Assembly: GCA_030697555.1 (NCBI GenBank)
Contig: JAUYPV010000133.1
Span: 1 to 61,666, forward strand
Direction: 5' to 3'
Length of the DNA: 61,666 bases
Source of the DNA: Hyphomonadaceae bacterium
Lineage (GTDB): Bacteria > Pseudomonadota > Alphaproteobacteria > Caulobacterales > Hyphomonadaceae
Below the pieces are notes generated by a model. The model saw only the letters and a program-made list of their open reading frames with translations. It did not search any database and was not told where the DNA came from. The translations under genes and the position numbers were made by a program. This document shows, one piece after another, positions 1 to 61,666 of the stretch (position 1 is its first letter; each line of letters opens with the position of its first letter).

Positions 1-550
1 ATCCGTCCTGACGCGGATCGTGGCGCTGAACCCGATCCACTTCGAGTTCGCAGCCGCTGAAGGCCTGCTCTCCGGCTCCGGCGGACCGCGCCTCAATGGC
101 GACGAACAGGTTGCGATGAAGCTCGAAGGCGAGAGCGATTATGCCCACACGGGCAAGCTCGACTTCCTCGACAACGCCATCGACCCCTCGACCGGCACGA
201 TCCGCGGCCGTGCCGTGTTCGCGAACGACGACGGCAGCTTCACGCCTGGCCAATATGGCCGCCTGCGTGTGCTGACGCCGGCGACACAGAACTCGTTGCT
301 GGTGCCTGAAAAAGCCATCAGCTCGGACCAGTCGCGCAAATACGTGCTGGTCGTAAACGCGGACAACGTCGTGGAATACCGCGGTGTCACGCTCGGCCAG
401 TCACACGGCGACCTTCGCGTCGTCCAGGACGGCCTCAAGGGCGATGAGCGCGTGGTCGTCAACGGCCTGCAGCGCGCCTTCCCCGGCGCGCCTGTAACGC
501 CGGAGCCCGTGACCTCGCAGGCCGCGGCCTCCTCCCCCCACCCGGGCTGA
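1..550 (+). CDS. RND efflux periplasmic adaptor subunit, C-terminal part (5' end outside window)
   Basis: The frame is open from the window edge to the TGA at 548-550 and gives about 182 residues. The first residues (LTRIVALNPIHFEF) match the membrane-proximal beta-barrel region of AcrA/MexE-type membrane fusion proteins, followed by the GTIRGRAVFANDDGSFTPGQYGRLRV segment (split here only by reading) that is typical of the family, and a Pro/Ala-rich C-terminus. These proteins link an inner-membrane RND pump to an outer-membrane channel. The gene lies 64 bases ahead of the pump gene on the same strand, so the two form an operon. The N-terminal lipid or signal region and any regulator are outside the window. 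Family assignment is firm; substrate unknown. Confidence 0.9.
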   Translation, partial: SVLTRIVALNPIHFEFAAAEGLLSGSGGPRLNGDEQVAMKLEGESDYAHTGKLDFLDNAIDPSTGTIRGRAVFANDDGSFTPGQYGRLRVLTPATQNSLLVPEKAISSDQSRKYVLVVNADNVVEYRGVTLGQSHGDLRVVQDGLKGDERVVVNGLQRAFPGAPVTPEPVTSQAAASSPHPG

Positions 551-614
551 AGACCAGCCGGGGCGAGACATAACCAGGGCCGACAAGAGCCCGACAAAAC
601 GAAACGGCACTCCC

Positions 615-3600
615 ATGCGCCTGTCACGCTTCTTCATCGATCGCCCCATCTTTGCGATCGTGCTCTCAGTCATCATCACGCTCGCGGGCCTGATGTCGAT
701 GAGGTCCCTGCCTCTCTCGGAATATCCCGAGATCGTGCCGCCGACGATCCAGGTGACCGCGGTCTATCCGGGCGCGAGCCCGGAGACGATCGCGGAAACC
801 GTCGCTGCGCCGCTGGAGCAGGCGCTCAACGGCATCGAGAACATGATGTACGTCACCTCGCAGTCGACGGCGGACGGACGCCTGGCGGTGGCGGTGACGT
901 TCCAGCTCGGCACCGATCTCGATAATGCGCAGGTGCAGGTGCAGAACCGCGTCGCGACGGCGGAAGCCCGGCTGCCCGAAGAAGTGCGCCGCATCGGCGT
1001 TACGGTGGCCAAGACCAGCCCGAACATCATGATGGTCGTGCACATGGTCTCGCCGGACGAGCGCTATGACCAGATCTATGTTTCCAACTACACGACGCTG
1101 AAGGTGAAGGATGAGCTGACCCGCCTCGGCGGCGTCGGCGACGTCATCGTTTTCGGCGCGCGTGACTACGCCATGCGCATCTGGCTCGACCCCGAGAAGA
1201 TCGCGACCCGCGGCCTCACCGCGGGCGATGTGCTTGCCGGCCTGCGCCGCCAGAACATCCAGGTGGCGGCCGGATCCGTCGGCCAGGCGCCCCAACCGAC
1301 CAACATCCCCTTCGAAATGACGATCGAGGCGCCGGGCCGCCTGGTCGACGCTGAAACCTTCGGCGAGGTGGTTGTCGCCACCGGCGCGAACGGCCAGCTC
1401 GTCCGCGTCCGCGATGTCGGCCGCGTCGAACTCGGCGCGCAGGACTACGCCTCCGACGCCTATCTGTTCGGCAAGCCCGCCGTCGCCATCGGCATCTTCC
1501 AGCGCCCGGGCAGCAACACGCTCGACACGGCGGACCAGGTCAAGGCGACCATGGACCGCCTGGCGAAAGATTTCCCGCAGGGCCTGGAATACCAGGTCGT
1601 CTACAACCCTACCGAGTTCGTCGCCTTCTCGATTTCCGAAGTCCAGAAGACGCTGCTTGAGGCGGTCGTCCTGGTCGTGCTCGTGGTGTTCCTGTTCCTC
1701 CAGAACATCCGTGCAGCGATCATTCCCGTTCTGGCCATCCCAGTCTCCATCCTCGGCGCTTTCGCGGTACTGCTGGCAACGGGAGGATCGATCAACACGC
1801 TATCGCTGTTCGGGCTCGTCCTCGCCATCGGCATCGTGGTCGACGACGCGATCGTCGTTGTCGAGAATGTCGAGCGTAACATCGAGCGCGGCCTGTCGCC
1901 CAAGGAAGCTGCGCGTGTCTCGATGGACGAGGTCGGCGCGGCCCTAATCGCCATCGCTCTCGTGCTGACGGCGGTGTTCCTGCCCGTCGCGCTGATCGGC
2001 GGCGTCGCCGGCCGATTCTACCAGCAGTTCGCGATCACCATCGCGACCGCGACCCTGATCTCGGCCTTCGTCTCACTAACACTCTCCCCCGCCCTTTGCG
2101 CCGTGATGCTGAAACCGCATGGCCAGCGCGAAGCGCCCAAGGCCTGGCAGAAACCGCTGTTCATCTTCTTCGGCGGCTTCAACGCGGGCTTCGAATGGCT
2201 GTCCAACAAGTACGGCCAGCTCACGAAACGCGCGGTGCGCTATGGCCTGATCGTTGTCGTGCTCTATGTTGGCCTGCTGACCCTCACGGGCGGGTTGCTG
2301 ATGGCGTCGCCCAAAGGCTTCATCCCGGAAATGGACCGCGGCTACGGCTTCATCGCCATTCAGCTCCCGCAAGGCGCCACTACGCAGCGCACTCGGGAAG
2401 TTATGCTCGACGTCTCAAAGCGCCTGCTTGAGGTCGAGGGCGTCGAAAGCGACCCGGGCTTCGTCGGCTTCCAGGCCATCACCAACACGCAGGCCAGCAA
2501 CGCCGCGACTGTCTTCTTCGGCTTCAAGCCCTTCGAGGAACGCGGCAAGACGCACCGCACCGCCAAGGCGATCCTCAACGACGTGCGCACCGCCGTGGCG
2601 CCAATCCAGGACGCTTTCATCATGGTGGTCGGCCCGCCAGCCGTCGATGGCATCGGCACGGGGTCTGGCGTCAAGATGATGATCCAGGACCGCGAAGGCC
2701 GCGGCTATGGCGAACTCGCCAATGCGACCATGGGCATGATGATGGCCGCCAACCAGACGCCCGGCGTCGCCGGCGCCTTCACGCTCTACGAAGCGGCCAC
2801 TCCGCGCGTGAAACTCGAGATCGACCGCGACAAGGCCGAGGCGCTGCGCGTGCCGGTCTCCGAAGTGAACTCGGCGCTCGAAGTCTATCTCGGCTCGGCC
2901 TACGTCAACGACTTCAACTATCTGGGCCGTACCTTCCGCGTCACCGCGCAGGCGGACAGCCAGTTCCGTGAGTCGATCGACGACATCGGCCGACTTTGGG
3001 TGCGCAATGTCGAGGGCGAGATGATCCCGCTGTCGGCCGTGGTTCGCACCAGCGAAGGCGCGGGTCCGTCGCGCGTGCCGCGCTACAACCTCTTTCCGGC
3101 AGCCGAACTCAACGCCGAAGCCGCGCCCGGAACATCTTCAAGCCAGCTCATCGCCAAGATGGAGGATCTCGCCGCCAAGACGCTGCCCGAGGGCATCTCG
3201 TACCAGTGGACGGAACTGGCCCACATCGAGAAGACGGAATCCGGCGGCGTGCTGGGCGTCTTCCTGTTGGCGGCGCTATTCGTCTTCCTCGTGCTCGCCG
3301 CGCAGTATGAGAGCCTGACGCTGCCCTTCTCGATCATCATGGTCGTGCCGATGTCGATCCTCGGCGCCATCACGGCGGTTATGCTGCGGGGAATGGACGT
3401 GAACATCCTGACGCAGATCGCCCTGATCGTGCTGGTCGGCCTCGCGGCCAAGAACTCGATCCTGATCGTGGAATTCGCCCGCCAGCTCGAGGACAGCGAG
3501 CACCTCTCGCCTGAAGCTGCCGTGACGAAGTCCGCACTGCAGCGCCTGCGTCCGATCCTGATGACGTCGCTCGCCTTCATCCTGGGCGTGACGCCTCTGG

Positions 3601-3794
3601 CCTTCGCCCACGGCGCGGGTGCCGAGCAGCGTATCGCCATCGGCACCGCGGTGTTTGGCGGGATGATCGGCGTCACCATCATCGGCCTGATGTTGACCCC
3701 GGCATTCTACGTGCTGTGGCGCCGGCTGGCCCTGCTGGCCTTCGGAAGACCGAAGGGGGAAACCCCGGCCGCAATTCCAGTGGAGCGGTCATAG
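615..3794 (+). CDS. RND-family (HAE1) multidrug efflux inner-membrane permease
   Basis: 1059 residues, the normal length for AcrB/MexF pumps. The N-terminus (FFIDRPIFAIVLSVI) is the classic first transmembrane helix of HAE1 transporters. The proton-relay aspartates are present at about D410-D411 in the GLVLAIGIVVDDAIVVVENV helix, and the LVGLAAKNSILIVEFA helix carries the conserved lysine. Two large periplasmic loops separate two sets of six helices. The protein uses the proton gradient to expel hydrophobic compounds through an adaptor (the preceding gene) and an outer-membrane factor that is not in this window. No outer-membrane gene follows, so it must be supplied from elsewhere or lie upstream. 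Sequence resembles MexF more than AcrB, by impression only. Confidence 0.97.
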   Translation: MRLSRFFIDRPIFAIVLSVIITLAGLMSMRSLPLSEYPEIVPPTIQVTAVYPGASPETIAETVAAPLEQALNGIENMMYVTSQSTADGRLAVAVTFQLGTDLDNAQVQVQNRVATAEARLPEEVRRIGVTVAKTSPNIMMVVHMVSPDERYDQIYVSNYTTLKVKDELTRLGGVGDVIVFGARDYAMRIWLDPEKIATRGLTAGDVLAGLRRQNIQVAAGSVGQAPQPTNIPFEMTIEAPGRLVDAETFGEVVVATGANGQLVRVRDVGRVELGAQDYASDAYLFGKPAVAIGIFQRPGSNTLDTADQVKATMDRLAKDFPQGLEYQVVYNPTEFVAFSISEVQKTLLEAVVLVVLVVFLFLQNIRAAIIPVLAIPVSILGAFAVLLATGGSINTLSLFGLVLAIGIVVDDAIVVVENVERNIERGLSPKEAARVSMDEVGAALIAIALVLTAVFLPVALIGGVAGRFYQQFAITIATATLISAFVSLTLSPALCAVMLKPHGQREAPKAWQKPLFIFFGGFNAGFEWLSNKYGQLTKRAVRYGLIVVVLYVGLLTLTGGLLMASPKGFIPEMDRGYGFIAIQLPQGATTQRTREVMLDVSKRLLEVEGVESDPGFVGFQAITNTQASNAATVFFGFKPFEERGKTHRTAKAILNDVRTAVAPIQDAFIMVVGPPAVDGIGTGSGVKMMIQDREGRGYGELANATMGMMMAANQTPGVAGAFTLYEAATPRVKLEIDRDKAEALRVPVSEVNSALEVYLGSAYVNDFNYLGRTFRVTAQADSQFRESIDDIGRLWVRNVEGEMIPLSAVVRTSEGAGPSRVPRYNLFPAAELNAEAAPGTSSSQLIAKMEDLAAKTLPEGISYQWTELAHIEKTESGGVLGVFLLAALFVFLVLAAQYESLTLPFSIIMVVPMSILGAITAVMLRGMDVNILTQIALIVLVGLAAKNSILIVEFARQLEDSEHLSPEAAVTKSALQRLRPILMTSLAFILGVTPLAFAHGAGAEQRIAIGTAVFGGMIGVTIIGLMLTPAFYVLWRRLALLAFGRPKGETPAAIPVERS

Positions 3795-3874
3795 CCTCTG
3801 GCGCTGGCCGGTCCGGGTTTAGACACCGCCTGGACCGGCCCGCGCCAAAAGCACAGAATCTGGGCCTCCGGCGT

Positions 3875-3904
3875 TTGACAGCCCCTGCCTCACACGTCTA
3901 TATG
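3875..3904 (+). promoter_or_regulatory. Candidate sigma-70 promoter of rplU-rpmA
   Basis: A perfect TTGACA at 3875-3880 is followed after 17-18 bases by CTATAT/TATATG at 3898-3904. It stands about 80 bases before the rplU start in the 187-base gap after the RND pump gene, which is where a ribosomal-protein promoter would be expected. Confidence 0.65.
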
Positions 3905-3981
3905 CGCGCTCCCTGCCTGCAGCCACCTGCGGGCAGCAATGGCTTTGGCCGTAGGGCCTCTGAAAAATAAAGAGAATTCCG

Positions 3982-4461
3982 ATGTTCGCGGTCATCAAGA
4001 CGGGCGGAAAACAGTACAAGGTCGCCGCCGACCAGGAGATCGTCATCGAGAAGCTCGAGGGCGATGCCGGCGACACGCTGGTCTTTGGCGAAGTGCTGAT
4101 GATCGGCGATGGCGACAAGGTCGACATCGGCGCCCCGGCTCTCAAGGGCGCGCAGGTCATGGGTGAAGTGGTGGAACAGCGCCGCAGCGCGAAGGTCATC
4201 ACCTTCAAGAAGAAGCCCCGGAACACGTATCGCCGCAAACTCGGCCACCGCCAGCAGCAGACGGTGATCCGCATCACCGAGATCCTCGCCAAAGGCGGCG
4301 GCGTCGCCAAGAAGAGCGACCGGAAGCCGGAGCCGAAAGCCGAAGCGAAGCCAGTGCCCAAGGCGAAAGCCAAGGCCGCTCGGAAGGCGCAAGCTGTCGT
4401 GAAGCCGGCTGCGAAGAAGCCGGCCGCCAAGAAAGCCCCGGCCAAGAAGTCCAAGAAGTAG
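3982..4461 (+). CDS. rplU: 50S ribosomal protein bL21
   Basis: Residues 1-103 are a complete bL21 (start MFAVIKTGGKQYKV; the conserved KKKPRNTYRRKLGHRQ region binds 23S rRNA). It is followed by a tail of about 55 residues made almost only of Lys, Ala, Pro and Glu, giving 159 residues against about 103 in Escherichia coli. Such basic tails are common in alphaproteobacterial L21. AAAGAGAA lies just before the ATG. rpmA follows after 64 bases, the universal arrangement. Confidence 0.98.
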   Translation: MFAVIKTGGKQYKVAADQEIVIEKLEGDAGDTLVFGEVLMIGDGDKVDIGAPALKGAQVMGEVVEQRRSAKVITFKKKPRNTYRRKLGHRQQQTVIRITEILAKGGGVAKKSDRKPEPKAEAKPVPKAKAKAARKAQAVVKPAAKKPAAKKAPAKKSKK

Positions 4462-4525
4462 AATTCGGCCGCAAGGCCAGCCAAACATCGCGGCCCAGGC
4501 CGCGAGAGACTAAGAGGAGGCTCTC

Positions 4526-4798
4526 ATGGCCCACAAGAAAGCCGGCGGGTCTACGCGCAACGGCCGTGACTCGAACTCGAAACGCCTCGGCGTGAAGCGC
4601 TTCGGCGGTGAAGATGTCCTTGCTGGCAACATCATCGTCCGCCAGCGCGGCACGCAGTTCCACCCGGGCAAGAACACCGGGATCGGCCGTGACCACACCA
4701 TCTACGCCACCGAAACCGGCAAGGTCACGTTCCGCGAAGGCGCCAAGGGCCGCATGACGATCTCGATCGTACCGGCGGACGAAAAAGCGGCCAAGTAG
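4526..4798 (+). CDS. rpmA: 50S ribosomal protein bL27
   Basis: 90 residues, complete. The N-terminus [20 protein letters not shown] is the standard bL27 start, with no Firmicutes-type cleaved leader, and the core [21 protein letters not shown] is conserved. bL27 reaches into the peptidyl-transferase centre and stabilises tRNA. A strong AGGAGG lies 7 bases before the ATG. Co-transcribed with rplU, ending at the paired hairpins at 4817-4892. Confidence 0.98.
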
Positions 4799-4816
4799 GC
4801 GGCAGGACTCCAAGTC

Positions 4817-4892
4817 CGGACCGCCTCCCAAGGGAAGCGGTCCGAACCTGAAAGATGATCAGGGGAGGCGGATCGCCTCCCCTTCTTTATTT
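4817..4892 (+). terminator. Hairpin plus intrinsic terminator after rpmA
   Basis: Two hairpins in a row. The first pairs 4817-4824 with 4837-4844 (CGGACCGC/GCGGTCCG). The second is a perfect 9-bp stem (GGGGAGGCG at 4862-4870, loop GAT, CGCCTCCCC at 4874-4882) followed by TTCTTTATTT. The second has the form of a Rho-independent terminator. Confidence 0.85.
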
Positions 4893-4937
4893 CCTCCCCT
4901 GACCGAACACCTCCCGGACACAGGGAAGGGGAAACAA

Positions 4938-5540
4938 ATGAACCGTCTCAAGAACGACCTCGCCACTGTCCTCTCACTCGACCTGACGATCCGCACCCAG
5001 CGTCTCGTCCTCCGTCCGTTCGACGTGTCGGACGCGCGGCGCGTCTCCTATCTCGCGGGCGACTACGAGGTATCGAAGATGTGCGGACGCGTGCCTCACC
5101 CTTACCGGCTCGAGGACGCGCGCGACTGGATCGCCACCCAGTCGATCGCCGCCGATTCCGGCGAGGAGTTTCGCTTCGCCATCACGCTTCCCCGCGATGG
5201 CCTGATCGGCTCGTGCGGCGTCACCCGCGTCCATGGCCGGCCTGGCGTCTGGGAACTCGGCTACTGGTTCGGCCTGCCCTACTGGGGCTCGGGCTATGCC
5301 AGCGAAGCCGCCCTCGCCGTGATGGACTGGGCGCGCGACCAGCTCGGCGCCCGGGGCTTCACCGCCCACGTTTTCGCGGACAATCCGGGCTCCGGACGCG
5401 TCCTGCGCAAGCTAGGCTTCGGCCAGTTGGCAAGCGCGGAGCTGTTCGGACTGGCGCGCCAGCGTTCCGGCCTGGTCGAGCGTTATGAGTGGCCCGCGAA
5501 GCCGGTCACAGCTAATGATGCGGGCGAAACGGCCCACTGA
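4938..5540 (+). CDS. GNAT-family N-acetyltransferase (RimJ/RimL type)
   Basis: 200 residues. The start TIRTQRLVLRPFDVSDA is the standard opening of the Acetyltransf_3 (RimJ/RimL/SpeG-like) group. The acetyl-CoA region is seen as WELGYWFGLPYWGSGYASEA and the C-terminal NPGSGRVLRKLGF beta-bulge motif is intact. It transfers an acetyl group from acetyl-CoA to an amine; the substrate cannot be told. AGGGAAGGGG stands 8 bases before the ATG. A GNAT gene between rpmA and obgE is common in alphaproteobacteria. It ends 8 bases before the next acetyltransferase gene. Confidence 0.92.
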   Translation: MNRLKNDLATVLSLDLTIRTQRLVLRPFDVSDARRVSYLAGDYEVSKMCGRVPHPYRLEDARDWIATQSIAADSGEEFRFAITLPRDGLIGSCGVTRVHGRPGVWELGYWFGLPYWGSGYASEAALAVMDWARDQLGARGFTAHVFADNPGSGRVLRKLGFGQLASAELFGLARQRSGLVERYEWPAKPVTANDAGETAH

Positions 5541-5548
5541 ACCCAGCC

Positions 5549-6202
5549 ATGACCGAACTCGCCATCCATCCGCTGACGCCCGACCGCTGGGACGACCTAG
5601 TCGATCTCTTCGAGACGGATTCGATCACCCGGATGTGCTGGTGCATGGTGACGCGCCTCTCCGGCGCCGAGCTGCGCGAGTTCAAGCCTGCCGACCGGAA
5701 GAAGATGTTCCAGTCGCTGGTAAAACAAGGCAAAGCCCCTGGCCTCCTCGCCTACAAGGACGGGGAGGCCGTCGGCTGGGTCGCTGTCGCGCCGCGGGAC
5801 ATGACGCCGGACTGGAATCGCGGCCGCAAGTCTTCCGCCGCCGAGACCGAAGCCGACGCGAGCGATCCCGCCTGCTGGGGAGCGAGCTGCTTCTTCGTCC
5901 GCTCCGGCCACCGCAAGAAGGGTATGACAGCGGAATTGCTCGACGCCGGAATCGCCCATGCGAAGAAGGCCGGCGCCAAACGCCTCGAAGCCTGCCCCAT
6001 GTCACATGACGACAAGCGTTCCGCCGTCGGCATGTGCGTCGGTCCGCAGCGCGTATTCGAACGCGCCGGCTTCAAGACCGTGGTCGAGCGCAAGCCTGGC
6101 CGTCCGCTGATGCGGCTCGACCTCAGGACCACCTCCACCAGAAAGAAATCTGCGCCTGCGAAAAAAGCCGCGCCGAAACCAAAGAAGGCGCGCGCGCGAT
6201 GA
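5549..6202 (+). CDS. GNAT-family N-acetyltransferase with basic C-terminal tail
   Basis: 217 residues. The N-terminal half ([16 protein letters not shown]...[10 protein letters not shown]) and the centre ([37 protein letters not shown]) match GNAT proteins of the type with a Cys-rich CWC motif; the acetyl-CoA loop is RSGHRKKGM. The last 25 residues are Lys/Ala/Pro-rich, like the L21 tail in the same operon. The stop overlaps the obgE start by ATGA, so translation is coupled to obgE. Substrate unknown. Confidence 0.88.
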
Positions 6203-7263
6203 AGTTCCTCGACCAGTGCAAGGTCTATGTGAAGTCCGGCGGCGGCGGCGACGGCTGCGTCTCGTTCCGGCGCGAGAAGTTCATTCCGTTCGGCGGGCCT
6301 GACGGCGGCGACGGCGGCCGCGGCGGCGACGTGATCATCCAGGCAGTCGATGGCCTCAACACGCTGATCGATTTCCGCTACCTGCAGCACTACAAGGCCC
6401 AGCGCGGCGTTCACGGCATGGGCGCCAATCGCACTGGACAGGACGCGCCCACGCTGGTTCTAAAAGTGCCCGTCGGCACCCAGGTGTTCGAGGAAGACCA
6501 GGAAACGCTGATCGCCGACCTCGACAAGCTTGGCGACAAGGTGCTGCTCGCCAAGGGCGGATCAGGCGGCTGGGGCAATACGCAGTTCAAGTCATCCACC
6601 AACCAGGCGCCGCGCCGCTTCAACCCGGGCCATGACGGCGAAGAACGCTGGATCTGGCTGCGCCTCAAGCTGATCGCCGACGCCGGCCTGCTCGGCATGC
6701 CCAACGCCGGCAAATCGACCTTCCTCGCCGCCGTCAGTGCCGCGAAACCGAAAATCGCCGACTATCCCTTCACCACGCTCGTTCCCAACCTGGGCGTCGT
6801 CTCGCTAGGCATCGGCGCGAGCTTTGTGTTGGCCGACATTCCCGGCCTCATCGAGGGTGCGGCTGAAGGCGCCGGCGTCGGCACGCGCTTCCTCGGCCAC
6901 GTCGAGCGCTGCGCGGTGCTGCTGCACCTCGTCGACGGCACACAGGAAGATGTCGGAGAAGCCTATCGCGTGATCCGCGGCGAGCTGGAAAAATACGGCG
7001 GCGGCCTCGCCGACAAGCCGGAGATCGTCGCGCTCAACAAGATCGATGCGATGACGCCCGAAGAGATCAGCGAGAAAGCCAAGCAGCTCAAGAAGGCCTG
7101 CAAGCAGACACCGCTGCGCATCTCCGGCGCCTCGCAGAAGGGCGTGCCGGAGACCGTCAAGAAGCTCTATGAGATCATCTCCGAAGATCGCCGTTCGCGC
7201 CGCGAAGCGCAAATCGAAGCGGAAATGACACCAGAGGAAAAAGAGGAAGGGTGGAAGCCGTGA
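6199..7263 (+). CDS. obgE: Obg-family GTPase, ribosome assembly factor
   Basis: 354 residues. The start is the ATG at 6199 ([19 protein letters not shown]), not an upstream in-frame codon, because the glycine-rich Obg fold begins immediately. The GTPase domain carries the G1 loop GMPNAGKST near residue 166, G3 DIPGLIEGA and G4 NKID. Length equals the Obg fold plus G domain, without the extra C-terminal OCT domain of Firmicutes; a short acidic tail ends the protein. It acts in 50S maturation and the stringent response. Overlaps the preceding GNAT stop (ATGA) and proB (GTGA). Confidence 0.98.
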
Positions 7264-8384
7264 GCTCCCCTCTTTCCAAAGCGCGCCGCGTCATCATCAA
7301 GGTCGGTTCGTCCCTCCTGATCGACCAGGAAACTGGCCATCCCCACACCGCGCGCTTCGCCATGCTCGCCGCCGACGCCGCGAAGCTGCGCGCCGAAGGC
7401 AAATCCATCGTCATCGTCTCATCCGGCGCCGTCGCCCTGGGTCGCCGCGCACTAGGACTGAAAGTCGGCAAGCTGCGCCTCGAAGAAAAGCAGGCCGCCG
7501 CCGCAGCCGGCCAGCCAAAACTCATGCGAGCGTGGGAAGACGCGCTGGCCAAGCACAACGCACCGGTCGCCCAGGCCCTCGTCACCCTCTACGACACCGA
7601 ACAGCGGCGCCGCTGGCTCAACGCTCGCGCTACTCTGGAAACGCTGCTGGAGCGCGGCGCCATTCCGATCGTCAACGAGAACGACACCGTTGCCACCGAA
7701 GAGATCCGCTATGGCGACAATGACCGCCTCGCCGCCCGCGTCGCCCAGATGCTCAGCGCCGACGTGCTGGTGTTGCTCTCCGACATCGACGGCCTCTACG
7801 ACGCCGACCCGCGCAGCAACCCCCGCGCGGTCCACATCCCTGAAGTGCGCCGTCTCACGCCAGAACACATCGCCATGGCCGGCGGCGCCAATACGGCGGC
7901 AGGCGTAGGCTCCGGAGGCATGGCGACCAAGCTCGACGCTGCCCGCATCGCCATGACGGCCGGCTGCGCCACCGCCATCACCCTCGGCGACCAGCCCGGC
8001 GGACCGCTCTCCGCGATCGCGCAGGGCGCCCGCGCCACCTGGTTCATCCCGGAGATCACTCCCGAGACCGCGCGCAAGCAATGGCTTGCCGGCGCGCTAC
8101 GCCCCACCGGTTCCGTCCGTGTCGATGCAGGCGCGGCCAAGGCCCTCAAGTCCGGCAAGTCGCTCCTTGCGGCAGGCGTCACCGCCGTCTCAGGCCGCTT
8201 CGAGCGCGGAGATGCGGTCGATGTCATCGATCCCGATGGCGCGGCCGTCGCGCGTGGAGTGTCGGCCTATTCTTCGGAAGACGCCACCAAGCTGATCGGC
8301 AGGAAGTCCGACCAGTTCGAAGCGATCCTCGGCTATCGCGGCCGCCCCGCCCTCATCCATGTCGACGACATGGTGCTGGTCTAG
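7260..8384 (+). CDS. proB: Glutamate 5-kinase
   Basis: 374 residues from the GTG at 7260, which overlaps the obgE stop as GTGA and has AGGAAGG at a good distance; a GTG at 7251 lies only one base after that site. The amino-acid-kinase domain starts [10 protein letters not shown] and has the [12 protein letters not shown] loop, VNENDTV and [14 protein letters not shown]-terminal PUA domain covers about residues 270-370. It phosphorylates glutamate, the first step of proline synthesis. Its partner proA is 4.9 kb away, separated by an accessory block. Confidence 0.97.
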
Positions 8385-8394
8385 CGCTCTCGAT

Positions 8395-9099
8395 CTAGTT
8401 GGCGGCAGGTGCAGGCGTTGCAGCCACGCGCTTCTTCGCCGTTTCCGGCGTCAGGCCATAGCCTTTGTACTCCGCCGCGGATGACGCCGCCTTCTTCAGA
8501 TCCGCATCGCTTTCCGCAGTCTTGCCTATCGCCAGCGCCGCGAGCCCACGGCCATAAAACGAGCTCGTATGATTGGGTTCAATCCTCACGGCTTCGTTGT
8601 AGTCAGCCCACGCCCGGTCCCATTTGCCCTCGCGCAGGGCGATCAGCCCGCTGGAATCCCAGACGCCGCAATTGCTGCGACTGATGTCGAGCGCAATGTC
8701 ACAAGCGCCGCGTCCGACCGCAATGTCCTTGTTCGCGACGCCACGCGTCCAGCACCGCTGGTTCTGCGACTCGAGATGGCGCGGCAGTAGCAGCGCTGCT
8801 TCGTCTGCATCCTTAATGGATGCATCATATGCCTTGATATCGAGATTGGCCGTCGAGCGGTAGAGTAGGATCATCGCCCTGTCCGCCTTCGCATCCGGCT
8901 GCGCCCGTCCCAGGGCCACGTCACAATTTTTCACGCGATCAGCCGGCTTCTGGTTGGTAGTTTCGCACTTGTCGTAGATTTCCCGATAGGTCTGCGCCTG
9001 CGCGCCGCCCGCACCAATCACCGCCGCGGCGATTGCCGTCAGTATCAGTCGTTTTATGGAAATCCCGCCCGTCGCTGCAACCGATGGCATGGAGGCCAT
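8395..9099 (-). CDS. Secreted TPR-like repeat protein (paralogue 1)
   Basis: 234 residues. A hydrophobic signal (KRLILTAIAAAVIGAGGAQAQ) follows about 15 extra residues; a start at the second Met (MPSVAATGG) is also possible. The rest is short helical repeats of the kind seen in SEL1/TPR proteins, including AWADYNEAVRIEPNHTSSFYGRGLAALAIG, which is a clear TPR unit. It has four cysteines in the repeat part. The next gene (9140-9796) is a paralogue with the same architecture. Convergent with proB, 10 bases apart. Likely a periplasmic scaffold; no catalytic motif seen. Confidence 0.8.
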   Translation of the reverse strand: MASMPSVAATGGISIKRLILTAIAAAVIGAGGAQAQTYREIYDKCETTNQKPADRVKNCDVALGRAQPDAKADRAMILLYRSTANLDIKAYDASIKDADEAALLLPRHLESQNQRCWTRGVANKDIAVGRGACDIALDISRSNCGVWDSSGLIALREGKWDRAWADYNEAVRIEPNHTSSFYGRGLAALAIGKTAESDADLKKAASSAAEYKGYGLTPETAKKRVAATPAPAAN

Positions 9100-9139
9100 G
9101 AGTCACGGCCACACGCAATATCCCTCGGCGGTGGGCTTT

Positions 9140-9796
9140 TTAGTCCGTCGCTTCCGCGCGCGCCTTGACCGAAGCCGGCGTCAGCCCGTAGCGCGTATAC
9201 TCCGCCGCCGCGCTCACCGCGCGACGCATGTCGTTATCGCCCTCTGCCGTCCGCCCCAGCGCCAGCGCGGCAAGGCCCCGGCCGTAGAGCGACATTGTCA
9301 GCGAAGAATCGAGCGCGAACGCTTCGTTGTAGTCGTCCCAAGCTTCCTGCCATTTCCCTTCGCGCAGGTTGAGCAAGCCGCGGCTGTCGTACGTGCCTGC
9401 CGCCGCCATCTTGTCGAGCGACAGGTCACAGGCGCCGCGCGCCAGCTCCAGCTCCAGCTCGCGGTTCGCCACCGCGCGCGTCCAGCAGCGCCCGTTCAGG
9501 ATGGCGGGATCGTCCGGCAGTATCCGGTCCGCCTCGTCCGAATCGGCAATAGCGCCGTCGAAATCCCCGGTTTCCAGCTTTGCGTCCGAGCGATACCAGA
9601 GCGCGTACGCTTTCACCTCCTTGTCGGCGGCCATGTCGTGCGCCTGCGTGCACGCGCCGATCCGCTCGGGCCTGGGCCGGCGCGCATCGGCGCACCGGTT
9701 CATTTTCTCGGTCCATTCAGGCGATTGCGGCTGTTGCGCCTCGGCTGCGCTCGCACCAGCACTGGTTACCGCCAATCCAATCAGTAAGAGACGCAT
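9140..9796 (-). CDS. Secreted TPR-like repeat protein (paralogue 2)
   Basis: 218 residues with a clean signal peptide (MRLLLIGLAVTSAGASAAEAQ). The C-terminal half, with YDSRGLLNLREGKWQEAWDDYNEA and SLYGRGLAALALGRTAEGD, aligns without gaps with the neighbouring paralogue; the N-terminal half also shares the order of helices and the positions of the cysteine pairs (CTQAHD/CWTRAVANRE). This pair looks like a tandem duplication that has diverged. 40 bases separate the two genes, so co-transcription is likely. Function unknown. Confidence 0.8.
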   Translation of the reverse strand: MRLLLIGLAVTSAGASAAEAQQPQSPEWTEKMNRCADARRPRPERIGACTQAHDMAADKEVKAYALWYRSDAKLETGDFDGAIADSDEADRILPDDPAILNGRCWTRAVANRELELELARGACDLSLDKMAAAGTYDSRGLLNLREGKWQEAWDDYNEAFALDSSLTMSLYGRGLAALALGRTAEGDNDMRRAVSAAAEYTRYGLTPASVKARAEATD

Positions 9797-9922
9797 TCAG
9801 CCTCCCTTGCCGCCCCCCGGCTGTAGTCGGGTAAACTCACCACAGCCGCGCGCGGCCGCGCAACACATTTCGTCTTTCAGATAATTCAGTTTTGTGACCG
9901 GCCCAGAATTGAGGCAGCAATC

Positions 9923-10195
9923 TCAGGCGATCAGGTCGCGATACTGCTTGCTGGCGCGCAGCCAGCCCGCCGCATAGCCGCACATGGGCATGATCCTCAC
10001 GCCCTCGCCCTTCGCCTGTTCTGCGACCAGCGTCATAAGCTTGCCGGCCGCGCCCGTGCCGCGCAGTTTCGGCGGCGCCTCGACCCAGTTGATGATCAGC
10101 TTGCCATCGGCCCGCCAGTAGTCGGCGAACACGATCTCACCGTCGACATCGATTTCGTATCTGCTTTGGGCGGCGTTATCGCGCAATTCGCTCAT
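9923..10195 (-). CDS. Small GNAT-like acetyltransferase (YidJ/COG2388 type)
   Basis: 90 residues from the ATG at 10195 (MSELRDNAAQSRYEI). The fold is the minimal GNAT-like type: EIDVDGEIVFADYWRADGKLIINWVEAPPKLRGTGAAGKLM, where the acetyl-CoA loop is RGTGAAGKL, followed by GVRIMPMCGYAAGWLRA, whose cysteine is conserved in this group. Many relatives are annotated as N-acetyltransferases of unknown substrate. An upstream in-frame start would add 15 residues that do not belong to the family. Confidence 0.85.
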   Translation of the reverse strand: MSELRDNAAQSRYEIDVDGEIVFADYWRADGKLIINWVEAPPKLRGTGAAGKLMTLVAEQAKGEGVRIMPMCGYAAGWLRASKQYRDLIA

Positions 10196-10268
10196 GGGCA
10201 CTCCGCAATCCTTGCGCCATCCTAGGCCGAACGATTGCACCGTCGACAGGTTCCGCCCGGGACTAACC

Positions 10269-11069
10269 TCAGGCGGCCACTTCCTTCATACGATAGCGCG
10301 ACGCGGGAAACCGGCGCGAGAGGTTGGGGGCCAGCTTCAACCGGGCCGCCTCGAACGCGTTCCAGTCGCCCGCATCCGGCAGCGAGGGAATGGTCACCAA
10401 CTCGCCCGCATCGAACGCGGCCAGCGCCGCATCGACCAGGTCATGCACATCCATCACCATCGCCGGATCAAGCGCATTCACATTCTTGCCCGCACGCGCC
10501 CAGATCTCCGTCCGAGTCGCCCCCGGCAGGACGACCTGCACATGGACGCCCTTGTCCGACACCTGCTGATGCAGCGCCTGGCTGAAATTGAGGAGGAAGG
10601 CTTTCGAGCCGCCATAGACCGGATTGGTGCGTTCCGGCGCCAGCGCCAGCACCGAGGAAAGATTGATGATCGACCCGCCGCCGCGAGCCGCGAAGGCGTT
10701 GGCCGCCGCCGCCGCAAGCCGCGTCGCCGCCGTGACGTTGAGCGCGATCACGGTCTCGAGGTTTTCGGGATCCGCGCCGATGATCTCCCCGAACGCGCCC
10801 ATGCCGGCATTGTTCACCAGCACGCCGATCTTGGGATCGGTGAGAAGCCGCGTCTCGATGCGCGCGAGGTCCGGCTTGTTGGTAAGGTCGGCCACCTCGA
10901 TCTCGACATTGACGCCGGTCTCGGCCCACAGCCGGTTGGCCAGCACTTCAAGCCGCTCGAAATCCCGCGCCACGAGGATAAGATTGTGGCCACGCTTGGC
11001 GAACCGGTCGGCATAAACCGCGCCGATGCCCGTGGAAGCACCCGTGATCAGGATTGTGTCTTTGCTCAT
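10269..11069 (-). CDS. Short-chain dehydrogenase/reductase
   Basis: 266 residues, classical SDR. The NAD(P)-binding TGASTGIG is at residues 9-16, NNAG at 86-89, the catalytic Ser near 138 and Tyr152-x3-Lys156 (YGGSK). Arg36 after the second strand suggests NADP preference (inference). Transcribed divergently from the HxlR regulator at 11165, with a palindrome in the shared 95-base gap, so it is probably controlled by that regulator. Substrate unknown. Confidence 0.93.
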   Translation of the reverse strand: MSKDTILITGASTGIGAVYADRFAKRGHNLILVARDFERLEVLANRLWAETGVNVEIEVADLTNKPDLARIETRLLTDPKIGVLVNNAGMGAFGEIIGADPENLETVIALNVTAATRLAAAAANAFAARGGGSIINLSSVLALAPERTNPVYGGSKAFLLNFSQALHQQVSDKGVHVQVVLPGATRTEIWARAGKNVNALDPAMVMDVHDLVDAALAAFDAGELVTIPSLPDAGDWNAFEAARLKLAPNLSRRFPASRYRMKEVAA

Positions 11070-11127
11070 GATGAAATCCTCCGGCTATGCCTGTCTGGCT
11101 GCCTGTATCGAGGAAATCGGAGTGTTA

Positions 11128-11142
11128 CTTGCATTATGCAAG
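11128..11142. promoter_or_regulatory. Palindrome between SDR and HxlR genes (candidate HxlR operator)
   Basis: CTTGCA-TTA-TGCAAG is a perfect 6-bp inverted repeat with a 3-base centre, about 23 bases before the HxlR start and 59 before the SDR start. HxlR proteins are dimeric winged-helix regulators that bind such sites in divergent promoters. The pairing with this regulator is inference. Confidence 0.5.
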
Positions 11143-11164
11143 CTACATCGCCATATGCTTTCTC

Positions 11165-11500
11165 ATGAAGCGGAAGAGTTTTACTGAAGATCGCTGCCCC
11201 GTCGCCCGCACGCTCGACCGCGTAGGCGATCCGTGGAGCATTCTGATTCTACGCGACGTCGGCTTTGGCCTCACCCGCTTCGACCAGTTCCAGGAAAGCC
11301 TGGGGATCGCGCCGAACATGCTGACGCGTCGCCTGAAGGCGCTGGTGGAAGCCGGGCTGCTGGAACGACGCCGCTACAACGAGCGTCCGCCGCGCGACGA
11401 ATACATCCTCACTGGCAGGGGCCGCGATTTCCGCCCGGTGCTCGATGCGCTGAAGATCTTCGGCAATCGGCACTATCCGAAAGCGAAACGAGGCCACTGA
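11165..11500 (+). CDS. HxlR-family transcriptional regulator
   Basis: 111 residues from ATG 11165. The HxlR winged-helix pattern is clear: CPVARTLDRVGDPWSILILRDVGFGLTRFDQFQ, LGIAPNMLTRRLKALVEAGLLERR, and the wing RPPRDEYILTGRGRDF. Cys11 at the N-terminus is the conserved sensing cysteine of many family members. Divergent from the SDR gene, which is its likely target. Convergent with the acyltransferase gene that ends 6 bases away. Confidence 0.93.
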   Translation: MKRKSFTEDRCPVARTLDRVGDPWSILILRDVGFGLTRFDQFQESLGIAPNMLTRRLKALVEAGLLERRRYNERPPRDEYILTGRGRDFRPVLDALKIFGNRHYPKAKRGH

Positions 11501-11506
11501 GCAGCG

Positions 11507-12520
11507 TCAGGTGGACGCCGCAACCTTGCGGCCCCAACGGCCCCACAGGGAGTTCAGCCACCGGCGCGCCGGGCGCTCCACGAAATAGTAGCTCGCAATC
11601 CCCATGGCGATGGCGCCCGCCAGCATCGCAAGTTTCCACTCCGGATAAAGGCCGTAAGCCTTGTAGAACGGCTGCTGCCACAGATAGAGCGAATACGACC
11701 ACAGGCCGACCTGCGTGAGTCCCGGCCAGGACAGCGCCGCCACAATCGGCTTCGCCGCAATATCGCATAGCGCCACGGCCACACAAAAGCACAGCGTGCC
11801 GAGCGTGTAGTTCAGCGGCAGCGGCGCAGCCTCGAGACTGAACAGGACGCCGCCCGTCAGCGCCGCCAGAAACACCGGCGTGGCAAATCGCTTCACGGTC
11901 TCCGCATTGATGGACTGCCGCAGGGCGAGATAGATCCCGCCCGACAGGAAGATCGACGCCACATGCACGTCCGAGCGCCAGTAAACGTCGTCATATTCCA
12001 TGTGCAGCACCAGGAAGCTGAAGACGCCATTGAGCATCGCCGCGGCGCCCAGCACCCAGACGACAACGACCGGCCTTCCCGACGACCGCCCGAACAGGTA
12101 CGCGATCAGGCCGAGCAGCATGTAGGCATGCTCTTCCACGCACAGCGACCACAGGTGATCGAACCAGCCCGGATGATGCGCGAAAACCGCCAGATAGTTC
12201 AGCGTGAACGTGCCCGCCGCAACCACCCAGAGCGGCGACAACGAGAAGGGCTCGCCCAGCATCTCCGCGACAATCCAGAACGCCGCTACGAACACCAGCA
12301 GCGCCGGAAGAATGCGCGTCACGCGGCGGTAGAAGAACTCGCCAAGCGGAAGCTTCTTCACGAACAGGATGTCGGCCATCAGCCGGCCGCTCAGGACGAA
12401 GAACAGTTCGACGCCCAGCGTTCCAAGATTAATCCCCGGAACGGGGAAGAAATGCCCCACGAGCACGGCGCTGATCGCCAGGCCCCGCCAGCCGTCGAGT
12501 GGGAATATCCGTCCTGTCAC
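11507..12520 (-). CDS. Acyltransferase-3 family membrane protein (OafA/YrhL type)
   Basis: 337 residues, about ten transmembrane helices. The N-terminal RIFPLDGWRGLAISAVLVGHFFPVPG holds the family's R/K-x10-H pattern with the active-site His in VGHFF, and the second motif FFVLSGRLMADILF follows. WSLCVEEHAYMLLGL carries the third family signature (W-S-L-x-x-E-x-x). These enzymes O-acylate surface sugars such as O-antigen or peptidoglycan from a cytoplasmic acyl donor. Target unknown. Confidence 0.92.
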   Translation of the reverse strand: MTGRIFPLDGWRGLAISAVLVGHFFPVPGINLGTLGVELFFVLSGRLMADILFVKKLPLGEFFYRRVTRILPALLVFVAAFWIVAEMLGEPFSLSPLWVVAAGTFTLNYLAVFAHHPGWFDHLWSLCVEEHAYMLLGLIAYLFGRSSGRPVVVVWVLGAAAMLNGVFSFLVLHMEYDDVYWRSDVHVASIFLSGGIYLALRQSINAETVKRFATPVFLAALTGGVLFSLEAAPLPLNYTLGTLCFCVAVALCDIAAKPIVAALSWPGLTQVGLWSYSLYLWQQPFYKAYGLYPEWKLAMLAGAIAMGIASYYFVERPARRWLNSLWGRWGRKVAAST

Positions 12521-12612
12521 GCCGTTCCCATCGCAGCATTAACCGATGCATTCTGGCACGGATTCCACGCCCGGTTTGGGCGCGGTCCCGCTGATGGTGA
12601 AGGGGTAGCAAT

Positions 12613-12635
12613 CCCCGGACCGCCACTATCCGGGG
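12613..12635. promoter_or_regulatory. Inverted repeat ahead of GNAT gene
   Basis: CCCCGGA (12613-12619) and TCCGGGG (12629-12635) pair perfectly around a 9-base centre, 17 bases before the ATG at 12652. It could be an operator or a hairpin in the leader; no T-run follows. Confidence 0.3.
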
Positions 12636-12651
12636 CGCAAAGCCCGGTGAT

Positions 12652-13245
12652 ATGGGCAGGTTCATGCCTGCCGATTTCACCCTTCGCCCGCTCGATCCCG
12701 TCGCCGGCGGCCCCGCCCTGCACACCATTTTCGGCGACGAAGAGAGCTGCCGCTACATCACCCGCCCGGCGACGGCCAGCGTGGCGGAGACGATCGGGAT
12801 GCTTGCCGAGTGGACCGAAGGCTGCGCCGACACCAGCTGGGCCATCGCCAACACAGCCGATGGGCCCGCGCTCGGGCGCGTGTCGGTCTATCCGCGCGGC
12901 AAGAACGATGTCTGGGACGTCGCCTGCATGATCTCGCCTGCCGCACGCGGGCGAAACCTCGCCGCCCGGGCAGCCGCCCTTGCACTGGATGATGTGTTCG
13001 CCCGCAAGGGCGCCCGCCGCATCGTCGCGGACATCGATCCGGACAACCCCGCCTCCATCCGCACCTTCGAGAAACTGGGCTTCACGCTGGAGGGGCGGCT
13101 AGGGGGCGAGTGGGAGATGCATATCGGCACCCGCGATTCGCTGATCTACGGTCTCCTGCACGACGATCCCAGACTCTGGCAAAATGACCCTGGCGAGAAT
13201 GACCGTGGCGGACATGGCCTTTATAGGCGGGCCGGGGACTGCTAG
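12652..13245 (+). CDS. GNAT-family N-acetyltransferase
   Basis: 197 residues. FTLRPLDPVAGGPAL opens a RimJ/RimL-like acetyltransferase, with VACMISPAARGRNLAARAAALALD as the acetyl-CoA-binding segment and DPDNPASIRTFEKLGFTLEG as the C-terminal motif. A second ATG at 12664 (MPADF) is an equally good start. Ends 9 bases before proA, so it may be read through into proA. Substrate unknown. Confidence 0.88.
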   Translation: MGRFMPADFTLRPLDPVAGGPALHTIFGDEESCRYITRPATASVAETIGMLAEWTEGCADTSWAIANTADGPALGRVSVYPRGKNDVWDVACMISPAARGRNLAARAAALALDDVFARKGARRIVADIDPDNPASIRTFEKLGFTLEGRLGGEWEMHIGTRDSLIYGLLHDDPRLWQNDPGENDRGGHGLYRRAGDC

Positions 13246-13254
13246 AGCAGCGCC

Positions 13255-14544
13255 ATGGCGATCCAGATGCCTCTTGTCAGCCACGACGCCGCGCTTGCCG
13301 CAACCATGCTGGCTATGGGCGCCGCCGCGCGCGAGGCATCTGCCGCCGCCGCAAAGGCCGGGGCCGACAAGCGCACCGCCGCCCTGAAAGCGATGGCGAA
13401 TCGCATCCGCGCCGCCGCTCCCGCCATCCTCGCCGCCAATGAAAAAGACATGGCGGCCGCAAAGGCCAAGGGCCTCTCCGGCGCCATGCTCGACCGGCTC
13501 GAGCTGAATCCCGATCGCGTCGAGGCGATGGCCAACGGCGTCGAAGACATCGCCGCCCTGCCGGACCCGGTCGGTACGGTGCTGGCCTCGTGGACGCGCC
13601 CCAACGGCCTCGAAATGTCGCGCGTGCGCGGCCCCATCGGCGTCATCGGCATCATCTACGAAAGCCGCCCCAACGTGACCGCGGATGCAGGCGCGCTCTG
13701 CCTGCGCGCCGGCAACGCCGCCATCCTGCGCGGCGGCTCTGAAAGCCTTCATTCCAGCCAAGCCATCGCCAACGCCCTGCGCGCCGGCCTCGCCGATGCC
13801 GGCCTGCCCGAGAACGCCATCCAGCTTGTCGCGACCGCAGACCGCGCTGCTGTCGGCCACATGATGGCCGGCCTCGGCGGCAAGCTCGACGTGCTCGTCC
13901 CCCGCGGCGGCAAGAGCCTCGTCGCGCGTGTGCAGGACGAGGCGCGCGTGCCCGTCATCGGCCATCTCGAAGGCCTCTGCCACACCTACATCCACGAAAA
14001 GGCTGACCCCGCGAAGGCCGAAGCCATCATCGTCAACGCCAAGCTGCGCCGCGTCGGCGTCTGCGGCTCGACCGAGACCATGCTGATCGACGCGAGCATC
14101 GCGCCGAAGCTCCTGCCCCGCCTCACCGCGGCGCTGGAAAAAGCCGGCTGCGAACTTCGCGGCGATGCGCGAGCTCGCGCCATCCATCCAATGCAGGCCG
14201 CGCTCGAGGAAGACTGGATCACGGAATATCTCGCGCCGATCCTCTCGATCGCGGTCGTCGACAATCTCGACGGCGCGATGGCGCACATCGCGAAGTACGG
14301 CTCGCAGCATACGGAATCGATCGTCACCGAAGACGCAGCCGCCGCCGAACGCTTCCTTACTGAAGTCGACAGCGCGATCGTGATGCACAACGCCTCGACG
14401 CAGTTCGCCGACGGCGCCGAGTTCGGTATGGGCGCCGAGATCGGCATCGCGACGGGCCGACTGCACGCGCGGGGTCCGGTCGGCGCGGAACAGCTCACCA
14501 TCTTCAAATATGTCGTTCGCGGAACGGGCCAGATTCGCGTCTGA
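13255..14544 (+). CDS. proA: Glutamate-5-semialdehyde dehydrogenase (gamma-glutamyl phosphate reductase)
   Basis: 429 residues, full length. An NAD(P)-binding aldehyde-dehydrogenase fold with family sequences [39 protein letters not shown] and the catalytic cysteine in [13 protein letters not shown]. It reduces gamma-glutamyl phosphate made by ProB. The start [11 protein letters not shown] is supported by the family's long N-terminal helix. Separated from proB by an accessory block, unlike the usual adjacent arrangement. Confidence 0.97.
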
Positions 14545-14671
14545 GGCGCCGCCCGAATTGCGCCTCGCAATCGCCCCAAGCCTCACCTCGATTTAAGGTC
14601 GCATCCGGTTTCGACCCGGAACTTCACGCTGCTCCACAGCCTTGTCTCTCTGGGCAACCGCGGGAGTTCTT

Positions 14672-14878
14672 GTGAAGAAAGAGACCCTGCAATTCCTTCG
14701 ACGACAGCGTGAAGAGATCCGCTCCGACCTCGGCCTGCTCGAGTCTGGGCAGCGCGAAGTGATCGAGGTCAGCAAAGCCGGCCGCATCAACGTGACGATG
14801 CGCGCGATCCAGCGCCTGCTCGACCGGCTGTCACGTTTCGAAGAACTGATCGCCGCCTATGAAGCCGGGCTCGCGTGA
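14672..14878 (+). CDS. Small coiled-coil protein, function unknown
   Basis: 68 residues from GTG 14672, chosen because GGGAG stands 7 bases upstream. The protein is almost wholly helical and charged (KKETLQFLRRQREEIRSDL... RAIQRLLDRLSRFEELIAAYEAGLA), with heptad spacing that suggests a coiled coil. No cysteine, no signal. It lies between proA and the coiled-coil membrane protein gene. I do not recognise a family. Confidence 0.6.
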   Translation: MKKETLQFLRRQREEIRSDLGLLESGQREVIEVSKAGRINVTMRAIQRLLDRLSRFEELIAAYEAGLA

Positions 14879-15124
14879 GCGCGTTCGATGCGCGCGCGAA
14901 ATAAACCGCATACGCTTGCTTCATGTGAATCACGCCTAGTTATTCATTGAGCGCGTATGGTCGCAGAGATTCGCGGAATGCTTGTCATTCCAGAGGTCGA
15001 GCGGCTTTGTGTCTCGATTGTAATGTCGTCGCCACATTCCCGCCTGCATCAACCCCGCGAATCCGTTTCGGGTGGTGCTAGAGGGGCCGGGCACGCAGCT
15101 GAAGGGCTCGCTGTGGAAAATATT

Positions 15125-16603
15125 ATGTCGAACGTAGCCGCTTTTCTCGGCGGCTCTTTTTTTGGCGGCATTCCCAACTGGGTCCTGCTGCTGCTTCTCG
15201 CAATCTTCCTGTTCGGCGGCATCTTTGAACGCTGGGGCGTTTGGCTGAAAGAGCATGGCCTGAACGCGCGCGCCAACTGCAACGAGAAGATCGCCTCGCA
15301 CCGGGCCGATGAACTTCAGGACCGGATGCTGGTTCTCGAGGACCGCATCGGACATCGCGCCGCCAAGCTGACCAAAGAGATCGTCCCGATCGTCCAGAAG
15401 CTCGACAAGAGCACCGAGGCGCTTGCTGCCCGCGCCGCGGTCATTTCCGACGTCAACCTGGAAGACACGGCGGAGCGCGCCTTCCGCGCCGCCTTGCCCT
15501 CCATGGAAAAAGCGCGCGATCTTACCAAGCTCGAGAGAAGCATCGCCCTGAACACCGGCCAGACGATGCGGGCCCAGCTCAACGAGTTTCGGCCGGCGCT
15601 GAAGGCCATCGAAACCGAAGGGCCGCGCCTGCGCGAAGTTGCGGGCAAACTTGGCGAGACCGAGAGACGTTTCAATCAGGGCGTCGATCAGGTGAACAAG
15701 GCTTTCACCGAGTTCGAGCTGATCATTAAGTCGGAAGACCGGACGAAAATCGCCGCGGGCGCTTCGATCGTCATTCCGTGGCTGATCGCGCTTCTGATCA
15801 CGGGCATTGCGCTGTCGGGCGTGTTCCTGAACTTCTTCCTGATCGAGCGGCCGATGGCCGAGATCGTGGGCGAAGGCGCGCGTATCGCCGGCATCGGCCT
15901 GCCGACCTTCGCGGCGATGATCGTTATCTTCCTCGAATTCGTGTGCGGTATCGTCCTGATGGATGCAGCCGGCTTCACGCGGCTGATCCCGGCCTTCCAT
16001 TCCATGCCGGATCGGGCACGCAAGGTCATGTTCTTCGTCGCGTTCGGCTTCCTCGCCGCCTTCTCGGCGCTGGAAATGACGCTGTCGATCGTGCGTGAGC
16101 AGATCATCGAGCGTCAGCAGGAAACCCGCGACCTTGCCATCCGGGCGTTGAGCGCGCCGCCGCCGCCGGCGGCTGGAGCGGACACGGCTGCGGCTGCCGA
16201 ACAGCCTGCTCCTGCCGAGAACAATCCGCGCGACCAGGGCATGGCGCTGGCGACCGTCGCCCAGCTGATCCTTGCCGCGCTGATCCCGTGGCTGCTCGCG
16301 GCGGCGGCGCTGCCGCTCGAGACGATCGTACGCAATTCTGTCTTCATGGTGAGCATAGTGGTCAGCTATCTACTGCTGGCCCTCGCTTTCATCTTCAGGA
16401 CGATCGGGGCGCCCTCGCAAAGCATTGCCAAGCTCTTCCCCTCCTCGTTGGATGAAGGCGGCAAGCAACGCAAAGAGCGCAAGAAGCGCAAGGAAGACGC
16501 CGCGGCGGCCGAGGACGACATCTTCACCCTGACCGACGAGAACAAGTCGCCGAAGCGCGAGCGGGAACGCGACAAACGTGAGCGGGAGCTGCAACGGGCA
16601 TGA
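15125..16603 (+). CDS. Polytopic membrane protein with long coiled coil, function unknown
   Basis: 492 residues from ATG 15125 (MSNVAAFLGG); GTG 15113 is an alternative. TM1 is near residues 19-35, then about 170 residues of charged helix likely to form a coiled coil (EKIASHRADELQDRMLVLEDRI...), then five more hydrophobic segments near 223-245, 258-283, 301-320, 375-397 and 403-425. TM4 and TM5 are separated by a Pro/Ala-rich linker (about 345-370), and the C-terminus is a strongly charged Lys/Arg/Glu tail. The stop overlaps the next start (ATGA), so it is coupled to the vWA lipoprotein. No known family recognised; a membrane anchor or channel-like assembly is inference. Confidence 0.8.
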   Translation: MSNVAAFLGGSFFGGIPNWVLLLLLAIFLFGGIFERWGVWLKEHGLNARANCNEKIASHRADELQDRMLVLEDRIGHRAAKLTKEIVPIVQKLDKSTEALAARAAVISDVNLEDTAERAFRAALPSMEKARDLTKLERSIALNTGQTMRAQLNEFRPALKAIETEGPRLREVAGKLGETERRFNQGVDQVNKAFTEFELIIKSEDRTKIAAGASIVIPWLIALLITGIALSGVFLNFFLIERPMAEIVGEGARIAGIGLPTFAAMIVIFLEFVCGIVLMDAAGFTRLIPAFHSMPDRARKVMFFVAFGFLAAFSALEMTLSIVREQIIERQQETRDLAIRALSAPPPPAAGADTAAAAEQPAPAENNPRDQGMALATVAQLILAALIPWLLAAAALPLETIVRNSVFMVSIVVSYLLLALAFIFRTIGAPSQSIAKLFPSSLDEGGKQRKERKKRKEDAAAAEDDIFTLTDENKSPKRERERDKRERELQRA

Positions 16604-17256
16604 TCCGGCGAACGTTGTTGGGGGCTGCGTGCGCGACAGCGGTCGCGGCGCTCTCTGCCTGCGGTCTTGTCACGTCGACCAACCGCTCGGTCTTCGTCGT
16701 GTTCGACGTTTCGGGCACGTATGTGAAGGCGGTGCCGGACGCGACCAAGTACGCCAACCTGATGATCACCGAGATGCAGCCGGGCGACTGGTTCGGCGCG
16801 AGCCAGATCAGCGCGTGCTCGTTCTCTGAGAAGGAGATCATCCTGCAGAAACAGCTGCCGGAGACGCCGAGCATGGCGGACGCGGCTAAGCGTGAGCTGT
16901 TCGAGCGGCTGTCCGTCTATGCGGGCCAGGTGAAGTCCGCGAAGTACACGGACATCCGCGGCGCCCTCGCCCAGGCGGCGTTCGAGCTGAAGCAGCGGCC
17001 GGAAGCGGCCCGCTACATCGTCCTCTTCTCGGACATGATCGAGGACCATGCCAAGGGCTGCAACACGTCCAAGATCGACCTCGACCTCACCGGCATACAC
17101 GTCATCGCGGCCAACGTGATCAAGTCCGACCCGGCGAACCCGGACAAGTACTTCGCCATGCTGAAGAATTGGGAAAAAGTGGTCACCGACGCGGGGGGGA
17201 CCTGGCATCTCGTGACTTCGCCCGACCAACTCCCCAAGCTCGTCACGGCGCAGTAG
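16600..17256 (+). CDS. vWA-like lipoprotein with MIDAS motif
   Basis: 218 residues. A lipobox LSAC places the lipidated cysteine at C21. The segment VFVVFDVSGT gives the metal-ion-dependent adhesion site D36-x-S38-x-T40; T117 (KYTDIRGAL) and D145 (YIVLFSDMIED) are in the right places for the rest of the MIDAS. The fold is therefore probably a von Willebrand A domain exported and anchored to a membrane. It is translationally coupled to the membrane protein upstream, which suggests that the two form a complex. Function unknown. Confidence 0.75.
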   Translation: MIRRTLLGAACATAVAALSACGLVTSTNRSVFVVFDVSGTYVKAVPDATKYANLMITEMQPGDWFGASQISACSFSEKEIILQKQLPETPSMADAAKRELFERLSVYAGQVKSAKYTDIRGALAQAAFELKQRPEAARYIVLFSDMIEDHAKGCNTSKIDLDLTGIHVIAANVIKSDPANPDKYFAMLKNWEKVVTDAGGTWHLVTSPDQLPKLVTAQ

Positions 17257-17283
17257 TCTCCCCCCACGATTCGGGAGACAGGA

Positions 17284-17919
17284 ATGCGTATGCGTACCGC
17301 CCTAGCCGCAGTTGGCCTTGCCAGCCTTGCGCTCGCCGGCTGCTCCAAGCAGACCGAACTCGCTTCCGAGGCCAATGCCAAATACGACAGGAGCGATCCC
17401 GTCATCGCCGCCCCGCCCGTGGGCGCGGAGGTCGATCTGACACCCGTCGCCCCGCCCGCGGACCAGCCGCTGCCGGACGAGGCTGGCCAGCTTCCCACCG
17501 CGGACTATCAGCCCAAATCCACGCCCGACACCGTCACCGACTATCGCGGCTCCATCAGCGGCCAGATCTCGGTCCTGCCGCCTGTCAGCGACGCGGCGGC
17601 CCTCGCCCAGGCCTTCGCCAACTGGAAAGCGCAGGCCGCCTCTTCGCCCGGCGCCTACGAACAGGGCGCGATCCAGCTTGGTGCGGACGAGCGTCAATAC
17701 GTTCCATCGGATGCTGAATTGATCGCCGCTGAGGCCGGCGACCGCCTCTCCGCCGCCCTCAGCGGCGCCGACGACGCTACACGGGCTGCCGTCGCCGCCA
17801 TCCTACCCGACCCCGCCTCGCGTACCTATCAGCGCTTCGAGTATCGCCATTCTGACGTCATGGGCTCGGGCCGCTACTTCTACGCCTCGCCGCCGAGGGA
17901 CGCATCGGTCCCCGGCTGA
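17284..17919 (+). CDS. Lipoprotein, function unknown
   Basis: 211 residues. The signal MRTALAAVGLASLALAGC has a perfect lipobox (LAGC). A Pro/Ala-rich linker follows, then a helical region and a C-terminal segment RTYQRFEYRHSDVMGSGRYFYASPP that looks folded. No motif recognised. GGGAGACAGGA precedes the start. It follows the vWA lipoprotein by 27 bases and ends 4 bases before nadD, so it bridges the accessory block and the backbone operon. Confidence 0.7.
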   Translation: MRMRTALAAVGLASLALAGCSKQTELASEANAKYDRSDPVIAAPPVGAEVDLTPVAPPADQPLPDEAGQLPTADYQPKSTPDTVTDYRGSISGQISVLPPVSDAAALAQAFANWKAQAASSPGAYEQGAIQLGADERQYVPSDAELIAAEAGDRLSAALSGADDATRAAVAAILPDPASRTYQRFEYRHSDVMGSGRYFYASPPRDASVPG

Positions 17920-17923
17920 CGGA

Positions 17924-18556
17924 ATGAGCAAGCATCGCCCGCCTCGCCATGTCCGCCTGCCCGGCATCGCCGGAGACCTCGCCATCGGCGTGATGGGCGG
18001 CTCGTTCGATCCCCCGCATGTCGGCCACACCCATGTGATCGAAGCCGCCCGCCGCGCCCTCGGTCTCGACCGCGTCTGGGTCTTCGTCGCCGCCAGTAAT
18101 CCGCTCAAGAAAACGCAGACGGCTTTCGTCGATCGCTTCGCTTCCGCCCGCCGGCGCCTCGGCGGCCGCCGCACGATCGTCTCCGGTCTCGAGGCCGAGT
18201 TGGGCCTTCGCTACACGATCGATGTACTGAAGCGCCTCAAGCGATCGGCCCCGTCCGCACGCTTCATCTGGATCATGGGGGCGGACAATCTCCGCGACTT
18301 CCACCTCTGGCGGCGCTGGAAGGAGATCGCGAAGCTCGTCCCTATCGCGGTCGTCTCGCGTCCCGGCGCCAGCCCAAAGGCCGGCCTCTCCCGCTTCGCT
18401 CGCTATCTCTCAGCCAACCGGATTCCCGAAGACGCAGCCAGGACGCTGAAGACCCGCCGCCCTCCAGCCTGGGTCTACATCTCCGCGCCGCTCGACAAGA
18501 CGTCCTCGACCGAGCTGCGCGCAACCATACTGGCGAACTCGCTTCCGCCGATCTAG
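17924..18556 (+). CDS. nadD: Nicotinate-nucleotide adenylyltransferase
   Basis: 210 residues. GVMGGSFDPPHVGHTHVIEAA is the T/HxGH nucleotidyl-transferase signature of NadD, followed by VFVAASNPLKK and, near the C-terminus, the ISSTE-like motif as DKTSSTELR. It adenylates nicotinate mononucleotide in NAD synthesis. In most alphaproteobacteria rsfS follows directly; here about 8.3 kb of other genes lie between them. Confidence 0.96.
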   Translation: MSKHRPPRHVRLPGIAGDLAIGVMGGSFDPPHVGHTHVIEAARRALGLDRVWVFVAASNPLKKTQTAFVDRFASARRRLGGRRTIVSGLEAELGLRYTIDVLKRLKRSAPSARFIWIMGADNLRDFHLWRRWKEIAKLVPIAVVSRPGASPKAGLSRFARYLSANRIPEDAARTLKTRRPPAWVYISAPLDKTSSTELRATILANSLPPI

Positions 18557-18573
18557 TCGGATGGGACGCTTGG

Positions 18574-19533
18574 CTATTGCGGCTTCTGTTCCGGCGCGAC
18601 TGGCATATCCTGCTGCGGCGTCGGGATCTTCGGCGTGATGAAATCCGCCGCCAGCTTTCCGAACGCTTCCGCGCCCGTGGTGAACACGCCGATGTGCGAG
18701 GTGTTAGGCAGGATGGCGAGCTGGTCCTCAGGCGTCGGATTGCCCATGTCGCCCGGCTTGCCGCCGCCCAGCAGGCGGAACATCTCGATCGCATGCTCGG
18801 GCGTCACCACGTCCTGATCGCCCACCACGATCAAGGTCGGCGACTTGATGCCCGCGATGTCCTTCGCCGGCCAGTCCTGTGGCGTCGTATCGAGCCTGGT
18901 CAGCTTGGCGACGAATTCCGGGAACTTGTCCGGCGTAGGCGACAGCTTCTTGTATTCCGTCTCCATCGGCGAGCCGGCGAACATTTCCGGCGTGATCGTC
19001 GGGAACATCGCGACGACCTCGGGATACATGCCCGCCGTTTTGTACGTACCCGACGCCGCGACCATCCGCTTCACTTTCTCCGGATGGCGCATCGCCAGCA
19101 TCAAGGCGGTCGATGCGCCCATCGAATAGCCGACCACGTCGGCCGACTGCACGCCCAGATGATCCATCAGCGCCGCGACATCGTCCGCCAGCGCTTCGTA
19201 GGTGATGGGCCGGTCGATGTCCGCCGTCCGCGCATGGCCCTGCGCCTCGGGCACGATCACCATGCGGTCTTTGGCAAGGATGTCCGTCACCGGCTTCATC
19301 GCCTCGGCAGACATGTAGGCGCCATGCAGCAGCACGACCGGATCGCCCTGACCCACCGTCTTGTAGTAGACGTGCAGGCCGTTGACGTCGGCATAGCCCG
19401 TCTTGACCACGGGTGCGGTCGATTCCGCCGTCGGATCCTGCGTCGATAGCAGCGCTTTTTCCTCGCCGCCGCAGCTCGTCGCCATGACCGCCGTAGCGAT
19501 CACCGCCATCAGAGTGAGACCAAGCTTCGCCAT
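18574..19533 (-). CDS. Alpha/beta-hydrolase lipoprotein
   Basis: 319 residues from ATG 19533. The signal peptide ends in a lipobox-like ATSC (C18 or so). The fold shows VVLLHGAYMSAEA (oxyanion hole), the nucleophile elbow VVGYSMGAS, and the late acid/His region LIVVGDQDVVTPEHA and NTSHIGV. Members of this group include haloperoxidase-like and lactone-cleaving enzymes; the substrate cannot be told. It is the last gene of the minus-strand set led by the VOC protein at 21266, with short gaps throughout. Confidence 0.88.
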   Translation of the reverse strand: MAKLGLTLMAVIATAVMATSCGGEEKALLSTQDPTAESTAPVVKTGYADVNGLHVYYKTVGQGDPVVLLHGAYMSAEAMKPVTDILAKDRMVIVPEAQGHARTADIDRPITYEALADDVAALMDHLGVQSADVVGYSMGASTALMLAMRHPEKVKRMVAASGTYKTAGMYPEVVAMFPTITPEMFAGSPMETEYKKLSPTPDKFPEFVAKLTRLDTTPQDWPAKDIAGIKSPTLIVVGDQDVVTPEHAIEMFRLLGGGKPGDMGNPTPEDQLAILPNTSHIGVFTTGAEAFGKLAADFITPKIPTPQQDMPVAPEQKPQ

Positions 19534-19568
19534 TTTTCTGCTCCTCGCCCTGTCGGGTCTGTCGGGGT

Positions 19569-20330
19569 TCATTTCTTGGGAGGTGAATTGATCGCCCAGG
19601 TGACGCCAAAGGGATCGATCAGCTGGCCGTACTTGTCGCCCCACGGCGCCACCGCGAATGGCATCTTCTCCTTGCAGCCCGCCTTGACCGCGCGATCCCA
19701 CCAGGCATCGCCGTCGGCGACGACCAGCTGCATCGTGTAGCTCGCCGAACGCTGCACCGGCGCGAGGCCGTACTCCGGAAAATTGTCCGACAGCATGAAG
19801 CCGCCGCCATTGATCTCGAGATGGCAGTGCATCAGCCGCTTGCCGTCCTCGCCAGGCATGCGCGAGATCTCGCGCGCGCCGAACGCTCGTCCGTAGAAAG
19901 CCGCAGCCTCGCTGGCGCCATCGAAGCTCAGATACGGCACGACGCCGGCCGGCATGGCGGGGTTCTTCGGCACCGGGTACATCTCGCTGACCTGGATCAT
20001 CTCCATGGTCCCGTCGCCCATGATGTCGAGCTTCTTGCGGCAGTCGGCGATCGCCTCTTCCTTGCTGGTGTATTCGGTCAGCGCATAGCCGCCGCCCGCC
20101 ATCCAGCCACCGCTATCGGCGCCCTCTTTTGGCGGATCCTCGACCGTCACGTTGCCGTCCTTCCGGATGATGCGAGCGGCCGAGGTCGCGCGTTTCCCGA
20201 TACCGCCGGTGGCCAGCATCCTGCCGCTTTCGATCGCCTCGCCGATGGCTTTGCGAACCTTGGCCATGTGCTCCGGGTCGGGCGGGCCCGACACCGGAGC
20301 GCCGGCGGTGGTGATCTGCAGGAAGCGCAT
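19569..20330 (-). CDS. Fusion of YCII (DGPF) domain and VOC/PhnB-like glyoxalase domain
   Basis: 253 residues from ATG 20330 (MRFLQITTAG). Residues 1-120 are a YCII/DGPF-type ferredoxin-like domain (EHMAKVRKAIGEAIESGRMLATGG... YALTEYTSKEEAIADCRK). Residues about 128-250 are a PhnB-like VOC domain (VVPYLSFDGASEAAAFYGRAFGA ... DKYGQLIDPFGVTWAI). The usual metal ligands are only partly conserved. YCII domains go with ECF42 sigma factors, and this gene lies in such a locus. Confidence 0.85.
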   Translation of the reverse strand: MRFLQITTAGAPVSGPPDPEHMAKVRKAIGEAIESGRMLATGGIGKRATSAARIIRKDGNVTVEDPPKEGADSGGWMAGGGYALTEYTSKEEAIADCRKKLDIMGDGTMEMIQVSEMYPVPKNPAMPAGVVPYLSFDGASEAAAFYGRAFGAREISRMPGEDGKRLMHCHLEINGGGFMLSDNFPEYGLAPVQRSASYTMQLVVADGDAWWDRAVKAGCKEKMPFAVAPWGDKYGQLIDPFGVTWAINSPPKK

Positions 20331-20356
20331 GGGTCTTCTCCGTCCTGTCGTCTCGC

Positions 20357-20824
20357 CTAGAGCGTCCTGGCGAGCTCTTCGAGTTGTTTGGCGCACTGGG
20401 TCCAGCCGGGGATGAAGCCCATCTGCTCATGTTGGGCTTTTGCTTCGGCTGTCCAGTGGCGGGCCTTGGCCGTGTACTTGGTCTTGCCCTGGCCTGCGTC
20501 CTCGAAACTCACTTCGCCGACGAAAAAGGCCGGGCCGTCCTTGGGAACCCAGTTGCCGACGAAGGCGTCGGTGAAGACCAGCTTCTTGTTCGGCACGACT
20601 TCCAGGTACTGGCCCGGGTTCAGGAATTCCTGGCCTTCGGGCGACTTCATCACGACCAGGCTGGCGCCGCCGGGGCGTACATCGGCTTCGGCGCGAGGCG
20701 TCGTCCACGGCTTAGGCGCGAACCACTCCTTCATAAGCTCCGGCTCGGTCCAGCCGCGATAGAGTTTTTCCTTCGGGGCGTCGAGGATGAGTTCGAGGAC
20801 GAGTTCATGGGTTGGCGCGGTCAT
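20357..20824 (-). CDS. SRPBCC/AHSA1-family protein
   Basis: 155 residues. ELVLELILDAPKEKLYRGWTEPELMKEWFAPKPWTT is the standard opening of AHSA1 (Activator of Hsp90 ATPase 1-like) START-fold proteins, with GQYLEVVPNKKLVFTDAF and EQMGFIPGWTQCAKQLEELA completing the domain. The fold makes a hydrophobic cavity; these bacterial stand-alone members have no settled function. Encoded between two VOC genes in the ECF42 locus, spaced by 26-34 bases, so it is co-transcribed. Confidence 0.92.
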   Translation of the reverse strand: MTAPTHELVLELILDAPKEKLYRGWTEPELMKEWFAPKPWTTPRAEADVRPGGASLVVMKSPEGQEFLNPGQYLEVVPNKKLVFTDAFVGNWVPKDGPAFFVGEVSFEDAGQGKTKYTAKARHWTAEAKAQHEQMGFIPGWTQCAKQLEELARTL

Positions 20825-20858
20825 GGTGTTTCTCCATCAGGTGCGTTGCGTTGTTTGC

Positions 20859-21266
20859 TTACTGCGGCTGCACGTGCGCGGGGTCCATGTAGAGGACTTC
20901 CCAGTGATGCCCGTCGAGGTCCTCGAACGAGCGCAGCTGCATGAAGCCGTAATCCTGCGGCGGGTTCACTTGCCGGCCGCCGGCCTTCAGCGCCGCATCG
21001 GCGATGCGGTTCACGTCGGCCTTGCTGTCCACGCTGAGCGCAACCAGCACCTGTGAGGTCTTGGACGTATCGGCGATCTTCTTCGAGGTGAACTGGTTGT
21101 ACTTCTGATGCGTCAGCAGCATGGCGTAGATATCGTCCGAGATGACCATGCTCGCCGCCGTTTCGTCGGTGAACTGTTTGTTGATCGTCCAGCCCAGCGC
21201 CACGAAGAAGGCCTTCGATTTCTCGAGGTCTTTCACCGGCAGGTTGACGAAGATCTTGGTCGACAT
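20859..21266 (-). CDS. VOC-family (glyoxalase/bleomycin-resistance-like) protein
   Basis: 135 residues from ATG 21266 (MSTKIFVNLPVKDLEKSKAFFVALGW). Typical of the YP_/PhnB-like stand-alone VOC proteins whose end reads GFMQLRSFEDLDGHHWEVLYMDPA. First gene after the promoter-like element at 21313-21346. A role in detoxifying or binding small molecules is inference from the fold. Confidence 0.93.
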   Translation of the reverse strand: MSTKIFVNLPVKDLEKSKAFFVALGWTINKQFTDETAASMVISDDIYAMLLTHQKYNQFTSKKIADTSKTSQVLVALSVDSKADVNRIADAALKAGGRQVNPPQDYGFMQLRSFEDLDGHHWEVLYMDPAHVQPQ

Positions 21267-21312
21267 GGTTTTTCTCCACTTCTTGTCATGGGGCGTTTGC
21301 CCTGCTTGTGAT

Positions 21313-21346
21313 CCTAGGACGGAGGGGGCGGCCAGGTTCCGACATC
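21313..21346 (-). promoter_or_regulatory. Candidate ECF42-type promoter of the VOC-AHSA1-YCII/VOC-hydrolase operon
   Basis: On the minus strand the 34-base element begins GATGTCGGA and ends CCGTCCTAGG. The same element with the same spacing (GATGTAGGA...CCGTCCTAGG) lies before the YCII-sigma pair at 23173-23206; 23 of 34 positions match, including all ten of the right-hand block. The CGTC in the -10 block is typical of ECF-dependent promoters, and the TGTCG in the -35 block agrees with what I recall of ECF42 targets. Confidence 0.7.
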
Positions 21347-21502
21347 GTGCGGGAATTTTTTCGCGGCGCGACTGCAGGCCGATGCTGGCGTCCCGGATCA
21401 CTCACAGCCTGCCAAATCGCGATCTGGCAGCAATGACGTAGTTCCCTCTTTTCTTGCCATTGAGGGTAGCCGGTCGACGACAGGGGATCGGAGCCGCCCG
21501 CC

Positions 21503-22759
21503 TCAGCTTCTCGCCTTCTTGCTCTCGGCGATGAGCCGGTCGATGTGCATGCGGATATGGGCTGCTTCCGCTGCGGTGTTGGCGAGCGAGATCGCCCGGT
21601 CGAACGCCTCGCGCGCTTCCTTCTGGCGGCCGAGCTGCAGCAGCAATCCGCCCCGCGCGCCGTGGAAATGGAAATAGCCTGAGAGCTTGTCGCCAAGCGG
21701 CTCGATCATGTCGAGCGCCGCCTGCGGGCCCTTCGTTTTCGAGACCGCCACCGCCCTGTTGAGCGTGATCACCGGCGACGGAGTAAGTCTCTCAAGCGTC
21801 GCATAGAGCGCATCGATCCCGTTCCAGTCCGTGTCCTCGAATTTCGGCGCGCGCGCATGCAGGGCTGCGATCGCCGCCTGCACCAGATAGGGCCCGGTGC
21901 GCTGGTGGCGCACGGCCTTCTCGATGATGACGAGGCCTTCCTGGATCAGGTTGGCGCGCCACAGGCTCCGGTCCTGGTCTTCGAGCAGGACGATGGCGCC
22001 TTGGCTGTCGAAGCGAGCCTCGGCGCGCGAATGCTGGATAAGCATAAGCGCCAGCAGCCCCATCACCTCCGGCTCGGCGCTGAACATGCGCAGCAGAAGC
22101 CGCCCGAGGCGGATGGCCTCATCCGCCAGCCCGCCCCTCGCCTCGTCCTTCGGCCCCGCCGAATAGCCCTCGTTGAACACGAGATAGATCATCGCCATCA
22201 CGGCGGCCAACCGCTCCGAGCGCTCCACGGCGCCCGGCGTCTCGAACGGCACGCCCGCTTCGGCGACCTTTGCCTTGGCGCGCGTGATACGCTGCTCCAT
22301 CGCGGCCTCGCCGACCAGGAAAGCCCGCGCGATCTGCTTCACCGTGAGGCCCGACACGATGCGCAGCGCCAGCGCGATCTGCTGCGTCGGCGGCAGGTCC
22401 GGATGGCAGCAGATGAAGAGAAGCCGCAGTACGTCATCGCGGTACTGGCTTTCGTCCAGCCGCTCCGCCATCGGCGTCTCGGCGTCCTCGACGTCGGAGA
22501 CCTTCTCCTCGTCCGGCATCGCGACCTGTTTCGAACGCTTGCGCACCGAATCCAGAGCCGCGTTGCGCCCCACCATGATCAGCCACGCCGTCGGATCGCG
22601 CGGCGGTCCGTTCACCGTCCAGTTCTTCAGCGCCCGCAGGCACGCGTCCTGGAAGGCTTCCTCCGCCGCATCGAGATCACGGAAATACCGCAGCAGCGCC
22701 GCGACCACCTGGGGACGCGCGGAGACAAGCGCCGCATCGATCCAGGCAAGATCCGTCAC
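21503..22759 (-). CDS. ECF42-group RNA polymerase sigma factor with C-terminal TPR-like domain
   Basis: 418 residues, GTG start overlapping the YCII stop (GTGA). Sigma region 2 is near residues 12-76 (YFRDLDAAEEAFQDACLRALKNW, PTAWLIMVGRNAALDSVR), and region 4 near 120-175 (LPPTQQIALALRIVSGLTVKQIARAFLVGEAAMEQRI). The long C-terminal part (VFNEGYSA, then LNRAVAVSK and paired helices) is the DUF6596/TPR extension of the ECF42 group. In that group there is usually no anti-sigma factor, and a YCII/DGPF protein is encoded beside the sigma gene, as here. Confidence 0.93.
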   Translation of the reverse strand: MTDLAWIDAALVSARPQVVAALLRYFRDLDAAEEAFQDACLRALKNWTVNGPPRDPTAWLIMVGRNAALDSVRKRSKQVAMPDEEKVSDVEDAETPMAERLDESQYRDDVLRLLFICCHPDLPPTQQIALALRIVSGLTVKQIARAFLVGEAAMEQRITRAKAKVAEAGVPFETPGAVERSERLAAVMAMIYLVFNEGYSAGPKDEARGGLADEAIRLGRLLLRMFSAEPEVMGLLALMLIQHSRAEARFDSQGAIVLLEDQDRSLWRANLIQEGLVIIEKAVRHQRTGPYLVQAAIAALHARAPKFEDTDWNGIDALYATLERLTPSPVITLNRAVAVSKTKGPQAALDMIEPLGDKLSGYFHFHGARGGLLLQLGRQKEAREAFDRAISLANTAAEAAHIRMHIDRLIAESKKARS

Positions 22760-23154
22760 TTCGCGTACTGCCTTTCGGCCTCATAGGCGCCGTCGATCGG
22801 CGCGCCGGGGTTATACATGTGGATGGGGCGCAGCTCGTAGGCGCCGCCCGGATTTGCCTTCGCTAGGTCGCGCGCGAATTCGAGACCTTCCTCAAGGCTC
22901 ACCACGTCGATGATGTAAAAGCCCAGCAGCGCCTCTTTCGTTTCGGCGTAGGGACCGTCGATCACCATGTCCTTCTGCTTGTGCAGCGTCGTCGCCGCCG
23001 ACGTCGGCAGCAGCCGGATGGAAGGCTTCAGCTTGCCGGACTTCTCCCACTTGTCGTGGGCCTTGGAGAGGGCCGCCATGACGGCGTCATCCTGCTCCTT
23101 CGACCAGCCGCAGACCATTTCCTCGTTGTTGTAGCAAAGCACGGCGTACATCAT
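22756..23154 (-). CDS. YCII-family (DGPF) protein, ECF42 partner
   Basis: 132 residues. MMYAVLCYNNEEMVCGWSKEQDDAVMAAL opens a YCII domain; DMVIDGPYAETKEALLGFYIIDV contains the DGPFAE-type motif (here DGPYAE), and GGAYELRPIHMYNPG ends the domain. These proteins are encoded beside ECF42 sigma factors and are thought to feed the signal to them, but the mechanism is not settled. The gene overlaps the sigma gene and starts about 19 bases after the promoter-like element. Confidence 0.92.
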   Translation of the reverse strand: MMYAVLCYNNEEMVCGWSKEQDDAVMAALSKAHDKWEKSGKLKPSIRLLPTSAATTLHKQKDMVIDGPYAETKEALLGFYIIDVVSLEEGLEFARDLAKANPGGAYELRPIHMYNPGAPIDGAYEAERQYAK

Positions 23155-23172
23155 GGGCGCACCTCTCCTGGG

Positions 23173-23206
23173 CCTAGGACGGCCGAGGATAGCCCGGTCC
23201 TACATC
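23173..23206 (-). promoter_or_regulatory. Candidate ECF42-type promoter of the YCII-sigma operon
   Basis: On the minus strand: GATGTAGGA, 15 bases, CCGTCCTAGG. Identical in block spacing to the element at 21313-21346. It would start transcription a dozen bases before the YCII ATG at 23154 and would make the sigma factor autoregulated. Confidence 0.7.
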
Positions 23207-23261
23207 GGCCTGCAAAAAAGCGCGCAAAACCGGGAAAAGCGGCGGCTATTGCCAAGCCGCT

Positions 23262-25409
23262 TCAGAATGTCCCGGAGGCCCGGATGGAAAATACCTGCGT
23301 ACCCTCCGGTCCGCCCTTCTGTTTGCGCTCCTCCGTGCGCAGGACAAGGCCGGTCGAGCGTGGCGGGGCAGCCGGGTTCAGTAGGCTGCCCTGATAGAAT
23401 GCCCGCTCCCGAAACTCCTCCGGATGGAAGATATTCCCGGCCGAGAACCGCAAGGTTATTCCCTTGATCTGGGTCGTCTCCAGAAACAGGTCGATGCGGT
23501 CGCCTGGCCGGTCGTAGACGATCTCTTCCGCCCGCTTGAACTCCAGCCTGTCCGAGAGCCGCTGTGCACTTGCGCCCCACGCCGCCTTCCAGGACGGCAG
23601 CTCCTGCCGGAAGGAAAGGTTGTAGCTCCACTCGTTCTCGTTGGCGAAGCGCCGCTTCTCTCCCGTCGAAGGATCGGTCACCTCAGTCTCCTGCCACATC
23701 CCGGAGAACCGGATCTCCGCGTTGGGGATCAGCGGCGAGAGCGGAGCTGCGCCCCTCACCTCGACACCCGTACGCTTGCCGGGCCCGATATTGCCGAAAG
23801 CATCGTCTGTCCCGATCACGGTCAGGTCCTGCACGTCCTCCACGTCGTCATGGAAGACTGCGAGCGTGATCGCGCCCCGCTTGCCGAAGCGTCGCTCCCA
23901 CTCGCCCCGCAGCTTCCAGGCCTTCTCCGGCTCGAGGTCCGGATTTCCCCGTGTGGAAAATGCATCGACCACGTTGATCGCCGAGGCGAACTGCGCGAAG
24001 TCGAGCTGCGAGACGTCGCGAATGATGCTGGCGCGAAGCTGGTCAGTCGCGCCTGCCTGCCACGTCGCGATCATGCGCGGCTTCGGATAGCTGAACTCGC
24101 GCTCCTTGGGTGCATCGCCTGTCTGCGTAATGCGCGATGCCTCATAGATGAAGCCCGTTTCGAGCGTGAGCTGTGACGAGATTTTCCAGACATCCGTGAT
24201 GAAGGGTTCGGCCCGCTCTTCCTCGACCTTGGCGTTGGCGACCGCAATGAACTGCGGAACCGGCCCCGTGCCGTTGTTGTTGGACACGTCAAGCGTCGTA
24301 TCGCGAAAATTGAATGCGCCTTCGAGGCCAACGTCTATCGTGTGAGCGGCGCTCGGCCGCCAGGTCAGGAACCCGCGCGCCACGCGCTCGCCGCCTTGCG
24401 TCGTGCGATTGATCGTCTGCACGTTGGCCAACCCGCCCGGCCCTGCGCCCGTCGGCGTGAAGATCCTGAACACATCGTCCTGGTCGACGCCGGTCTCGGT
24501 GAGCAGCCCGATCACCTTCATCGACAGCGCCGGCGAGAAGCGATGCTCCCAGTCGCCGCCGACCTCGGCCGTATAGTTGTCATTGTAGTCCGACTTGCCG
24601 AACGTACCCTGCACGAAGGTCCCGGCAGGCGTCCGCGAGACGGAGCCGATGTTCTGGGTGTTCCATGTCGGCGCTACCTGCGCATTGAAGCTCACGGTGT
24701 CGCGCGCGGTCGGCCGCCATTTCAGCACGCCCGATCCCAGCAGGCCGATATTGTTTGGCTGCCCGAACACTTCGCGATAGCTCGTCAGCGCGCCTGAGGA
24801 ATTGCGCACCGCTTCGAAGCTCTCCACCCGCCCGCGCAGGTTCGGCGTCTGCAGGTCGACCGTCAGCTCGGCATTGTCTCCAAGCGCGAACGTCTTGGTG
24901 AGCTGGAACTGCCATCCGATGCGCTCGGAATACTGGATGTCCCGCAGGTCCGCGACCCAGGTCGTCGGCGACCCGCCAGCCTGCTTGGCCTGCTTCAGCA
25001 CGACGTTCACGAGTTGCGTCTGCCCGCGCACGTCCACATTGGACGCACTACCCGAGATCAGCTCGACCTTGATGACCGAATCCGCCGGGATGCGCTTGAG
25101 CTGTTCCGAAATCAGCACCTTCGACGACGGCCGCTCGCCATTGACCAGTACATTGCCCGCCGTCGCGCCGAAGCCGCGCAACACTTCGCCATCGTCGATG
25201 TCGAAGCCCGGCACGCGGTTCACGATGTCAGCCGCCGTCACCGGATTGTACTGGCGGAAGTAAGCCGCCTCGAAGGTCTGCACGCCTTCCGCCGGTGCCG
25301 GCGTCTGGGTCTGCGCCACCTGCTCCGGCGCGCCCTGCTGCGCGAATCCCACCGGAGCAAGCCCTGCGGCAAGGGCGGCGAGCCCGATCGCCCTCTTGAC
25401 GCTGTCCAT
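23262..25409 (-). CDS. TonB-dependent receptor-like outer-membrane protein
   Basis: 715 residues. A signal peptide (KRAIGLAALAAGLAPVGFAQQ) is followed by a plug domain (PVTAADIVNRVPGFDIDDGEVLRGFG, VLVNGERPS, IPADSVIKVELISG). The rest is beta-barrel, ending in the outer-membrane signature Phe (ASGTF). No obvious N-terminal TonB box of the DTVVV type was recognised. These proteins import large or scarce nutrients using TonB. Divergent from an HxlR regulator gene across a gap with nested palindromes. Substrate unknown. Confidence 0.9.
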   Translation of the reverse strand: MDSVKRAIGLAALAAGLAPVGFAQQGAPEQVAQTQTPAPAEGVQTFEAAYFRQYNPVTAADIVNRVPGFDIDDGEVLRGFGATAGNVLVNGERPSSKVLISEQLKRIPADSVIKVELISGSASNVDVRGQTQLVNVVLKQAKQAGGSPTTWVADLRDIQYSERIGWQFQLTKTFALGDNAELTVDLQTPNLRGRVESFEAVRNSSGALTSYREVFGQPNNIGLLGSGVLKWRPTARDTVSFNAQVAPTWNTQNIGSVSRTPAGTFVQGTFGKSDYNDNYTAEVGGDWEHRFSPALSMKVIGLLTETGVDQDDVFRIFTPTGAGPGGLANVQTINRTTQGGERVARGFLTWRPSAAHTIDVGLEGAFNFRDTTLDVSNNNGTGPVPQFIAVANAKVEEERAEPFITDVWKISSQLTLETGFIYEASRITQTGDAPKEREFSYPKPRMIATWQAGATDQLRASIIRDVSQLDFAQFASAINVVDAFSTRGNPDLEPEKAWKLRGEWERRFGKRGAITLAVFHDDVEDVQDLTVIGTDDAFGNIGPGKRTGVEVRGAAPLSPLIPNAEIRFSGMWQETEVTDPSTGEKRRFANENEWSYNLSFRQELPSWKAAWGASAQRLSDRLEFKRAEEIVYDRPGDRIDLFLETTQIKGITLRFSAGNIFHPEEFRERAFYQGSLLNPAAPPRSTGLVLRTEERKQKGGPEGTQVFSIRASGTF

Positions 25410-25428
25410 TGCCGTCCTCCCCGACGTC

Positions 25429-25454
25429 CAGTAAGTTCATATACTGAACTCAGT
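25429..25454. promoter_or_regulatory. Nested palindromes between TonB receptor and HxlR genes
   Basis: Three overlapping perfect inverted repeats: CAGTA(25429-25433)/TACTG(25442-25446), AGTTCA(25434-25439)-TATAC-TGAACT(25445-25450), and ACTGA(25443-25447)-AC-TCAGT(25450-25454). They lie 20-45 bases before the receptor gene start and 70-100 before the HxlR start. A binding site for the neighbouring HxlR regulator is the likeliest reading. Confidence 0.5.
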
Positions 25455-25526
25455 CATGTGCACGGGTCCGCCGCCGCTGGCAATTGCCGCGAAGACACAC
25501 GGGTTCACACGAATTGGAGAGCGCCC

Positions 25527-25988
25527 ATGCGCTGGAGCGAGATCGACGCCATTCCCTGCCCGGTGGCCCAAGCCATGGCGGTCATCGGCGACGCGTGGAC
25601 CACGCTGATCCTGCGCGACGCGATACGCGGGGCGACTAAGTTCGACGAATTCCAGGCGTCTACGCGCGCCTCGCGCGCCATCCTGTCCGATCGCCTGTCA
25701 CATCTGGTCGAGCACGGCGTATTCGAGCGCGTGCAGTACGAAGCGCATCCGCCGCGCTACGAATACAGGCTGACGGCGCGCGGCGATGCGTTGAGACCGG
25801 TGCTGACGGTGATGGCCGACTGGGCCGAGACGCACCTGCCCCACAAGGTCCACAACTGGGGACGCCGCCACAAGGATTGCGGCCACCGCTTCCGTCCTGT
25901 CGTCTCCTGTTCGGAGTGCGGCGAGCCGATCAAGCGCGGTTCGATCACCTATGACACGCCGCCCGTCCTCAAGCGCGAGCGTGCGTAA
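25527..25988 (+). CDS. HxlR-family transcriptional regulator with C-terminal cysteine-rich extension
   Basis: 153 residues from ATG 25527. The winged-helix core (CPVAQAMAVIGDAWTTLILRDAIRGATKFDEFQ... RAILSDRLSHLVEHGVFER... PPRYEYRLTARG) is followed by a short extension, HKDCGHRFRPVVSCSECGEPI, with three cysteines in a C-x10-C-x2-C arrangement plus histidines that could bind a metal. Such an end is found in a subgroup of HxlR proteins. Divergent from the TonB receptor gene, its probable target. GGAGAG precedes the start. Confidence 0.92.
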   Translation: MRWSEIDAIPCPVAQAMAVIGDAWTTLILRDAIRGATKFDEFQASTRASRAILSDRLSHLVEHGVFERVQYEAHPPRYEYRLTARGDALRPVLTVMADWAETHLPHKVHNWGRRHKDCGHRFRPVVSCSECGEPIKRGSITYDTPPVLKRERA

Positions 25989-25993
25989 CTGGT

Positions 25994-26102
25994 CGAGGGG
26001 CGGGCCGCGGGAGGACGGAACACCGAAGCTGCTCTAGCGCAGTCCCTATCCGGACGGGGAACCGGGACTTAGCAGATCCGATGAGATGCAGCCCGCCCCT
26101 CG
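25994..26102. repeat. 109-base element with 12-bp perfect inverted-repeat ends and internal hairpins (possible structured RNA)
   Basis: CGAGGGGCGGGC (25994-26005) is exactly complementary to GCCCGCCCCTCG (26091-26102). Inside, CTGCT (26029-26033) pairs with AGCAG (26071-26075), and within that AGTCCC (26041-26046) pairs with GGGACT (26064-26069), so a long nested stem can form. It starts 6 bases after the HxlR stop. It does not contain the conserved SRP RNA loop, RNase P or tmRNA sequences that I can recognise. It may be a structured RNA, a 3' UTR structure, or a small mobile-element relic. Confidence 0.45.
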
Positions 26103-26162
26103 TTTGAATCGTGGAACACGATCAAAACCACTTAAAGATGCGAGACGGATTCACGGCTGACC

Positions 26163-26661
26163 TCAATGCTTGTCGTCCGATGTCAGCGGATCCAGCTCGC
26201 GCGCCCGGGAGCGGTCCAAGTCTCCGCTGTCTGCGATTCCGCTGTCCGGTTCGAAGTCGAGGCCGACTTCGATGTCCTGATATTTCACTCTCAGCGTTTT
26301 CGCGAAGTCAGCGAGAAATCTCAGTGCCTTTTTTCTTTTGCCTTTGCTGCCTCGCCTCGACGAGTCGCAACAGCAGCGCGCTGAGCGCTGGCGCAGGCGC
26401 AGGCAGGCCCAGAAGCGATCGCTCTTCGGGCGCCTCGATCGCAACCCACGCAATCCCCTCGCTTCCGCGTCGGTTCGGATTCGGCGAAGCAGCACGGTCG
26501 TGCCGACGCCCTGCACACCGCAAAGAAGAAAGCTTCTCGCCGCTCGTCCCCCGCGAATTCTGTCCAGCGCAATGGCACCCACTCAATGAGCCCATCCCGC
26601 CCGGCTAGTTCGGGCAAGGGCGTGCCGACGCAGGCGCGTACGGGTTGCGGCGAAAATCCAT
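26163..26661 (-). pseudogene. Decayed AAA-type ATP-binding protein gene (truncated, several frameshifts)
   Basis: On the minus strand, pieces of one known type of AAA ATP-binding protein appear in order but in different frames: MDFRRNPYAPASA from ATG 26661; GTPLPELAGRDGLIE in a second frame; RSFLLCGVQGVGTTVLLRRIRTDAEARG in a third (Walker A with Thr in place of Lys); then EGIAWVAIEAPEERSLLGLPAPA; then LRFLADFAKTLRVKYQDIEVGLDFEPDSGIADSGDLD back in the third frame. At least three or four frameshifts are needed, and the C-terminal ATPase part is missing. It cannot make a working protein. The intact family has about 380-400 residues. Confidence 0.8.
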
Positions 26662-26663
26662 TT

Positions 26664-26684
26664 ATATGATTGCGACAATCATAT
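26664..26684. promoter_or_regulatory. Perfect 9-bp palindrome upstream of the ATPase relic
   Basis: ATATGATTG-CGA-CAATCATAT lies in an AT-rich patch immediately upstream of the ATG of the decayed ATPase gene and about 160 bases before rsfS. It may be the operator of the dead gene or a landmark of the DNA that brought it in. Confidence 0.4.
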
Positions 26685-26843
26685 GATAATTTGCTTATAT
26701 TACAAGACACGGGAGCCATTTCCTGTGCTTTTCTGGCGCTGGGCCTATCCCAGCCGAGCTACGTCTTCAGCCCTTCCCCCTCGCTCGGTCGGACCCCACG
26801 TGCTAGCTTCTGGCTCACACTCACGGTCCCAAAGGAAAGAACC

Positions 26844-27299
26844 CTGCCCTCCCTGCGTAGCTCCAAGTCCGGCAAGAGCGCTGACTCCGCGCCGGCTTCC
26901 GCCCAGCCCACGGCCGCCGCTTCCAAAGCCCTCAAAGCCTCAAGCGTAGACCCCGCACACTTGGCCAGGCTCGTTGCAAAGCAGCTGGATGAGGACAAGG
27001 CCGAGAACATCCTCGAAATCGATCTCGCCGGAAAATCGCCGATGGCCGACTCGATGATCGTCGCCTCCGGCCGCTCGGCCCGTCACGTCGCAGCCCTCGC
27101 CGACCACGTCTTCCGCAAGCTCAAGGAAGCCGGCGCAGCGAAAGTGCGCGTCGAAGGCCTGCCCAACGCCGACTGGGTGTTGATCGATGCGGGCGACATC
27201 ATCGTCCACATCTTCCGGCCCGAAGTGCGCGAGTTCTACAATCTCGAGCGCATCTGGTCGTCCGACGCCCCGCCCGTCACCCGCGCGATTTCGAGCTAG
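26844..27299 (+). CDS. rsfS: Ribosomal silencing factor (RsfS/Iojap)
   Basis: 151 residues if started at CTG 26844, the only start-like codon with a Shine-Dalgarno (AAAGGAAAG, 26831-26839). There is no ATG or GTG in frame before the domain; TTG 26961 (112 residues) has no ribosome site. The RsfS domain runs from about residue 40: LVAKQLDEDKAENILEIDLAGKSPMADSMIVASGRSARHV ... LPNADWVLIDAGDIIVHIFRPEVREFYNLERIW. It binds uL14 and blocks subunit joining when nutrients are short. rlmH follows, as usual. Confidence 0.92.
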   Translation: MPSLRSSKSGKSADSAPASAQPTAAASKALKASSVDPAHLARLVAKQLDEDKAENILEIDLAGKSPMADSMIVASGRSARHVAALADHVFRKLKEAGAAKVRVEGLPNADWVLIDAGDIIVHIFRPEVREFYNLERIWSSDAPPVTRAISS

Positions 27300-27338
27300 G
27301 CTCTGCAGGCCCAATAGAGAAATTTTGGGGGGCCTTCG

Positions 27339-27797
27339 ATGCGCATCCGTATCCTGTGCGTTGGCCGCCTCAAGGACGGGCCGGAGCGCGAGCTTGTCGA
27401 CGACTATCTCGCGCGCGCCCAGAAGAGTGGAAAGCAGCTCGGCTATCGCGCCGTCGAGGAAGTCGAGATCGCCGCAGGCGCCACGGCCGATGAAGGTGAG
27501 CGCCTTCTCTCAAAACACACCAAGGGCATCCTTATCCGCCTGGACGAACGTGGCGAAGCCTGGACCTCCGCCGACCTGTCCAAACGCCTCGCCAAATGGC
27601 GCGACGCCGGCGAGGACGCCGCCGACTTCGTCATCGGCGGCGCGGACGGCACCTCGCCGCTTGTCGCCGCGAAAGCCCGCCACACCATCAGTTTCGGCCC
27701 CCAAACCTGGCCTCACCGCCTCGTCCGCGTGATGCTGGCCGAGCAGATCTACCGGGCCCTTTCGATCGAAGCCGGATCACCTTACCACCGGGAATAG
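27339..27797 (+). CDS. rlmH: 23S rRNA (pseudouridine1915-N3)-methyltransferase
   Basis: 152 residues. A SPOUT methyltransferase with the full family pattern: MRIRILCVGRLKDGPERELVDDYLARA, DFVIGGADGTSP (AdoMet knot), and the C-terminal WPHRLVRVMLAEQIYRALSIEAGSPYHRE. Acts on helix 69 of the large-subunit rRNA. The stop TAG directly abuts the next start codon (27798). Confidence 0.97.
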   Translation: MRIRILCVGRLKDGPERELVDDYLARAQKSGKQLGYRAVEEVEIAAGATADEGERLLSKHTKGILIRLDERGEAWTSADLSKRLAKWRDAGEDAADFVIGGADGTSPLVAAKARHTISFGPQTWPHRLVRVMLAEQIYRALSIEAGSPYHRE

Positions 27798-29027
27798 ATG
27801 AGGAAGCTCGCCGCCATTCTGCTTCTGCTCGCCATGCCCGCCGCCGCGCAGCAGCAGGGGCGCGAGACTTTCACCCAGGACGACCTCAAGCGTGTTGAAA
27901 AAGAACGCGACGAGGCGCTGAAACGCCTCCGCGCCCTTGAGCGCGCCTCCAAGGCCGCCGAGCGGGAAACCTCCGCCATCGACGAGGATCTCCTCGCCGC
28001 CGCCGACGCCACCCGCCGCGAGGAAGCCGCCAACAACGCCGAGCTGCGCCTGATCGACCTCCCACTCTCCTCCGAAATGGCCCGCGACCGCCTCACCAGC
28101 GACAACGCCGCCCTCGAAGACTTGCTCGCCTCCCTCATGACGTTCGGATCGCGCCGTCCGCCCGCCCTCGCCGCCAGCCCGGATGACAGCGCCGCCGCCG
28201 TCCGCGCCGCCATTCTGATGTCCGACGCGGCGCCCGCCCTGTCGGGCCGCGCCCGCACCCTCAAGGCCTATATCGACGAACTCAACTCCCTCACCGAACA
28301 GACCCGCCGCGAGAAGGAGACCCTCCTCAACGCCGAAGCCAGCCTCTCCGCCCGCGGCGAGGAGATCGCTGCTCTCGCCGCAGAAAAGCGCATGTCTTCC
28401 TCCTCCCTCGCCGCCGAGACCGCCACCCTCCGCCGCGACGCCACGCGCCTCGCCGCCGAGGCGCAGACCCTCCGCGATCTGCTCGATGGCCTCGCCAAAG
28501 CCGCGCCCGCCACTCCCGGCCTCAAGCCGGGGCAGAAGCCAGCCGCCAAGCCTCCTTCCAAACCTGCAGCAACCGCGGCAACCACCAAGCCCCGCGACCT
28601 GCCCGGCGCCGCCCCTGGCGCCTCCCGGCCCTCCGCACCGGCCGTCACCGCCGCCGCGCCGTTGCCGCCGGCCGTCGGAACCCGCCGCTACCGCTTCGGC
28701 GTAACCATCAACGGAACTCGCCAGGAGGGCCTCACCCTCGCCACCCGCTCCGGCGCGCAGGTGATCGCCCCGCTGGACGCCAGGGTCCAATATGCAGGCG
28801 TTTTCCGCACTTACGGCCAGATGTTAATCCTGGACGTGGGGGGAGACGTCCTTGTGATCGTCGCCGGCCTTGACGCCCTTTATGCCGAGACCGGACAGTG
28901 GGTTCTGGCCGGGGAACCCATCGGCCGCATGGCCGACCAGAAGTCGCCCTCTCCCGAACTTTATCTGGAGGTAAGGCGTAGCGGGCAGCCTGTGGACCCT
29001 GAGAAATGGCTCGGGCGCGGCGCATGA
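27798..29027 (+). CDS. EnvC-like murein hydrolase activator (degenerate M23/LytM)
   Basis: 409 residues. Signal MRKLAAILLLLAMPAAAQQ, then about 200 residues of coiled coil (DDLKRVEKERDEALKRLRALERASKAAERE...), a Pro/Ala-rich linker, and a LytM domain at about 300-405 (LATRSGAQVIAPLDARVQYAGVFRTYGQMLILDVGGDVLVIVAGLDAL...). The zinc-binding HxxxD and HxH motifs of active M23 peptidases are absent (for example the usual SLYGH is VIVAGL), so it is an activator of amidases, as EnvC is, rather than an enzyme. Placed between rlmH and ctpA as in other alphaproteobacteria. Confidence 0.92.
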   Translation: MRKLAAILLLLAMPAAAQQQGRETFTQDDLKRVEKERDEALKRLRALERASKAAERETSAIDEDLLAAADATRREEAANNAELRLIDLPLSSEMARDRLTSDNAALEDLLASLMTFGSRRPPALAASPDDSAAAVRAAILMSDAAPALSGRARTLKAYIDELNSLTEQTRREKETLLNAEASLSARGEEIAALAAEKRMSSSSLAAETATLRRDATRLAAEAQTLRDLLDGLAKAAPATPGLKPGQKPAAKPPSKPAATAATTKPRDLPGAAPGASRPSAPAVTAAAPLPPAVGTRRYRFGVTINGTRQEGLTLATRSGAQVIAPLDARVQYAGVFRTYGQMLILDVGGDVLVIVAGLDALYAETGQWVLAGEPIGRMADQKSPSPELYLEVRRSGQPVDPEKWLGRGA

Positions 29028-29050
29028 GATGCAACACCGCAACACAACAT

Positions 29051-29067
29051 TTGGGGCAATGCCCCAA
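29051..29067 (+). repeat. Short hairpin between EnvC-like gene and ctpA
   Basis: TTGGGGC-AAT-GCCCCAA is a perfect 7-bp stem 24 bases after the EnvC-like stop. It lacks a following T-run, so a pausing or processing signal is as likely as a terminator. Two copies of GACTTGAG follow near 29136 and 29150. Confidence 0.3.
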
Positions 29068-29175
29068 AAGCAGTTGCGGGGCGCGGCGATTGGCCGGTTG
29101 AACTTGAGGCCAATGCTGGCACAGTGACCCACATCGACTTGAGTGGGCGGACTTGAGACAGAGGAGCAGCGCAGC

Positions 29176-30558
29176 ATGCGCAAGTGGTTGATGGGTCCCG
29201 TCATCGTAGCGGGTTTTATTGGGGCTGCGATTGGCGCTGGTTTGCCCGCGCTCACGGCGATTGCCGCTCCCAACAGCGCCGCTGAAAAGCGCGCCGAGAC
29301 GTTCCGGCAGCTCGAGCTCTTCGCCGAGATCGTCGCCAAGGCCCAGGCCAACTACGTCACCGAATTCGACGAGGGCGAAGCGATCGAGGCCGCGATCGAC
29401 GGCATGCTCGCCTCCCTCGATCCCCACTCCTCCTATCTCGACCCGGACGACTTCAAGGACATGCAGGCCCAGACCTCCGGCGAGTATGGCGGCCTCGGCA
29501 TCGAAGTCACCGCCCAGGACGGCTTCGTGAAGGTCGTCTCCCCGATGGACGGCACGCCCGCCTCGCGCGCCGGCATCAAGTCGGCTGACTTCCTGACCGC
29601 CATCGACGGCAAGTCGATCGTCGGCCTCACGCTGAACGACGCCGTCAAGCAGATGCGCGGCGCGGTTGGCTCCTCGATCTCCGTCACGGTCGTACGTGAA
29701 GGCGTCGAGCCGTTCGACGTCACCCTCACCCGCGAAGTGATCCGCCCCGAAGTCGTCAAGGTGAAAGCCGTCGGCGATGTCGGCTACCTGCGCATCACCA
29801 CCTTCAACGAGCAGACCGTGAAGGCCCTCGACAAGGGCCTGGAGCAAGTCCGCCGCGAAGTGAAAGGCCCGATGAAAGGCCTCGTGCTCGACCTGCGCGA
29901 CAACCCGGGCGGCCTCCTGGACGCCTCAATCGAAGTGTCCTCGCGCTTCCTCAATGGCGGCGAAGTCGTATCCACCCGCGGCCGCCGCGAAGCCGATGTG
30001 GAGCGCTACAACGCCCGCCGCGTCAACCGCTTCCCGGATCTGCCGATTGTGGTGCTCACCAACCAGGGCTCCGCGTCGGCCGCCGAGATCGTCGCCGGTG
30101 CGCTTCAGGACCGCGGCCGCGCCGTCGTCCTAGGCGCCACCACCTTCGGCAAGGGCTCGGTCCAGACCGTGATCCCACTCGGGCCGAACAAGGGCGCCAT
30201 GCGCCTCACCACCTCACGCTACTACACGCCGTCCGGCAAATCGATCCAGGGCGCCGGCATCGAGCCCAACTTCGAAGTCGCGCAGGTCCGCCTGACCGAT
30301 AAGGAGGTCACCGAGATCAAGACGCGCGCCGCCCGCTACAGCGAAGCTGCCCTCCCGCACGCGCTGGAGAACGACCAGGGCGTCGAGCGCAAGCCGCCGC
30401 ACGTTCCGGCCGACATGCCGCCTGCCGAGTACAAGGGCGAGGACTACCAGCTCGACAAAGCCGTCGAACTGATCCGCGCCGGCAAGGCCAAGGTCGTCAA
30501 AGCCGTCGCCGCCGCGACCCCTGCCCCGCAGGAAGCGGCCACTCCGGCCACGCCGTAA
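29176..30558 (+). CDS. ctpA: C-terminal processing peptidase (S41)
   Basis: 460 residues from ATG 29176. N-terminal membrane anchor or signal, then the S41 N-terminal helices, a PDZ domain (about 103-190; GEYGGLGIEVTAQDGFVKVVSPMDGTPASRAGIK), and the catalytic core with Ser299 in TNQGSASAAEI and Lys326 in TTFGKGSVQ, the Ser/Lys dyad. A Pro/Ala-rich tail ends the protein. It trims periplasmic proteins, including cell-wall hydrolases, which fits its place after the EnvC-like gene. Followed by a strong terminator. Confidence 0.96.
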   Translation: MRKWLMGPVIVAGFIGAAIGAGLPALTAIAAPNSAAEKRAETFRQLELFAEIVAKAQANYVTEFDEGEAIEAAIDGMLASLDPHSSYLDPDDFKDMQAQTSGEYGGLGIEVTAQDGFVKVVSPMDGTPASRAGIKSADFLTAIDGKSIVGLTLNDAVKQMRGAVGSSISVTVVREGVEPFDVTLTREVIRPEVVKVKAVGDVGYLRITTFNEQTVKALDKGLEQVRREVKGPMKGLVLDLRDNPGGLLDASIEVSSRFLNGGEVVSTRGRREADVERYNARRVNRFPDLPIVVLTNQGSASAAEIVAGALQDRGRAVVLGATTFGKGSVQTVIPLGPNKGAMRLTTSRYYTPSGKSIQGAGIEPNFEVAQVRLTDKEVTEIKTRAARYSEAALPHALENDQGVERKPPHVPADMPPAEYKGEDYQLDKAVELIRAGKAKVVKAVAAATPAPQEAATPATP

Positions 30559-30581
30559 TCTTCGGGTAACCAAAACATCAG

Positions 30582-30609
30582 GGCCCGCTCCTCAGGAGCG
30601 GGCCTTTTT
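30582..30609 (+). terminator. Intrinsic terminator after ctpA
   Basis: A perfect 10-bp stem GGCCCGCTCC (30582-30591), loop TCA, GGAGCGGGCC (30595-30604), followed by TTTTT. Ends the rsfS-rlmH-envC-ctpA transcript. Confidence 0.92.
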
Positions 30610-30799
30610 GTTTGCGCGCCGGAATCGCTGCGGCGCCCGCGGCGAACGCCCTGTTCCATCTGCCGAAACAGCAAAAAATCCCAAGGAAACCATGCCATTC
30701 CGGGACAACCGGACGCACCGCCGTTACGACGTTTTTAACCCTGCACGCCCAAGTTCGGCGGATATGCCGGGTGGGTCCGGTGGGTGAGTGAGGACTAGA

Positions 30800-31987
30800 A
30801 TGGCTTCGTCGCGTCACGCCGAACCGTCGGCTCTTCGGACAGGCATCAGCCAGCTTGCGCTTGCCGTCCTCGCGTTCGGAATGCTGGGCGGCGGCGCTGT
30901 CGGCGGCGTCATGCTGTTCGGCGACTCAGACGCCGGCGGCCCGCGTGTCGAACTTGCGCTGTTCACCGACCAGAACGGCCCGCCCCCGTTGCTCAAGACC
31001 CGCACCCGGATGACCAACGGCCTCGATGCCGAAGCCGAGCTCGAGCCCAGCCTGCCCGGCGTCGAATACGAAGACGGCGCGCTGCCCGAAGGCGCGGGCG
31101 ACGGCGAAGCCGCCAACATCACCATCACAGAGATCGAGAGCAATGCGCCGGTCGCCGCTGCCTCGCCGCTGGTGAAGGCGCCGATTGCCGGCTTCTTCGA
31201 GCGCACGCCCGCGGGCGACCTGCCGAAGATCTCCGCCGATGGCCGCACGCCCGCCGAAGCCTATGCCCGCCCCTTCGCCGCCCAAGCCGGAACGCCGAAA
31301 GTCTCGCTCATCGTTGGCGGCCTCGGCCTCAACCAGAAACACACGCTCGACGCCATTAACGAGCTGCCGCCGGAAGTCACGCTGTCCTTCGTGCCCTACG
31401 CCAACGACCTGCAGACCTGGATCAACCGGGCGCGCGCAGCCGGCCACGAAGTCCTGCTTGAACTGCCGATGGAAGCCTACGACTATCCCAACGTGGATAC
31501 GGGCCCGCATACGCTGCTTACCTCCGCCAAGCCGGAGGAGAACGTCCGCCGCCTCAGCCTCCTGATGGGCAAGGCGTCCGGCTATTTCGGCGTCACCAAT
31601 TATCAAGGCGCGAAGTTCGCGACCGACGCGCGCGCAGCCGCACCCGTCCTCAAAGCGCTGAAGCAGCGCGGCCTCGTCTTCATGCACGACGGCGCCGCTG
31701 CCCGCTCCGTGCTGCCGCAGACAGCCCAGGAAGCCGGCCTCAACTTCTCGATCGCCGACCGCATCGTCGACGCCGAACCCTCGGCCGACTCGATCGACCG
31801 CGAACTGCTGCAGCTCGAAGCTCTCGCCATCCAGAACGGCAAGGCCGTCGGCGTGGGCTATGCCTATCCCGTCACGATCGAGCAGTTCCGCATCTGGACC
31901 TCGGGCCTCAAGGCCAAAGGCTATCAGCTCGCTCCGGCTTCCACGGCGGCTGGCGTGACGGCGCGCGGGACTCGTCCGGCGCCATGA
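30800..31987 (+). CDS. Divergent polysaccharide deacetylase-family protein (YibQ/DUF610 type)
   Basis: 395 residues from ATG 30800, with GAGGA five bases upstream. An N-terminal TM segment (ISQLALAVLAFGMLGGGAVGG), an acidic/Pro-rich linker, then from about residue 165 the YibQ domain: KVSLIVGGLGLNQKHTLDAINELPPEVTLSFVPYANDLQTWI, LLELPMEAYDYPNVDTGPHTLL, GVTNYQGAKFATD, RGLVFMHDGAA. The fold is that of NodB deacetylases but substrate is unknown; it is linked to cell-envelope functions by its constant neighbourhood with envC/ctpA. It overlaps rppH (ATGA). Confidence 0.92.
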   Translation: MASSRHAEPSALRTGISQLALAVLAFGMLGGGAVGGVMLFGDSDAGGPRVELALFTDQNGPPPLLKTRTRMTNGLDAEAELEPSLPGVEYEDGALPEGAGDGEAANITITEIESNAPVAAASPLVKAPIAGFFERTPAGDLPKISADGRTPAEAYARPFAAQAGTPKVSLIVGGLGLNQKHTLDAINELPPEVTLSFVPYANDLQTWINRARAAGHEVLLELPMEAYDYPNVDTGPHTLLTSAKPEENVRRLSLLMGKASGYFGVTNYQGAKFATDARAAAPVLKALKQRGLVFMHDGAAARSVLPQTAQEAGLNFSIADRIVDAEPSADSIDRELLQLEALAIQNGKAVGVGYAYPVTIEQFRIWTSGLKAKGYQLAPASTAAGVTARGTRPAP

Positions 31988-32502
31988 AGCCGCCTGCCCA
32001 CCCGCTAGAGGGGGGCCGCGATCCATCGCTCTACCGGCCCAATGTCGGCCTCGCGATTTTCTCCCGAAGGGGCCATGTCTGGCTTGGCCGCCGCGCCGGC
32101 GTCCGCAAGGACGAGTCGAAACACGCCTGGCAGATGCCGCAAGGCGGTGTGGATCGGGGAGAAACGCCCGACCAGGCGGCGATCCGCGAACTCGGCGAAG
32201 AGACCGGCCTCCGGTCCAAGCATGTCGAACTGCTCGAAGAGGTCGAGCCCTGGCTCTATTACGACTTCCCTCCAGCCCTGAAGGCCAGGCTCGCCGGGCC
32301 CTATTACGGCCAGCGCCAGAAATGGTTCGCCTTCCGCTTCATCGGCTCCGACACGGATTTCCGCCTCGACGACCACACGCCGGAGTTCGATGCCTGGCGC
32401 TGGGCGCAGCTCGACGAGACGCCGGACCTGGTGATCCCGTTCAAGTCGCCCGTCTATGCGGAAGTCGCCACCCGCTTCGCGAAGTGGACGCAGCCCGTTT
32501 AG
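31984..32502 (+). CDS. rppH: RNA pyrophosphohydrolase (Nudix)
   Basis: 172 residues. YRPNVGLAIFSRRGHVWLGRRAG and the Nudix box GGVDRGETPDQAAIRELGEETGL (GX5EX7REUXEEXGU) are complete. It removes pyrophosphate from the 5' ends of mRNAs and other Ap-nA substrates. Start overlaps the preceding stop. Convergent with atpC, 3 bases apart, a common alphaproteobacterial arrangement. Confidence 0.96.
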   Translation: MKPPAHPLEGGRDPSLYRPNVGLAIFSRRGHVWLGRRAGVRKDESKHAWQMPQGGVDRGETPDQAAIRELGEETGLRSKHVELLEEVEPWLYYDFPPALKARLAGPYYGQRQKWFAFRFIGSDTDFRLDDHTPEFDAWRWAQLDETPDLVIPFKSPVYAEVATRFAKWTQPV

Positions 32503-32505
32503 GGC

Positions 32506-32916
32506 TTAGTGCGCGGTGGCGACCATCGCGGCGCGAAGCGCTTCGAGATATTCCAGGCGCTCGGCGGCGTGCTTGCGGCGCGCTTCGTCGCCCGGATCAT
32601 TCGCATCGGACTTCACCCGTGCGATTTCCGCATCGAGCTCGGCCATGTCCACATCGGCGAGCCGCACCGCTTCCTCGGCGAGGATGGTGAGGCCCTGCGG
32701 CGTCACGTCGGCGAAGCCGCCGCGCACGAACACCGGCGTCACATTGCCGTTCTCGTAGATGCGCACGACGCCCGGCTTTAGCGTGGTCATGAACGGCGCG
32801 TGCTTCGGCAGCACGCCGAAATCGCCTTCCGTGCCCGGGGCGTCGACTTGCGTGACCTCACCGGAGAACAGCTCGCGCTCGGGCGAAACCAGCGAGAATT
32901 GGAGCGTGTCTGCCAT
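32506..32916 (-). CDS. atpC: F1-ATPase epsilon subunit
   Basis: 136 residues. MADTLQFSLVSPERELFSGEVTQVDAPGTEGDFGVLPKHAPFMTTLKPG is the standard N-terminal beta-sandwich of AtpC. The helical C-terminal end is short. It is the last gene of the minus-strand atp set but is separated from atpD by two genes that have nothing to do with ATP synthase. Confidence 0.96.
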   Translation of the reverse strand: MADTLQFSLVSPERELFSGEVTQVDAPGTEGDFGVLPKHAPFMTTLKPGVVRIYENGNVTPVFVRGGFADVTPQGLTILAEEAVRLADVDMAELDAEIARVKSDANDPGDEARRKHAAERLEYLEALRAAMVATAH

Positions 32917-33000
32917 GGGATTCCCTACCTCAGCGGCGTCCCGTCTAGCAGGCCCAACAGCCCTGTAAAGGCGGCGAAATGGTCAATATTCACAAGCGTT

Positions 33001-33954
33001 TCAGCCCGCTCGCAGCGTCAGGATGGCGATTTCCGGCGGCTGCAGGAAGCGCACGGGCAGGACCGAGACGCCGACCCCGCCAGTGACGTAGAGCTTCCGC
33101 CCCCGCTCCTCGTAGAGTCCGCAGGGCCATCTCGCCGAGCCCTCCGAGGCATGGATCAGCCGCCCGGCGAACGGCAGGTTCACTTGCCCGCAATGCGTGT
33201 GTCCGGCGAGCGTGATCGCCACCCGGTCGGGCGCCGCCGCGAAGACGTCCGGCCAGTGCGACAACGCCAGCACCGGCGCGCCGTCGGCCAAGTCGACCAG
33301 CGTGTCGCGATAGGAGGGGCGCGTGCGCAGGGAGTCGTAGTCGGCAAGGCCCGCGACCCAGAACGCCCCGCCCTGCCGCTCGACCAGCACCCGCTCGTTC
33401 TCGAGCACGTGGATGCCTGCGGCCTCGAGCCCGCGCTCGATCGTCGGGCCGTCATACCACCAGTCGTGATTGCCCAGCACCGCCCAGATGCCCAGCGGCG
33501 CCTGCAGCTTTCCCAGCGGCGGCAGGCCGGACATCACCGACGCCTGCCTGCCCGCGGAACTTTTCGCCAGCGGAACATGCCCGCCGGCATAGTCGCCCAG
33601 CAGCACGACAATGTCCGGCCGCTCCGCATTCATCTGCCGCACGATGCCGTCGAGCCGCGCCACGCTCATGTGCGGCGAGTTCATATGTGTGTCGGAGATT
33701 ATGCCGATGCGCAGCGGCGCTCCGGTCCAGCCCCGGCTCACCGTGTCGACGCGCCGGATCACCAGCGTCTCCGGCTCCCACAGGAAGGCGCGGATGCCGA
33801 AGCCCCAGAGGATCGTGACGAGCAGCACGAACGTCCAGCCGATGGCGCCCGGCCCCCGCCCCTTCTTCAGCCCCCGCCACAGCGCGAGCGCCAGCAGCAG
33901 CGGCCAGAGGATCACACCCGCCCAGGCGACCCAGTAGATGGCCCACGAGTCCAT
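33001..33954 (-). CDS. Membrane-anchored metallophosphoesterase (YaeI/LpxG-like)
   Basis: 317 residues. Two N-terminal TM segments (AIYWVAWAGVILWPLLLALALW and IGWTFVLLVTILWGF) precede a calcineurin-type domain with all metal motifs: GIISDTHM, VVLLGDYAGG, AVLGNHDWW, ALSHWPD and LAGHTHCGQ. Proteins of this shape include YaeI and the UDP-diacylglucosamine hydrolase LpxG. It lies inside the atp set between atpD and atpC, 84 bases from atpC. Confidence 0.92.
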   Translation of the reverse strand: MDSWAIYWVAWAGVILWPLLLALALWRGLKKGRGPGAIGWTFVLLVTILWGFGIRAFLWEPETLVIRRVDTVSRGWTGAPLRIGIISDTHMNSPHMSVARLDGIVRQMNAERPDIVVLLGDYAGGHVPLAKSSAGRQASVMSGLPPLGKLQAPLGIWAVLGNHDWWYDGPTIERGLEAAGIHVLENERVLVERQGGAFWVAGLADYDSLRTRPSYRDTLVDLADGAPVLALSHWPDVFAAAPDRVAITLAGHTHCGQVNLPFAGRLIHASEGSARWPCGLYEERGRKLYVTGGVGVSVLPVRFLQPPEIAILTLRAG

Positions 33955-33960
33955 GGAAGC

Positions 33961-34536
33961 TTAGCCCGTCTTCTCGACGGAGACGGTCGCGGTAACGACG
34001 CTGAAGCGCGATTGATGTCCCGGCGTGCCGGGCTCGGATCCCACAAGCTCAACGATCACCATCGCGGCTTTGTCGTTGTCGAACCGCGCCAGTCTTTCGC
34101 CTTTCTGCTTCATGCCGGACTTGCTCGGCGTCACCGTCCGCATGAAAGGCTTTGGCAGCGCCGTCAGCCTGCCGGCGAGTCCCATCACCGTCTGCGTCGC
34201 CGACGGCCCATAGACCGACACCATGCACCGGCCCTGTTTCCCGTGAATCGTCACCACGCCTTTGGCGGAGAGCACATCCCACACCGTCTCGTCCGCAGCA
34301 GCTCCCGCCTGCCTGCGCGTCTCTGAATCCGTGGTTGCCTGCAGCCGACTGCGTGTCTCCGCCGGCAGCGCGCCCACTCCCGCGCCGACAGCGGCCGGCA
34401 CGCAGACGTTGACCACCGCATCAGTGAACGCCGCAGCCGCAGCCTCGGGCGACAGGGCGGACGAGATCGCCTCGCGCTGGGCGCTCGCCGGCGCCGCGGC
34501 CGTCAACGCAACCAGCGCAAGCATTGCTATTCGCAT
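33961..34536 (-). CDS. Secreted protein, function unknown, inserted in atp set
   Basis: 191 residues with signal MRIAMLALVALTAAAPASAQ. The mature part has two cysteines (NVCVPAAV and GRCMVSVYG), which could make one disulfide, and a C-terminal region rich in beta-strand residues (AAMVIVELVGSEPGTPGHQSRFSVVTATVSVE). No family recognised. Six bases before the phosphoesterase gene, so these two form a unit; 114 bases after atpD. Confidence 0.75.
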   Translation of the reverse strand: MRIAMLALVALTAAAPASAQREAISSALSPEAAAAAFTDAVVNVCVPAAVGAGVGALPAETRSRLQATTDSETRRQAGAAADETVWDVLSAKGVVTIHGKQGRCMVSVYGPSATQTVMGLAGRLTALPKPFMRTVTPSKSGMKQKGERLARFDNDKAAMVIVELVGSEPGTPGHQSRFSVVTATVSVEKTG

Positions 34537-34650
34537 GGGCGTCGCCTCCCGAGGATCTGGGCGAGCCTAACAGGCCATTCGTTCGCCGCAACGAAAACAG
34601 GCGCGGGAGCAAATCCCACACCTGTCTCGATTTCAGCGATGTCCGTCAGA

Positions 34651-37000
<2,350 letters not shown>

Positions 37001-37030
37001 GGGAGGAGACCTGTCCTTCTCTCTGCCCGG

Positions 37031-39146
<2,116 letters not shown>

Positions 39147-39252
39147 ATCGCTAGCCCCAAGGCCTCGAATCCGCTGCGGGGATCGAAGCAAAAAATGACG
39201 TGAAATCAGCCATATGGACACGGCAAGACGCAGCGCCGTCCGTCGCGGCGGT

Positions 39253-39281
39253 TGCTAGCACGCTCGAACCCGTTGTGACAA
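39253..39281 (-). promoter_or_regulatory. Candidate promoter of the atp set
   Basis: On the minus strand TTGTCA (39276-39281) is followed after 17 bases by CTAGCA (39253-39258), a weak -10. GTTGT-G-ACAAC (39272-39282) overlaps the -35 as a palindrome. About 110 bases upstream of atpH. Confidence 0.35.
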
Positions 39282-39356
39282 CACGACTAAATCGTGATTT
39301 TCGCCAGCAAACACGGACGTTTCGTCGCGGCGCAGGGCCCTTTGAAATCAAGCTCC

Positions 39357-39392
39357 AAAAGCAACCGGCCGGACCCTTGAGGGCCCGGCCGG
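39357..39392 (-). terminator. Terminator of the copper/haem lipoprotein gene
   Basis: CCGGCCGGACCC (39365-39376) pairs with GGGCCCGGCCGG (39381-39392) with a single mismatch and a TTGA (TCAA on the minus strand) loop; on the minus strand the stem is followed by TTGCTTTT. It lies 29 bases after the stop of the gene that ends at 39421. Confidence 0.75.
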
Positions 39393-39420
39393 AAGTCGTT
39401 TTGCGAATGTCAGCCGGCTG

Positions 39421-41406
39421 TTAGGTCGGGCTGCGCACTTGCGGATTGCGACCCTGTGCACGGGCCTGCTCGTCCATCTGCTTCATCGCAGCGCCGATCT
39501 CCTGGAAGGAGAGGCCGCCGGACTTGTCGGCGTCGATCTGCGGGAAGGCCTGCTTGAACTGCCCGTAGACCTCGCCAACCTCGTCCCCGCTGGTCCGCAG
39601 CTCAGCTTCCTGCAGTTCGCCGTCGCGGTTGTCGTCCGCCATCGTGACGATCAGGCTCTGCTCGAGCTGTTGCTGCAGGTCGTCGCGGCGCACTTTCGCC
39701 GTTTCATCCACCCAGCGGAATTGCACGCCGGTGAACAGCATCTCGTCGAACGACTGGTCGCCCCACGGAACCGTCTTGGTCGGGTCGGTGAGGGTGTCTT
39801 TCGCAAGCGTCTGGTTGTTGACCGAGTTGTCGTACCAGTAGTCGGCGACAAGTTTGGTGCCGGCCGGCAGGTCGATCAGGTCCTGGAAGATGTACTCACG
39901 CTGCCAGTTGAAGTCGTACTTCGGCATGTTGACCAGCAGCTTCTCGGTGCCGTCCGGCAGGTAGGCCGTAAGCTTCGAGGCATAGCCGCGATAGTGCGCG
40001 TGGATCTGCGTCGCGTAGACTTGCACCGCCGCCGGGAACTGCACATAGGCCGTTTCGTGCCAGCGGGCCTGGTTCGGCTGGATCTCGATCGACGGGTCGG
40101 CGATCACGATCTGACGTTTGACCAGCTCGGGCTCGGGCCCGAAGTAGAAGCCGATCTTCGAGTTGTCGACCGCTTCCTTGCCGAACGGCGTGTAGTGCAT
40201 CTGGAACGAGATCGCTCCGCCCGCCGGGATCCAGGTCGCCCAGTTTTCCGGCGCGAAGTTCGATTCCGATCCGACGGCATAGCCGCCCATCGAAACGTTC
40301 CAGTCGAAGCCGCGGCCGTTCGCCGGCACTTTCGGCATCCAGCCTGCGAGGATGTGGTGCACGCCCTGACGCTGTCCCGCCTTGAAGGTCGTGGCTTTCA
40401 GCCAGCGGCCTTCTTTCAGCGGGCTCGCGACGGCCGGCATCTGGTAGTCGACGATGCCCGCGGCCGGGATGGTGTAGGCCGGGATGTCGACCACAAGGTC
40501 CGGCTTGCCGAGCGGCCATTCGGCGCGCGCGGTGACGCCGACCACCAGCGGATCATCGCCTTCGCCACGCGGGGCGCCGGCTTCGATCCAATGGATCAGC
40601 GTCTTGGTCTCGGCTTCGGTCAGGTTCTCGTCATTCTGGAACTGGCCGACGTGACGGTCGACGTCATAGGGGGGCATGCGGTCGACGCGGACCGCTTCGC
40701 GGATCATGCCGCTGAAGCCTTTGACGGTCTCGTAGTTCGTCATCTGCCAGGTGCCGATGCCGCCGGGCTGGTGGCAGTCGACGCAACGCTTCATCAGGAT
40801 CGGCGCGATGTCGTTGGCGTAGGAGATCTTGGCGAACTCGGCCTTGTTGGCGCGATCGGCGAACTCGACCTTCGTGCCTTTGACAGCCGTCTGGGCTTTC
40901 GTCACCGGCGTGCCGGCGGCAATCTCGGTGAGGGCTGCTTCGAGGCCGTCGACCGAGCCGTGATACGCGACCTTCCAGGTCTTGGTGTCGACCGCGAAGG
41001 CTTCACCGGCCTTGGTGACGCCAAGCGAATCGCCGATGAGCTGGAACTCGTCGTCGAGCACCGGCAGCGTGAGGCCCTGCTCTTTGGCCTCGGCCGCGAT
41101 CGTCTCGCGCGTATCGGTCGGGCTGGAATTGATCATCTTGAAGACGATGTTCGGGTGCTTGGCGGCGAGCGCTTCGAGCGCTTTCGCAGCAGCACGCGAT
41201 CCTTCATCGCCGTTGACCTGGCTCACCAGCACGATCGCAGGCGTCTGCGTGTCGTACTTCAGCGAGTGGGCCATGCCGGTCTGGTCGACCAGCAGGAAAT
41301 TGTCGACTTGCGTACCGACCAGCTTCGCAGCCGGTTCGTTGGAGCAAGCCGCGATGCCGAGCGCGGAAGCGCTCGCCAGCAGGGCAATAGCCGCCAGCCT
41401 TTTCAT
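39421..41406 (-). CDS. Multidomain lipoprotein: thioredoxin-like + cytochrome c + type II copper monooxygenase-like + EF-hand
   Basis: 661 residues from ATG 41406. The signal ends in a lipobox (IAAC, C21). Residues 30-165 resemble a redoxin/SCO-like thioredoxin fold, but it has no cysteines. A haem site C208-V-D-C211-H212 follows in a short cytochrome c domain (about 195-280) with M244-P-P as a possible axial ligand. Residues 300-570 resemble the two-domain copper type II ascorbate-dependent monooxygenase fold (peptidylglycine or dopamine monooxygenases): H350-H351 (GVHHILAGW), H404 (QMHYTPFG), H469-x-H471 (IHAHYRGYA), and M556 (FDEMLF), matching the CuH and CuM ligand sets. Two EF-hand loops end it (DDNRDGELQEAE at 591, DADKSGGLSFQE at 625). 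Likely faces the periplasm; substrate unknown. Confidence 0.85.
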   Translation of the reverse strand: MKRLAAIALLASASALGIAACSNEPAAKLVGTQVDNFLLVDQTGMAHSLKYDTQTPAIVLVSQVNGDEGSRAAAKALEALAAKHPNIVFKMINSSPTDTRETIAAEAKEQGLTLPVLDDEFQLIGDSLGVTKAGEAFAVDTKTWKVAYHGSVDGLEAALTEIAAGTPVTKAQTAVKGTKVEFADRANKAEFAKISYANDIAPILMKRCVDCHQPGGIGTWQMTNYETVKGFSGMIREAVRVDRMPPYDVDRHVGQFQNDENLTEAETKTLIHWIEAGAPRGEGDDPLVVGVTARAEWPLGKPDLVVDIPAYTIPAAGIVDYQMPAVASPLKEGRWLKATTFKAGQRQGVHHILAGWMPKVPANGRGFDWNVSMGGYAVGSESNFAPENWATWIPAGGAISFQMHYTPFGKEAVDNSKIGFYFGPEPELVKRQIVIADPSIEIQPNQARWHETAYVQFPAAVQVYATQIHAHYRGYASKLTAYLPDGTEKLLVNMPKYDFNWQREYIFQDLIDLPAGTKLVADYWYDNSVNNQTLAKDTLTDPTKTVPWGDQSFDEMLFTGVQFRWVDETAKVRRDDLQQQLEQSLIVTMADDNRDGELQEAELRTSGDEVGEVYGQFKQAFPQIDADKSGGLSFQEIGAAMKQMDEQARAQGRNPQVRSPT

Positions 41407-41531
41407 TGTAGGAAACTCCCTGGTATCCCGATTCCACGCGCTTTTATCGCATTCTGACACTGTCAACAATCAGGCGCCCCTGCGGCACGGCGAATAAATT
41501 TCGCGTCACATCAGGCGTCCTTCCGCGCACG

Positions 41532-42743
41532 TCAGGCAGCAACGCCAGCATGCGGCGATGTTGGGCGCATCGCCTTCACCTGCCGCCAAACCTCGACGCC
41601 GATGCCGATCGCCCAGAATAGGCCGACGATGGCGAGCGAATATCCGAACACAGCGTTGATGCTCCCCGCCAGCTCCGCAGCCCGCGTGCTTTCCTCGGTC
41701 GCCGCAGTCACCGAAACCAGCGGCCCCGACCGCCCCAGCACCCACAGCACGGCAATCCCGCCGACATGGCCGAGGATCGAAACAGCCGAACGCAGCCGGC
41801 TCCACGCAGGATGAACGATATCGGAGACGTGCACCGCCGCCATCAGCAGCGCCAGCGCCAGGATCGGCGTGTGCATCGACGCCCAGGCTTCCGCAAAGTG
41901 CAGCTCCATCGAATTGCCACGGCCCGGAATGTCGTTCGGGAAGTCCACGACCTTGATCCACCACAGGATGAAGATCGTATCGAAGGCGAGTGCGAACAGG
42001 GTGTCGAACAGCGGCCTGGGCTTGCGGATATGGTCCTGCGGCAGCGCCTTGGGATTCCAGCCCCGGGCGATACGGACATCTGTCCTAGTGCGCTCCATCA
42101 CGATGAAGACGACAGTGATCACGCCGAACATCCAGATCGCCGCCTCGATCGCCCCACCAATCCCGGTGATGACCATCGCCATGGCGCGCTCTGATTTCAG
42201 GGCCTTCACCGCCGTGATGACCATCACGAGCGCGAACACCAGTCCAACGCCCACGCGCTGCGCATCCCAGAACCAGGGATAGAGGTTGGGCCCGATCAGG
42301 TAGTCGCGCCCCGAATAGCGCGAGGCGACGACCACCGGATGCCCGAACTCCTTGAGGATCGCGGCGACATCATCGGCGCTGGCCGCATGGCCGAGCGCCT
42401 CTTCCTTCGCCTCGATCTTGCCCGCGATCCCGTCGCGCAGTTCGGCGGCGATGTCCTTCGCCTGCTTTTCGGGCAACCGGCGCCGTACGGCTGCAAGATA
42501 GCGTTCGACCAGGTCATGCATCGGCGCGCCCATCGCGGAATAGCTGGCGGCCACATCGGCCGGCGCGCCGAACTCGGCGAGGAGCGCCTCCATCTCGGCG
42601 TCCGTCGGCTCGCGCCCCAGCTTCGCCTCAAGCCCATCGACCTTGATCGACAGCACCTTGTAGATCTTCGCCGAGGTCTGAATCCGGCGCATGCCGGACA
42701 GGTTCTTCTCGACCTCTTTCACATAGCGGGTGACAGGGTTCAT
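41532..42743 (-). CDS. Membrane protein with HAAS-like cytoplasmic domains
   Basis: 403 residues from ATG 42743, overlapping the padR stop. The cytoplasmic N-terminal part has two similar helical units, each ending in a LGREPTDAEMEALLAEFGAPADVAASY-like pattern (second copy LGHAASADDVAAILKEFGHPVVVASRY), as in HAAS (HAAS-signalling) domains. About seven hydrophobic segments follow from residue 165. HAAS proteins are co-encoded with PadR regulators and are thought to sense signals at the membrane. The 125 bases to the next gene downstream (41406) make a separate transcript likely for that gene. Confidence 0.85.
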   Translation of the reverse strand: MNPVTRYVKEVEKNLSGMRRIQTSAKIYKVLSIKVDGLEAKLGREPTDAEMEALLAEFGAPADVAASYSAMGAPMHDLVERYLAAVRRRLPEKQAKDIAAELRDGIAGKIEAKEEALGHAASADDVAAILKEFGHPVVVASRYSGRDYLIGPNLYPWFWDAQRVGVGLVFALVMVITAVKALKSERAMAMVITGIGGAIEAAIWMFGVITVVFIVMERTRTDVRIARGWNPKALPQDHIRKPRPLFDTLFALAFDTIFILWWIKVVDFPNDIPGRGNSMELHFAEAWASMHTPILALALLMAAVHVSDIVHPAWSRLRSAVSILGHVGGIAVLWVLGRSGPLVSVTAATEESTRAAELAGSINAVFGYSLAIVGLFWAIGIGVEVWRQVKAMRPTSPHAGVAA

Positions 42744-43084
42744 CAGCGACCCTCCTTCAGGATGCCGTCGATCGCGCGGTTCATCGCGCGCCATGCTTCG
42801 GTGAGTTGTGAGAGCGCCGAGGCGCCATCAGCCGAGAGACGGTAGAACCGCTTCTGCCGCTTGGCGTCCTCGCGCCATTCCGACGTCAGCAGCCCCTGCG
42901 TCTCCAGCCGCCGCAGCATTGGATAGAGCGCGCCCTCGTCGATCTCGACGCCCTGCTCCGCCAGCTCCGCCCGCAGCGTGTAACCGTATTTCTCCGTCCG
43001 CAGCGCCCCCAACACCGCCAGGATCAACGCCCCCCGCCGTAGCTCCAGTCGCAAAGTCTCAATAATATCAGGGCTCAGTGGCAT
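42743..43084 (-). CDS. PadR-family transcriptional regulator
   Basis: 113 residues from ATG 43084 (MPLSPDIIETLRLELRRGALILAVLGALRTEKYGYTLRAEL). The wing and dimer motifs (EIDEGALYPMLRRLETQGLLTSEWREDAKRQKRFYRLSADGASAL) are typical of short PadR-s2 regulators. Coupled to the HAAS membrane protein. An inverted repeat 12 bases upstream of the ATG is the likely operator. Confidence 0.95.
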   Translation of the reverse strand: MPLSPDIIETLRLELRRGALILAVLGALRTEKYGYTLRAELAEQGVEIDEGALYPMLRRLETQGLLTSEWREDAKRQKRFYRLSADGASALSQLTEAWRAMNRAIDGILKEGR

Positions 43085-43095
43085 GTGTTCCACAT

Positions 43096-43112
43096 AGTGT
43101 ACGATATACACT
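43096..43112. promoter_or_regulatory. Candidate PadR operator
   Basis: AGTGTA-CGATA-TACACT is a perfect 6-bp inverted repeat with a 5-base centre, immediately upstream of the padR start and flanked by two CACATAG direct repeats (43091, 43121). Autoregulation through such sites is usual for PadR proteins. Confidence 0.5.
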
Positions 43113-43597
43113 GTATGCCACATAGGATGAGGAGTCAAGAGGCGCTGGCAACGTCGGCGGCTGCCCCTCCGTAGGAATTTCAGGGCCTACCCTGACCGCA
43201 ATCCAGCATATTTCGGCGCGCGGTCGCGACTATCTTCGCAGCAGACTCAAGCGACTAGAAAAAACTTGTCGCGAATTTGTCCCCACCCCTCCGGAGCCGG
43301 CGGATAATGCGCGCATGACGAAGTCATTTCATGCGCTCTCCGCCGCGATCGCACCCTCACGTCCACGACGGACGAGCGGAGCCGCCTTCCGGCCAGGGCC
43401 CAACGGATCGGCGCCCGGCGACGACGATTTTCGGAATCGGCCGTGGACGACGACGACGATTTTTTTGATTCCGGGCAAGAAACCGGAATCGGCGAGTGAC
43501 CGCTCACATAGACCTCAGCTCCGGAAGTCGTCCACCCGAGGTGGCGCCCGTCACCCAACTGGCCGATAACCTCCCCGAGATTCGCACGAGGCCTCCC
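43113..43597. other. Long intergenic stretch before pyk
   Basis: About 485 bases without a convincing gene. A GATAAT -10-like hexamer is at 43303-43308 but no -35 at the right distance is clear. The stretch from 43421 to 43495 carries repeated GACGACGA triplets and two copies of CGGAATCGG (43432, 43484), which give it low complexity. An 84-codon ATG reading frame at 43315 has no recognisable sequence. Nothing else seen. Confidence 0.5.
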
Positions 43598-45001
43598 ATG
43601 TCGACACGCCGCCGCACCAAGATTCTCGCCACGCTCGGGCCCGCCAGCGACGGCGCGCTCAAGATGGAAGAGCTGCTGCGCGCCGGCGTCGACCTGTTCC
43701 GCGTCAACTTCAGCCACGGCGCGCACGCCGAACACGCCGCCCGCATCGCCGCCGCGCGCGAAGCCGAGAAGGCAACCGGCCGCCCCATCGCGATCCTCGC
43801 AGACCTGCAGGGCCCCAAGCTCCGCGTCGGCGACCTGCCCGGCGGCCATGTCGACGTGCGCATGAGTTCCGAACTGCGCCTCACCGCTGCCTCGAAATCG
43901 GACGAGCCGGACGTCATCCCCGTGCCGCACCCGGAGCTGATCGCGTCCCTCCAGCTCGGCGACCGGCTGCTGATCGACGACGGCAAGATGATGCTGCACA
44001 TCGTGAAAGTGGACGGCGCCGACCGCATCGCCCGCCCCGTTGCGCCCGGCCGCATCGCCAGCCGCAAAGGCATCGCCGCCCCCGGACGCCCGATCCCGAT
44101 CCCCGCCCTCACCGAGAAGGACGTCGCCGACGGCAAGTTCGCGATGACGCAGGGCATCGATTATCTCGCGCTCTCCTTCGTCCAGCGCGCTGCCGACATC
44201 ACGCTCGCCCGCAAGATGTTCGGTGACGCGATCCAGATCATCGCCAAGATCGAAAAGCCCGCCGCCTTGGACGAGCTCGAAGCCATCGTGCAACAGGCCG
44301 ACGGCGTGATGGTCGCTCGCGGCGATCTCGGCGTCGAACTCTCGCCCGAGCAGGTGCCGATCGCCCAGCGCCGCATCGTCCGCGTCGCGCGCCAGCATGG
44401 CAAGCCGGTGATCATCGCCACGCACATGCTGGAATCGATGGTCGAGTCGCTCGCGCCGACGCGCGCCGAAGCCAACGACGTCGCCACTGCCGTCTACCAG
44501 GGCGCGGACGCCGTGATGCTCTCCGCCGAAAGCGCAGTCGGCCGCCATCCCACCGCAGCCGTCGCCATCATGGATCGCATCATCCGCGCCATCGAGGCCG
44601 ATCGCGACGCCAATCCCTCCGCCCAGGCCGCTGCCTGGACCTCTGTCCCAACCACCGCCGACGCCTGCGCCCGCGCCGCCTCCAAGCTCGCCGACGATCT
44701 CGACTGTCCAATGGTTGTCTTCACCCGCTCCGGCTCATCCGCCCAGCGCGTTTCCGCCACGCGCCCAAAACAGCCGATCCACGCGCTGACGCCGCAGATC
44801 CAGACCGCGCGCAGATTGTCCCTCATCTGGGGCGTCTCCGCCGACCTCGAACCCGAAGAACCCAAGAGCTTCGACGACATCCTCGAGGCCGTAAACCGCC
44901 ACGAAGCCGCCTCCGGCATCAAGCGCTTCGTCATCACCGCCGGCTGGCCCTACGCCACCGACAATTCCACCGACACGATCAAGGTCGTGGAGAGGAAGTG
45001 A
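43598..45001 (+). CDS. pyk: Pyruvate kinase
   Basis: 467 residues from ATG 43598. RRTKILATLGPASDGALKMEELLRAGVDLFRVNFSHG is the N-terminal active-site region; the IIAKIEKPAALDELEAIVQQADGVMVARGDLGVEL segment holds the catalytic Lys and the metal-binding Glu and Asp. ATHMLESMVESLAPTRAEANDVATAVYQGADAVMLSAESA is also conserved. It makes pyruvate and ATP at the end of glycolysis. An allosteric C-terminal domain is present. Confidence 0.97.
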   Translation: MSTRRRTKILATLGPASDGALKMEELLRAGVDLFRVNFSHGAHAEHAARIAAAREAEKATGRPIAILADLQGPKLRVGDLPGGHVDVRMSSELRLTAASKSDEPDVIPVPHPELIASLQLGDRLLIDDGKMMLHIVKVDGADRIARPVAPGRIASRKGIAAPGRPIPIPALTEKDVADGKFAMTQGIDYLALSFVQRAADITLARKMFGDAIQIIAKIEKPAALDELEAIVQQADGVMVARGDLGVELSPEQVPIAQRRIVRVARQHGKPVIIATHMLESMVESLAPTRAEANDVATAVYQGADAVMLSAESAVGRHPTAAVAIMDRIIRAIEADRDANPSAQAAAWTSVPTTADACARAASKLADDLDCPMVVFTRSGSSAQRVSATRPKQPIHALTPQIQTARRLSLIWGVSADLEPEEPKSFDDILEAVNRHEAASGIKRFVITAGWPYATDNSTDTIKVVERK

Positions 45002-45268
45002 AATCAGATCCGCAGCGCGTCGACGCCGGAAAGGGTAACCGGCTGCTCGTCGACGGCGCGCCGCTCGGCGCCTGGCACAGGGAGTTCCCTGCGTCGGCGG
45101 TCGGGCCCGAAAAAACCCGGTGCGTTGACGAATTTGCGCCGCGCATTGGCCAGGGCGTTGATCTTGTTGCAGACGGTGAGCGGCGAGACCGGCTTGCCGA
45201 GCGGTAAAGCGGTCGAAAGCGCTGGCAGCGTCCTCCGAATTTCTCGGGATGGCTTACCGCAATTGACT
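45002..45268. other. Unresolved 267-base interval between pyk and cdd
   Basis: Two reading frames on opposite strands compete. One on the plus strand (GTG 44998, 69 codons) overlaps the pyk stop as GTGA; one on the minus strand ends at 45004 and contains CNKINALANARRKFVNAPGFFG, which looks protein-like. Neither matches a family I know and neither has a clear ribosome site. A relic of a gene is possible. Confidence 0.4.
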
Positions 45269-45676
45269 CTAGAGCTTGAACGGCGACGGCAAAAGCTCGG
45301 CCAGCGTCTGCGCGCCGACACCGTCGATCCACACCTGCGCGGTCGACGGCATGAACTCCACCATCACCTGCCTGCAGGCGCCGCAAGGCATGCGCGTGTG
45401 CTCCCCCTCATGCGGATGGCTGTCGTCCCCCGCACTGACCGCCAGGGCGACGATCTTCGCCGAGGGATGCTGGACCCGCGAAGAAAAGATCGCCACGCGC
45501 TCGGCGCAGCACGTCAGCCCGAAGCTCGCGTTCTCGATATTGGAGCCAAGCACCACGGCGCCATTGTCGAGCAACACGGCGGCGCCGACCCGGAATTTCG
45601 AGTAGGGCGCATAGGCGCGGCTGCGGGCGCCGCGCGCCTCGCTTCCAAGTCTCGCCATGTCCACGACGGCCGACAT
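45269..45676 (-). CDS. cdd: Cytidine deaminase
   Basis: 135 residues, the size of the tetrameric class. RAYAPYSKFRVGAAVLLDNG, the CCAER zinc/catalytic site (Cys and Glu), and the PCGAC motif with two more zinc cysteines are all intact. It deaminates cytidine and deoxycytidine in pyrimidine salvage. Divergent from the methyltransferase gene at 45782. Confidence 0.96.
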   Translation of the reverse strand: MSAVVDMARLGSEARGARSRAYAPYSKFRVGAAVLLDNGAVVLGSNIENASFGLTCCAERVAIFSSRVQHPSAKIVALAVSAGDDSHPHEGEHTRMPCGACRQVMVEFMPSTAQVWIDGVGAQTLAELLPSPFKL

Positions 45677-45781
45677 GCTCGTTCACGATCAGCAGGGCCG
45701 CAGCCCCAAGGGACGGGCAAGATAATCCTCAAAGGCAAATATACCATTGCGTTCGGCAGCATTCCGGGCAGAGGCATGGCA

Positions 45782-46435
45782 ATGCCTGAAGCCACTCTCA
45801 CGAGCCGGAAAGCCTTCATCCGCGCCAACACGCGGGCCGCGGCCGTGCCGGGACTCAACCTCAGCATCTTCACCGCCGACGAGCTGACCCCGATCTGGGA
45901 GGCGACGGAGAAGGACCTCGCCAAGCACAACATCGCCCCGCCCTTCTGGGCCTTTCCCTGGGCAGGCGGACAGGCGCTGTCGCACTACATCCTCGATCAT
46001 CCGGAAATCGTGCGTGGCAGGCGCGTGCTGGATATTGCTTCGGGCTCCGGCCTCGTCGCCATCGCGGCAGGGAAATGCGGCGCAGCGGACGTGCTCGCCA
46101 ACGACATCGACCCGATGTGCGAGGCAGCCATCGCCGTGAATGCGGAGCTGAACGGTGTTGCTGTCTCATACCTCGCGGGTGACCTGCTAGAGACGGACCT
46201 GCCCGCGGTCGACGTGATTCTTGCCGCCGACGTGTTCTACGAACAGACGCCCGCCCGCCGCTTCCTCACCTACCTCCAGCGCGCCCACGCCGCAGGCATC
46301 ACGGTGTTCGCTGGCGACCCCGGCCGCACCTATTTCCCGCGCGATGCGTTCAGGCAACTCGCGGAATACGCCGTCGAGACTTCGACCGAAATCGAGAACG
46401 CGCCGGTGAAGGCTGCGAGGGTCTGGGCGCTCTGA
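45782..46435 (+). CDS. Class I SAM-dependent methyltransferase (NNMT/ETFB-Lys type, COG3897)
   Basis: 217 residues from ATG 45782, preferred over ATG 45776 because CAGAGG stands 8 bases away. RAFIRANTRAAAVPGLNLSIFTAD-like N-terminus, then PPFWAFPWAGGQALSHYILDHPEIVRGRRVLDIASGSGLVAIAAGKCGAADVLANDIDP with the AdoMet-binding GSGSG-like loop, and VILAADVFYEQ. Related proteins trimethylate the beta subunit of electron transfer flavoprotein or modify small molecules. Target not known here. Confidence 0.9.
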   Translation: MPEATLTSRKAFIRANTRAAAVPGLNLSIFTADELTPIWEATEKDLAKHNIAPPFWAFPWAGGQALSHYILDHPEIVRGRRVLDIASGSGLVAIAAGKCGAADVLANDIDPMCEAAIAVNAELNGVAVSYLAGDLLETDLPAVDVILAADVFYEQTPARRFLTYLQRAHAAGITVFAGDPGRTYFPRDAFRQLAEYAVETSTEIENAPVKAARVWAL

Positions 46436-46447
46436 ATGCTCAAAACA

Positions 46448-46843
46448 CTATTTCGCCCCGGCCTTATCGATCGCCTTCTCGACGATGCGATTCTGGACGG
46501 CCGACACTTTCGCGAGGCACAGCGGCATCAGCACAGCGCACAGCGAACCATCGATCGACTCGGCCAGCGCGGCGCCAACGCCTTCGACACGCGTCGACGA
46601 AATGTCGGCCCTCGGAATGCACTGAGCCTTCGGAGCCGCGTCCGCCGGCGCACCTTCCGGAATCACAAACCCGCACAGGCTTTCATTGATGATGTCCGGC
46701 TGGCGAATCTCCACCTTCGCGCCGGTCTTCAGCTCGGCATGGACCTTCACGACCCTGGGCTGTTTGACTTCCGCGCCAGGCGCCTGCGCCACGGCATGCA
46801 GCGGCGAGAGGACGATTGCAACGAAAAAGAGCGTACGAACCAT
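46448..46843 (-). CDS. Secreted protein, function unknown
   Basis: 131 residues with signal MVRTLFFVAIVLSPLHAVAQ. The mature part has four cysteines (SLCGF, QCIPR, SLCAV, PLCLA), probably two disulfides. No known family recognised. It ends 12 bases after the stop of the convergent methyltransferase gene and is the last of the minus-strand LysR-VOC-DUF1330 run. Confidence 0.75.
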   Translation of the reverse strand: MVRTLFFVAIVLSPLHAVAQAPGAEVKQPRVVKVHAELKTGAKVEIRQPDIINESLCGFVIPEGAPADAAPKAQCIPRADISSTRVEGVGAALAESIDGSLCAVLMPLCLAKVSAVQNRIVEKAIDKAGAK

Positions 46844-46878
46844 CGGCGCCTCCTGTTAGGCGCCGATCCTAACGGCGA

Positions 46879-47178
46879 TCACACCTTCGGCTCAAAGCCT
46901 TTTACCAGCAGTACGACAGCGTCGGCCCCGGCTACGCGGTCCTTCGCGATCTCCCGGTACTCCGGCGAGGTTCCGAACCGCGCGGCTTCGACCTCATCGG
47001 GAAACTCGAGGATCACGACCTTGTCGCGCGGCCACTCTCCCTCCAGCACGCGGGGAGACTCATCCGCCGCCAGTACCTTGGCGTTGAACTTCGCGAACAC
47101 GGCGGGGAACGCTTTCTGGTAACGGCGATAAGCATCGACATTCGTGAACTTGAGCTGGGCAACGGTGTAGACAGTCAT
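46879..47178 (-). CDS. DUF1330-family protein
   Basis: 99 residues. MTVYTVAQLKFTNVDAYRRYQKAFPAVFAKFNAKVLAADESPRVLEGEWPRDKVVILEFPDEVEAARFGTSPEYREIAKDR is a full DUF1330 (ferredoxin-like dimer fold). Role unknown; relatives are encoded beside dioxygenase-like and transferase genes. It is 9 bases after the VOC gene. Confidence 0.93.
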   Translation of the reverse strand: MTVYTVAQLKFTNVDAYRRYQKAFPAVFAKFNAKVLAADESPRVLEGEWPRDKVVILEFPDEVEAARFGTSPEYREIAKDRVAGADAVVLLVKGFEPKV

Positions 47179-47187
47179 CCTTGCTCC

Positions 47188-47973
47188 TCACGCCAGAACG
47201 AAGCGCACGCCGACGAGATCGACGTAATTCTCGCCAGACGGAACGCCAGCCTTCTTTGCCGCCGCCAGAACACCCGGCTTGTCCTTGCACTTGAGATGCA
47301 CGGCGCGCAGGCCTTCGCCTCGATCGTCACGCATCGGGCCGAAGCGCACGAAGCCGTGGTCGAGCTGCATCTCCAACCCTTCACCCTCTTTCGCCTGCGC
47401 AACAGGCCACTGCAGCAGTTCGCTCCACCGCTCGGCAAGCGCCACAGGATCGTCCGACTGCAGCCCCGCTCCGACAATCGAGCTCATCGTCTTCGAGCGG
47501 TCATGTCCCTGCCAGCTCGGCCCGGCCCAGTGATACCCGCCCGTCACGTCCTCGGCCCCCGAATGCCGGTCGACGGACAGAAGACAGCCGCCCGTATCCT
47601 TGGGGTGCAGGTGGATCGCCTCGGACGTCGAAACATCATCGCCAGACTTCAGATCCTGCACGATACGCACGCCGAGCTTCCTGAAATGCTCGCGCCGCGC
47701 TTCGAGATCGTCGCAGTCGACGATGTACATGTAACCGCCATCTCCCTTGCGCCGTTCGAGATAGCGGCCGCCCGCAGTGTCGGGGCGTGTGGGCGAGACC
47801 ACTTCGAGGAAAGTGCCGCCCATCGCGAACAGCGCATTGTGCAGGCCGTATTTGCCGACGCCGGGATCGCGGTAGCAGACCTCAAGGCCCAGCACATCGA
47901 CGATCTGTTTCTCGACCGGCGCGAGATCCTCCGCGACAAGGCATATCTGGCGAAGGCGAAGGTACTTGCTCAT
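47188..47973 (-). CDS. VOC-family protein (glyoxalase-like, two-module)
   Basis: 261 residues. RLRQICLVAEDLAPVEKQIVDVLGLEVCYRDPGVGKYGLHNALFAMGGTFLEVVSPTRPDTAGGRYLERRKGDGGYMYIVDCDDLEARREHFRKLGVRI is the first VOC module; a second, weaker one follows to the end (residues about 155-260). Related proteins are annotated as glyoxalase-like domain proteins. In the same direction as the LysR regulator upstream and the DUF1330 gene after it. Confidence 0.88.
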   Translation of the reverse strand: MSKYLRLRQICLVAEDLAPVEKQIVDVLGLEVCYRDPGVGKYGLHNALFAMGGTFLEVVSPTRPDTAGGRYLERRKGDGGYMYIVDCDDLEARREHFRKLGVRIVQDLKSGDDVSTSEAIHLHPKDTGGCLLSVDRHSGAEDVTGGYHWAGPSWQGHDRSKTMSSIVGAGLQSDDPVALAERWSELLQWPVAQAKEGEGLEMQLDHGFVRFGPMRDDRGEGLRAVHLKCKDKPGVLAAAKKAGVPSGENYVDLVGVRFVLA

Positions 47974-48003
47974 GGAGGCGCTCCCTCGGTCTCTCGGCGG
48001 GAC

Positions 48004-48912
48004 CTACCTCATAGATTGGCGCCCCTCGATGATGTGGCGCAACGCCGAAGTGCGCGAGGCAATGAAGTCGTTGAACGCCTTCACGTGTGGAAGACTGCGC
48101 ATCTCCTCCCGCGTGATGAGCAGGAGATCGTAGTCAGCCTCGTCGAACAGGAAGCATTCGACCATCTCCGGATCGAGGCCGCCGAGCATGCAGGGGATGG
48201 GACCGACGCCCAGGCCCGAACGTATCGCCGCCGCGATGTTGAGGATGGAGGAGGAGGCGCTGCGCACCACGGCACCAGCGGCCTTCGCCTTCTTGAAGAA
48301 CTCGGGCTCGAAGTCCGCCAGCTGCCCTGCGCCACCGATGATGGAATGGTCCACCAGCTGCTCTGGCGTCGATGGTTTGCCCTTCTCCGCGACGTAAGCC
48401 TTGCTGGCATAGACGCCCCACTTGCCCGAGCAGAGCCGGCGTACGACCAGATTGTCGCCGACGACCGGCGAGCGTCCCGCACGCAGCGCGATGTCAGCGT
48501 CGCCGCGCGAGATATCGAGCCGCTCATCGGTGACGATGGTTTCGAGCTGCACCACTGGGAAGCGGCGGTTGAAGTCGCCGAGCCACGGATTGAGCAATGC
48601 GTCGGCGAGGACGTCGTTGGTGGTGAAGCGGATGACGCCCGACAACTTGCGGCTTCTCTGCGCCACCATCCGGCCGAAAGCCTCGACTTCGGCCTCCACC
48701 CGCTCGGCGTTCTGCACCATCGCAGACCCCACCTCGGTGAGGCGGTAGCCACCGGCAGCCCGCTCAAACAGCCGTTCTCCCAACGATTCCTCGAGCGCGG
48801 CGACTCTTCGGGCCACCGTGGTTTGATTAACCGCCAGCAATTTTGCAGCGGCCAGGGTGGACCCACCGCGGGCTACGGCGAGAAAATGCCTTAGGTCGCT
48901 CCACTCGAACAT
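48004..48912 (-). CDS. LysR-family transcriptional regulator
   Basis: 302 residues from ATG 48912 (MFEWSDLRHFLAVARGGSTLAAAKLLAVNQTTVARRVAALEESLGERLFERAAGGYRLTEVG), the usual start; ATG 48927 is possible. The effector-binding domain follows. Divergent from the glutathione transferase gene at 49056, with an LTTR-type palindrome in between, so it probably controls that gene and perhaps its own VOC/DUF1330 neighbours. Confidence 0.95.
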   Translation of the reverse strand: MFEWSDLRHFLAVARGGSTLAAAKLLAVNQTTVARRVAALEESLGERLFERAAGGYRLTEVGSAMVQNAERVEAEVEAFGRMVAQRSRKLSGVIRFTTNDVLADALLNPWLGDFNRRFPVVQLETIVTDERLDISRGDADIALRAGRSPVVGDNLVVRRLCSGKWGVYASKAYVAEKGKPSTPEQLVDHSIIGGAGQLADFEPEFFKKAKAAGAVVRSASSSILNIAAAIRSGLGVGPIPCMLGGLDPEMVECFLFDEADYDLLLITREEMRSLPHVKAFNDFIASRTSALRHIIEGRQSMR

Positions 48913-48929
48913 GGATGGGTTATGCATAT

Positions 48930-48947
48930 TTGCAGATCGCTCTGCAA
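48930..48947. promoter_or_regulatory. LysR-type operator candidate
   Basis: TTGCAGA-TCGC-TCTGCAA is a perfect 7-bp inverted repeat with a 4-base centre and contains the T-N11-A pattern of LysR-family sites. It lies 18 bases before the LysR start and 109 before the glutathione transferase start. Confidence 0.6.
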
Positions 48948-49055
48948 TACTTCGGATTGGAAGATTTGAATCCGGGGCGTACCCACACTCCCACAAGGCG
49001 AGACGTCAAAGACGCCGCCAATAAGAAGACTACGAAAAACGCCAGAAGAACCGCC

Positions 49056-49724
49056 ATGATACGGCTGCACTATGATCCCGCTTCGACTACCTGCAGGTCG
49101 ATACTCCTGTACGCAGCCGAAGCGGGCCTCCCTCTCGACATGGTCGTCGTCGACCTCTTCAGCGACGAGCACCGTGGCGAAGCTTTTACCCGCCTCAACC
49201 CGAGCCAGGCCGTCCCCGTCCTGGAGCATGACGGGTTTGTGCTGACCGAGAGCTCGGCGATCCTAAAATACCTCGCCGATCTAGTTTCCTCCCCCGCCTA
49301 TCCCAAGGACCTGAAGGCGCGGGCGCGTGTGAATGAAATGATGGACTGGTTCAACACCGGCCTCATGCGCGACCTGTGCTACGGCCTTGTCTATGCACGA
49401 GTTCTTTCCCATTACCGCCTTCCGGAGCCGGGCTTCACACAAGCCCTCCGCATTCACGAGCCGCGCGTCGCCAAACGGCTGCGCGCGCTCGACACGATCA
49501 TCGGCGCGAAGCCCTTCGTGTGCGGACAGGACATCACCATCGCCGACTATCTCGGCTCGGCGTTCGTCACCTCCGGAGAGCTGATCGGTTTCGACCTTCG
49601 CCCATGGCCGAACGTCTCTCGCTGGATCGCGAACATGAAAGCGCTGCCGGCATGGGACGAGGTCAACGCCGCCTTTTACGGGTGGCGCAGCGCCGTCGAG
49701 GCGCAGGCGAAACTCAAGGCCTGA
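49056..49724 (+). CDS. Glutathione S-transferase-family protein
   Basis: 222 residues from ATG 49056. The thioredoxin-like N-terminal domain (MIRLHYDPASTTCRSILLYAAEAGLPLDMVVVDLFSDEH, cis-Pro in QAVPVLE, and the TESSAI glutathione-binding motif) is followed by an all-helical domain ending in DITIADYLGSAF. The Thr-Thr-Cys near residue 12-14 is in the place of the catalytic Ser/Cys. A role in detoxification is inferred from the family. Confidence 0.92.
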   Translation: MIRLHYDPASTTCRSILLYAAEAGLPLDMVVVDLFSDEHRGEAFTRLNPSQAVPVLEHDGFVLTESSAILKYLADLVSSPAYPKDLKARARVNEMMDWFNTGLMRDLCYGLVYARVLSHYRLPEPGFTQALRIHEPRVAKRLRALDTIIGAKPFVCGQDITIADYLGSAFVTSGELIGFDLRPWPNVSRWIANMKALPAWDEVNAAFYGWRSAVEAQAKLKA

Positions 49725-49745
49725 AGGACACACATGCGGATTATT

Positions 49746-49799
49746 TGTCAGTAATAGTGACATAAAGTCTTGACAGATGACATCATAGATGTCATATGG
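49746..49799 (+). promoter_or_regulatory. Operator-rich promoter of the cytochrome c gene
   Basis: TTGACA (49770-49775) and CATATG (49793-49798) are spaced by 17. Exactly between them lies ATGACATC-ATA-GATGTCAT (49777-49795), a perfect 8-bp inverted repeat. Upstream, TGTCA (49746-49750) and TGACA (49758-49762) form another inverted repeat. TGACA/TGTCA half-sites therefore recur at least five times in 55 bases. This is the layout of a repressed promoter with several operators. Confidence 0.65.
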
Positions 49800-49886
49800 C
49801 CTGACACCAGCCTGGGGGACACCCGGCTCAACTGCAGAAACGCCTAACACAGCGACCGGCGCCCACGCCGGCGAAAGGAAAAACCT

Positions 49887-50477
49887 ATGTCTGCCTCCTC
49901 CCCGAAGACCAAACTGAACGCCTCCATCTTCGCCCACGCCTCCTTCCTGGTGGTCGCCGCCATGCTTGCCATGCAGGCTGGCTGCGGCGGTCCGGTTTCA
50001 GCGGCGCCTGCCCCAGCCGCCGTCGCGGCGGCCAACGCCCAACCCTCGGTTTCGGCCGCGTCGATGATCGACGCCGGTCGCTACCTGGTGAAGATCGGCG
50101 GCTGTAATGACTGCCACACACCCGGCTATGTCGAGCAGCTGATGATGACCGGCAAAGAGATGCCGGAATCGGACTGGCTGATGGGCGGCGATGTCGGCTT
50201 CTCCGGCCAGTGGGGCGTCAGCTACCCGGCCAACCTGCGGCTGTCCTTCCAGAACATGACGGAAGAGCAGTTCCTCGAGATGGCGCATGCCGGCCAAGGC
50301 CGTCCGCCCATGCCGTGGCCGAGCCTAATGGCGATGAGCGACCAGGATCTCAAGGCGATCTACGCCTATATCCGCGCGCTCGGGCCCAAGGGCGAAGTGG
50401 CGCCTGCCGCGCTTTCGCCCGGCGTCGAGCCCGACCGTCCGCATATCCCCTTCGTTCCGCAGATGCCGAAGGGCTGA
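49887..50477 (+). CDS. Cytochrome c-type lipoprotein
   Basis: 196 residues. The signal ends in AGC (C33), a plausible lipobox. A haem site C73-N-D-C76-H77 follows with the axial methionine probably M142 in RPPMPWPSLM. The helix TEEQFLEMAHAGQG and the final helix SDQDLKAIYAYIRALG complete a class I cytochrome c. It may donate or accept electrons for a partner outside the window. The next gene shares its leader sequence (AGGAAAAACCT). Confidence 0.85.
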   Translation: MSASSPKTKLNASIFAHASFLVVAAMLAMQAGCGGPVSAAPAPAAVAAANAQPSVSAASMIDAGRYLVKIGGCNDCHTPGYVEQLMMTGKEMPESDWLMGGDVGFSGQWGVSYPANLRLSFQNMTEEQFLEMAHAGQGRPPMPWPSLMAMSDQDLKAIYAYIRALGPKGEVAPAALSPGVEPDRPHIPFVPQMPKG

Positions 50478-50557
50478 CGCGTCCGAGTTCAACGCGACTA
50501 TCCGGCGACAACGGAAAATCCGGCGCCGGCAAAAACAAGAGAAGGAAAAACCTCCCC

Positions 50558-51484
50558 ATGTCCGCCACCCGCGTGAAATACCTCGTGCCCATGCCTTCCG
50601 CCGACGTCGCCAAGGAAACGACGGCGCCGAAGATGCGCTTCCTCTATCCGCTTGCCGCCGTGTGCCTCGCCGCCGTGTTCCTCGCGCCGGCCAACGCACA
50701 CGCTCAGACGCCGAAACTGCGCCCGGACCAGCAGAAGTTCATCGAAATGGCGATCGCCGATGTCGATCCCGCCTATCGCGCTGCTGCCTATGAGCAGATG
50801 GCGAAGAGCGTGGCGCCGATGAGCGAGCAGATGATCTCGATGGCGATGGCGAAAGCCAAAACCAACAAGGCCGAGCAGGCGCAGCAGGCGAAGGCCGAAA
50901 AGGCCGCGCGTGATGCGGCGCCGAAGGACCGTGCTCTGACGCCTGAGGACAAGGCCTACCACAAGGCCCAGTACGAGCCGGTGATCCGCAAGCACCACGC
51001 CGTGCAGAAAAAATTCGACGCCTTCGTGAATGCGAAGGTCGCCGCCTACTGCCCCGGACGCGACACCTATGCCCGCTTCGGCTCGGGCTGGCGCTACGAG
51101 CAAGGCGACATGATGATGGAAAGCGCGCTGGCGACATGGAACGTCGACGCCAATGTCGAGATTGCCGGCGAAGCGCTTGCGCCGACCAATGGCCGCTACA
51201 ATTTCGGCTTCTCGAAAGTGCGCATGTCGTACGACGAGAAAGCGGTCGACGCAGCCATCAAGTCGGCCTGCGACGAGGTCCATGTGAAAGGAAAAGCATT
51301 CTTCGCCAAGGTGGACCCGCTGATCAAGAAGCAGGACTGGGATGGCGCGTTCAAGGCCGAAGGTTCGGCCCAAGGCGCACTCGATGTCACGCGCCAGGCG
51401 CTCAAGACGAAGCTCAATACGCTCGGACCGGGCGACTTCTCGGAAATCCAGCTCGCCATGATGAACGGCAAGAGGATCAGCTGA
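50558..51484 (+). CDS. Secreted protein with central charged helix, function unknown
   Basis: 308 residues from ATG 50558, with GAAGGAAAAACC upstream; ATG 50633 (MRFLYPLAAV) would start exactly at the signal peptide but has no ribosome site. A signal ends near ANAHAQ. A helical part follows (LRPDQQKFIEMAIADVDPAYRAAAYEQMAKSVAPM...), then a Lys/Ala/Glu-rich stretch and a C-terminal domain with a cysteine pair (AAYCPGRDTY, SACDEVH). No family recognised. It is co-directional with and 80 bases after the cytochrome gene. Confidence 0.7.
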   Translation: MSATRVKYLVPMPSADVAKETTAPKMRFLYPLAAVCLAAVFLAPANAHAQTPKLRPDQQKFIEMAIADVDPAYRAAAYEQMAKSVAPMSEQMISMAMAKAKTNKAEQAQQAKAEKAARDAAPKDRALTPEDKAYHKAQYEPVIRKHHAVQKKFDAFVNAKVAAYCPGRDTYARFGSGWRYEQGDMMMESALATWNVDANVEIAGEALAPTNGRYNFGFSKVRMSYDEKAVDAAIKSACDEVHVKGKAFFAKVDPLIKKQDWDGAFKAEGSAQGALDVTRQALKTKLNTLGPGDFSEIQLAMMNGKRIS

Positions 51485-51578
51485 TCGAACACACGAACTG
51501 AACAGAACAAGACGGTCGCCTATCCCCCCAGGCTAAAAACCGGACCAAGAAGCCGGTAGACCGTCGTGATGCCTCTGA

Positions 51579-51622
51579 AGCGCAGGCCCCCAGCCCCCCG
51601 GTTGGCCTGCGCTTTTTGTTTT
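51579..51622 (+). terminator. Intrinsic terminator of the cytochrome c operon
   Basis: A 10-bp perfect stem AGCGCAGGCC (51579-51588)/GGCCTGCGCT (51604-51613) with a 15-base loop, followed by TTTTGTTTT. It lies between two convergent genes. Confidence 0.85.
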
Positions 51623-53792
51623 ACATGAACGAGTAGGGCTCGACGTCGAGGGCGACACGAACACTGGGGGGAAGCTTGATGCGCTCCTTCCAGGCCGACA
51701 GAAACGCCGAGAGATCGACATTGCGGTCCGAGCGTACGAGGAAGCGGCGGCGATGGCGGCCGCGCAGCACGGTGATCGGCGCGGGCGCCGGACCCCATAC
51801 CTCCACACCGATGGCGTTCGGCTGGGCGCGGCCGAAGGCGGCCGCCATTTCGTTGGCCTGCTCCGCACTGCCAGCTGCGAGGATCACGGCGCCGAGACGG
51901 CCGAAGGGCGGAAATCCGACGAGCCTTCGCTGGTCCATCTCGTGCTGCATGAAGGCGTCGCGATCCCCGGCCGCGAGCAGCGAAATGGCGGGGCTTTCCG
52001 GCGCATAGGTCTGAATGATGGCGCGGCCCGGCTTGTCGGCCCGTCCCGCCCTGCCTGCGACTTGCAGAAGCAACTGGAAGGTGCGCTCGCCCGCACGCAG
52101 GTCGCCGCCGCGCAGGCTCGCATCCGCATCCACCACGCCCACCAGCGTCAGTGCCGGGAAGTTGTGGCCCTTGGCCACGATCTGCGTGCCGATGAGGATG
52201 TCGATCGCGCCGCCTTCCATGCGGGCGATGAGTTCGCGAAGGCTTTCAGGCGAACTGATTGTGTCGGACGACAGAACCTCGACGCGTGCGCCCTTGAAAC
52301 GCGTGTGGACCTCTTCGGCCAGGCGTTCGACGCCTGGGCCGACACCAGCCAGCGAGCCCTTCGCGCCGCAATGCGGACACGCCAGCGGCTTGTCCATGGT
52401 GAAGCCGGTGAGATGGCAGATCAGCTTGCCGGTATAGCGATGCTCGGTGAGCCAGGAATCCGTGTCCGGCGCCTTCAGCCGCTCGCCGCACGCCCGGCAG
52501 AGGACGAGCGGCGCATAGCCGCGGCGATTGAGGAAGAGCAGCGCCTGTTCTTTCGCCGCCAGGGTTTCCTCGATCGCGGTTGCAAGCTGTGGTGCGATCC
52601 ATTGGCCAGTCGCGGGCGGCTGTTCACGCAGGTCCGCCAGCGCAATCTCCGGCAGACGCGAGACGCCGGGGCGCGCGTGGAGGCGCAAGTGTGAATACTT
52701 GCCCGAGATGGCGTTCTGCAGCGTTTCGAGCGAGGGCGTCGCCGATGCCAGCACGATGGTGCAGGCCTCGATGTGCGCGCGCATCACGGCGAGGTCGCGC
52801 GCGTGATAGATGACCCCTTCTTCCTGTTTGTAGGAGCCGTCGTGCTCCTCATCGACAACGATCAGGCGCAGCTTGCGGTAAGGCAGGAACAGCGCCGAAC
52901 GCGCGCCGACGACGATGCGCGCCCTGCCCGCCGCCACTTCGCGCCACACCCTGCGCCGCGCTTTTGAACCTGCAGCGGAGTGCCATTCCGCCGGCGCAAC
53001 GCCGAAGCGGTCCTCGAAGCGCGATGTCACCGCCTGCGTCAGCGCGATCTCGGGCAGGAGCACAAGCACCTGCGCCTCCGGATCGCTCCGCAGGGCTTCG
53101 GCGATGGCCTCGAAATAGACTTCGGTCTTGCCCGACCCCGTGACGCCATCGAGCAGGGCTGCGCGATAGGTCTTTTCGCGCACCAGCTTGCGCAGGTCTT
53201 CGGCGGCAGCAAGCTGGTCGGGCGTCAGGTCGCGCGGCGGCCGTTCGGGGTCGGGAAGCGCGAATGGCGGATCGAGCGTGCGTTCGACATGAGTGAGCGC
53301 GCCTGCGTCAACGAGGCCTTTCACGACGCCGGAGGATACGCCCGCCGCGCGCGCAAGATCGGCGGATGACAGAGGCGCGCCCGCTTCGGCGAGCACCTTC
53401 TCGCGCGCAGGCGTCATGCGGTCTGGCTTGTCGCCGGTCGCGACAACAAGAAGCTCGACCGGCGCTTCCTCTAGCGCCTCGCGCGAGCGCATCGACATGG
53501 CGAGCAGATTGCCGGCCGGGGCGCAGACGTACTTTGCCGCGCGCTCGATGAATGTGCGCATGTTCTCCGGCAGCGGCGGCGCCGGGGCGATCACTTCGAT
53601 GACGGGCTTGAGCTTGCGGTTGGACGGCACGGAACGCTCGCGCCAGACGACGCCGATCACTTCGCGCGGACCGAGCGGCACGACAACAAAGCTGCCCGGC
53701 GGGGCCTCAAGCCCTTCCGGCAGTTCGTAGTCGAAAGGCTCCGGCAGGGGCTGCGGCAGCAGCACCGAGACGATTCGGGGTGAAGTCGGCAT
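51621..53792 (-). CDS. priA: Primosomal protein N' (replication restart helicase)
   Basis: 723 residues from ATG 53792 (MPTSPRIVSVLLPQPLPEPFDYELP); a TTG 12 codons upstream is less likely. Helicase motifs are complete: GVTGSGKTEVY (Walker A, about 216-226), VDEEHDGSYKQEE, ATPSLET, LLFLNRRGYAPLVLCRACG, GTQIVAKGHNFP, QVAGRAGR. The zinc-ribbon part is unusual: of the eight cysteines of the Escherichia coli protein only five positions are occupied (C432, C435, C459, C472, C475). One zinc site (432, 435, 472, 475) is whole; the other has lost three ligands. It reloads DnaB at stalled forks. Confidence 0.96.
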   Translation of the reverse strand: MPTSPRIVSVLLPQPLPEPFDYELPEGLEAPPGSFVVVPLGPREVIGVVWRERSVPSNRKLKPVIEVIAPAPPLPENMRTFIERAAKYVCAPAGNLLAMSMRSREALEEAPVELLVVATGDKPDRMTPAREKVLAEAGAPLSSADLARAAGVSSGVVKGLVDAGALTHVERTLDPPFALPDPERPPRDLTPDQLAAAEDLRKLVREKTYRAALLDGVTGSGKTEVYFEAIAEALRSDPEAQVLVLLPEIALTQAVTSRFEDRFGVAPAEWHSAAGSKARRRVWREVAAGRARIVVGARSALFLPYRKLRLIVVDEEHDGSYKQEEGVIYHARDLAVMRAHIEACTIVLASATPSLETLQNAISGKYSHLRLHARPGVSRLPEIALADLREQPPATGQWIAPQLATAIEETLAAKEQALLFLNRRGYAPLVLCRACGERLKAPDTDSWLTEHRYTGKLICHLTGFTMDKPLACPHCGAKGSLAGVGPGVERLAEEVHTRFKGARVEVLSSDTISSPESLRELIARMEGGAIDILIGTQIVAKGHNFPALTLVGVVDADASLRGGDLRAGERTFQLLLQVAGRAGRADKPGRAIIQTYAPESPAISLLAAGDRDAFMQHEMDQRRLVGFPPFGRLGAVILAAGSAEQANEMAAAFGRAQPNAIGVEVWGPAPAPITVLRGRHRRRFLVRSDRNVDLSAFLSAWKERIKLPPSVRVALDVEPYSFM

Positions 53793-53864
53793 GGGCCGGA
53801 CAATGGCCGTTCCGGCTCTGTTCTTCAACCGGGCTTAAGCGGTTGAAAAGCCCGATGTTTGCAA

Positions 53865-54368
53865 TCAGGGACAGCGCACGAGGCGCATCGGCTGCCGGTC
53901 GTTGAGCTGGAGCTGCATGACCGTGTCGGACGGCCCGAAATTAAGGGTGAAATTGTCTGCGGAGGTTTTGCCTCCGGCCAGGCAGTCTGCGCTGATCGTG
54001 TAGATCATCGAGCGGCCGGTCGGATGTTCCTCCGAGATCGATTTCACGGAACAGCTCTGCGCAGAGGGCGTCATTTCGATACGGTCGGCTGAGAGTTTGA
54101 GCATCTTCGCAGGGTCAGCGCATTCGGCTTCCGCAGATGCCCAATCGCCCGCGAATCCCGGCGCTACGAGCTGAGCCGCCTCCGCGGCCGTCGTGCCGGC
54201 AGTCGTGTCCGGCGCCTCCGTCCCTGACGTGTGCAGTGTGGGCTCGGACGGCTTGGGCTGAGCAGGCTCTTCAGGGGCCTGAGGGCTGCAAGCGATGAGC
54301 ACGGCTAACGCCACCGCGCCGATGGCCCATCTCTGGCTGGATGTGATTTTTTCAAGCTGAAGCTTCAT
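53865..54368 (-). CDS. Lipoprotein, function unknown
   Basis: 167 residues. After a hydrophobic stretch (WAIGAVALAVLIAC) there is a lipobox-like cysteine (LIAC), then a Pro/Ala/Thr-rich linker, then GDWASAEAECADPAKMLKLSADRIEMTPSAQSCSVKSISEEHPTGRSMIYTISADCLAGG, which looks like a small beta-domain (lipocalin-like) with two probable disulfides. Not recognised as a named family. Just downstream of the next lipoprotein gene. Confidence 0.75.
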   Translation of the reverse strand: MKLQLEKITSSQRWAIGAVALAVLIACSPQAPEEPAQPKPSEPTLHTSGTEAPDTTAGTTAAEAAQLVAPGFAGDWASAEAECADPAKMLKLSADRIEMTPSAQSCSVKSISEEHPTGRSMIYTISADCLAGGKTSADNFTLNFGPSDTVMQLQLNDRQPMRLVRCP

Positions 54369-54431
54369 GCGCCGTCTCTTGCATGTCTGGCGAAGAGAAA
54401 ACGGCGAGAAAGGGGGATCGTTCCACCGCGC

Positions 54432-54980
54432 TCAAATGGCCCCGTTGAAAGCAAAGTTGGAGAATGTCTTCGTCGCCGGATCGTATTCGACGCCAAAGGT
54501 GATGGTGCCGCCATCGCAGATCACCGCGGGCTCGGTTTTCCACGAGTCCCGCTGCGCCTCGGGCGCGCGCGCGACAACGTCCTTGTCGATGCCGTTGACG
54601 TAGATGACAGGCCGTCCATCGATCAAAAGGCCTGCGTACTGCCGGTAGTAGGCTTCCGGTTTCGAGCCTGCCGCAGATGTTGCGGCGAGCTGCCGTTCGA
54701 TTTCGACCCCGAGGCTGGCTTCGAGCTCCATGATCGCAGCGGCGCCGGGCGCCCATGTGCCGGTGATCGGACCCGGAGAGATGCGCGAGCATTGCCTTGC
54801 AAAGGTCTGCGCCTTGTCGGCTGGAAGAATTGCGCCCATGGCGGCATCGAGCGGCACTTCGGGCTTTGATGGCGCCGCCGTCGCGACGCCCGGCGGGCCT
54901 GCGTCAGCGGGTGGAGGCGGCGTTGTCTGCTGGCCGCAGCCGGCGGCCAGCACAAAAAGGGCAAACGCAAACCGGCGCAT
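54432..54980 (-). CDS. Lipoprotein, function unknown
   Basis: 182 residues with MRRFAFALFVLAAGCG (lipobox AAGC). A Pro/Ala linker, then RQCSRISPGPITGTWAPGAAAIMELEASLGVEIERQLA... and a C-terminal domain ending GTITFGVEYDPATKTFSNFAFNGAI. Two cysteines outside the lipobox could pair. No family recognised. Confidence 0.75.
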   Translation of the reverse strand: MRRFAFALFVLAAGCGQQTTPPPPADAGPPGVATAAPSKPEVPLDAAMGAILPADKAQTFARQCSRISPGPITGTWAPGAAAIMELEASLGVEIERQLAATSAAGSKPEAYYRQYAGLLIDGRPVIYVNGIDKDVVARAPEAQRDSWKTEPAVICDGGTITFGVEYDPATKTFSNFAFNGAI

Positions 54981-55022
54981 CGTATACCTCCGGTAGTCAA
55001 GCTGCCGGAGGCTGAGACAAGC

Positions 55023-55685
55023 CTAGGCCTTCGGCTGTGGCACTACTCGAAGATAGGGCTTGGGCGACTTCCAGCCAGCCGGGTACTGTTTCTTCGCGTC
55101 TTCGTCGGAGACCGAGCCGGCGATGATCACGTCCTCGCCCTGCTTCCAGTTGGCCGGCGTCGCGACCTTGTGTTTCGCCGTAAGCTGGATCGAGTCCAGC
55201 AAACGCAGCAGCTCGTCGAAATTGCGGCCTGACGTCATCGGATAGACCAGCATCGCCTTGATCAGCTTGTCCGGACCGATGAGGTAGACCGTACGCACGG
55301 TGGCGTTGGTCGCGGCCGTGCGGCCCTTCGCGGTGTCGCCCGCTTCGGCAGGCAGCATGTCGTAGAGCTTGGCGACCTGCAGGTCATGATCGCCGATCAG
55401 CGGATAGCCCGGCAGGAAGCCGGTGACGTCCTTGATGTCGGGCAGCCAGCGCGAGTGGTCTTCGACCGGATCAACCGAGATGCCGATCAGCTTGGCGTTG
55501 CGCTTGGTGAATTCCGGTTCGAGCTTCGCGAGGGCGCCCAGCTCCGTTGTGCAGACCGGTGTGAAATCCTTGGGATGGGAAAAGAGCACGCCCCACGAGT
55601 CGCCCAGCCATTCGTGGAAGCTGATCTTTCCCTTTGTGGTTTCGGCCGTGAAATCCGGGGCCTTGTCTCCGATACGAAGCGGCAT
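55023..55685 (-). CDS. Peroxiredoxin, 1-Cys (Prx6 type)
   Basis: 220 residues from ATG 55685. IGDKAPDFTAETTKGKISFHEWLGDSWGVLFSHPKDFTPVCTTELG places the single peroxidatic Cys at C45; no other cysteine exists in the protein, so a 1-Cys cycle with an outside reductant is expected. The C-terminal dimer region WKQGEDVIIAGSVSDEDAKKQYPAGWKSPKPYLRVVPQP is typical of this group. It reduces hydrogen and organic peroxides. Confidence 0.96.
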   Translation of the reverse strand: MPLRIGDKAPDFTAETTKGKISFHEWLGDSWGVLFSHPKDFTPVCTTELGALAKLEPEFTKRNAKLIGISVDPVEDHSRWLPDIKDVTGFLPGYPLIGDHDLQVAKLYDMLPAEAGDTAKGRTAATNATVRTVYLIGPDKLIKAMLVYPMTSGRNFDELLRLLDSIQLTAKHKVATPANWKQGEDVIIAGSVSDEDAKKQYPAGWKSPKPYLRVVPQPKA

Positions 55686-55805
55686 GGCTGTCTCCTGATC
55701 TTTCCCTCGAACACCCGCGAGGCATTGCATTTACACCTGCTAAACTGGCCAAACTAGTGGGATTCCTGAAGTCCGGCTTGAGGAAACACCGTCTTAATTC
55801 CGGCG

Positions 55806-56750
55806 GTGGATGGTCTGGCCATGGGCAAGGCGCACACAGCCACCGAAGCGTTGCAGGAGTTCACGGTCTGGCTCGAGACCGAGCGCCGCGCATCCGAAAA
55901 CACGATCGAGGCCTATCAGCGCGATATCGCCAATTTCATCGCTTTCCTGGTCGATCATCTCGGCGGCGAGCCGCACGTGACGGATCTGAAGGGGCTCTCG
56001 CGCCACGACGTGATCGCCTGGCTGGCCAAGCGGCGGAGCGAGGACAATCTCGCCGCCTCGTCTCGCGCGAGGGCGGCGTCGAGTCTGCGGGCGTTCTACA
56101 AGTTTCTCGACCGCCGTCTCGATTCCGCCAATGCGAAGGCGATGATGTTCGAGACGCCGCGGCGGCCGCATCGCCTGCCACGGCCCCTGCCCCAGTCGCT
56201 GGCGCCGAAAGCCATCGAGATTGCAGGTGATGGTGAGGGCGACGATGTTCCTGAATGGGTGCTGGCGCGGGATGCCGCGGTGCTCACACTGCTCTATGGC
56301 GCGGGACTTCGTCTTTCGGAGGCGCTGGCGCTGACCGGCAAGGATACTCCGGCGCCGCAGTCGCTGCGCGTGCTGGGCAAGGGGCGCAAGGTGCGCCTCG
56401 TGCCGCTGATCACGCCGGTGCGCGAGGCGGTGAATGCGTACGTCAAGCTGTGCCCCTTCCCGGCTGCGCCGGACGAGCAAATCTTTCGGGGACTGAAAGG
56501 CGGCCCGCTCAATCCTCGGATCGTGCAGCGGCTGATGGAGCGCCTGCGCCACAGGCTGGGCCTGCCGGAAACAGCGACGCCGCATGCGCTGCGCCACTCG
56601 TTCGCGACGCACCTGCTGGCTAATGGCGGCGACCTGCGCTCTATCCAGGCGCTGCTGGGGCATGCGAGTCTGTCGACGACCCAGATCTATACCGGTGTCG
56701 ATGCCGCGCGCCTGATGCAGGTGCATTCCGAAGCACACCCGCGGGCCTGA
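55806..56750 (+). CDS. xerC: Site-specific tyrosine recombinase, XerC/XerD type
   Basis: 314 residues (start at ATG 55806; ATG 55821 possible). N-terminal core-binding domain (EFTVWLETERRASENTIEAYQRDIANFIAFL), then the catalytic domain with R169 (GAGLRLSEAL), K192 in GKGRK, H260-x-x-R263 (HALRHSFATHLL), H286 and Y295 (LGHASLSTTQIYT). It resolves chromosome dimers at dif with its partner. Its partner recombinase is not in this window. Neighbourhood of priA and xerC is common in the class; XerC is the likelier name, but XerD cannot be excluded from the sequence alone. Confidence 0.92.
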   Translation: MDGLAMGKAHTATEALQEFTVWLETERRASENTIEAYQRDIANFIAFLVDHLGGEPHVTDLKGLSRHDVIAWLAKRRSEDNLAASSRARAASSLRAFYKFLDRRLDSANAKAMMFETPRRPHRLPRPLPQSLAPKAIEIAGDGEGDDVPEWVLARDAAVLTLLYGAGLRLSEALALTGKDTPAPQSLRVLGKGRKVRLVPLITPVREAVNAYVKLCPFPAAPDEQIFRGLKGGPLNPRIVQRLMERLRHRLGLPETATPHALRHSFATHLLANGGDLRSIQALLGHASLSTTQIYTGVDAARLMQVHSEAHPRA

Positions 56751-56936
56751 TCAGCTCCGCGCTTCGATCGCATCCGCGACGCACTTGATCAGCGCATCCT
56801 GCTCCTGCTCGGTCAGTTGCGACAATTCCTGCGCATTATACTTGCCGGCTTTGTCGCACCAGGCCCTGGAGCCGACTTCGGCGGTGCAAGCCGAGCTGAC
56901 GGCGATGGCGATCACGGCGAGAGCGGCGATGCGCAT
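56751..56936 (-). CDS. Small DUF3012-like lipoprotein
   Basis: 61 residues from ATG 56936. MRIAALAVIAIAVSSACTAEVGSRAWCDKAGKYNAQELSQLTEQEQDALIKCVADAIEARS (read in parts): lipobox SSAC, then the AEVGSRAWCDK pattern of DUF3012 lipoproteins with a second cysteine near the end. Role unknown. Directly abuts xerC (convergent). Confidence 0.75.
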   Translation of the reverse strand: MRIAALAVIAIAVSSACTAEVGSRAWCDKAGKYNAQELSQLTEQEQDALIKCVADAIEARS

Positions 56937-56937
56937 G

Positions 56938-57330
56938 TCAGCCTCCACTCTGGGGTGCGCCGGCGCAGCCCTTGTAGGTCTGGCCCTTGAACTGAAGCGA
57001 GGCGTCCCACGGGTATTCGCGGTCGGACATGCCATCCTGGCATTTTGCCTTGGTGAGCGTCATGACGACATCGCCCTCGGGCGACGATGAGGTGAGGATG
57101 ATTGCACCCTCCTTCGTCTTGGTCTCGGCCGGATAGCCGACCTCGATGTCGCTTGAGCCGGGCCGGCTGAACTTCGCGGTCTTGGTCACTTTCTTGATCT
57201 GCATCGCCCAGAACGGTTCGGTGCCAACCAGGTTGAGGTCTCCGCTCAGCGGTGATCCGCCGCCGCACCCGGCCAGGCTGGAGGTCATCAGCATCGCTGC
57301 GGCCGCAAGAATGGGGCGGATGGTCGGCAT
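56938..57330 (-). CDS. Lipoprotein of the COG3650 type
   Basis: 130 residues. Lipobox LAGC near residue 22, then NLVGTEPFWAMQIKKV and, near the end, KCQDGMSDREYPWDASLQFKGQTYKGCAG. The GTEPFW and SDGMSDRxYP...GCA pattern is that of COG3650 lipoproteins, whose function is unknown. One base separates it from the DUF3012-like gene, so the two are co-transcribed. Confidence 0.82.
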   Translation of the reverse strand: MPTIRPILAAAAMLMTSSLAGCGGGSPLSGDLNLVGTEPFWAMQIKKVTKTAKFSRPGSSDIEVGYPAETKTKEGAIILTSSSPEGDVVMTLTKAKCQDGMSDREYPWDASLQFKGQTYKGCAGAPQSGG

Positions 57331-57386
57331 GAAACGTCTCCCTTTGCCCCCTAACTAGCGCGCGACGGGTCATCCCCCAAATGCAA

Positions 57387-57412
57387 CCGGCAGCGGATTG
57401 CTCCGCTGCCGG
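57387..57412 (-). terminator. Terminator of the esterase gene
   Basis: A perfect 11-bp stem CCGGCAGCGGA (57387-57397), 4-base loop, TCCGCTGCCGG (57402-57412). On the minus strand it is followed by TTGCATTTGGGGG, a weak T-run. It lies 27 bases after the esterase stop. Confidence 0.65.
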
Positions 57413-57438
57413 CTCCGTCAGGTCACGATCAAGTCAGG

Positions 57439-58644
57439 TCAGTTCGGACGCGGCGCTGGACCCGCCGGGACGGCGACCGGAGGACCCCCAAGGCCCTGCG
57501 GAGGTGGAGGCGGCGGAGGCGGCGTCCATGCGCCGCTCTTGATCTTACCGCCCTTGGCCGAAACCGCGAGCGAGATCAGCTTGTCGGTGACGTTGGGCTC
57601 AAGACCTTCCGTGTGGCCCTTCTGAAGGCGCGAGACATCCGCCACGACGCGGCCATCCTTGCAGCCCGGATAGACCCAGACCGCCGCCCGGCCCGAACGA
57701 GGATAGTGGCCCCATCCATCGGTGCCCGGGTCCTGGCGCGTCGCATCCCAGACATAGCCGGCCTTGGGATCGACCACGTCCTCTTCCTTCCTGCGCGGTC
57801 CGCAGCCGAATCTCTCGGCCATCGGCGACGCCTCGGCGGGCGCGTTCTCATATTCGCCCGCGGTGTAGATGGTGGAAAAATCGCACGCGGGGTTCGACGC
57901 TGAGGCAGCACCCGCGCCAGGCGGCCCGCCGGCGGCTGCGCCGCCTCCGGGTGGTCCGCCCGCCGCAGTGCCCGGTCCTGTCGGAGCAGCGGCTGGCTGT
58001 CCCGGCACCTGCCGGTACACCGGCAATCCCCCCGCACCGAAACCGCGGCCGGCGGGAACCGTCGTCCCGTTGCGTCCGCCCGAGAGCGAGATGCGAACGT
58101 CGACCTTGTCCTTGAAATAGTCGGTGCAGATGATGCGGGTGGACGTCGCCCCGCCCTGGCTGTGGCCAGCGAGGATCAAACGTTCGACATTCGCCTTGCC
58201 GACTGCGCCGACGACCGAGTCGACGATATTGTGGAGATACTCGTCATCCGCCGCGCTCCACGCGCGCACCGGCGAGCCTGGCGTCATGATGACCAGTTTG
58301 TACTTGTCCTTCACATCCATGAAGGGCGCGTAGTTGCGCTGCCAGTTGGCGTAGGAACCGCCGCCGTGAAGCGAAAGGACGAGGTTCACCTTGTCGCCCG
58401 GCTTGTAGCCCGCGGGACAGTCGAGGAAGTAGGTGCGCCTTGTCTTCATCTCGACCGTATTGCCGGGCTGGGTAACGACCGGGCCTTCGCAGGCCGTGTC
58501 CGGGCAGTGGTAGACGGGCGGCGCGTTGCAGTTTGTGCCCAGCAGCGTGTTGGGGTTCGCGGCAGGCTGCTGCGCGAAGGCGCTGCCCCCGACAGCCGCC
58601 AGAATCCCGGCGGCCGCCAGCCGCCGCAGTGTTGTCGTCGTCAT
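57439..58644 (-). CDS. Secreted alpha/beta-hydrolase esterase (poly(3-hydroxybutyrate) depolymerase/feruloyl esterase-like)
   Basis: 401 residues from ATG 58644. Signal LAAAGILAAVGGSAFAQQ. KVNLVLSLHGGGSYANWQRNY gives the oxyanion site; the nucleophile is S162 in LAGHSQGGATS; H344 in QKGHTEGLEP is the likely catalytic His. A low-complexity Gly/Pro/Ala insert (about 217-249) lies between nucleophile and the late catalytic residues, and the C-terminus is a poly-Pro stretch. Several cysteines could form disulfides. Exact substrate unknown. Confidence 0.85.
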   Translation of the reverse strand: MTTTTLRRLAAAGILAAVGGSAFAQQPAANPNTLLGTNCNAPPVYHCPDTACEGPVVTQPGNTVEMKTRRTYFLDCPAGYKPGDKVNLVLSLHGGGSYANWQRNYAPFMDVKDKYKLVIMTPGSPVRAWSAADDEYLHNIVDSVVGAVGKANVERLILAGHSQGGATSTRIICTDYFKDKVDVRISLSGGRNGTTVPAGRGFGAGGLPVYRQVPGQPAAAPTGPGTAAGGPPGGGAAAGGPPGAGAASASNPACDFSTIYTAGEYENAPAEASPMAERFGCGPRRKEEDVVDPKAGYVWDATRQDPGTDGWGHYPRSGRAAVWVYPGCKDGRVVADVSRLQKGHTEGLEPNVTDKLISLAVSAKGGKIKSGAWTPPPPPPPPQGLGGPPVAVPAGPAPRPN

Positions 58645-58716
58645 GTGTGTCTCTCTCCCTTGATAACCCCGATCGATGGCGTTCTTCCGTCCCCCGCTCT
58701 CCGGCAGGAGCTGACG

Positions 58717-58732
58717 CCTATCAGTGATAGAG
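58717..58732. promoter_or_regulatory. tetO-like palindrome between esterase and amidase genes
   Basis: CCTATCAGTGATAGAG contains the perfect palindrome CTATCA-G-TGATAG and matches the core of the known tet operator (CCTATCAGTGATAGAG is shared with tetO2 of Tn10). It stands about 73 bases before the esterase start and 160 before the amidase start. No TetR gene is in the window. Confidence 0.45.
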
Positions 58733-58891
58733 TGTGCTTCTAACCTGTCCCCACGGCAAGCCACAACCGAAAACCCATGCCGCGGCTGCGAAGGCGGACG
58801 TCACAATCGCGACAGCGGTTGCGGACCGGGATTCGCCAAGTCGCCAAAGACTCCGTCTGGCGCGTCCGGTCTTGGACGCTAGAGTGGGGTC

Positions 58892-60271
58892 ATGGGACTT
58901 GAGGGTGAGCTTGCGACAAGCACCGCGGCCCAACTTGCCGCCGGCCTGAAGCGGAAGAGCTTCAGCGCGGCTGAGCTTTGCGACGCGTCGATCTCGCGGA
59001 TCGAGGCGCTGGATCCCAAGATCAACGCGGTCGTCGTGCGCGATTTCGAGCGAGCGCGGGCCGAAGCGCGGATGGCGGACAACCTGATTGCGCGCGGCGA
59101 GACACGGGCGCTGCTCGGCATTCCGATGACGGTGAAGGAAAGCTTCGATCTTCGCGGGCATCCGACGACTTGGGGGTTTCCGGAGTTCTTCGAGCATCGA
59201 GCGCGGGAGGATGCGCTGGCGGTGCAGCGGCTGAAGGCGGCGGGGGCGGTGGTGCTGGGCAAGACCAATGTGCCCCCCGCTCTCGCGGACTGGCAGTCGG
59301 CCAATCCGATCTATGGGCGGACCAACAACCCGCACAACCTCGCTTACTCGGCGGGTGGGTCTTCGGGCGGGAGCGCGTCGGCGATTGCGATGGGGTTCTC
59401 GGCGCTGGAGGTCGGGTCCGACATTGGCGGGTCGGTGCGGATACCGGCGGCGTTCTGCGGGGTCTATGGACACAAGGCCAGCTATGGCGTGATCCCGATG
59501 GGCGGGCACAATCCGGGCGGGATGCAGTATGCGCCCCAGCTCTTGAGCGTGCTGGGGCCGATCGCGCGGTCGGCGGACGATCTGGTCAGTGTGCTGGATG
59601 TGATCGCGGGGCCGGATGCGGAATCGCCCGCCAACAAGCTGGTCATGCCGCAGCCGAGGCATGCGCGGCTGTCGAGCTTCCGGGTGTTCGTGATCGACCA
59701 GCACCCGGCTGTCATGGCGGACGCAGACATTCGCGGGGCGATCGAGGATCTCGCCGACGACCTGACCAAGGCGGGCGCGAGCGTGGCGCGACAGTCGAGC
59801 CTGCTGCCGGATCTTTCGGTGTCGTGGCGAACCTACCAGGCGATGCTCCATACCATCGTGACGCGGCGGGCGGCGAACAATGGCCGCGCGCCGATCACAG
59901 CGCATGACTGGCTGGGGCATCTGGATGACCAGCTGCGCATCCGCAGGCAGTGGTCGGATTTCTTCCGGCATTTCGACGTGGTGCTGGCGCCGGCTTTCGG
60001 CACGCCGGCCTTCCCGCATTCGGACGAGCAGGACTGGCGCAAGCGCGAGCTGATGATGGACGGCGAGTCCAGCAATTTCGGCGCGCAGCTGGCGTGGGCG
60101 GGGATAGCCACCGTCGCCAACCTGCCGTCGACCGCCGTGCCGCTCGGCGTCAACAAGGCGGGGCTGCCATTGTCAGTCCAGGTGATCGGGCCGTTCCTGG
60201 AAGACAAGACCACCATTGCGTTCGCGAAGCTGCTCGTCCGCGAATGCCCCCTGCCCGCGCTCGCGAGCTGA
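58892..60271 (+). CDS. Amidase-signature-family enzyme
   Basis: 459 residues. The Ser-cisSer-Lys triad is complete: K82 (MTVKESFDLRG), S158 (AGGSSGGSASA) and S181 (SDIGGSVRIPAAFCG). The length and motifs fit the general amidase group; substrate (amides, carbamates or aryl-amides) cannot be told. It has no signal peptide. Upstream lies a palindrome-bearing gap shared with the esterase gene. Confidence 0.94.
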   Translation: MGLEGELATSTAAQLAAGLKRKSFSAAELCDASISRIEALDPKINAVVVRDFERARAEARMADNLIARGETRALLGIPMTVKESFDLRGHPTTWGFPEFFEHRAREDALAVQRLKAAGAVVLGKTNVPPALADWQSANPIYGRTNNPHNLAYSAGGSSGGSASAIAMGFSALEVGSDIGGSVRIPAAFCGVYGHKASYGVIPMGGHNPGGMQYAPQLLSVLGPIARSADDLVSVLDVIAGPDAESPANKLVMPQPRHARLSSFRVFVIDQHPAVMADADIRGAIEDLADDLTKAGASVARQSSLLPDLSVSWRTYQAMLHTIVTRRAANNGRAPITAHDWLGHLDDQLRIRRQWSDFFRHFDVVLAPAFGTPAFPHSDEQDWRKRELMMDGESSNFGAQLAWAGIATVANLPSTAVPLGVNKAGLPLSVQVIGPFLEDKTTIAFAKLLVRECPLPALAS

Positions 60272-61219
60272 TCACCATGTTCGGGCGCCTGCTGTGCGCG
60301 TGATGCGCGGCTTGGCGAGCAGCCAGACGCCAAGGATGGTCAGCACCATGGCCGCGATGTGCGGCCAGCCGAAGGGTTCGTGCAGGATCATCACGGCTGC
60401 CCAGGCGGCGACCACGGGACCGACGCCGCCGATGGCGCTCATCGGGCCGGGGCCGATGCGGCCGATGGCTTCGGCGATCATGAAGCTGGGGATGACGGTG
60501 CAGACCATGGCGAGGACGAGGCTGAGCCACAGGCCGTTCGCGGTGACCGGCGGCGGCGTGTGGATCAGCATCTCGACGCCGCTTTGAGCAAGGAAGACGA
60601 TGGAGGCGGCGCTCATCGCGAAGGCGGTAAACAGCGTCGAGCCCATCGCGGCGATGACCGGCTTCGAGGCGGTGACGTAGACGGCGTAGATCAGCGCGCC
60701 AGCAAAGATCAGCCCGCCGCCGAGCAGCGCGTTGGGACCCTGATGGCCGATCTCCGAGCCGAACAGGATGGCGACGCCGGCATAGGCGAGGATGAGCGCG
60801 AAGACGTGGCGCTGGGTGATCCTCTCTTTCAGGAAGAAGAATGAGAGCAGCGCCACCATGGTGGGGTAGATGTAGAGGATCAGGCGCTCGAGCTGCGCCG
60901 AAACGTAGCGCAGGCCCTCGAAGTTCAGCCAGGACGAGACGTAATAGCTCATGATCCCGAGGCCGGCGGCATAGCCGAAGTATTTCAGCGCGGGCTTCTG
61001 CGCGATGCGGGCGAAGGCAAAAATGCCGATGGCGAGATAGACTGGCAGCGACATCGCCATGCGCAAGGTGAGGAGCTGGCTGACGCCAATGCCCTCGGCG
61101 AAGGCGAGCTTGATGACGACGCCCTTGAGCGAGAAGAGGCCTGCGCCGCCAGCGGCAAGCATCACGCCGATCAGGCGATTGCGGGCTTCGTGTTCGGCCG
61201 GCAAGGAGGCGGTGGTCAT
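60272..61219 (-). CDS. DMT-superfamily (EamA) transporter
   Basis: 315 residues, ten predicted helices in two EamA repeats (MLAAGGAGLFSLKGVVIKLAFAEGI ... and from about residue 165 GGGLIFAGALIYAVYVTASKPVIAAMGS...). It moves small metabolites across the inner membrane. No strong clue to the cargo. Its stop abuts the amidase stop (convergent, 60271/60272). Confidence 0.93.
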   Translation of the reverse strand: MTTASLPAEHEARNRLIGVMLAAGGAGLFSLKGVVIKLAFAEGIGVSQLLTLRMAMSLPVYLAIGIFAFARIAQKPALKYFGYAAGLGIMSYYVSSWLNFEGLRYVSAQLERLILYIYPTMVALLSFFFLKERITQRHVFALILAYAGVAILFGSEIGHQGPNALLGGGLIFAGALIYAVYVTASKPVIAAMGSTLFTAFAMSAASIVFLAQSGVEMLIHTPPPVTANGLWLSLVLAMVCTVIPSFMIAEAIGRIGPGPMSAIGGVGPVVAAWAAVMILHEPFGWPHIAAMVLTILGVWLLAKPRITRTAGARTW

Positions 61220-61666
61220 CTGTCTCTCCGCTCGTCCTTCGTGTCAGTGCGGAGATGTCGGAGGACGAGGGGTCGCCGGCTTTCCGCCGCCGGCCCTGTC
61301 GCTCTAGTTGCGACGCGCCGGCGCAAGCTGAATTGCTTGCCAGTTGAGTCGAAGGAGGCGCGAGGTCGTCATGGCGCGGTGGATAAACCTGTTCAGGTAT
61401 GTGCGCAACGGCGCGGGACGCGATGTGAGCGAGATTTCATGCTGTTGCATCGCGCGCGGTCCTTCCGGGCAACACTCCGCTGTCGGACCGGCCAAGCCGT
61501 CCGTGTTGCTGTCGTTCGGTCCCTCCAATGAGGGAGCGGGGCGCATGGGTCAGCGCCTTGGGTAGTTCCTGTTCCGCGATTGCTCGCGGATGTTGCGCGT
61601 TGCCACGCGCCCCGGATCGGTCGTTCTTTCCCGGCGCAGGTACGGAGGAGTTGTTGCGACTCACCA
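61220..61666. other. Gene-poor end of the window with twin hairpins
   Basis: 447 bases with no convincing gene. Two small hairpins stand in a row: CCGCGA-TTGC-TCGCGG (61574-61589) and GCGCGT-TGCC-ACGCGC (61595-61610). A good Shine-Dalgarno (GGAGGAG, 61644-61650) lies just before a TTG at 61654, so a gene may start at or beyond the window edge, and the hairpins would then be in its leader. Minus-strand 80-codon ORF at 61304-61546 has no recognisable features. Confidence 0.4.

What the first reader, a model, noticed from the sequence alone, without database searches (positions are those of the whole stretch)
39421..41406. One lipoprotein joins a cysteine-free thioredoxin fold, a cytochrome c, a PHM/DBM-type dicopper monooxygenase and EF hands
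In one 661-residue chain I can place a haem motif CVDCH (208-212), HH (350-351), an isolated H (404), HxH (469/471) and M556, which correspond in order to the CuH (three His) and CuM (His, His, Met) ligands of peptidylglycine/dopamine monooxygenases. A haem domain in the same chain could feed electrons to the copper site, replacing ascorbate. The thioredoxin-like part has lost both catalytic cysteines. The arrangement suggests a self-contained, membrane-anchored, calcium-responsive oxygenase. Basis for the fold is motif reading only; whether this exact four-part fusion has been studied I do not know.
Basis: partly seen in the sequence, partly recalled or inferred. Interest (0 to 1): 0.75.

Follow-up and report, generated by a model that had tools for sequence, protein, structure and literature searches.

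The report
Haem-fused bacterial relative of dopamine hydroxylase
A bacterial exported protein joins a haem domain to a two-copper core related to the animal enzymes that make noradrenaline and peptide hormones, so it may carry its own electron supply; its host keeps eight versions of it.

Summary
The 661-aa chain reads lipobox, cysteine-free redoxin fold, cytochrome c (CVDCH), PHM/DBM-type dicopper core, two EF-hand loops. Foldseek ranks PHM and DBH first (3mll, E 2.2e-15). A family profile hits human DBH (7.2e-14) and PHM (about 3e-10) and lays all six proposed copper ligands on the known ones. In 105 distinct sequences no aligned ligand deviates. This genome holds 8 copies; two Caulobacteraceae MAGs hold 9 each. 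Simpler cytochrome c-PHM fusions exist, so haem plus copper is the core. The two redoxin cysteines are both present (11) or both absent (84), never single. In one paralogue group 11 of 21 members lie directly behind [2Fe-2S] and molybdopterin subunit genes. PHM's carboxylate-binding residues are not conserved. I read it as an exported, haem-fed copper hydroxylase of an unknown small substrate; activity, electron path and calcium dependence are inferred. Nine open-library searches listed no paper on such a fusion. New variant of a known kind.

The parts
39421..41406 (-). Coding sequence of the 661-aa redoxin / cytochrome c / PHM-type dicopper / EF-hand protein, stop codon included
   Evidence: 18 relatives in genome contigs; 8 full-length copies in the same genome
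41344..41406 (-). Signal peptide and lipobox IAAC, Cys21 (residues 1-21)
   Evidence: sequence; lipobox pattern scan
40882..41319 (-). Redoxin-like domain, residues about 30-175, without cysteines
   Evidence: profile match to 3u5r (SMc02350) 1.3e-18; Foldseek 3u5r 1.2e-10; cysteine pair absent
40537..40839 (-). Cytochrome c domain, residues about 190-290
   Evidence: invariant CxxCH and MPP; weak Pfam Haem_bd and Cytochrom_C; relatives match Cytochrome_CBB3 under its cut-off
40771..40785 (-). Haem attachment motif CVDCH, residues 208-212
   Evidence: 100 of 100 sequences with letters there, 5 of 105 without letters
40675..40677 (-). Met244, proposed distal haem ligand (RMPP)
   Evidence: 105 of 105; role inferred from class I cytochromes c
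39706..40509 (-). PHM/DBM-type dicopper core, residues about 300-567
   Evidence: Foldseek PHM 2.2e-15, DBH 3.9e-14; profile to DBH 7.2e-14 and PHM about 3e-10
40354..40359 (-). His350-His351, CuH ligands (DBH His262/His263)
   Evidence: alignment; DBH ligands as named in PMC4846438 (passage); 105 of 105
40195..40197 (-). His404, third CuH ligand (DBH His333)
   Evidence: 105 of 105
39994..40002 (-). His469-x-His471, CuM ligands (DBH His412/His414)
   Evidence: 104 of 104 with letters there
39739..39741 (-). Met556, third CuM ligand (DBH Met487), after invariant Glu555
   Evidence: 104 of 104 with letters there
39601..39636 (-). EF-hand loop 1, DDNRDGELQEAE (residues 591-602)
   Evidence: pattern scan
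39499..39534 (-). EF-hand loop 2, DADKSGGLSFQE (residues 625-636)
   Evidence: Pfam EF-hand_1 6.6e-5, under its cut-off
39365..39392 (-). Terminator-like hairpin (12 pairs, 11 G-C) between this gene and the ATP synthase delta gene
   Evidence: 3 such sites found against 2.4 expected, so weak evidence on its own
41532..43138 (-). Upstream same-strand pair: PadR regulator (42743-43138) and HAAS-domain protein (41532-42794), possibly co-transcribed
   Evidence: Pfam; both found near 7 of the 10 orthologues compared

Best explanation
It is an exported (in this copy lipid-anchored) copper monooxygenase of the PHM/DBM superfamily with a covalently attached haem donor. Proposed cycle: a periplasmic dehydrogenase or the respiratory chain reduces the cytochrome c domain; the haem passes single electrons to CuH (His350, His351, His404) and on to CuM (His469, His471, Met556); CuM binds O2 and hydroxylates an activated C-H bond of a small molecule. 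The redoxin fold has lost its cysteine pair and serves as a structural or docking part; the EF hands stabilise the C-terminal tail with calcium. Shown here by computation: domain order, fold, identity and conservation of the metal ligands, paralogue expansion, joint absence of the redoxin cysteines. Inferred: monooxygenase activity, haem-to-copper electron flow, roles of the redoxin fold and the EF hands, and the class of substrate.
For: Predicted structure pLDDT 84.9, pTM 0.83; the first 30 Foldseek PDB hits are all PHM or DBH chains, 3mll with 294 alignment columns (gaps included) for a 304-residue chain. Profile A3 hits DBH 7.2e-14 and PHM about 3e-10 with HH, H, HxH and M all aligned to the known ligands (ligand names from a passage of PMC4846438). 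Ligands and haem motif do not deviate in any aligned sequence of 105, this one included. A haem c motif precedes the copper core in every member read whose N-terminal part was at hand, including Acidobacteria, Gemmataceae and a distant proteobacterium; in the acidobacterial and proteobacterial ones no redoxin or EF hand is needed. In one paralogue group 11 of 21 members sit directly behind [2Fe-2S] and molybdopterin subunit genes, same strand, gaps 159-309 bp (Pfam run on one of the 11 pairs), while within four genes on each side no other neighbour cluster recurs in more than 2 of those 11; such two-subunit molybdenum hydroxylases without an FAD subunit often use a cytochrome c as acceptor (recalled).
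Against: The window copy is not beside the molybdenum enzyme: its recurrent neighbours are ATP synthase genes, a PadR regulator and a HAAS protein. The 11 copies with the molybdenum genes are not a clade apart from the other 10 of that group, and what holds for them need not hold for the window copy. The residues that bind the peptide carboxylate in PHM are not conserved, so a substrate cannot be transferred. PHM-like folds could also serve as copper-binding or oxygen-sensing proteins.
Confidence: 0.62

Rival explanations
1. It works as a dicopper hydroxylase but electrons come from outside (quinol, small reductant or a separate protein); the fused cytochrome is a redox sensor or gate, or carries electrons away.
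For: PHM and DBH work with a diffusible reductant and no haem in the chain (general knowledge). DBH carries an N-terminal DOMON domain with the fold of a haem-binding cytochrome domain but without haem ligands (PMC4846438 passages).
Against: CxxCH and a distal Met are kept in every sequence with letters there (100 of 100 and 105 of 105) and in the distant cytochrome c-PHM proteins read; a dispensable sensor would be expected to drop out in some copies.
Confidence: 0.2
2. It is a copper-storage, copper-sensing or oxygen-sensing exported protein that kept the PHM fold and ligands without catalysis.
For: No recurrent catabolic neighbour at the window copy; many diverged paralogues per genome.
Against: Besides the ligands, a Trp-Gln pair, an Asp and the Glu before the copper Met are invariant and Asn-Ser nearly so in a 12-sequence alignment over several phyla; both copper sites are intact in every aligned copy.
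Confidence: 0.1
3. A peptidylglycine alpha-hydroxylating enzyme that amidates bacterial peptides.
For: Same fold and copper ligands as PHM.
Against: The position of PHM Arg240 (two residues before HxH) is Gln467 here, and the positions of PHM Asn316 and Tyr318 after the copper Met are Phe558 and Gly560 (read from the alignments; PHM numbering and roles recalled). I did not search for a partner lyase (PAL).
Confidence: 0.05
4. In the ancestor the redoxin part is a working thiol enzyme, and the fusion protects the copper site from peroxide or loads copper; the window copy is a derived form.
For: Relatives in Gemmataceae, Pseudomonadales and some alphaproteobacterial copies keep both cysteines; the two go together (11 both, 84 neither, 0 single of 95 readable).
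Against: The window copy and most copies lack both, so this cannot be its own mechanism, yet the domain is kept.
Confidence: 0.15

Closest known systems
Dopamine beta-hydroxylase (DBH; PDB 4zel)
   Same: Dicopper core with HH, H (CuH) and HxH, M (CuM); best profile match (7.2e-14); DBH also has an extra N-terminal domain, with a cytochrome-type fold (DOMON)
   Different: DBH's DOMON domain has no haem ligands (PMC4846438 passages); here a c-type haem motif is present, with redoxin and EF-hand parts, and this chain has no cysteines other than the lipobox and haem ones
Peptidylglycine alpha-hydroxylating monooxygenase (PHM; PDB 1phm, 3mll)
   Same: Fold (Foldseek 2.2e-15) and all six copper ligands
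   Different: Carboxylate-binding residues not conserved; 13-17% identity in the structural alignments listed; fused haem domain
Cytochrome c-PHM fusions of an acidobacterial genome (L202, L207, L210, L213; L216 with a long repeat-rich tail that reads as TPR by eye) and of a distant proteobacterium (L187)
   Same: Haem c motif followed by the same dicopper core with the same ligands
   Different: No redoxin domain, no EF hands
Gemmataceae redoxin-cytochrome c-PHM proteins (L016, L017; second copies L205, L206)
   Same: Same order of redoxin, haem, dicopper core; L016/L017 also carry one EF-hand loop
   Different: Redoxin cysteines retained; 28% identity to the window protein for L016/L017; L205/L206 lack the EF tail
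Sinorhizobium SMc02350-type thioredoxin-like proteins (PDB 3u5r, 2ywi)
   Same: Fold and profile match (1.3e-18 for 3u5r)
   Different: Both keep the cysteine of NxCP in the alignment; the window protein has none

Membership tests
PHM/DBM copper type II monooxygenase superfamily | Core fold of the two PHM copper domains | tested here: met
   Foldseek top 30 all PHM/DBH chains; TM-score normalised to target 0.65 for 3mll
PHM/DBM copper type II monooxygenase superfamily | Six copper ligands: HH...H and HxH...M | tested here: met
   Aligned to DBH and PHM ligands; no deviating residue in 105 sequences
PHM/DBM copper type II monooxygenase superfamily | Score above Pfam cut-offs (Cu2_monooxygen and Cu2_monoox_C) | tested here: inconclusive
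   Cu2_monoox_C 21.4 bits against 23 for the protein but 24.1 in the genome search; Cu2_monooxygen no hit; distant relative L187 scores 53.6 (over) and 29.9 against 30 (just under)
PHM/DBM copper type II monooxygenase superfamily | Two copper sites facing each other across a cleft (about 11 A apart in open PHM, recalled) | not testable with these tools
   Model coordinates not available; no metal in the model
PHM/DBM copper type II monooxygenase superfamily | O2- and reductant-dependent hydroxylation | not testable with these tools
   No assay
Peptidylglycine alpha-hydroxylating monooxygenase proper | Arg240, Asn316, Tyr318 binding the glycine carboxylate (numbering and roles recalled) | tested here: not met
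   Gln467, Phe558, Gly560 at these places (alignments)
Cytochrome c, class I | CxxCH and distal Met | tested here: met
   CxxCH 100 of 100 with letters, Met244 105 of 105; Pfam scores under cut-off
AhpC/TSA or redoxin enzymes | Thioredoxin-like fold | tested here: met
AhpC/TSA or redoxin enzymes | Redox-active cysteine(s) | tested here: not met
   None in this copy; both present in 11 and both absent in 84 of 95 readable sequences, 10 of 105 dropped for missing letters
EF-hand calcium-binding proteins | Twelve-residue acidic loop, paired | tested here: met
   Two loops here; at least one loop in 102 of 105 tails; Pfam EF-hand scores under cut-off
EF-hand calcium-binding proteins | Calcium binding | not testable with these tools
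   No assay

The most novel reading that the evidence does not exclude
Bacteria hold a haem-wired branch of the PHM/DBM superfamily in which the reductant is built in, multiplied into eight or nine specialised copies per genome, each matched to a different periplasmic dehydrogenase (molybdenum or PQQ type) that oxidises the hydroxylated product and returns the electrons to the same haem, so that hydroxylation and oxidation of a nutrient form a closed redox loop outside the cytoplasm.
Probability: 0.15. Interest if true: 0.85.

Novelty: new variant of a known kind. Interest (0 to 1): 0.6.

Why it matters
PHM and DBH are textbook animal enzymes; a 2020 review of metalloproteins lists both only in the eukaryote column of its copper table (PMC7435645 Table 3, passage seen). 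How electrons enter the two copper sites, and why DBH carries a haem-fold domain without haem, are open points. A single-chain bacterial version with a coloured, titratable haem would let electron entry be watched directly, and the paralogue expansion points to a set of unassigned bacterial hydroxylases, several of which score under the Pfam cut-offs.

Tried and rejected
Chance motif reading: rejected by fold search, profile match and conservation.

NCBIfam XopAW (3.9e-6, 26.8 bits against a cut-off of 120, residues 572-648): the only NCBIfam hit; it covers the EF-hand tail and I take it as EF-hand likeness, not kinship.

Peptide amidation: disfavoured, see rivals.

A general partner family: the unannotated 'GVWT' proteins and DUF6152 looked like partners because they sit with the PHM-type gene in the Pseudomonadales genome G647. 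There the two GVWT genes found (E up to 1e-10) and the only DUF6152 match over the cut-off lie directly downstream of the single PHM-type gene. But in the window's own genome the link is at chance level (within 2 kb: GVWT 1 of 8 PHM genes, p 0.33; DUF6152 0 of 8), and mixed elsewhere (G648: GVWT 0 of 9, DUF6152 2 of 9, p 0.003; G649: GVWT 3 of 9, p 0.006; DUF6152 1 of 9, p 0.065; within 5 kb: G000 GVWT 1 of 8, p 0.5; G648 DUF6152 3 of 9, p 0.0003; G649 GVWT 4 of 9, p 0.004). These twelve tests are uncorrected, assume uniform placement, use match edges merged by hand, and 5 of the 18 G648/G649 gene positions were estimated from the PHM part. Kept as a lead only.

Plasmid origin: no match in PLSDB. 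Broad search of the phylum with the whole protein: 35 of 398 genomes match at E 0.001, but apart from the window's genome and one genome of the same order the matches are short, mostly over the cytochrome part, and one (G293) covers haem and copper core.

Cysteine count corrected: one search counted ten sequences without readable letters at the first cysteine site as cysteine-free; one search drops them (95 of 105 counted). The tree count (5 parsimony changes, or 10 losses if only losses are allowed, rooted on the Gemmataceae proteins) was made before that correction and includes those ten.

Literature: nine searches and one for DUF6152 in the open PMC library. I judged from the listings, which were partial for (25 of 184; 12 of 1,775; 25 of 26), and saw passages of four papers. 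No listed paper was on a bacterial cytochrome c-PHM protein. Subscription journals are mostly not held, so this is not proof of absence.

Full report
Observation. The reading frame lies on the minus strand of 39421-41406 and encodes 661 residues. All motifs are at the stated residues. Single-sequence Pfam scores are weak and below curated cut-offs, so the claim needed family evidence.

Family evidence. One scan of genome contigs gave 18 loci, from alphaproteobacterial MAGs at up to 66% identity to Gemmataceae at 28% and a Bryobacteraceae protein (31%) without the redoxin part. The window's own genome holds eight full-length copies plus one redoxin-only match; the eight are 37-75% identical pairwise. 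Of 200 genomes of the order 17 match, the window's included (not every candidate was scored). Of 105 genomes of the family 27 match, the window's included; the 15 genus members listed there all match, with 3-11 matches each, some partial or redoxin-only (58 of the 78 non-matching genomes are not listed by name, so I cannot say that no genus member lacks it). Two MAGs titled Caulobacteraceae carry nine each. With the copper-core profile at E 1e-8 only 3 of 299 genomes drawn over the phylum match, the window's included, so the family is patchy.

Copper core. The model has pLDDT 84.9 and pTM 0.83. Foldseek puts PHM and DBH chains in the first 30 places. The profile of 29 copper cores hits only DBH at 4.6e-5; the broader 12-sequence profile hits DBH at 7.2e-14 and PHM at about 3e-10, and its alignments lay HH, H, HxH and M on the ligands of both enzymes. 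DBH ligand names are from passages of PMC4846438. The comparison set is 105 distinct sequences, the window's included: of 114 blast hits, 111 span more than 350 residues, 105 remain after removing identical cores, and 3 partial hits (L152, L018, L172) were left out. The six ligands are kept in 105 or 104 of them, the one exception being a broken G190 copy that ends before HxH; the haem motif is kept in 100, and five lack letters there because the called gene or the contig starts later.

Haem. CxxCH and a distal RMPP methionine do not vary where letters exist. Acidobacterial genome G646 has five copper-core matches; in four the haem motif is followed directly by the copper core, and the fifth continues into a long repeat-rich tail. 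A distant proteobacterium (L187) also has just these two parts. The haem-copper pair is thus the core and the rest is added.

Redoxin. The domain matches the SMc02350 type. In 95 readable sequences the NxCP cysteine and a second cysteine just before the haem domain are both present in 11 and both absent in 84, never one alone (Fisher p 1.3e-14, uncorrected for relatedness). On the tree, rooted on Gemmataceae, the root state is 'present' with five parsimony changes (made before ten unreadable sequences were dropped). The pair therefore behaves as a unit, most likely a disulfide (inference), and was lost repeatedly while the fold was kept.

EF hands. Two loops matching my pattern are present in all eight copies of this genome, though several depart from the canonical glycine; at least one loop in 102 of 105 tails. 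Of the three without, two are truncated and one (Pseudomonadales L014) truly ends after the copper core.

Context. The window copy lies behind PadR and HAAS genes and ahead of the ATP synthase genes, with a hairpin between it and the delta subunit gene; this order recurs in the genus and tells little of function. In paralogue group OG0, 11 of 21 members follow [2Fe-2S] and molybdopterin subunit genes (Pfam on one pair), and no other neighbour cluster recurs in more than 2 of those 11. The 11 do not form a clade apart from the other 10, and three of the other 10 lie near a contig end, so their flanks are incomplete. One copy in the same genome (C87) is followed by a PQQ dehydrogenase-type gene and preceded by a GVWT gene. 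Both enzyme types commonly give electrons to c-type cytochromes (recalled). This is the main, indirect, support for the haem as electron entry.

Mechanism. I propose dehydrogenase or respiratory chain to haem c, to CuH, to CuM-O2, to substrate C-H. PHM's carboxylate-binding residues are not conserved, so peptide amidation is unlikely. The substrate is unknown; a small, uncharged or aromatic compound fits a DBH-like site best, by analogy only.

Novelty. PMC7435645 Table 3 lists PHM and DBM only in its eukaryote column (passage). My searches listed no paper on this fusion (partial listings). Bacterial members probably sit in protein databases already (recalled). I rate it a new variant of a known kind.

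Noticed in passing
L109:9695-10732, L242:5540-7521, G000: A protein family of about 340 residues (motifs PDLxGxWTN and YEYACHEGNY), with no Pfam match in the five members tested and no NCBIfam match in three; a search of the window's genome lists 52 matching pieces, roughly 40 genes.
   Followed up: partly
L242:5069-9176: In the Pseudomonadales genome G647 a PHM-type gene, two GVWT genes and a DUF6152 gene lie in tight same-strand order; they are the only GVWT genes found there (E up to 1e-10) and the only DUF6152 match over the cut-off.
   Followed up: partly
L225-L231 (G649 contig C2, G648 contig C5): Islands with four copies of the haem-copper gene within about 54 kb (G649) and 32 kb (G648); in G648 five DUF6152 genes lie between two of them.
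   Followed up: partly
L071:9765-11309 and downstream: In G190 the gene at the window's syntenic place (beside ATP synthase and pyruvate kinase) is split into two adjacent frames, residues 8-465 and 465-651: a broken copy or a sequencing error.
   Followed up: no
L172:1307-1969: A stand-alone redoxin protein with a lipobox-like start, related to the N-terminal domain, beside two long genes that look by eye like TonB-dependent receptors, in the window's genome; redoxin-only matches occur in other members of the genus.
   Followed up: no
window 49887-50477 (+): A separate small cytochrome c-like protein with a CNDCH motif (Pfam Cytochrome_CBB3 2.1e-4, under its cut-off), about 8.5 kb from the gene.
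   Followed up: no
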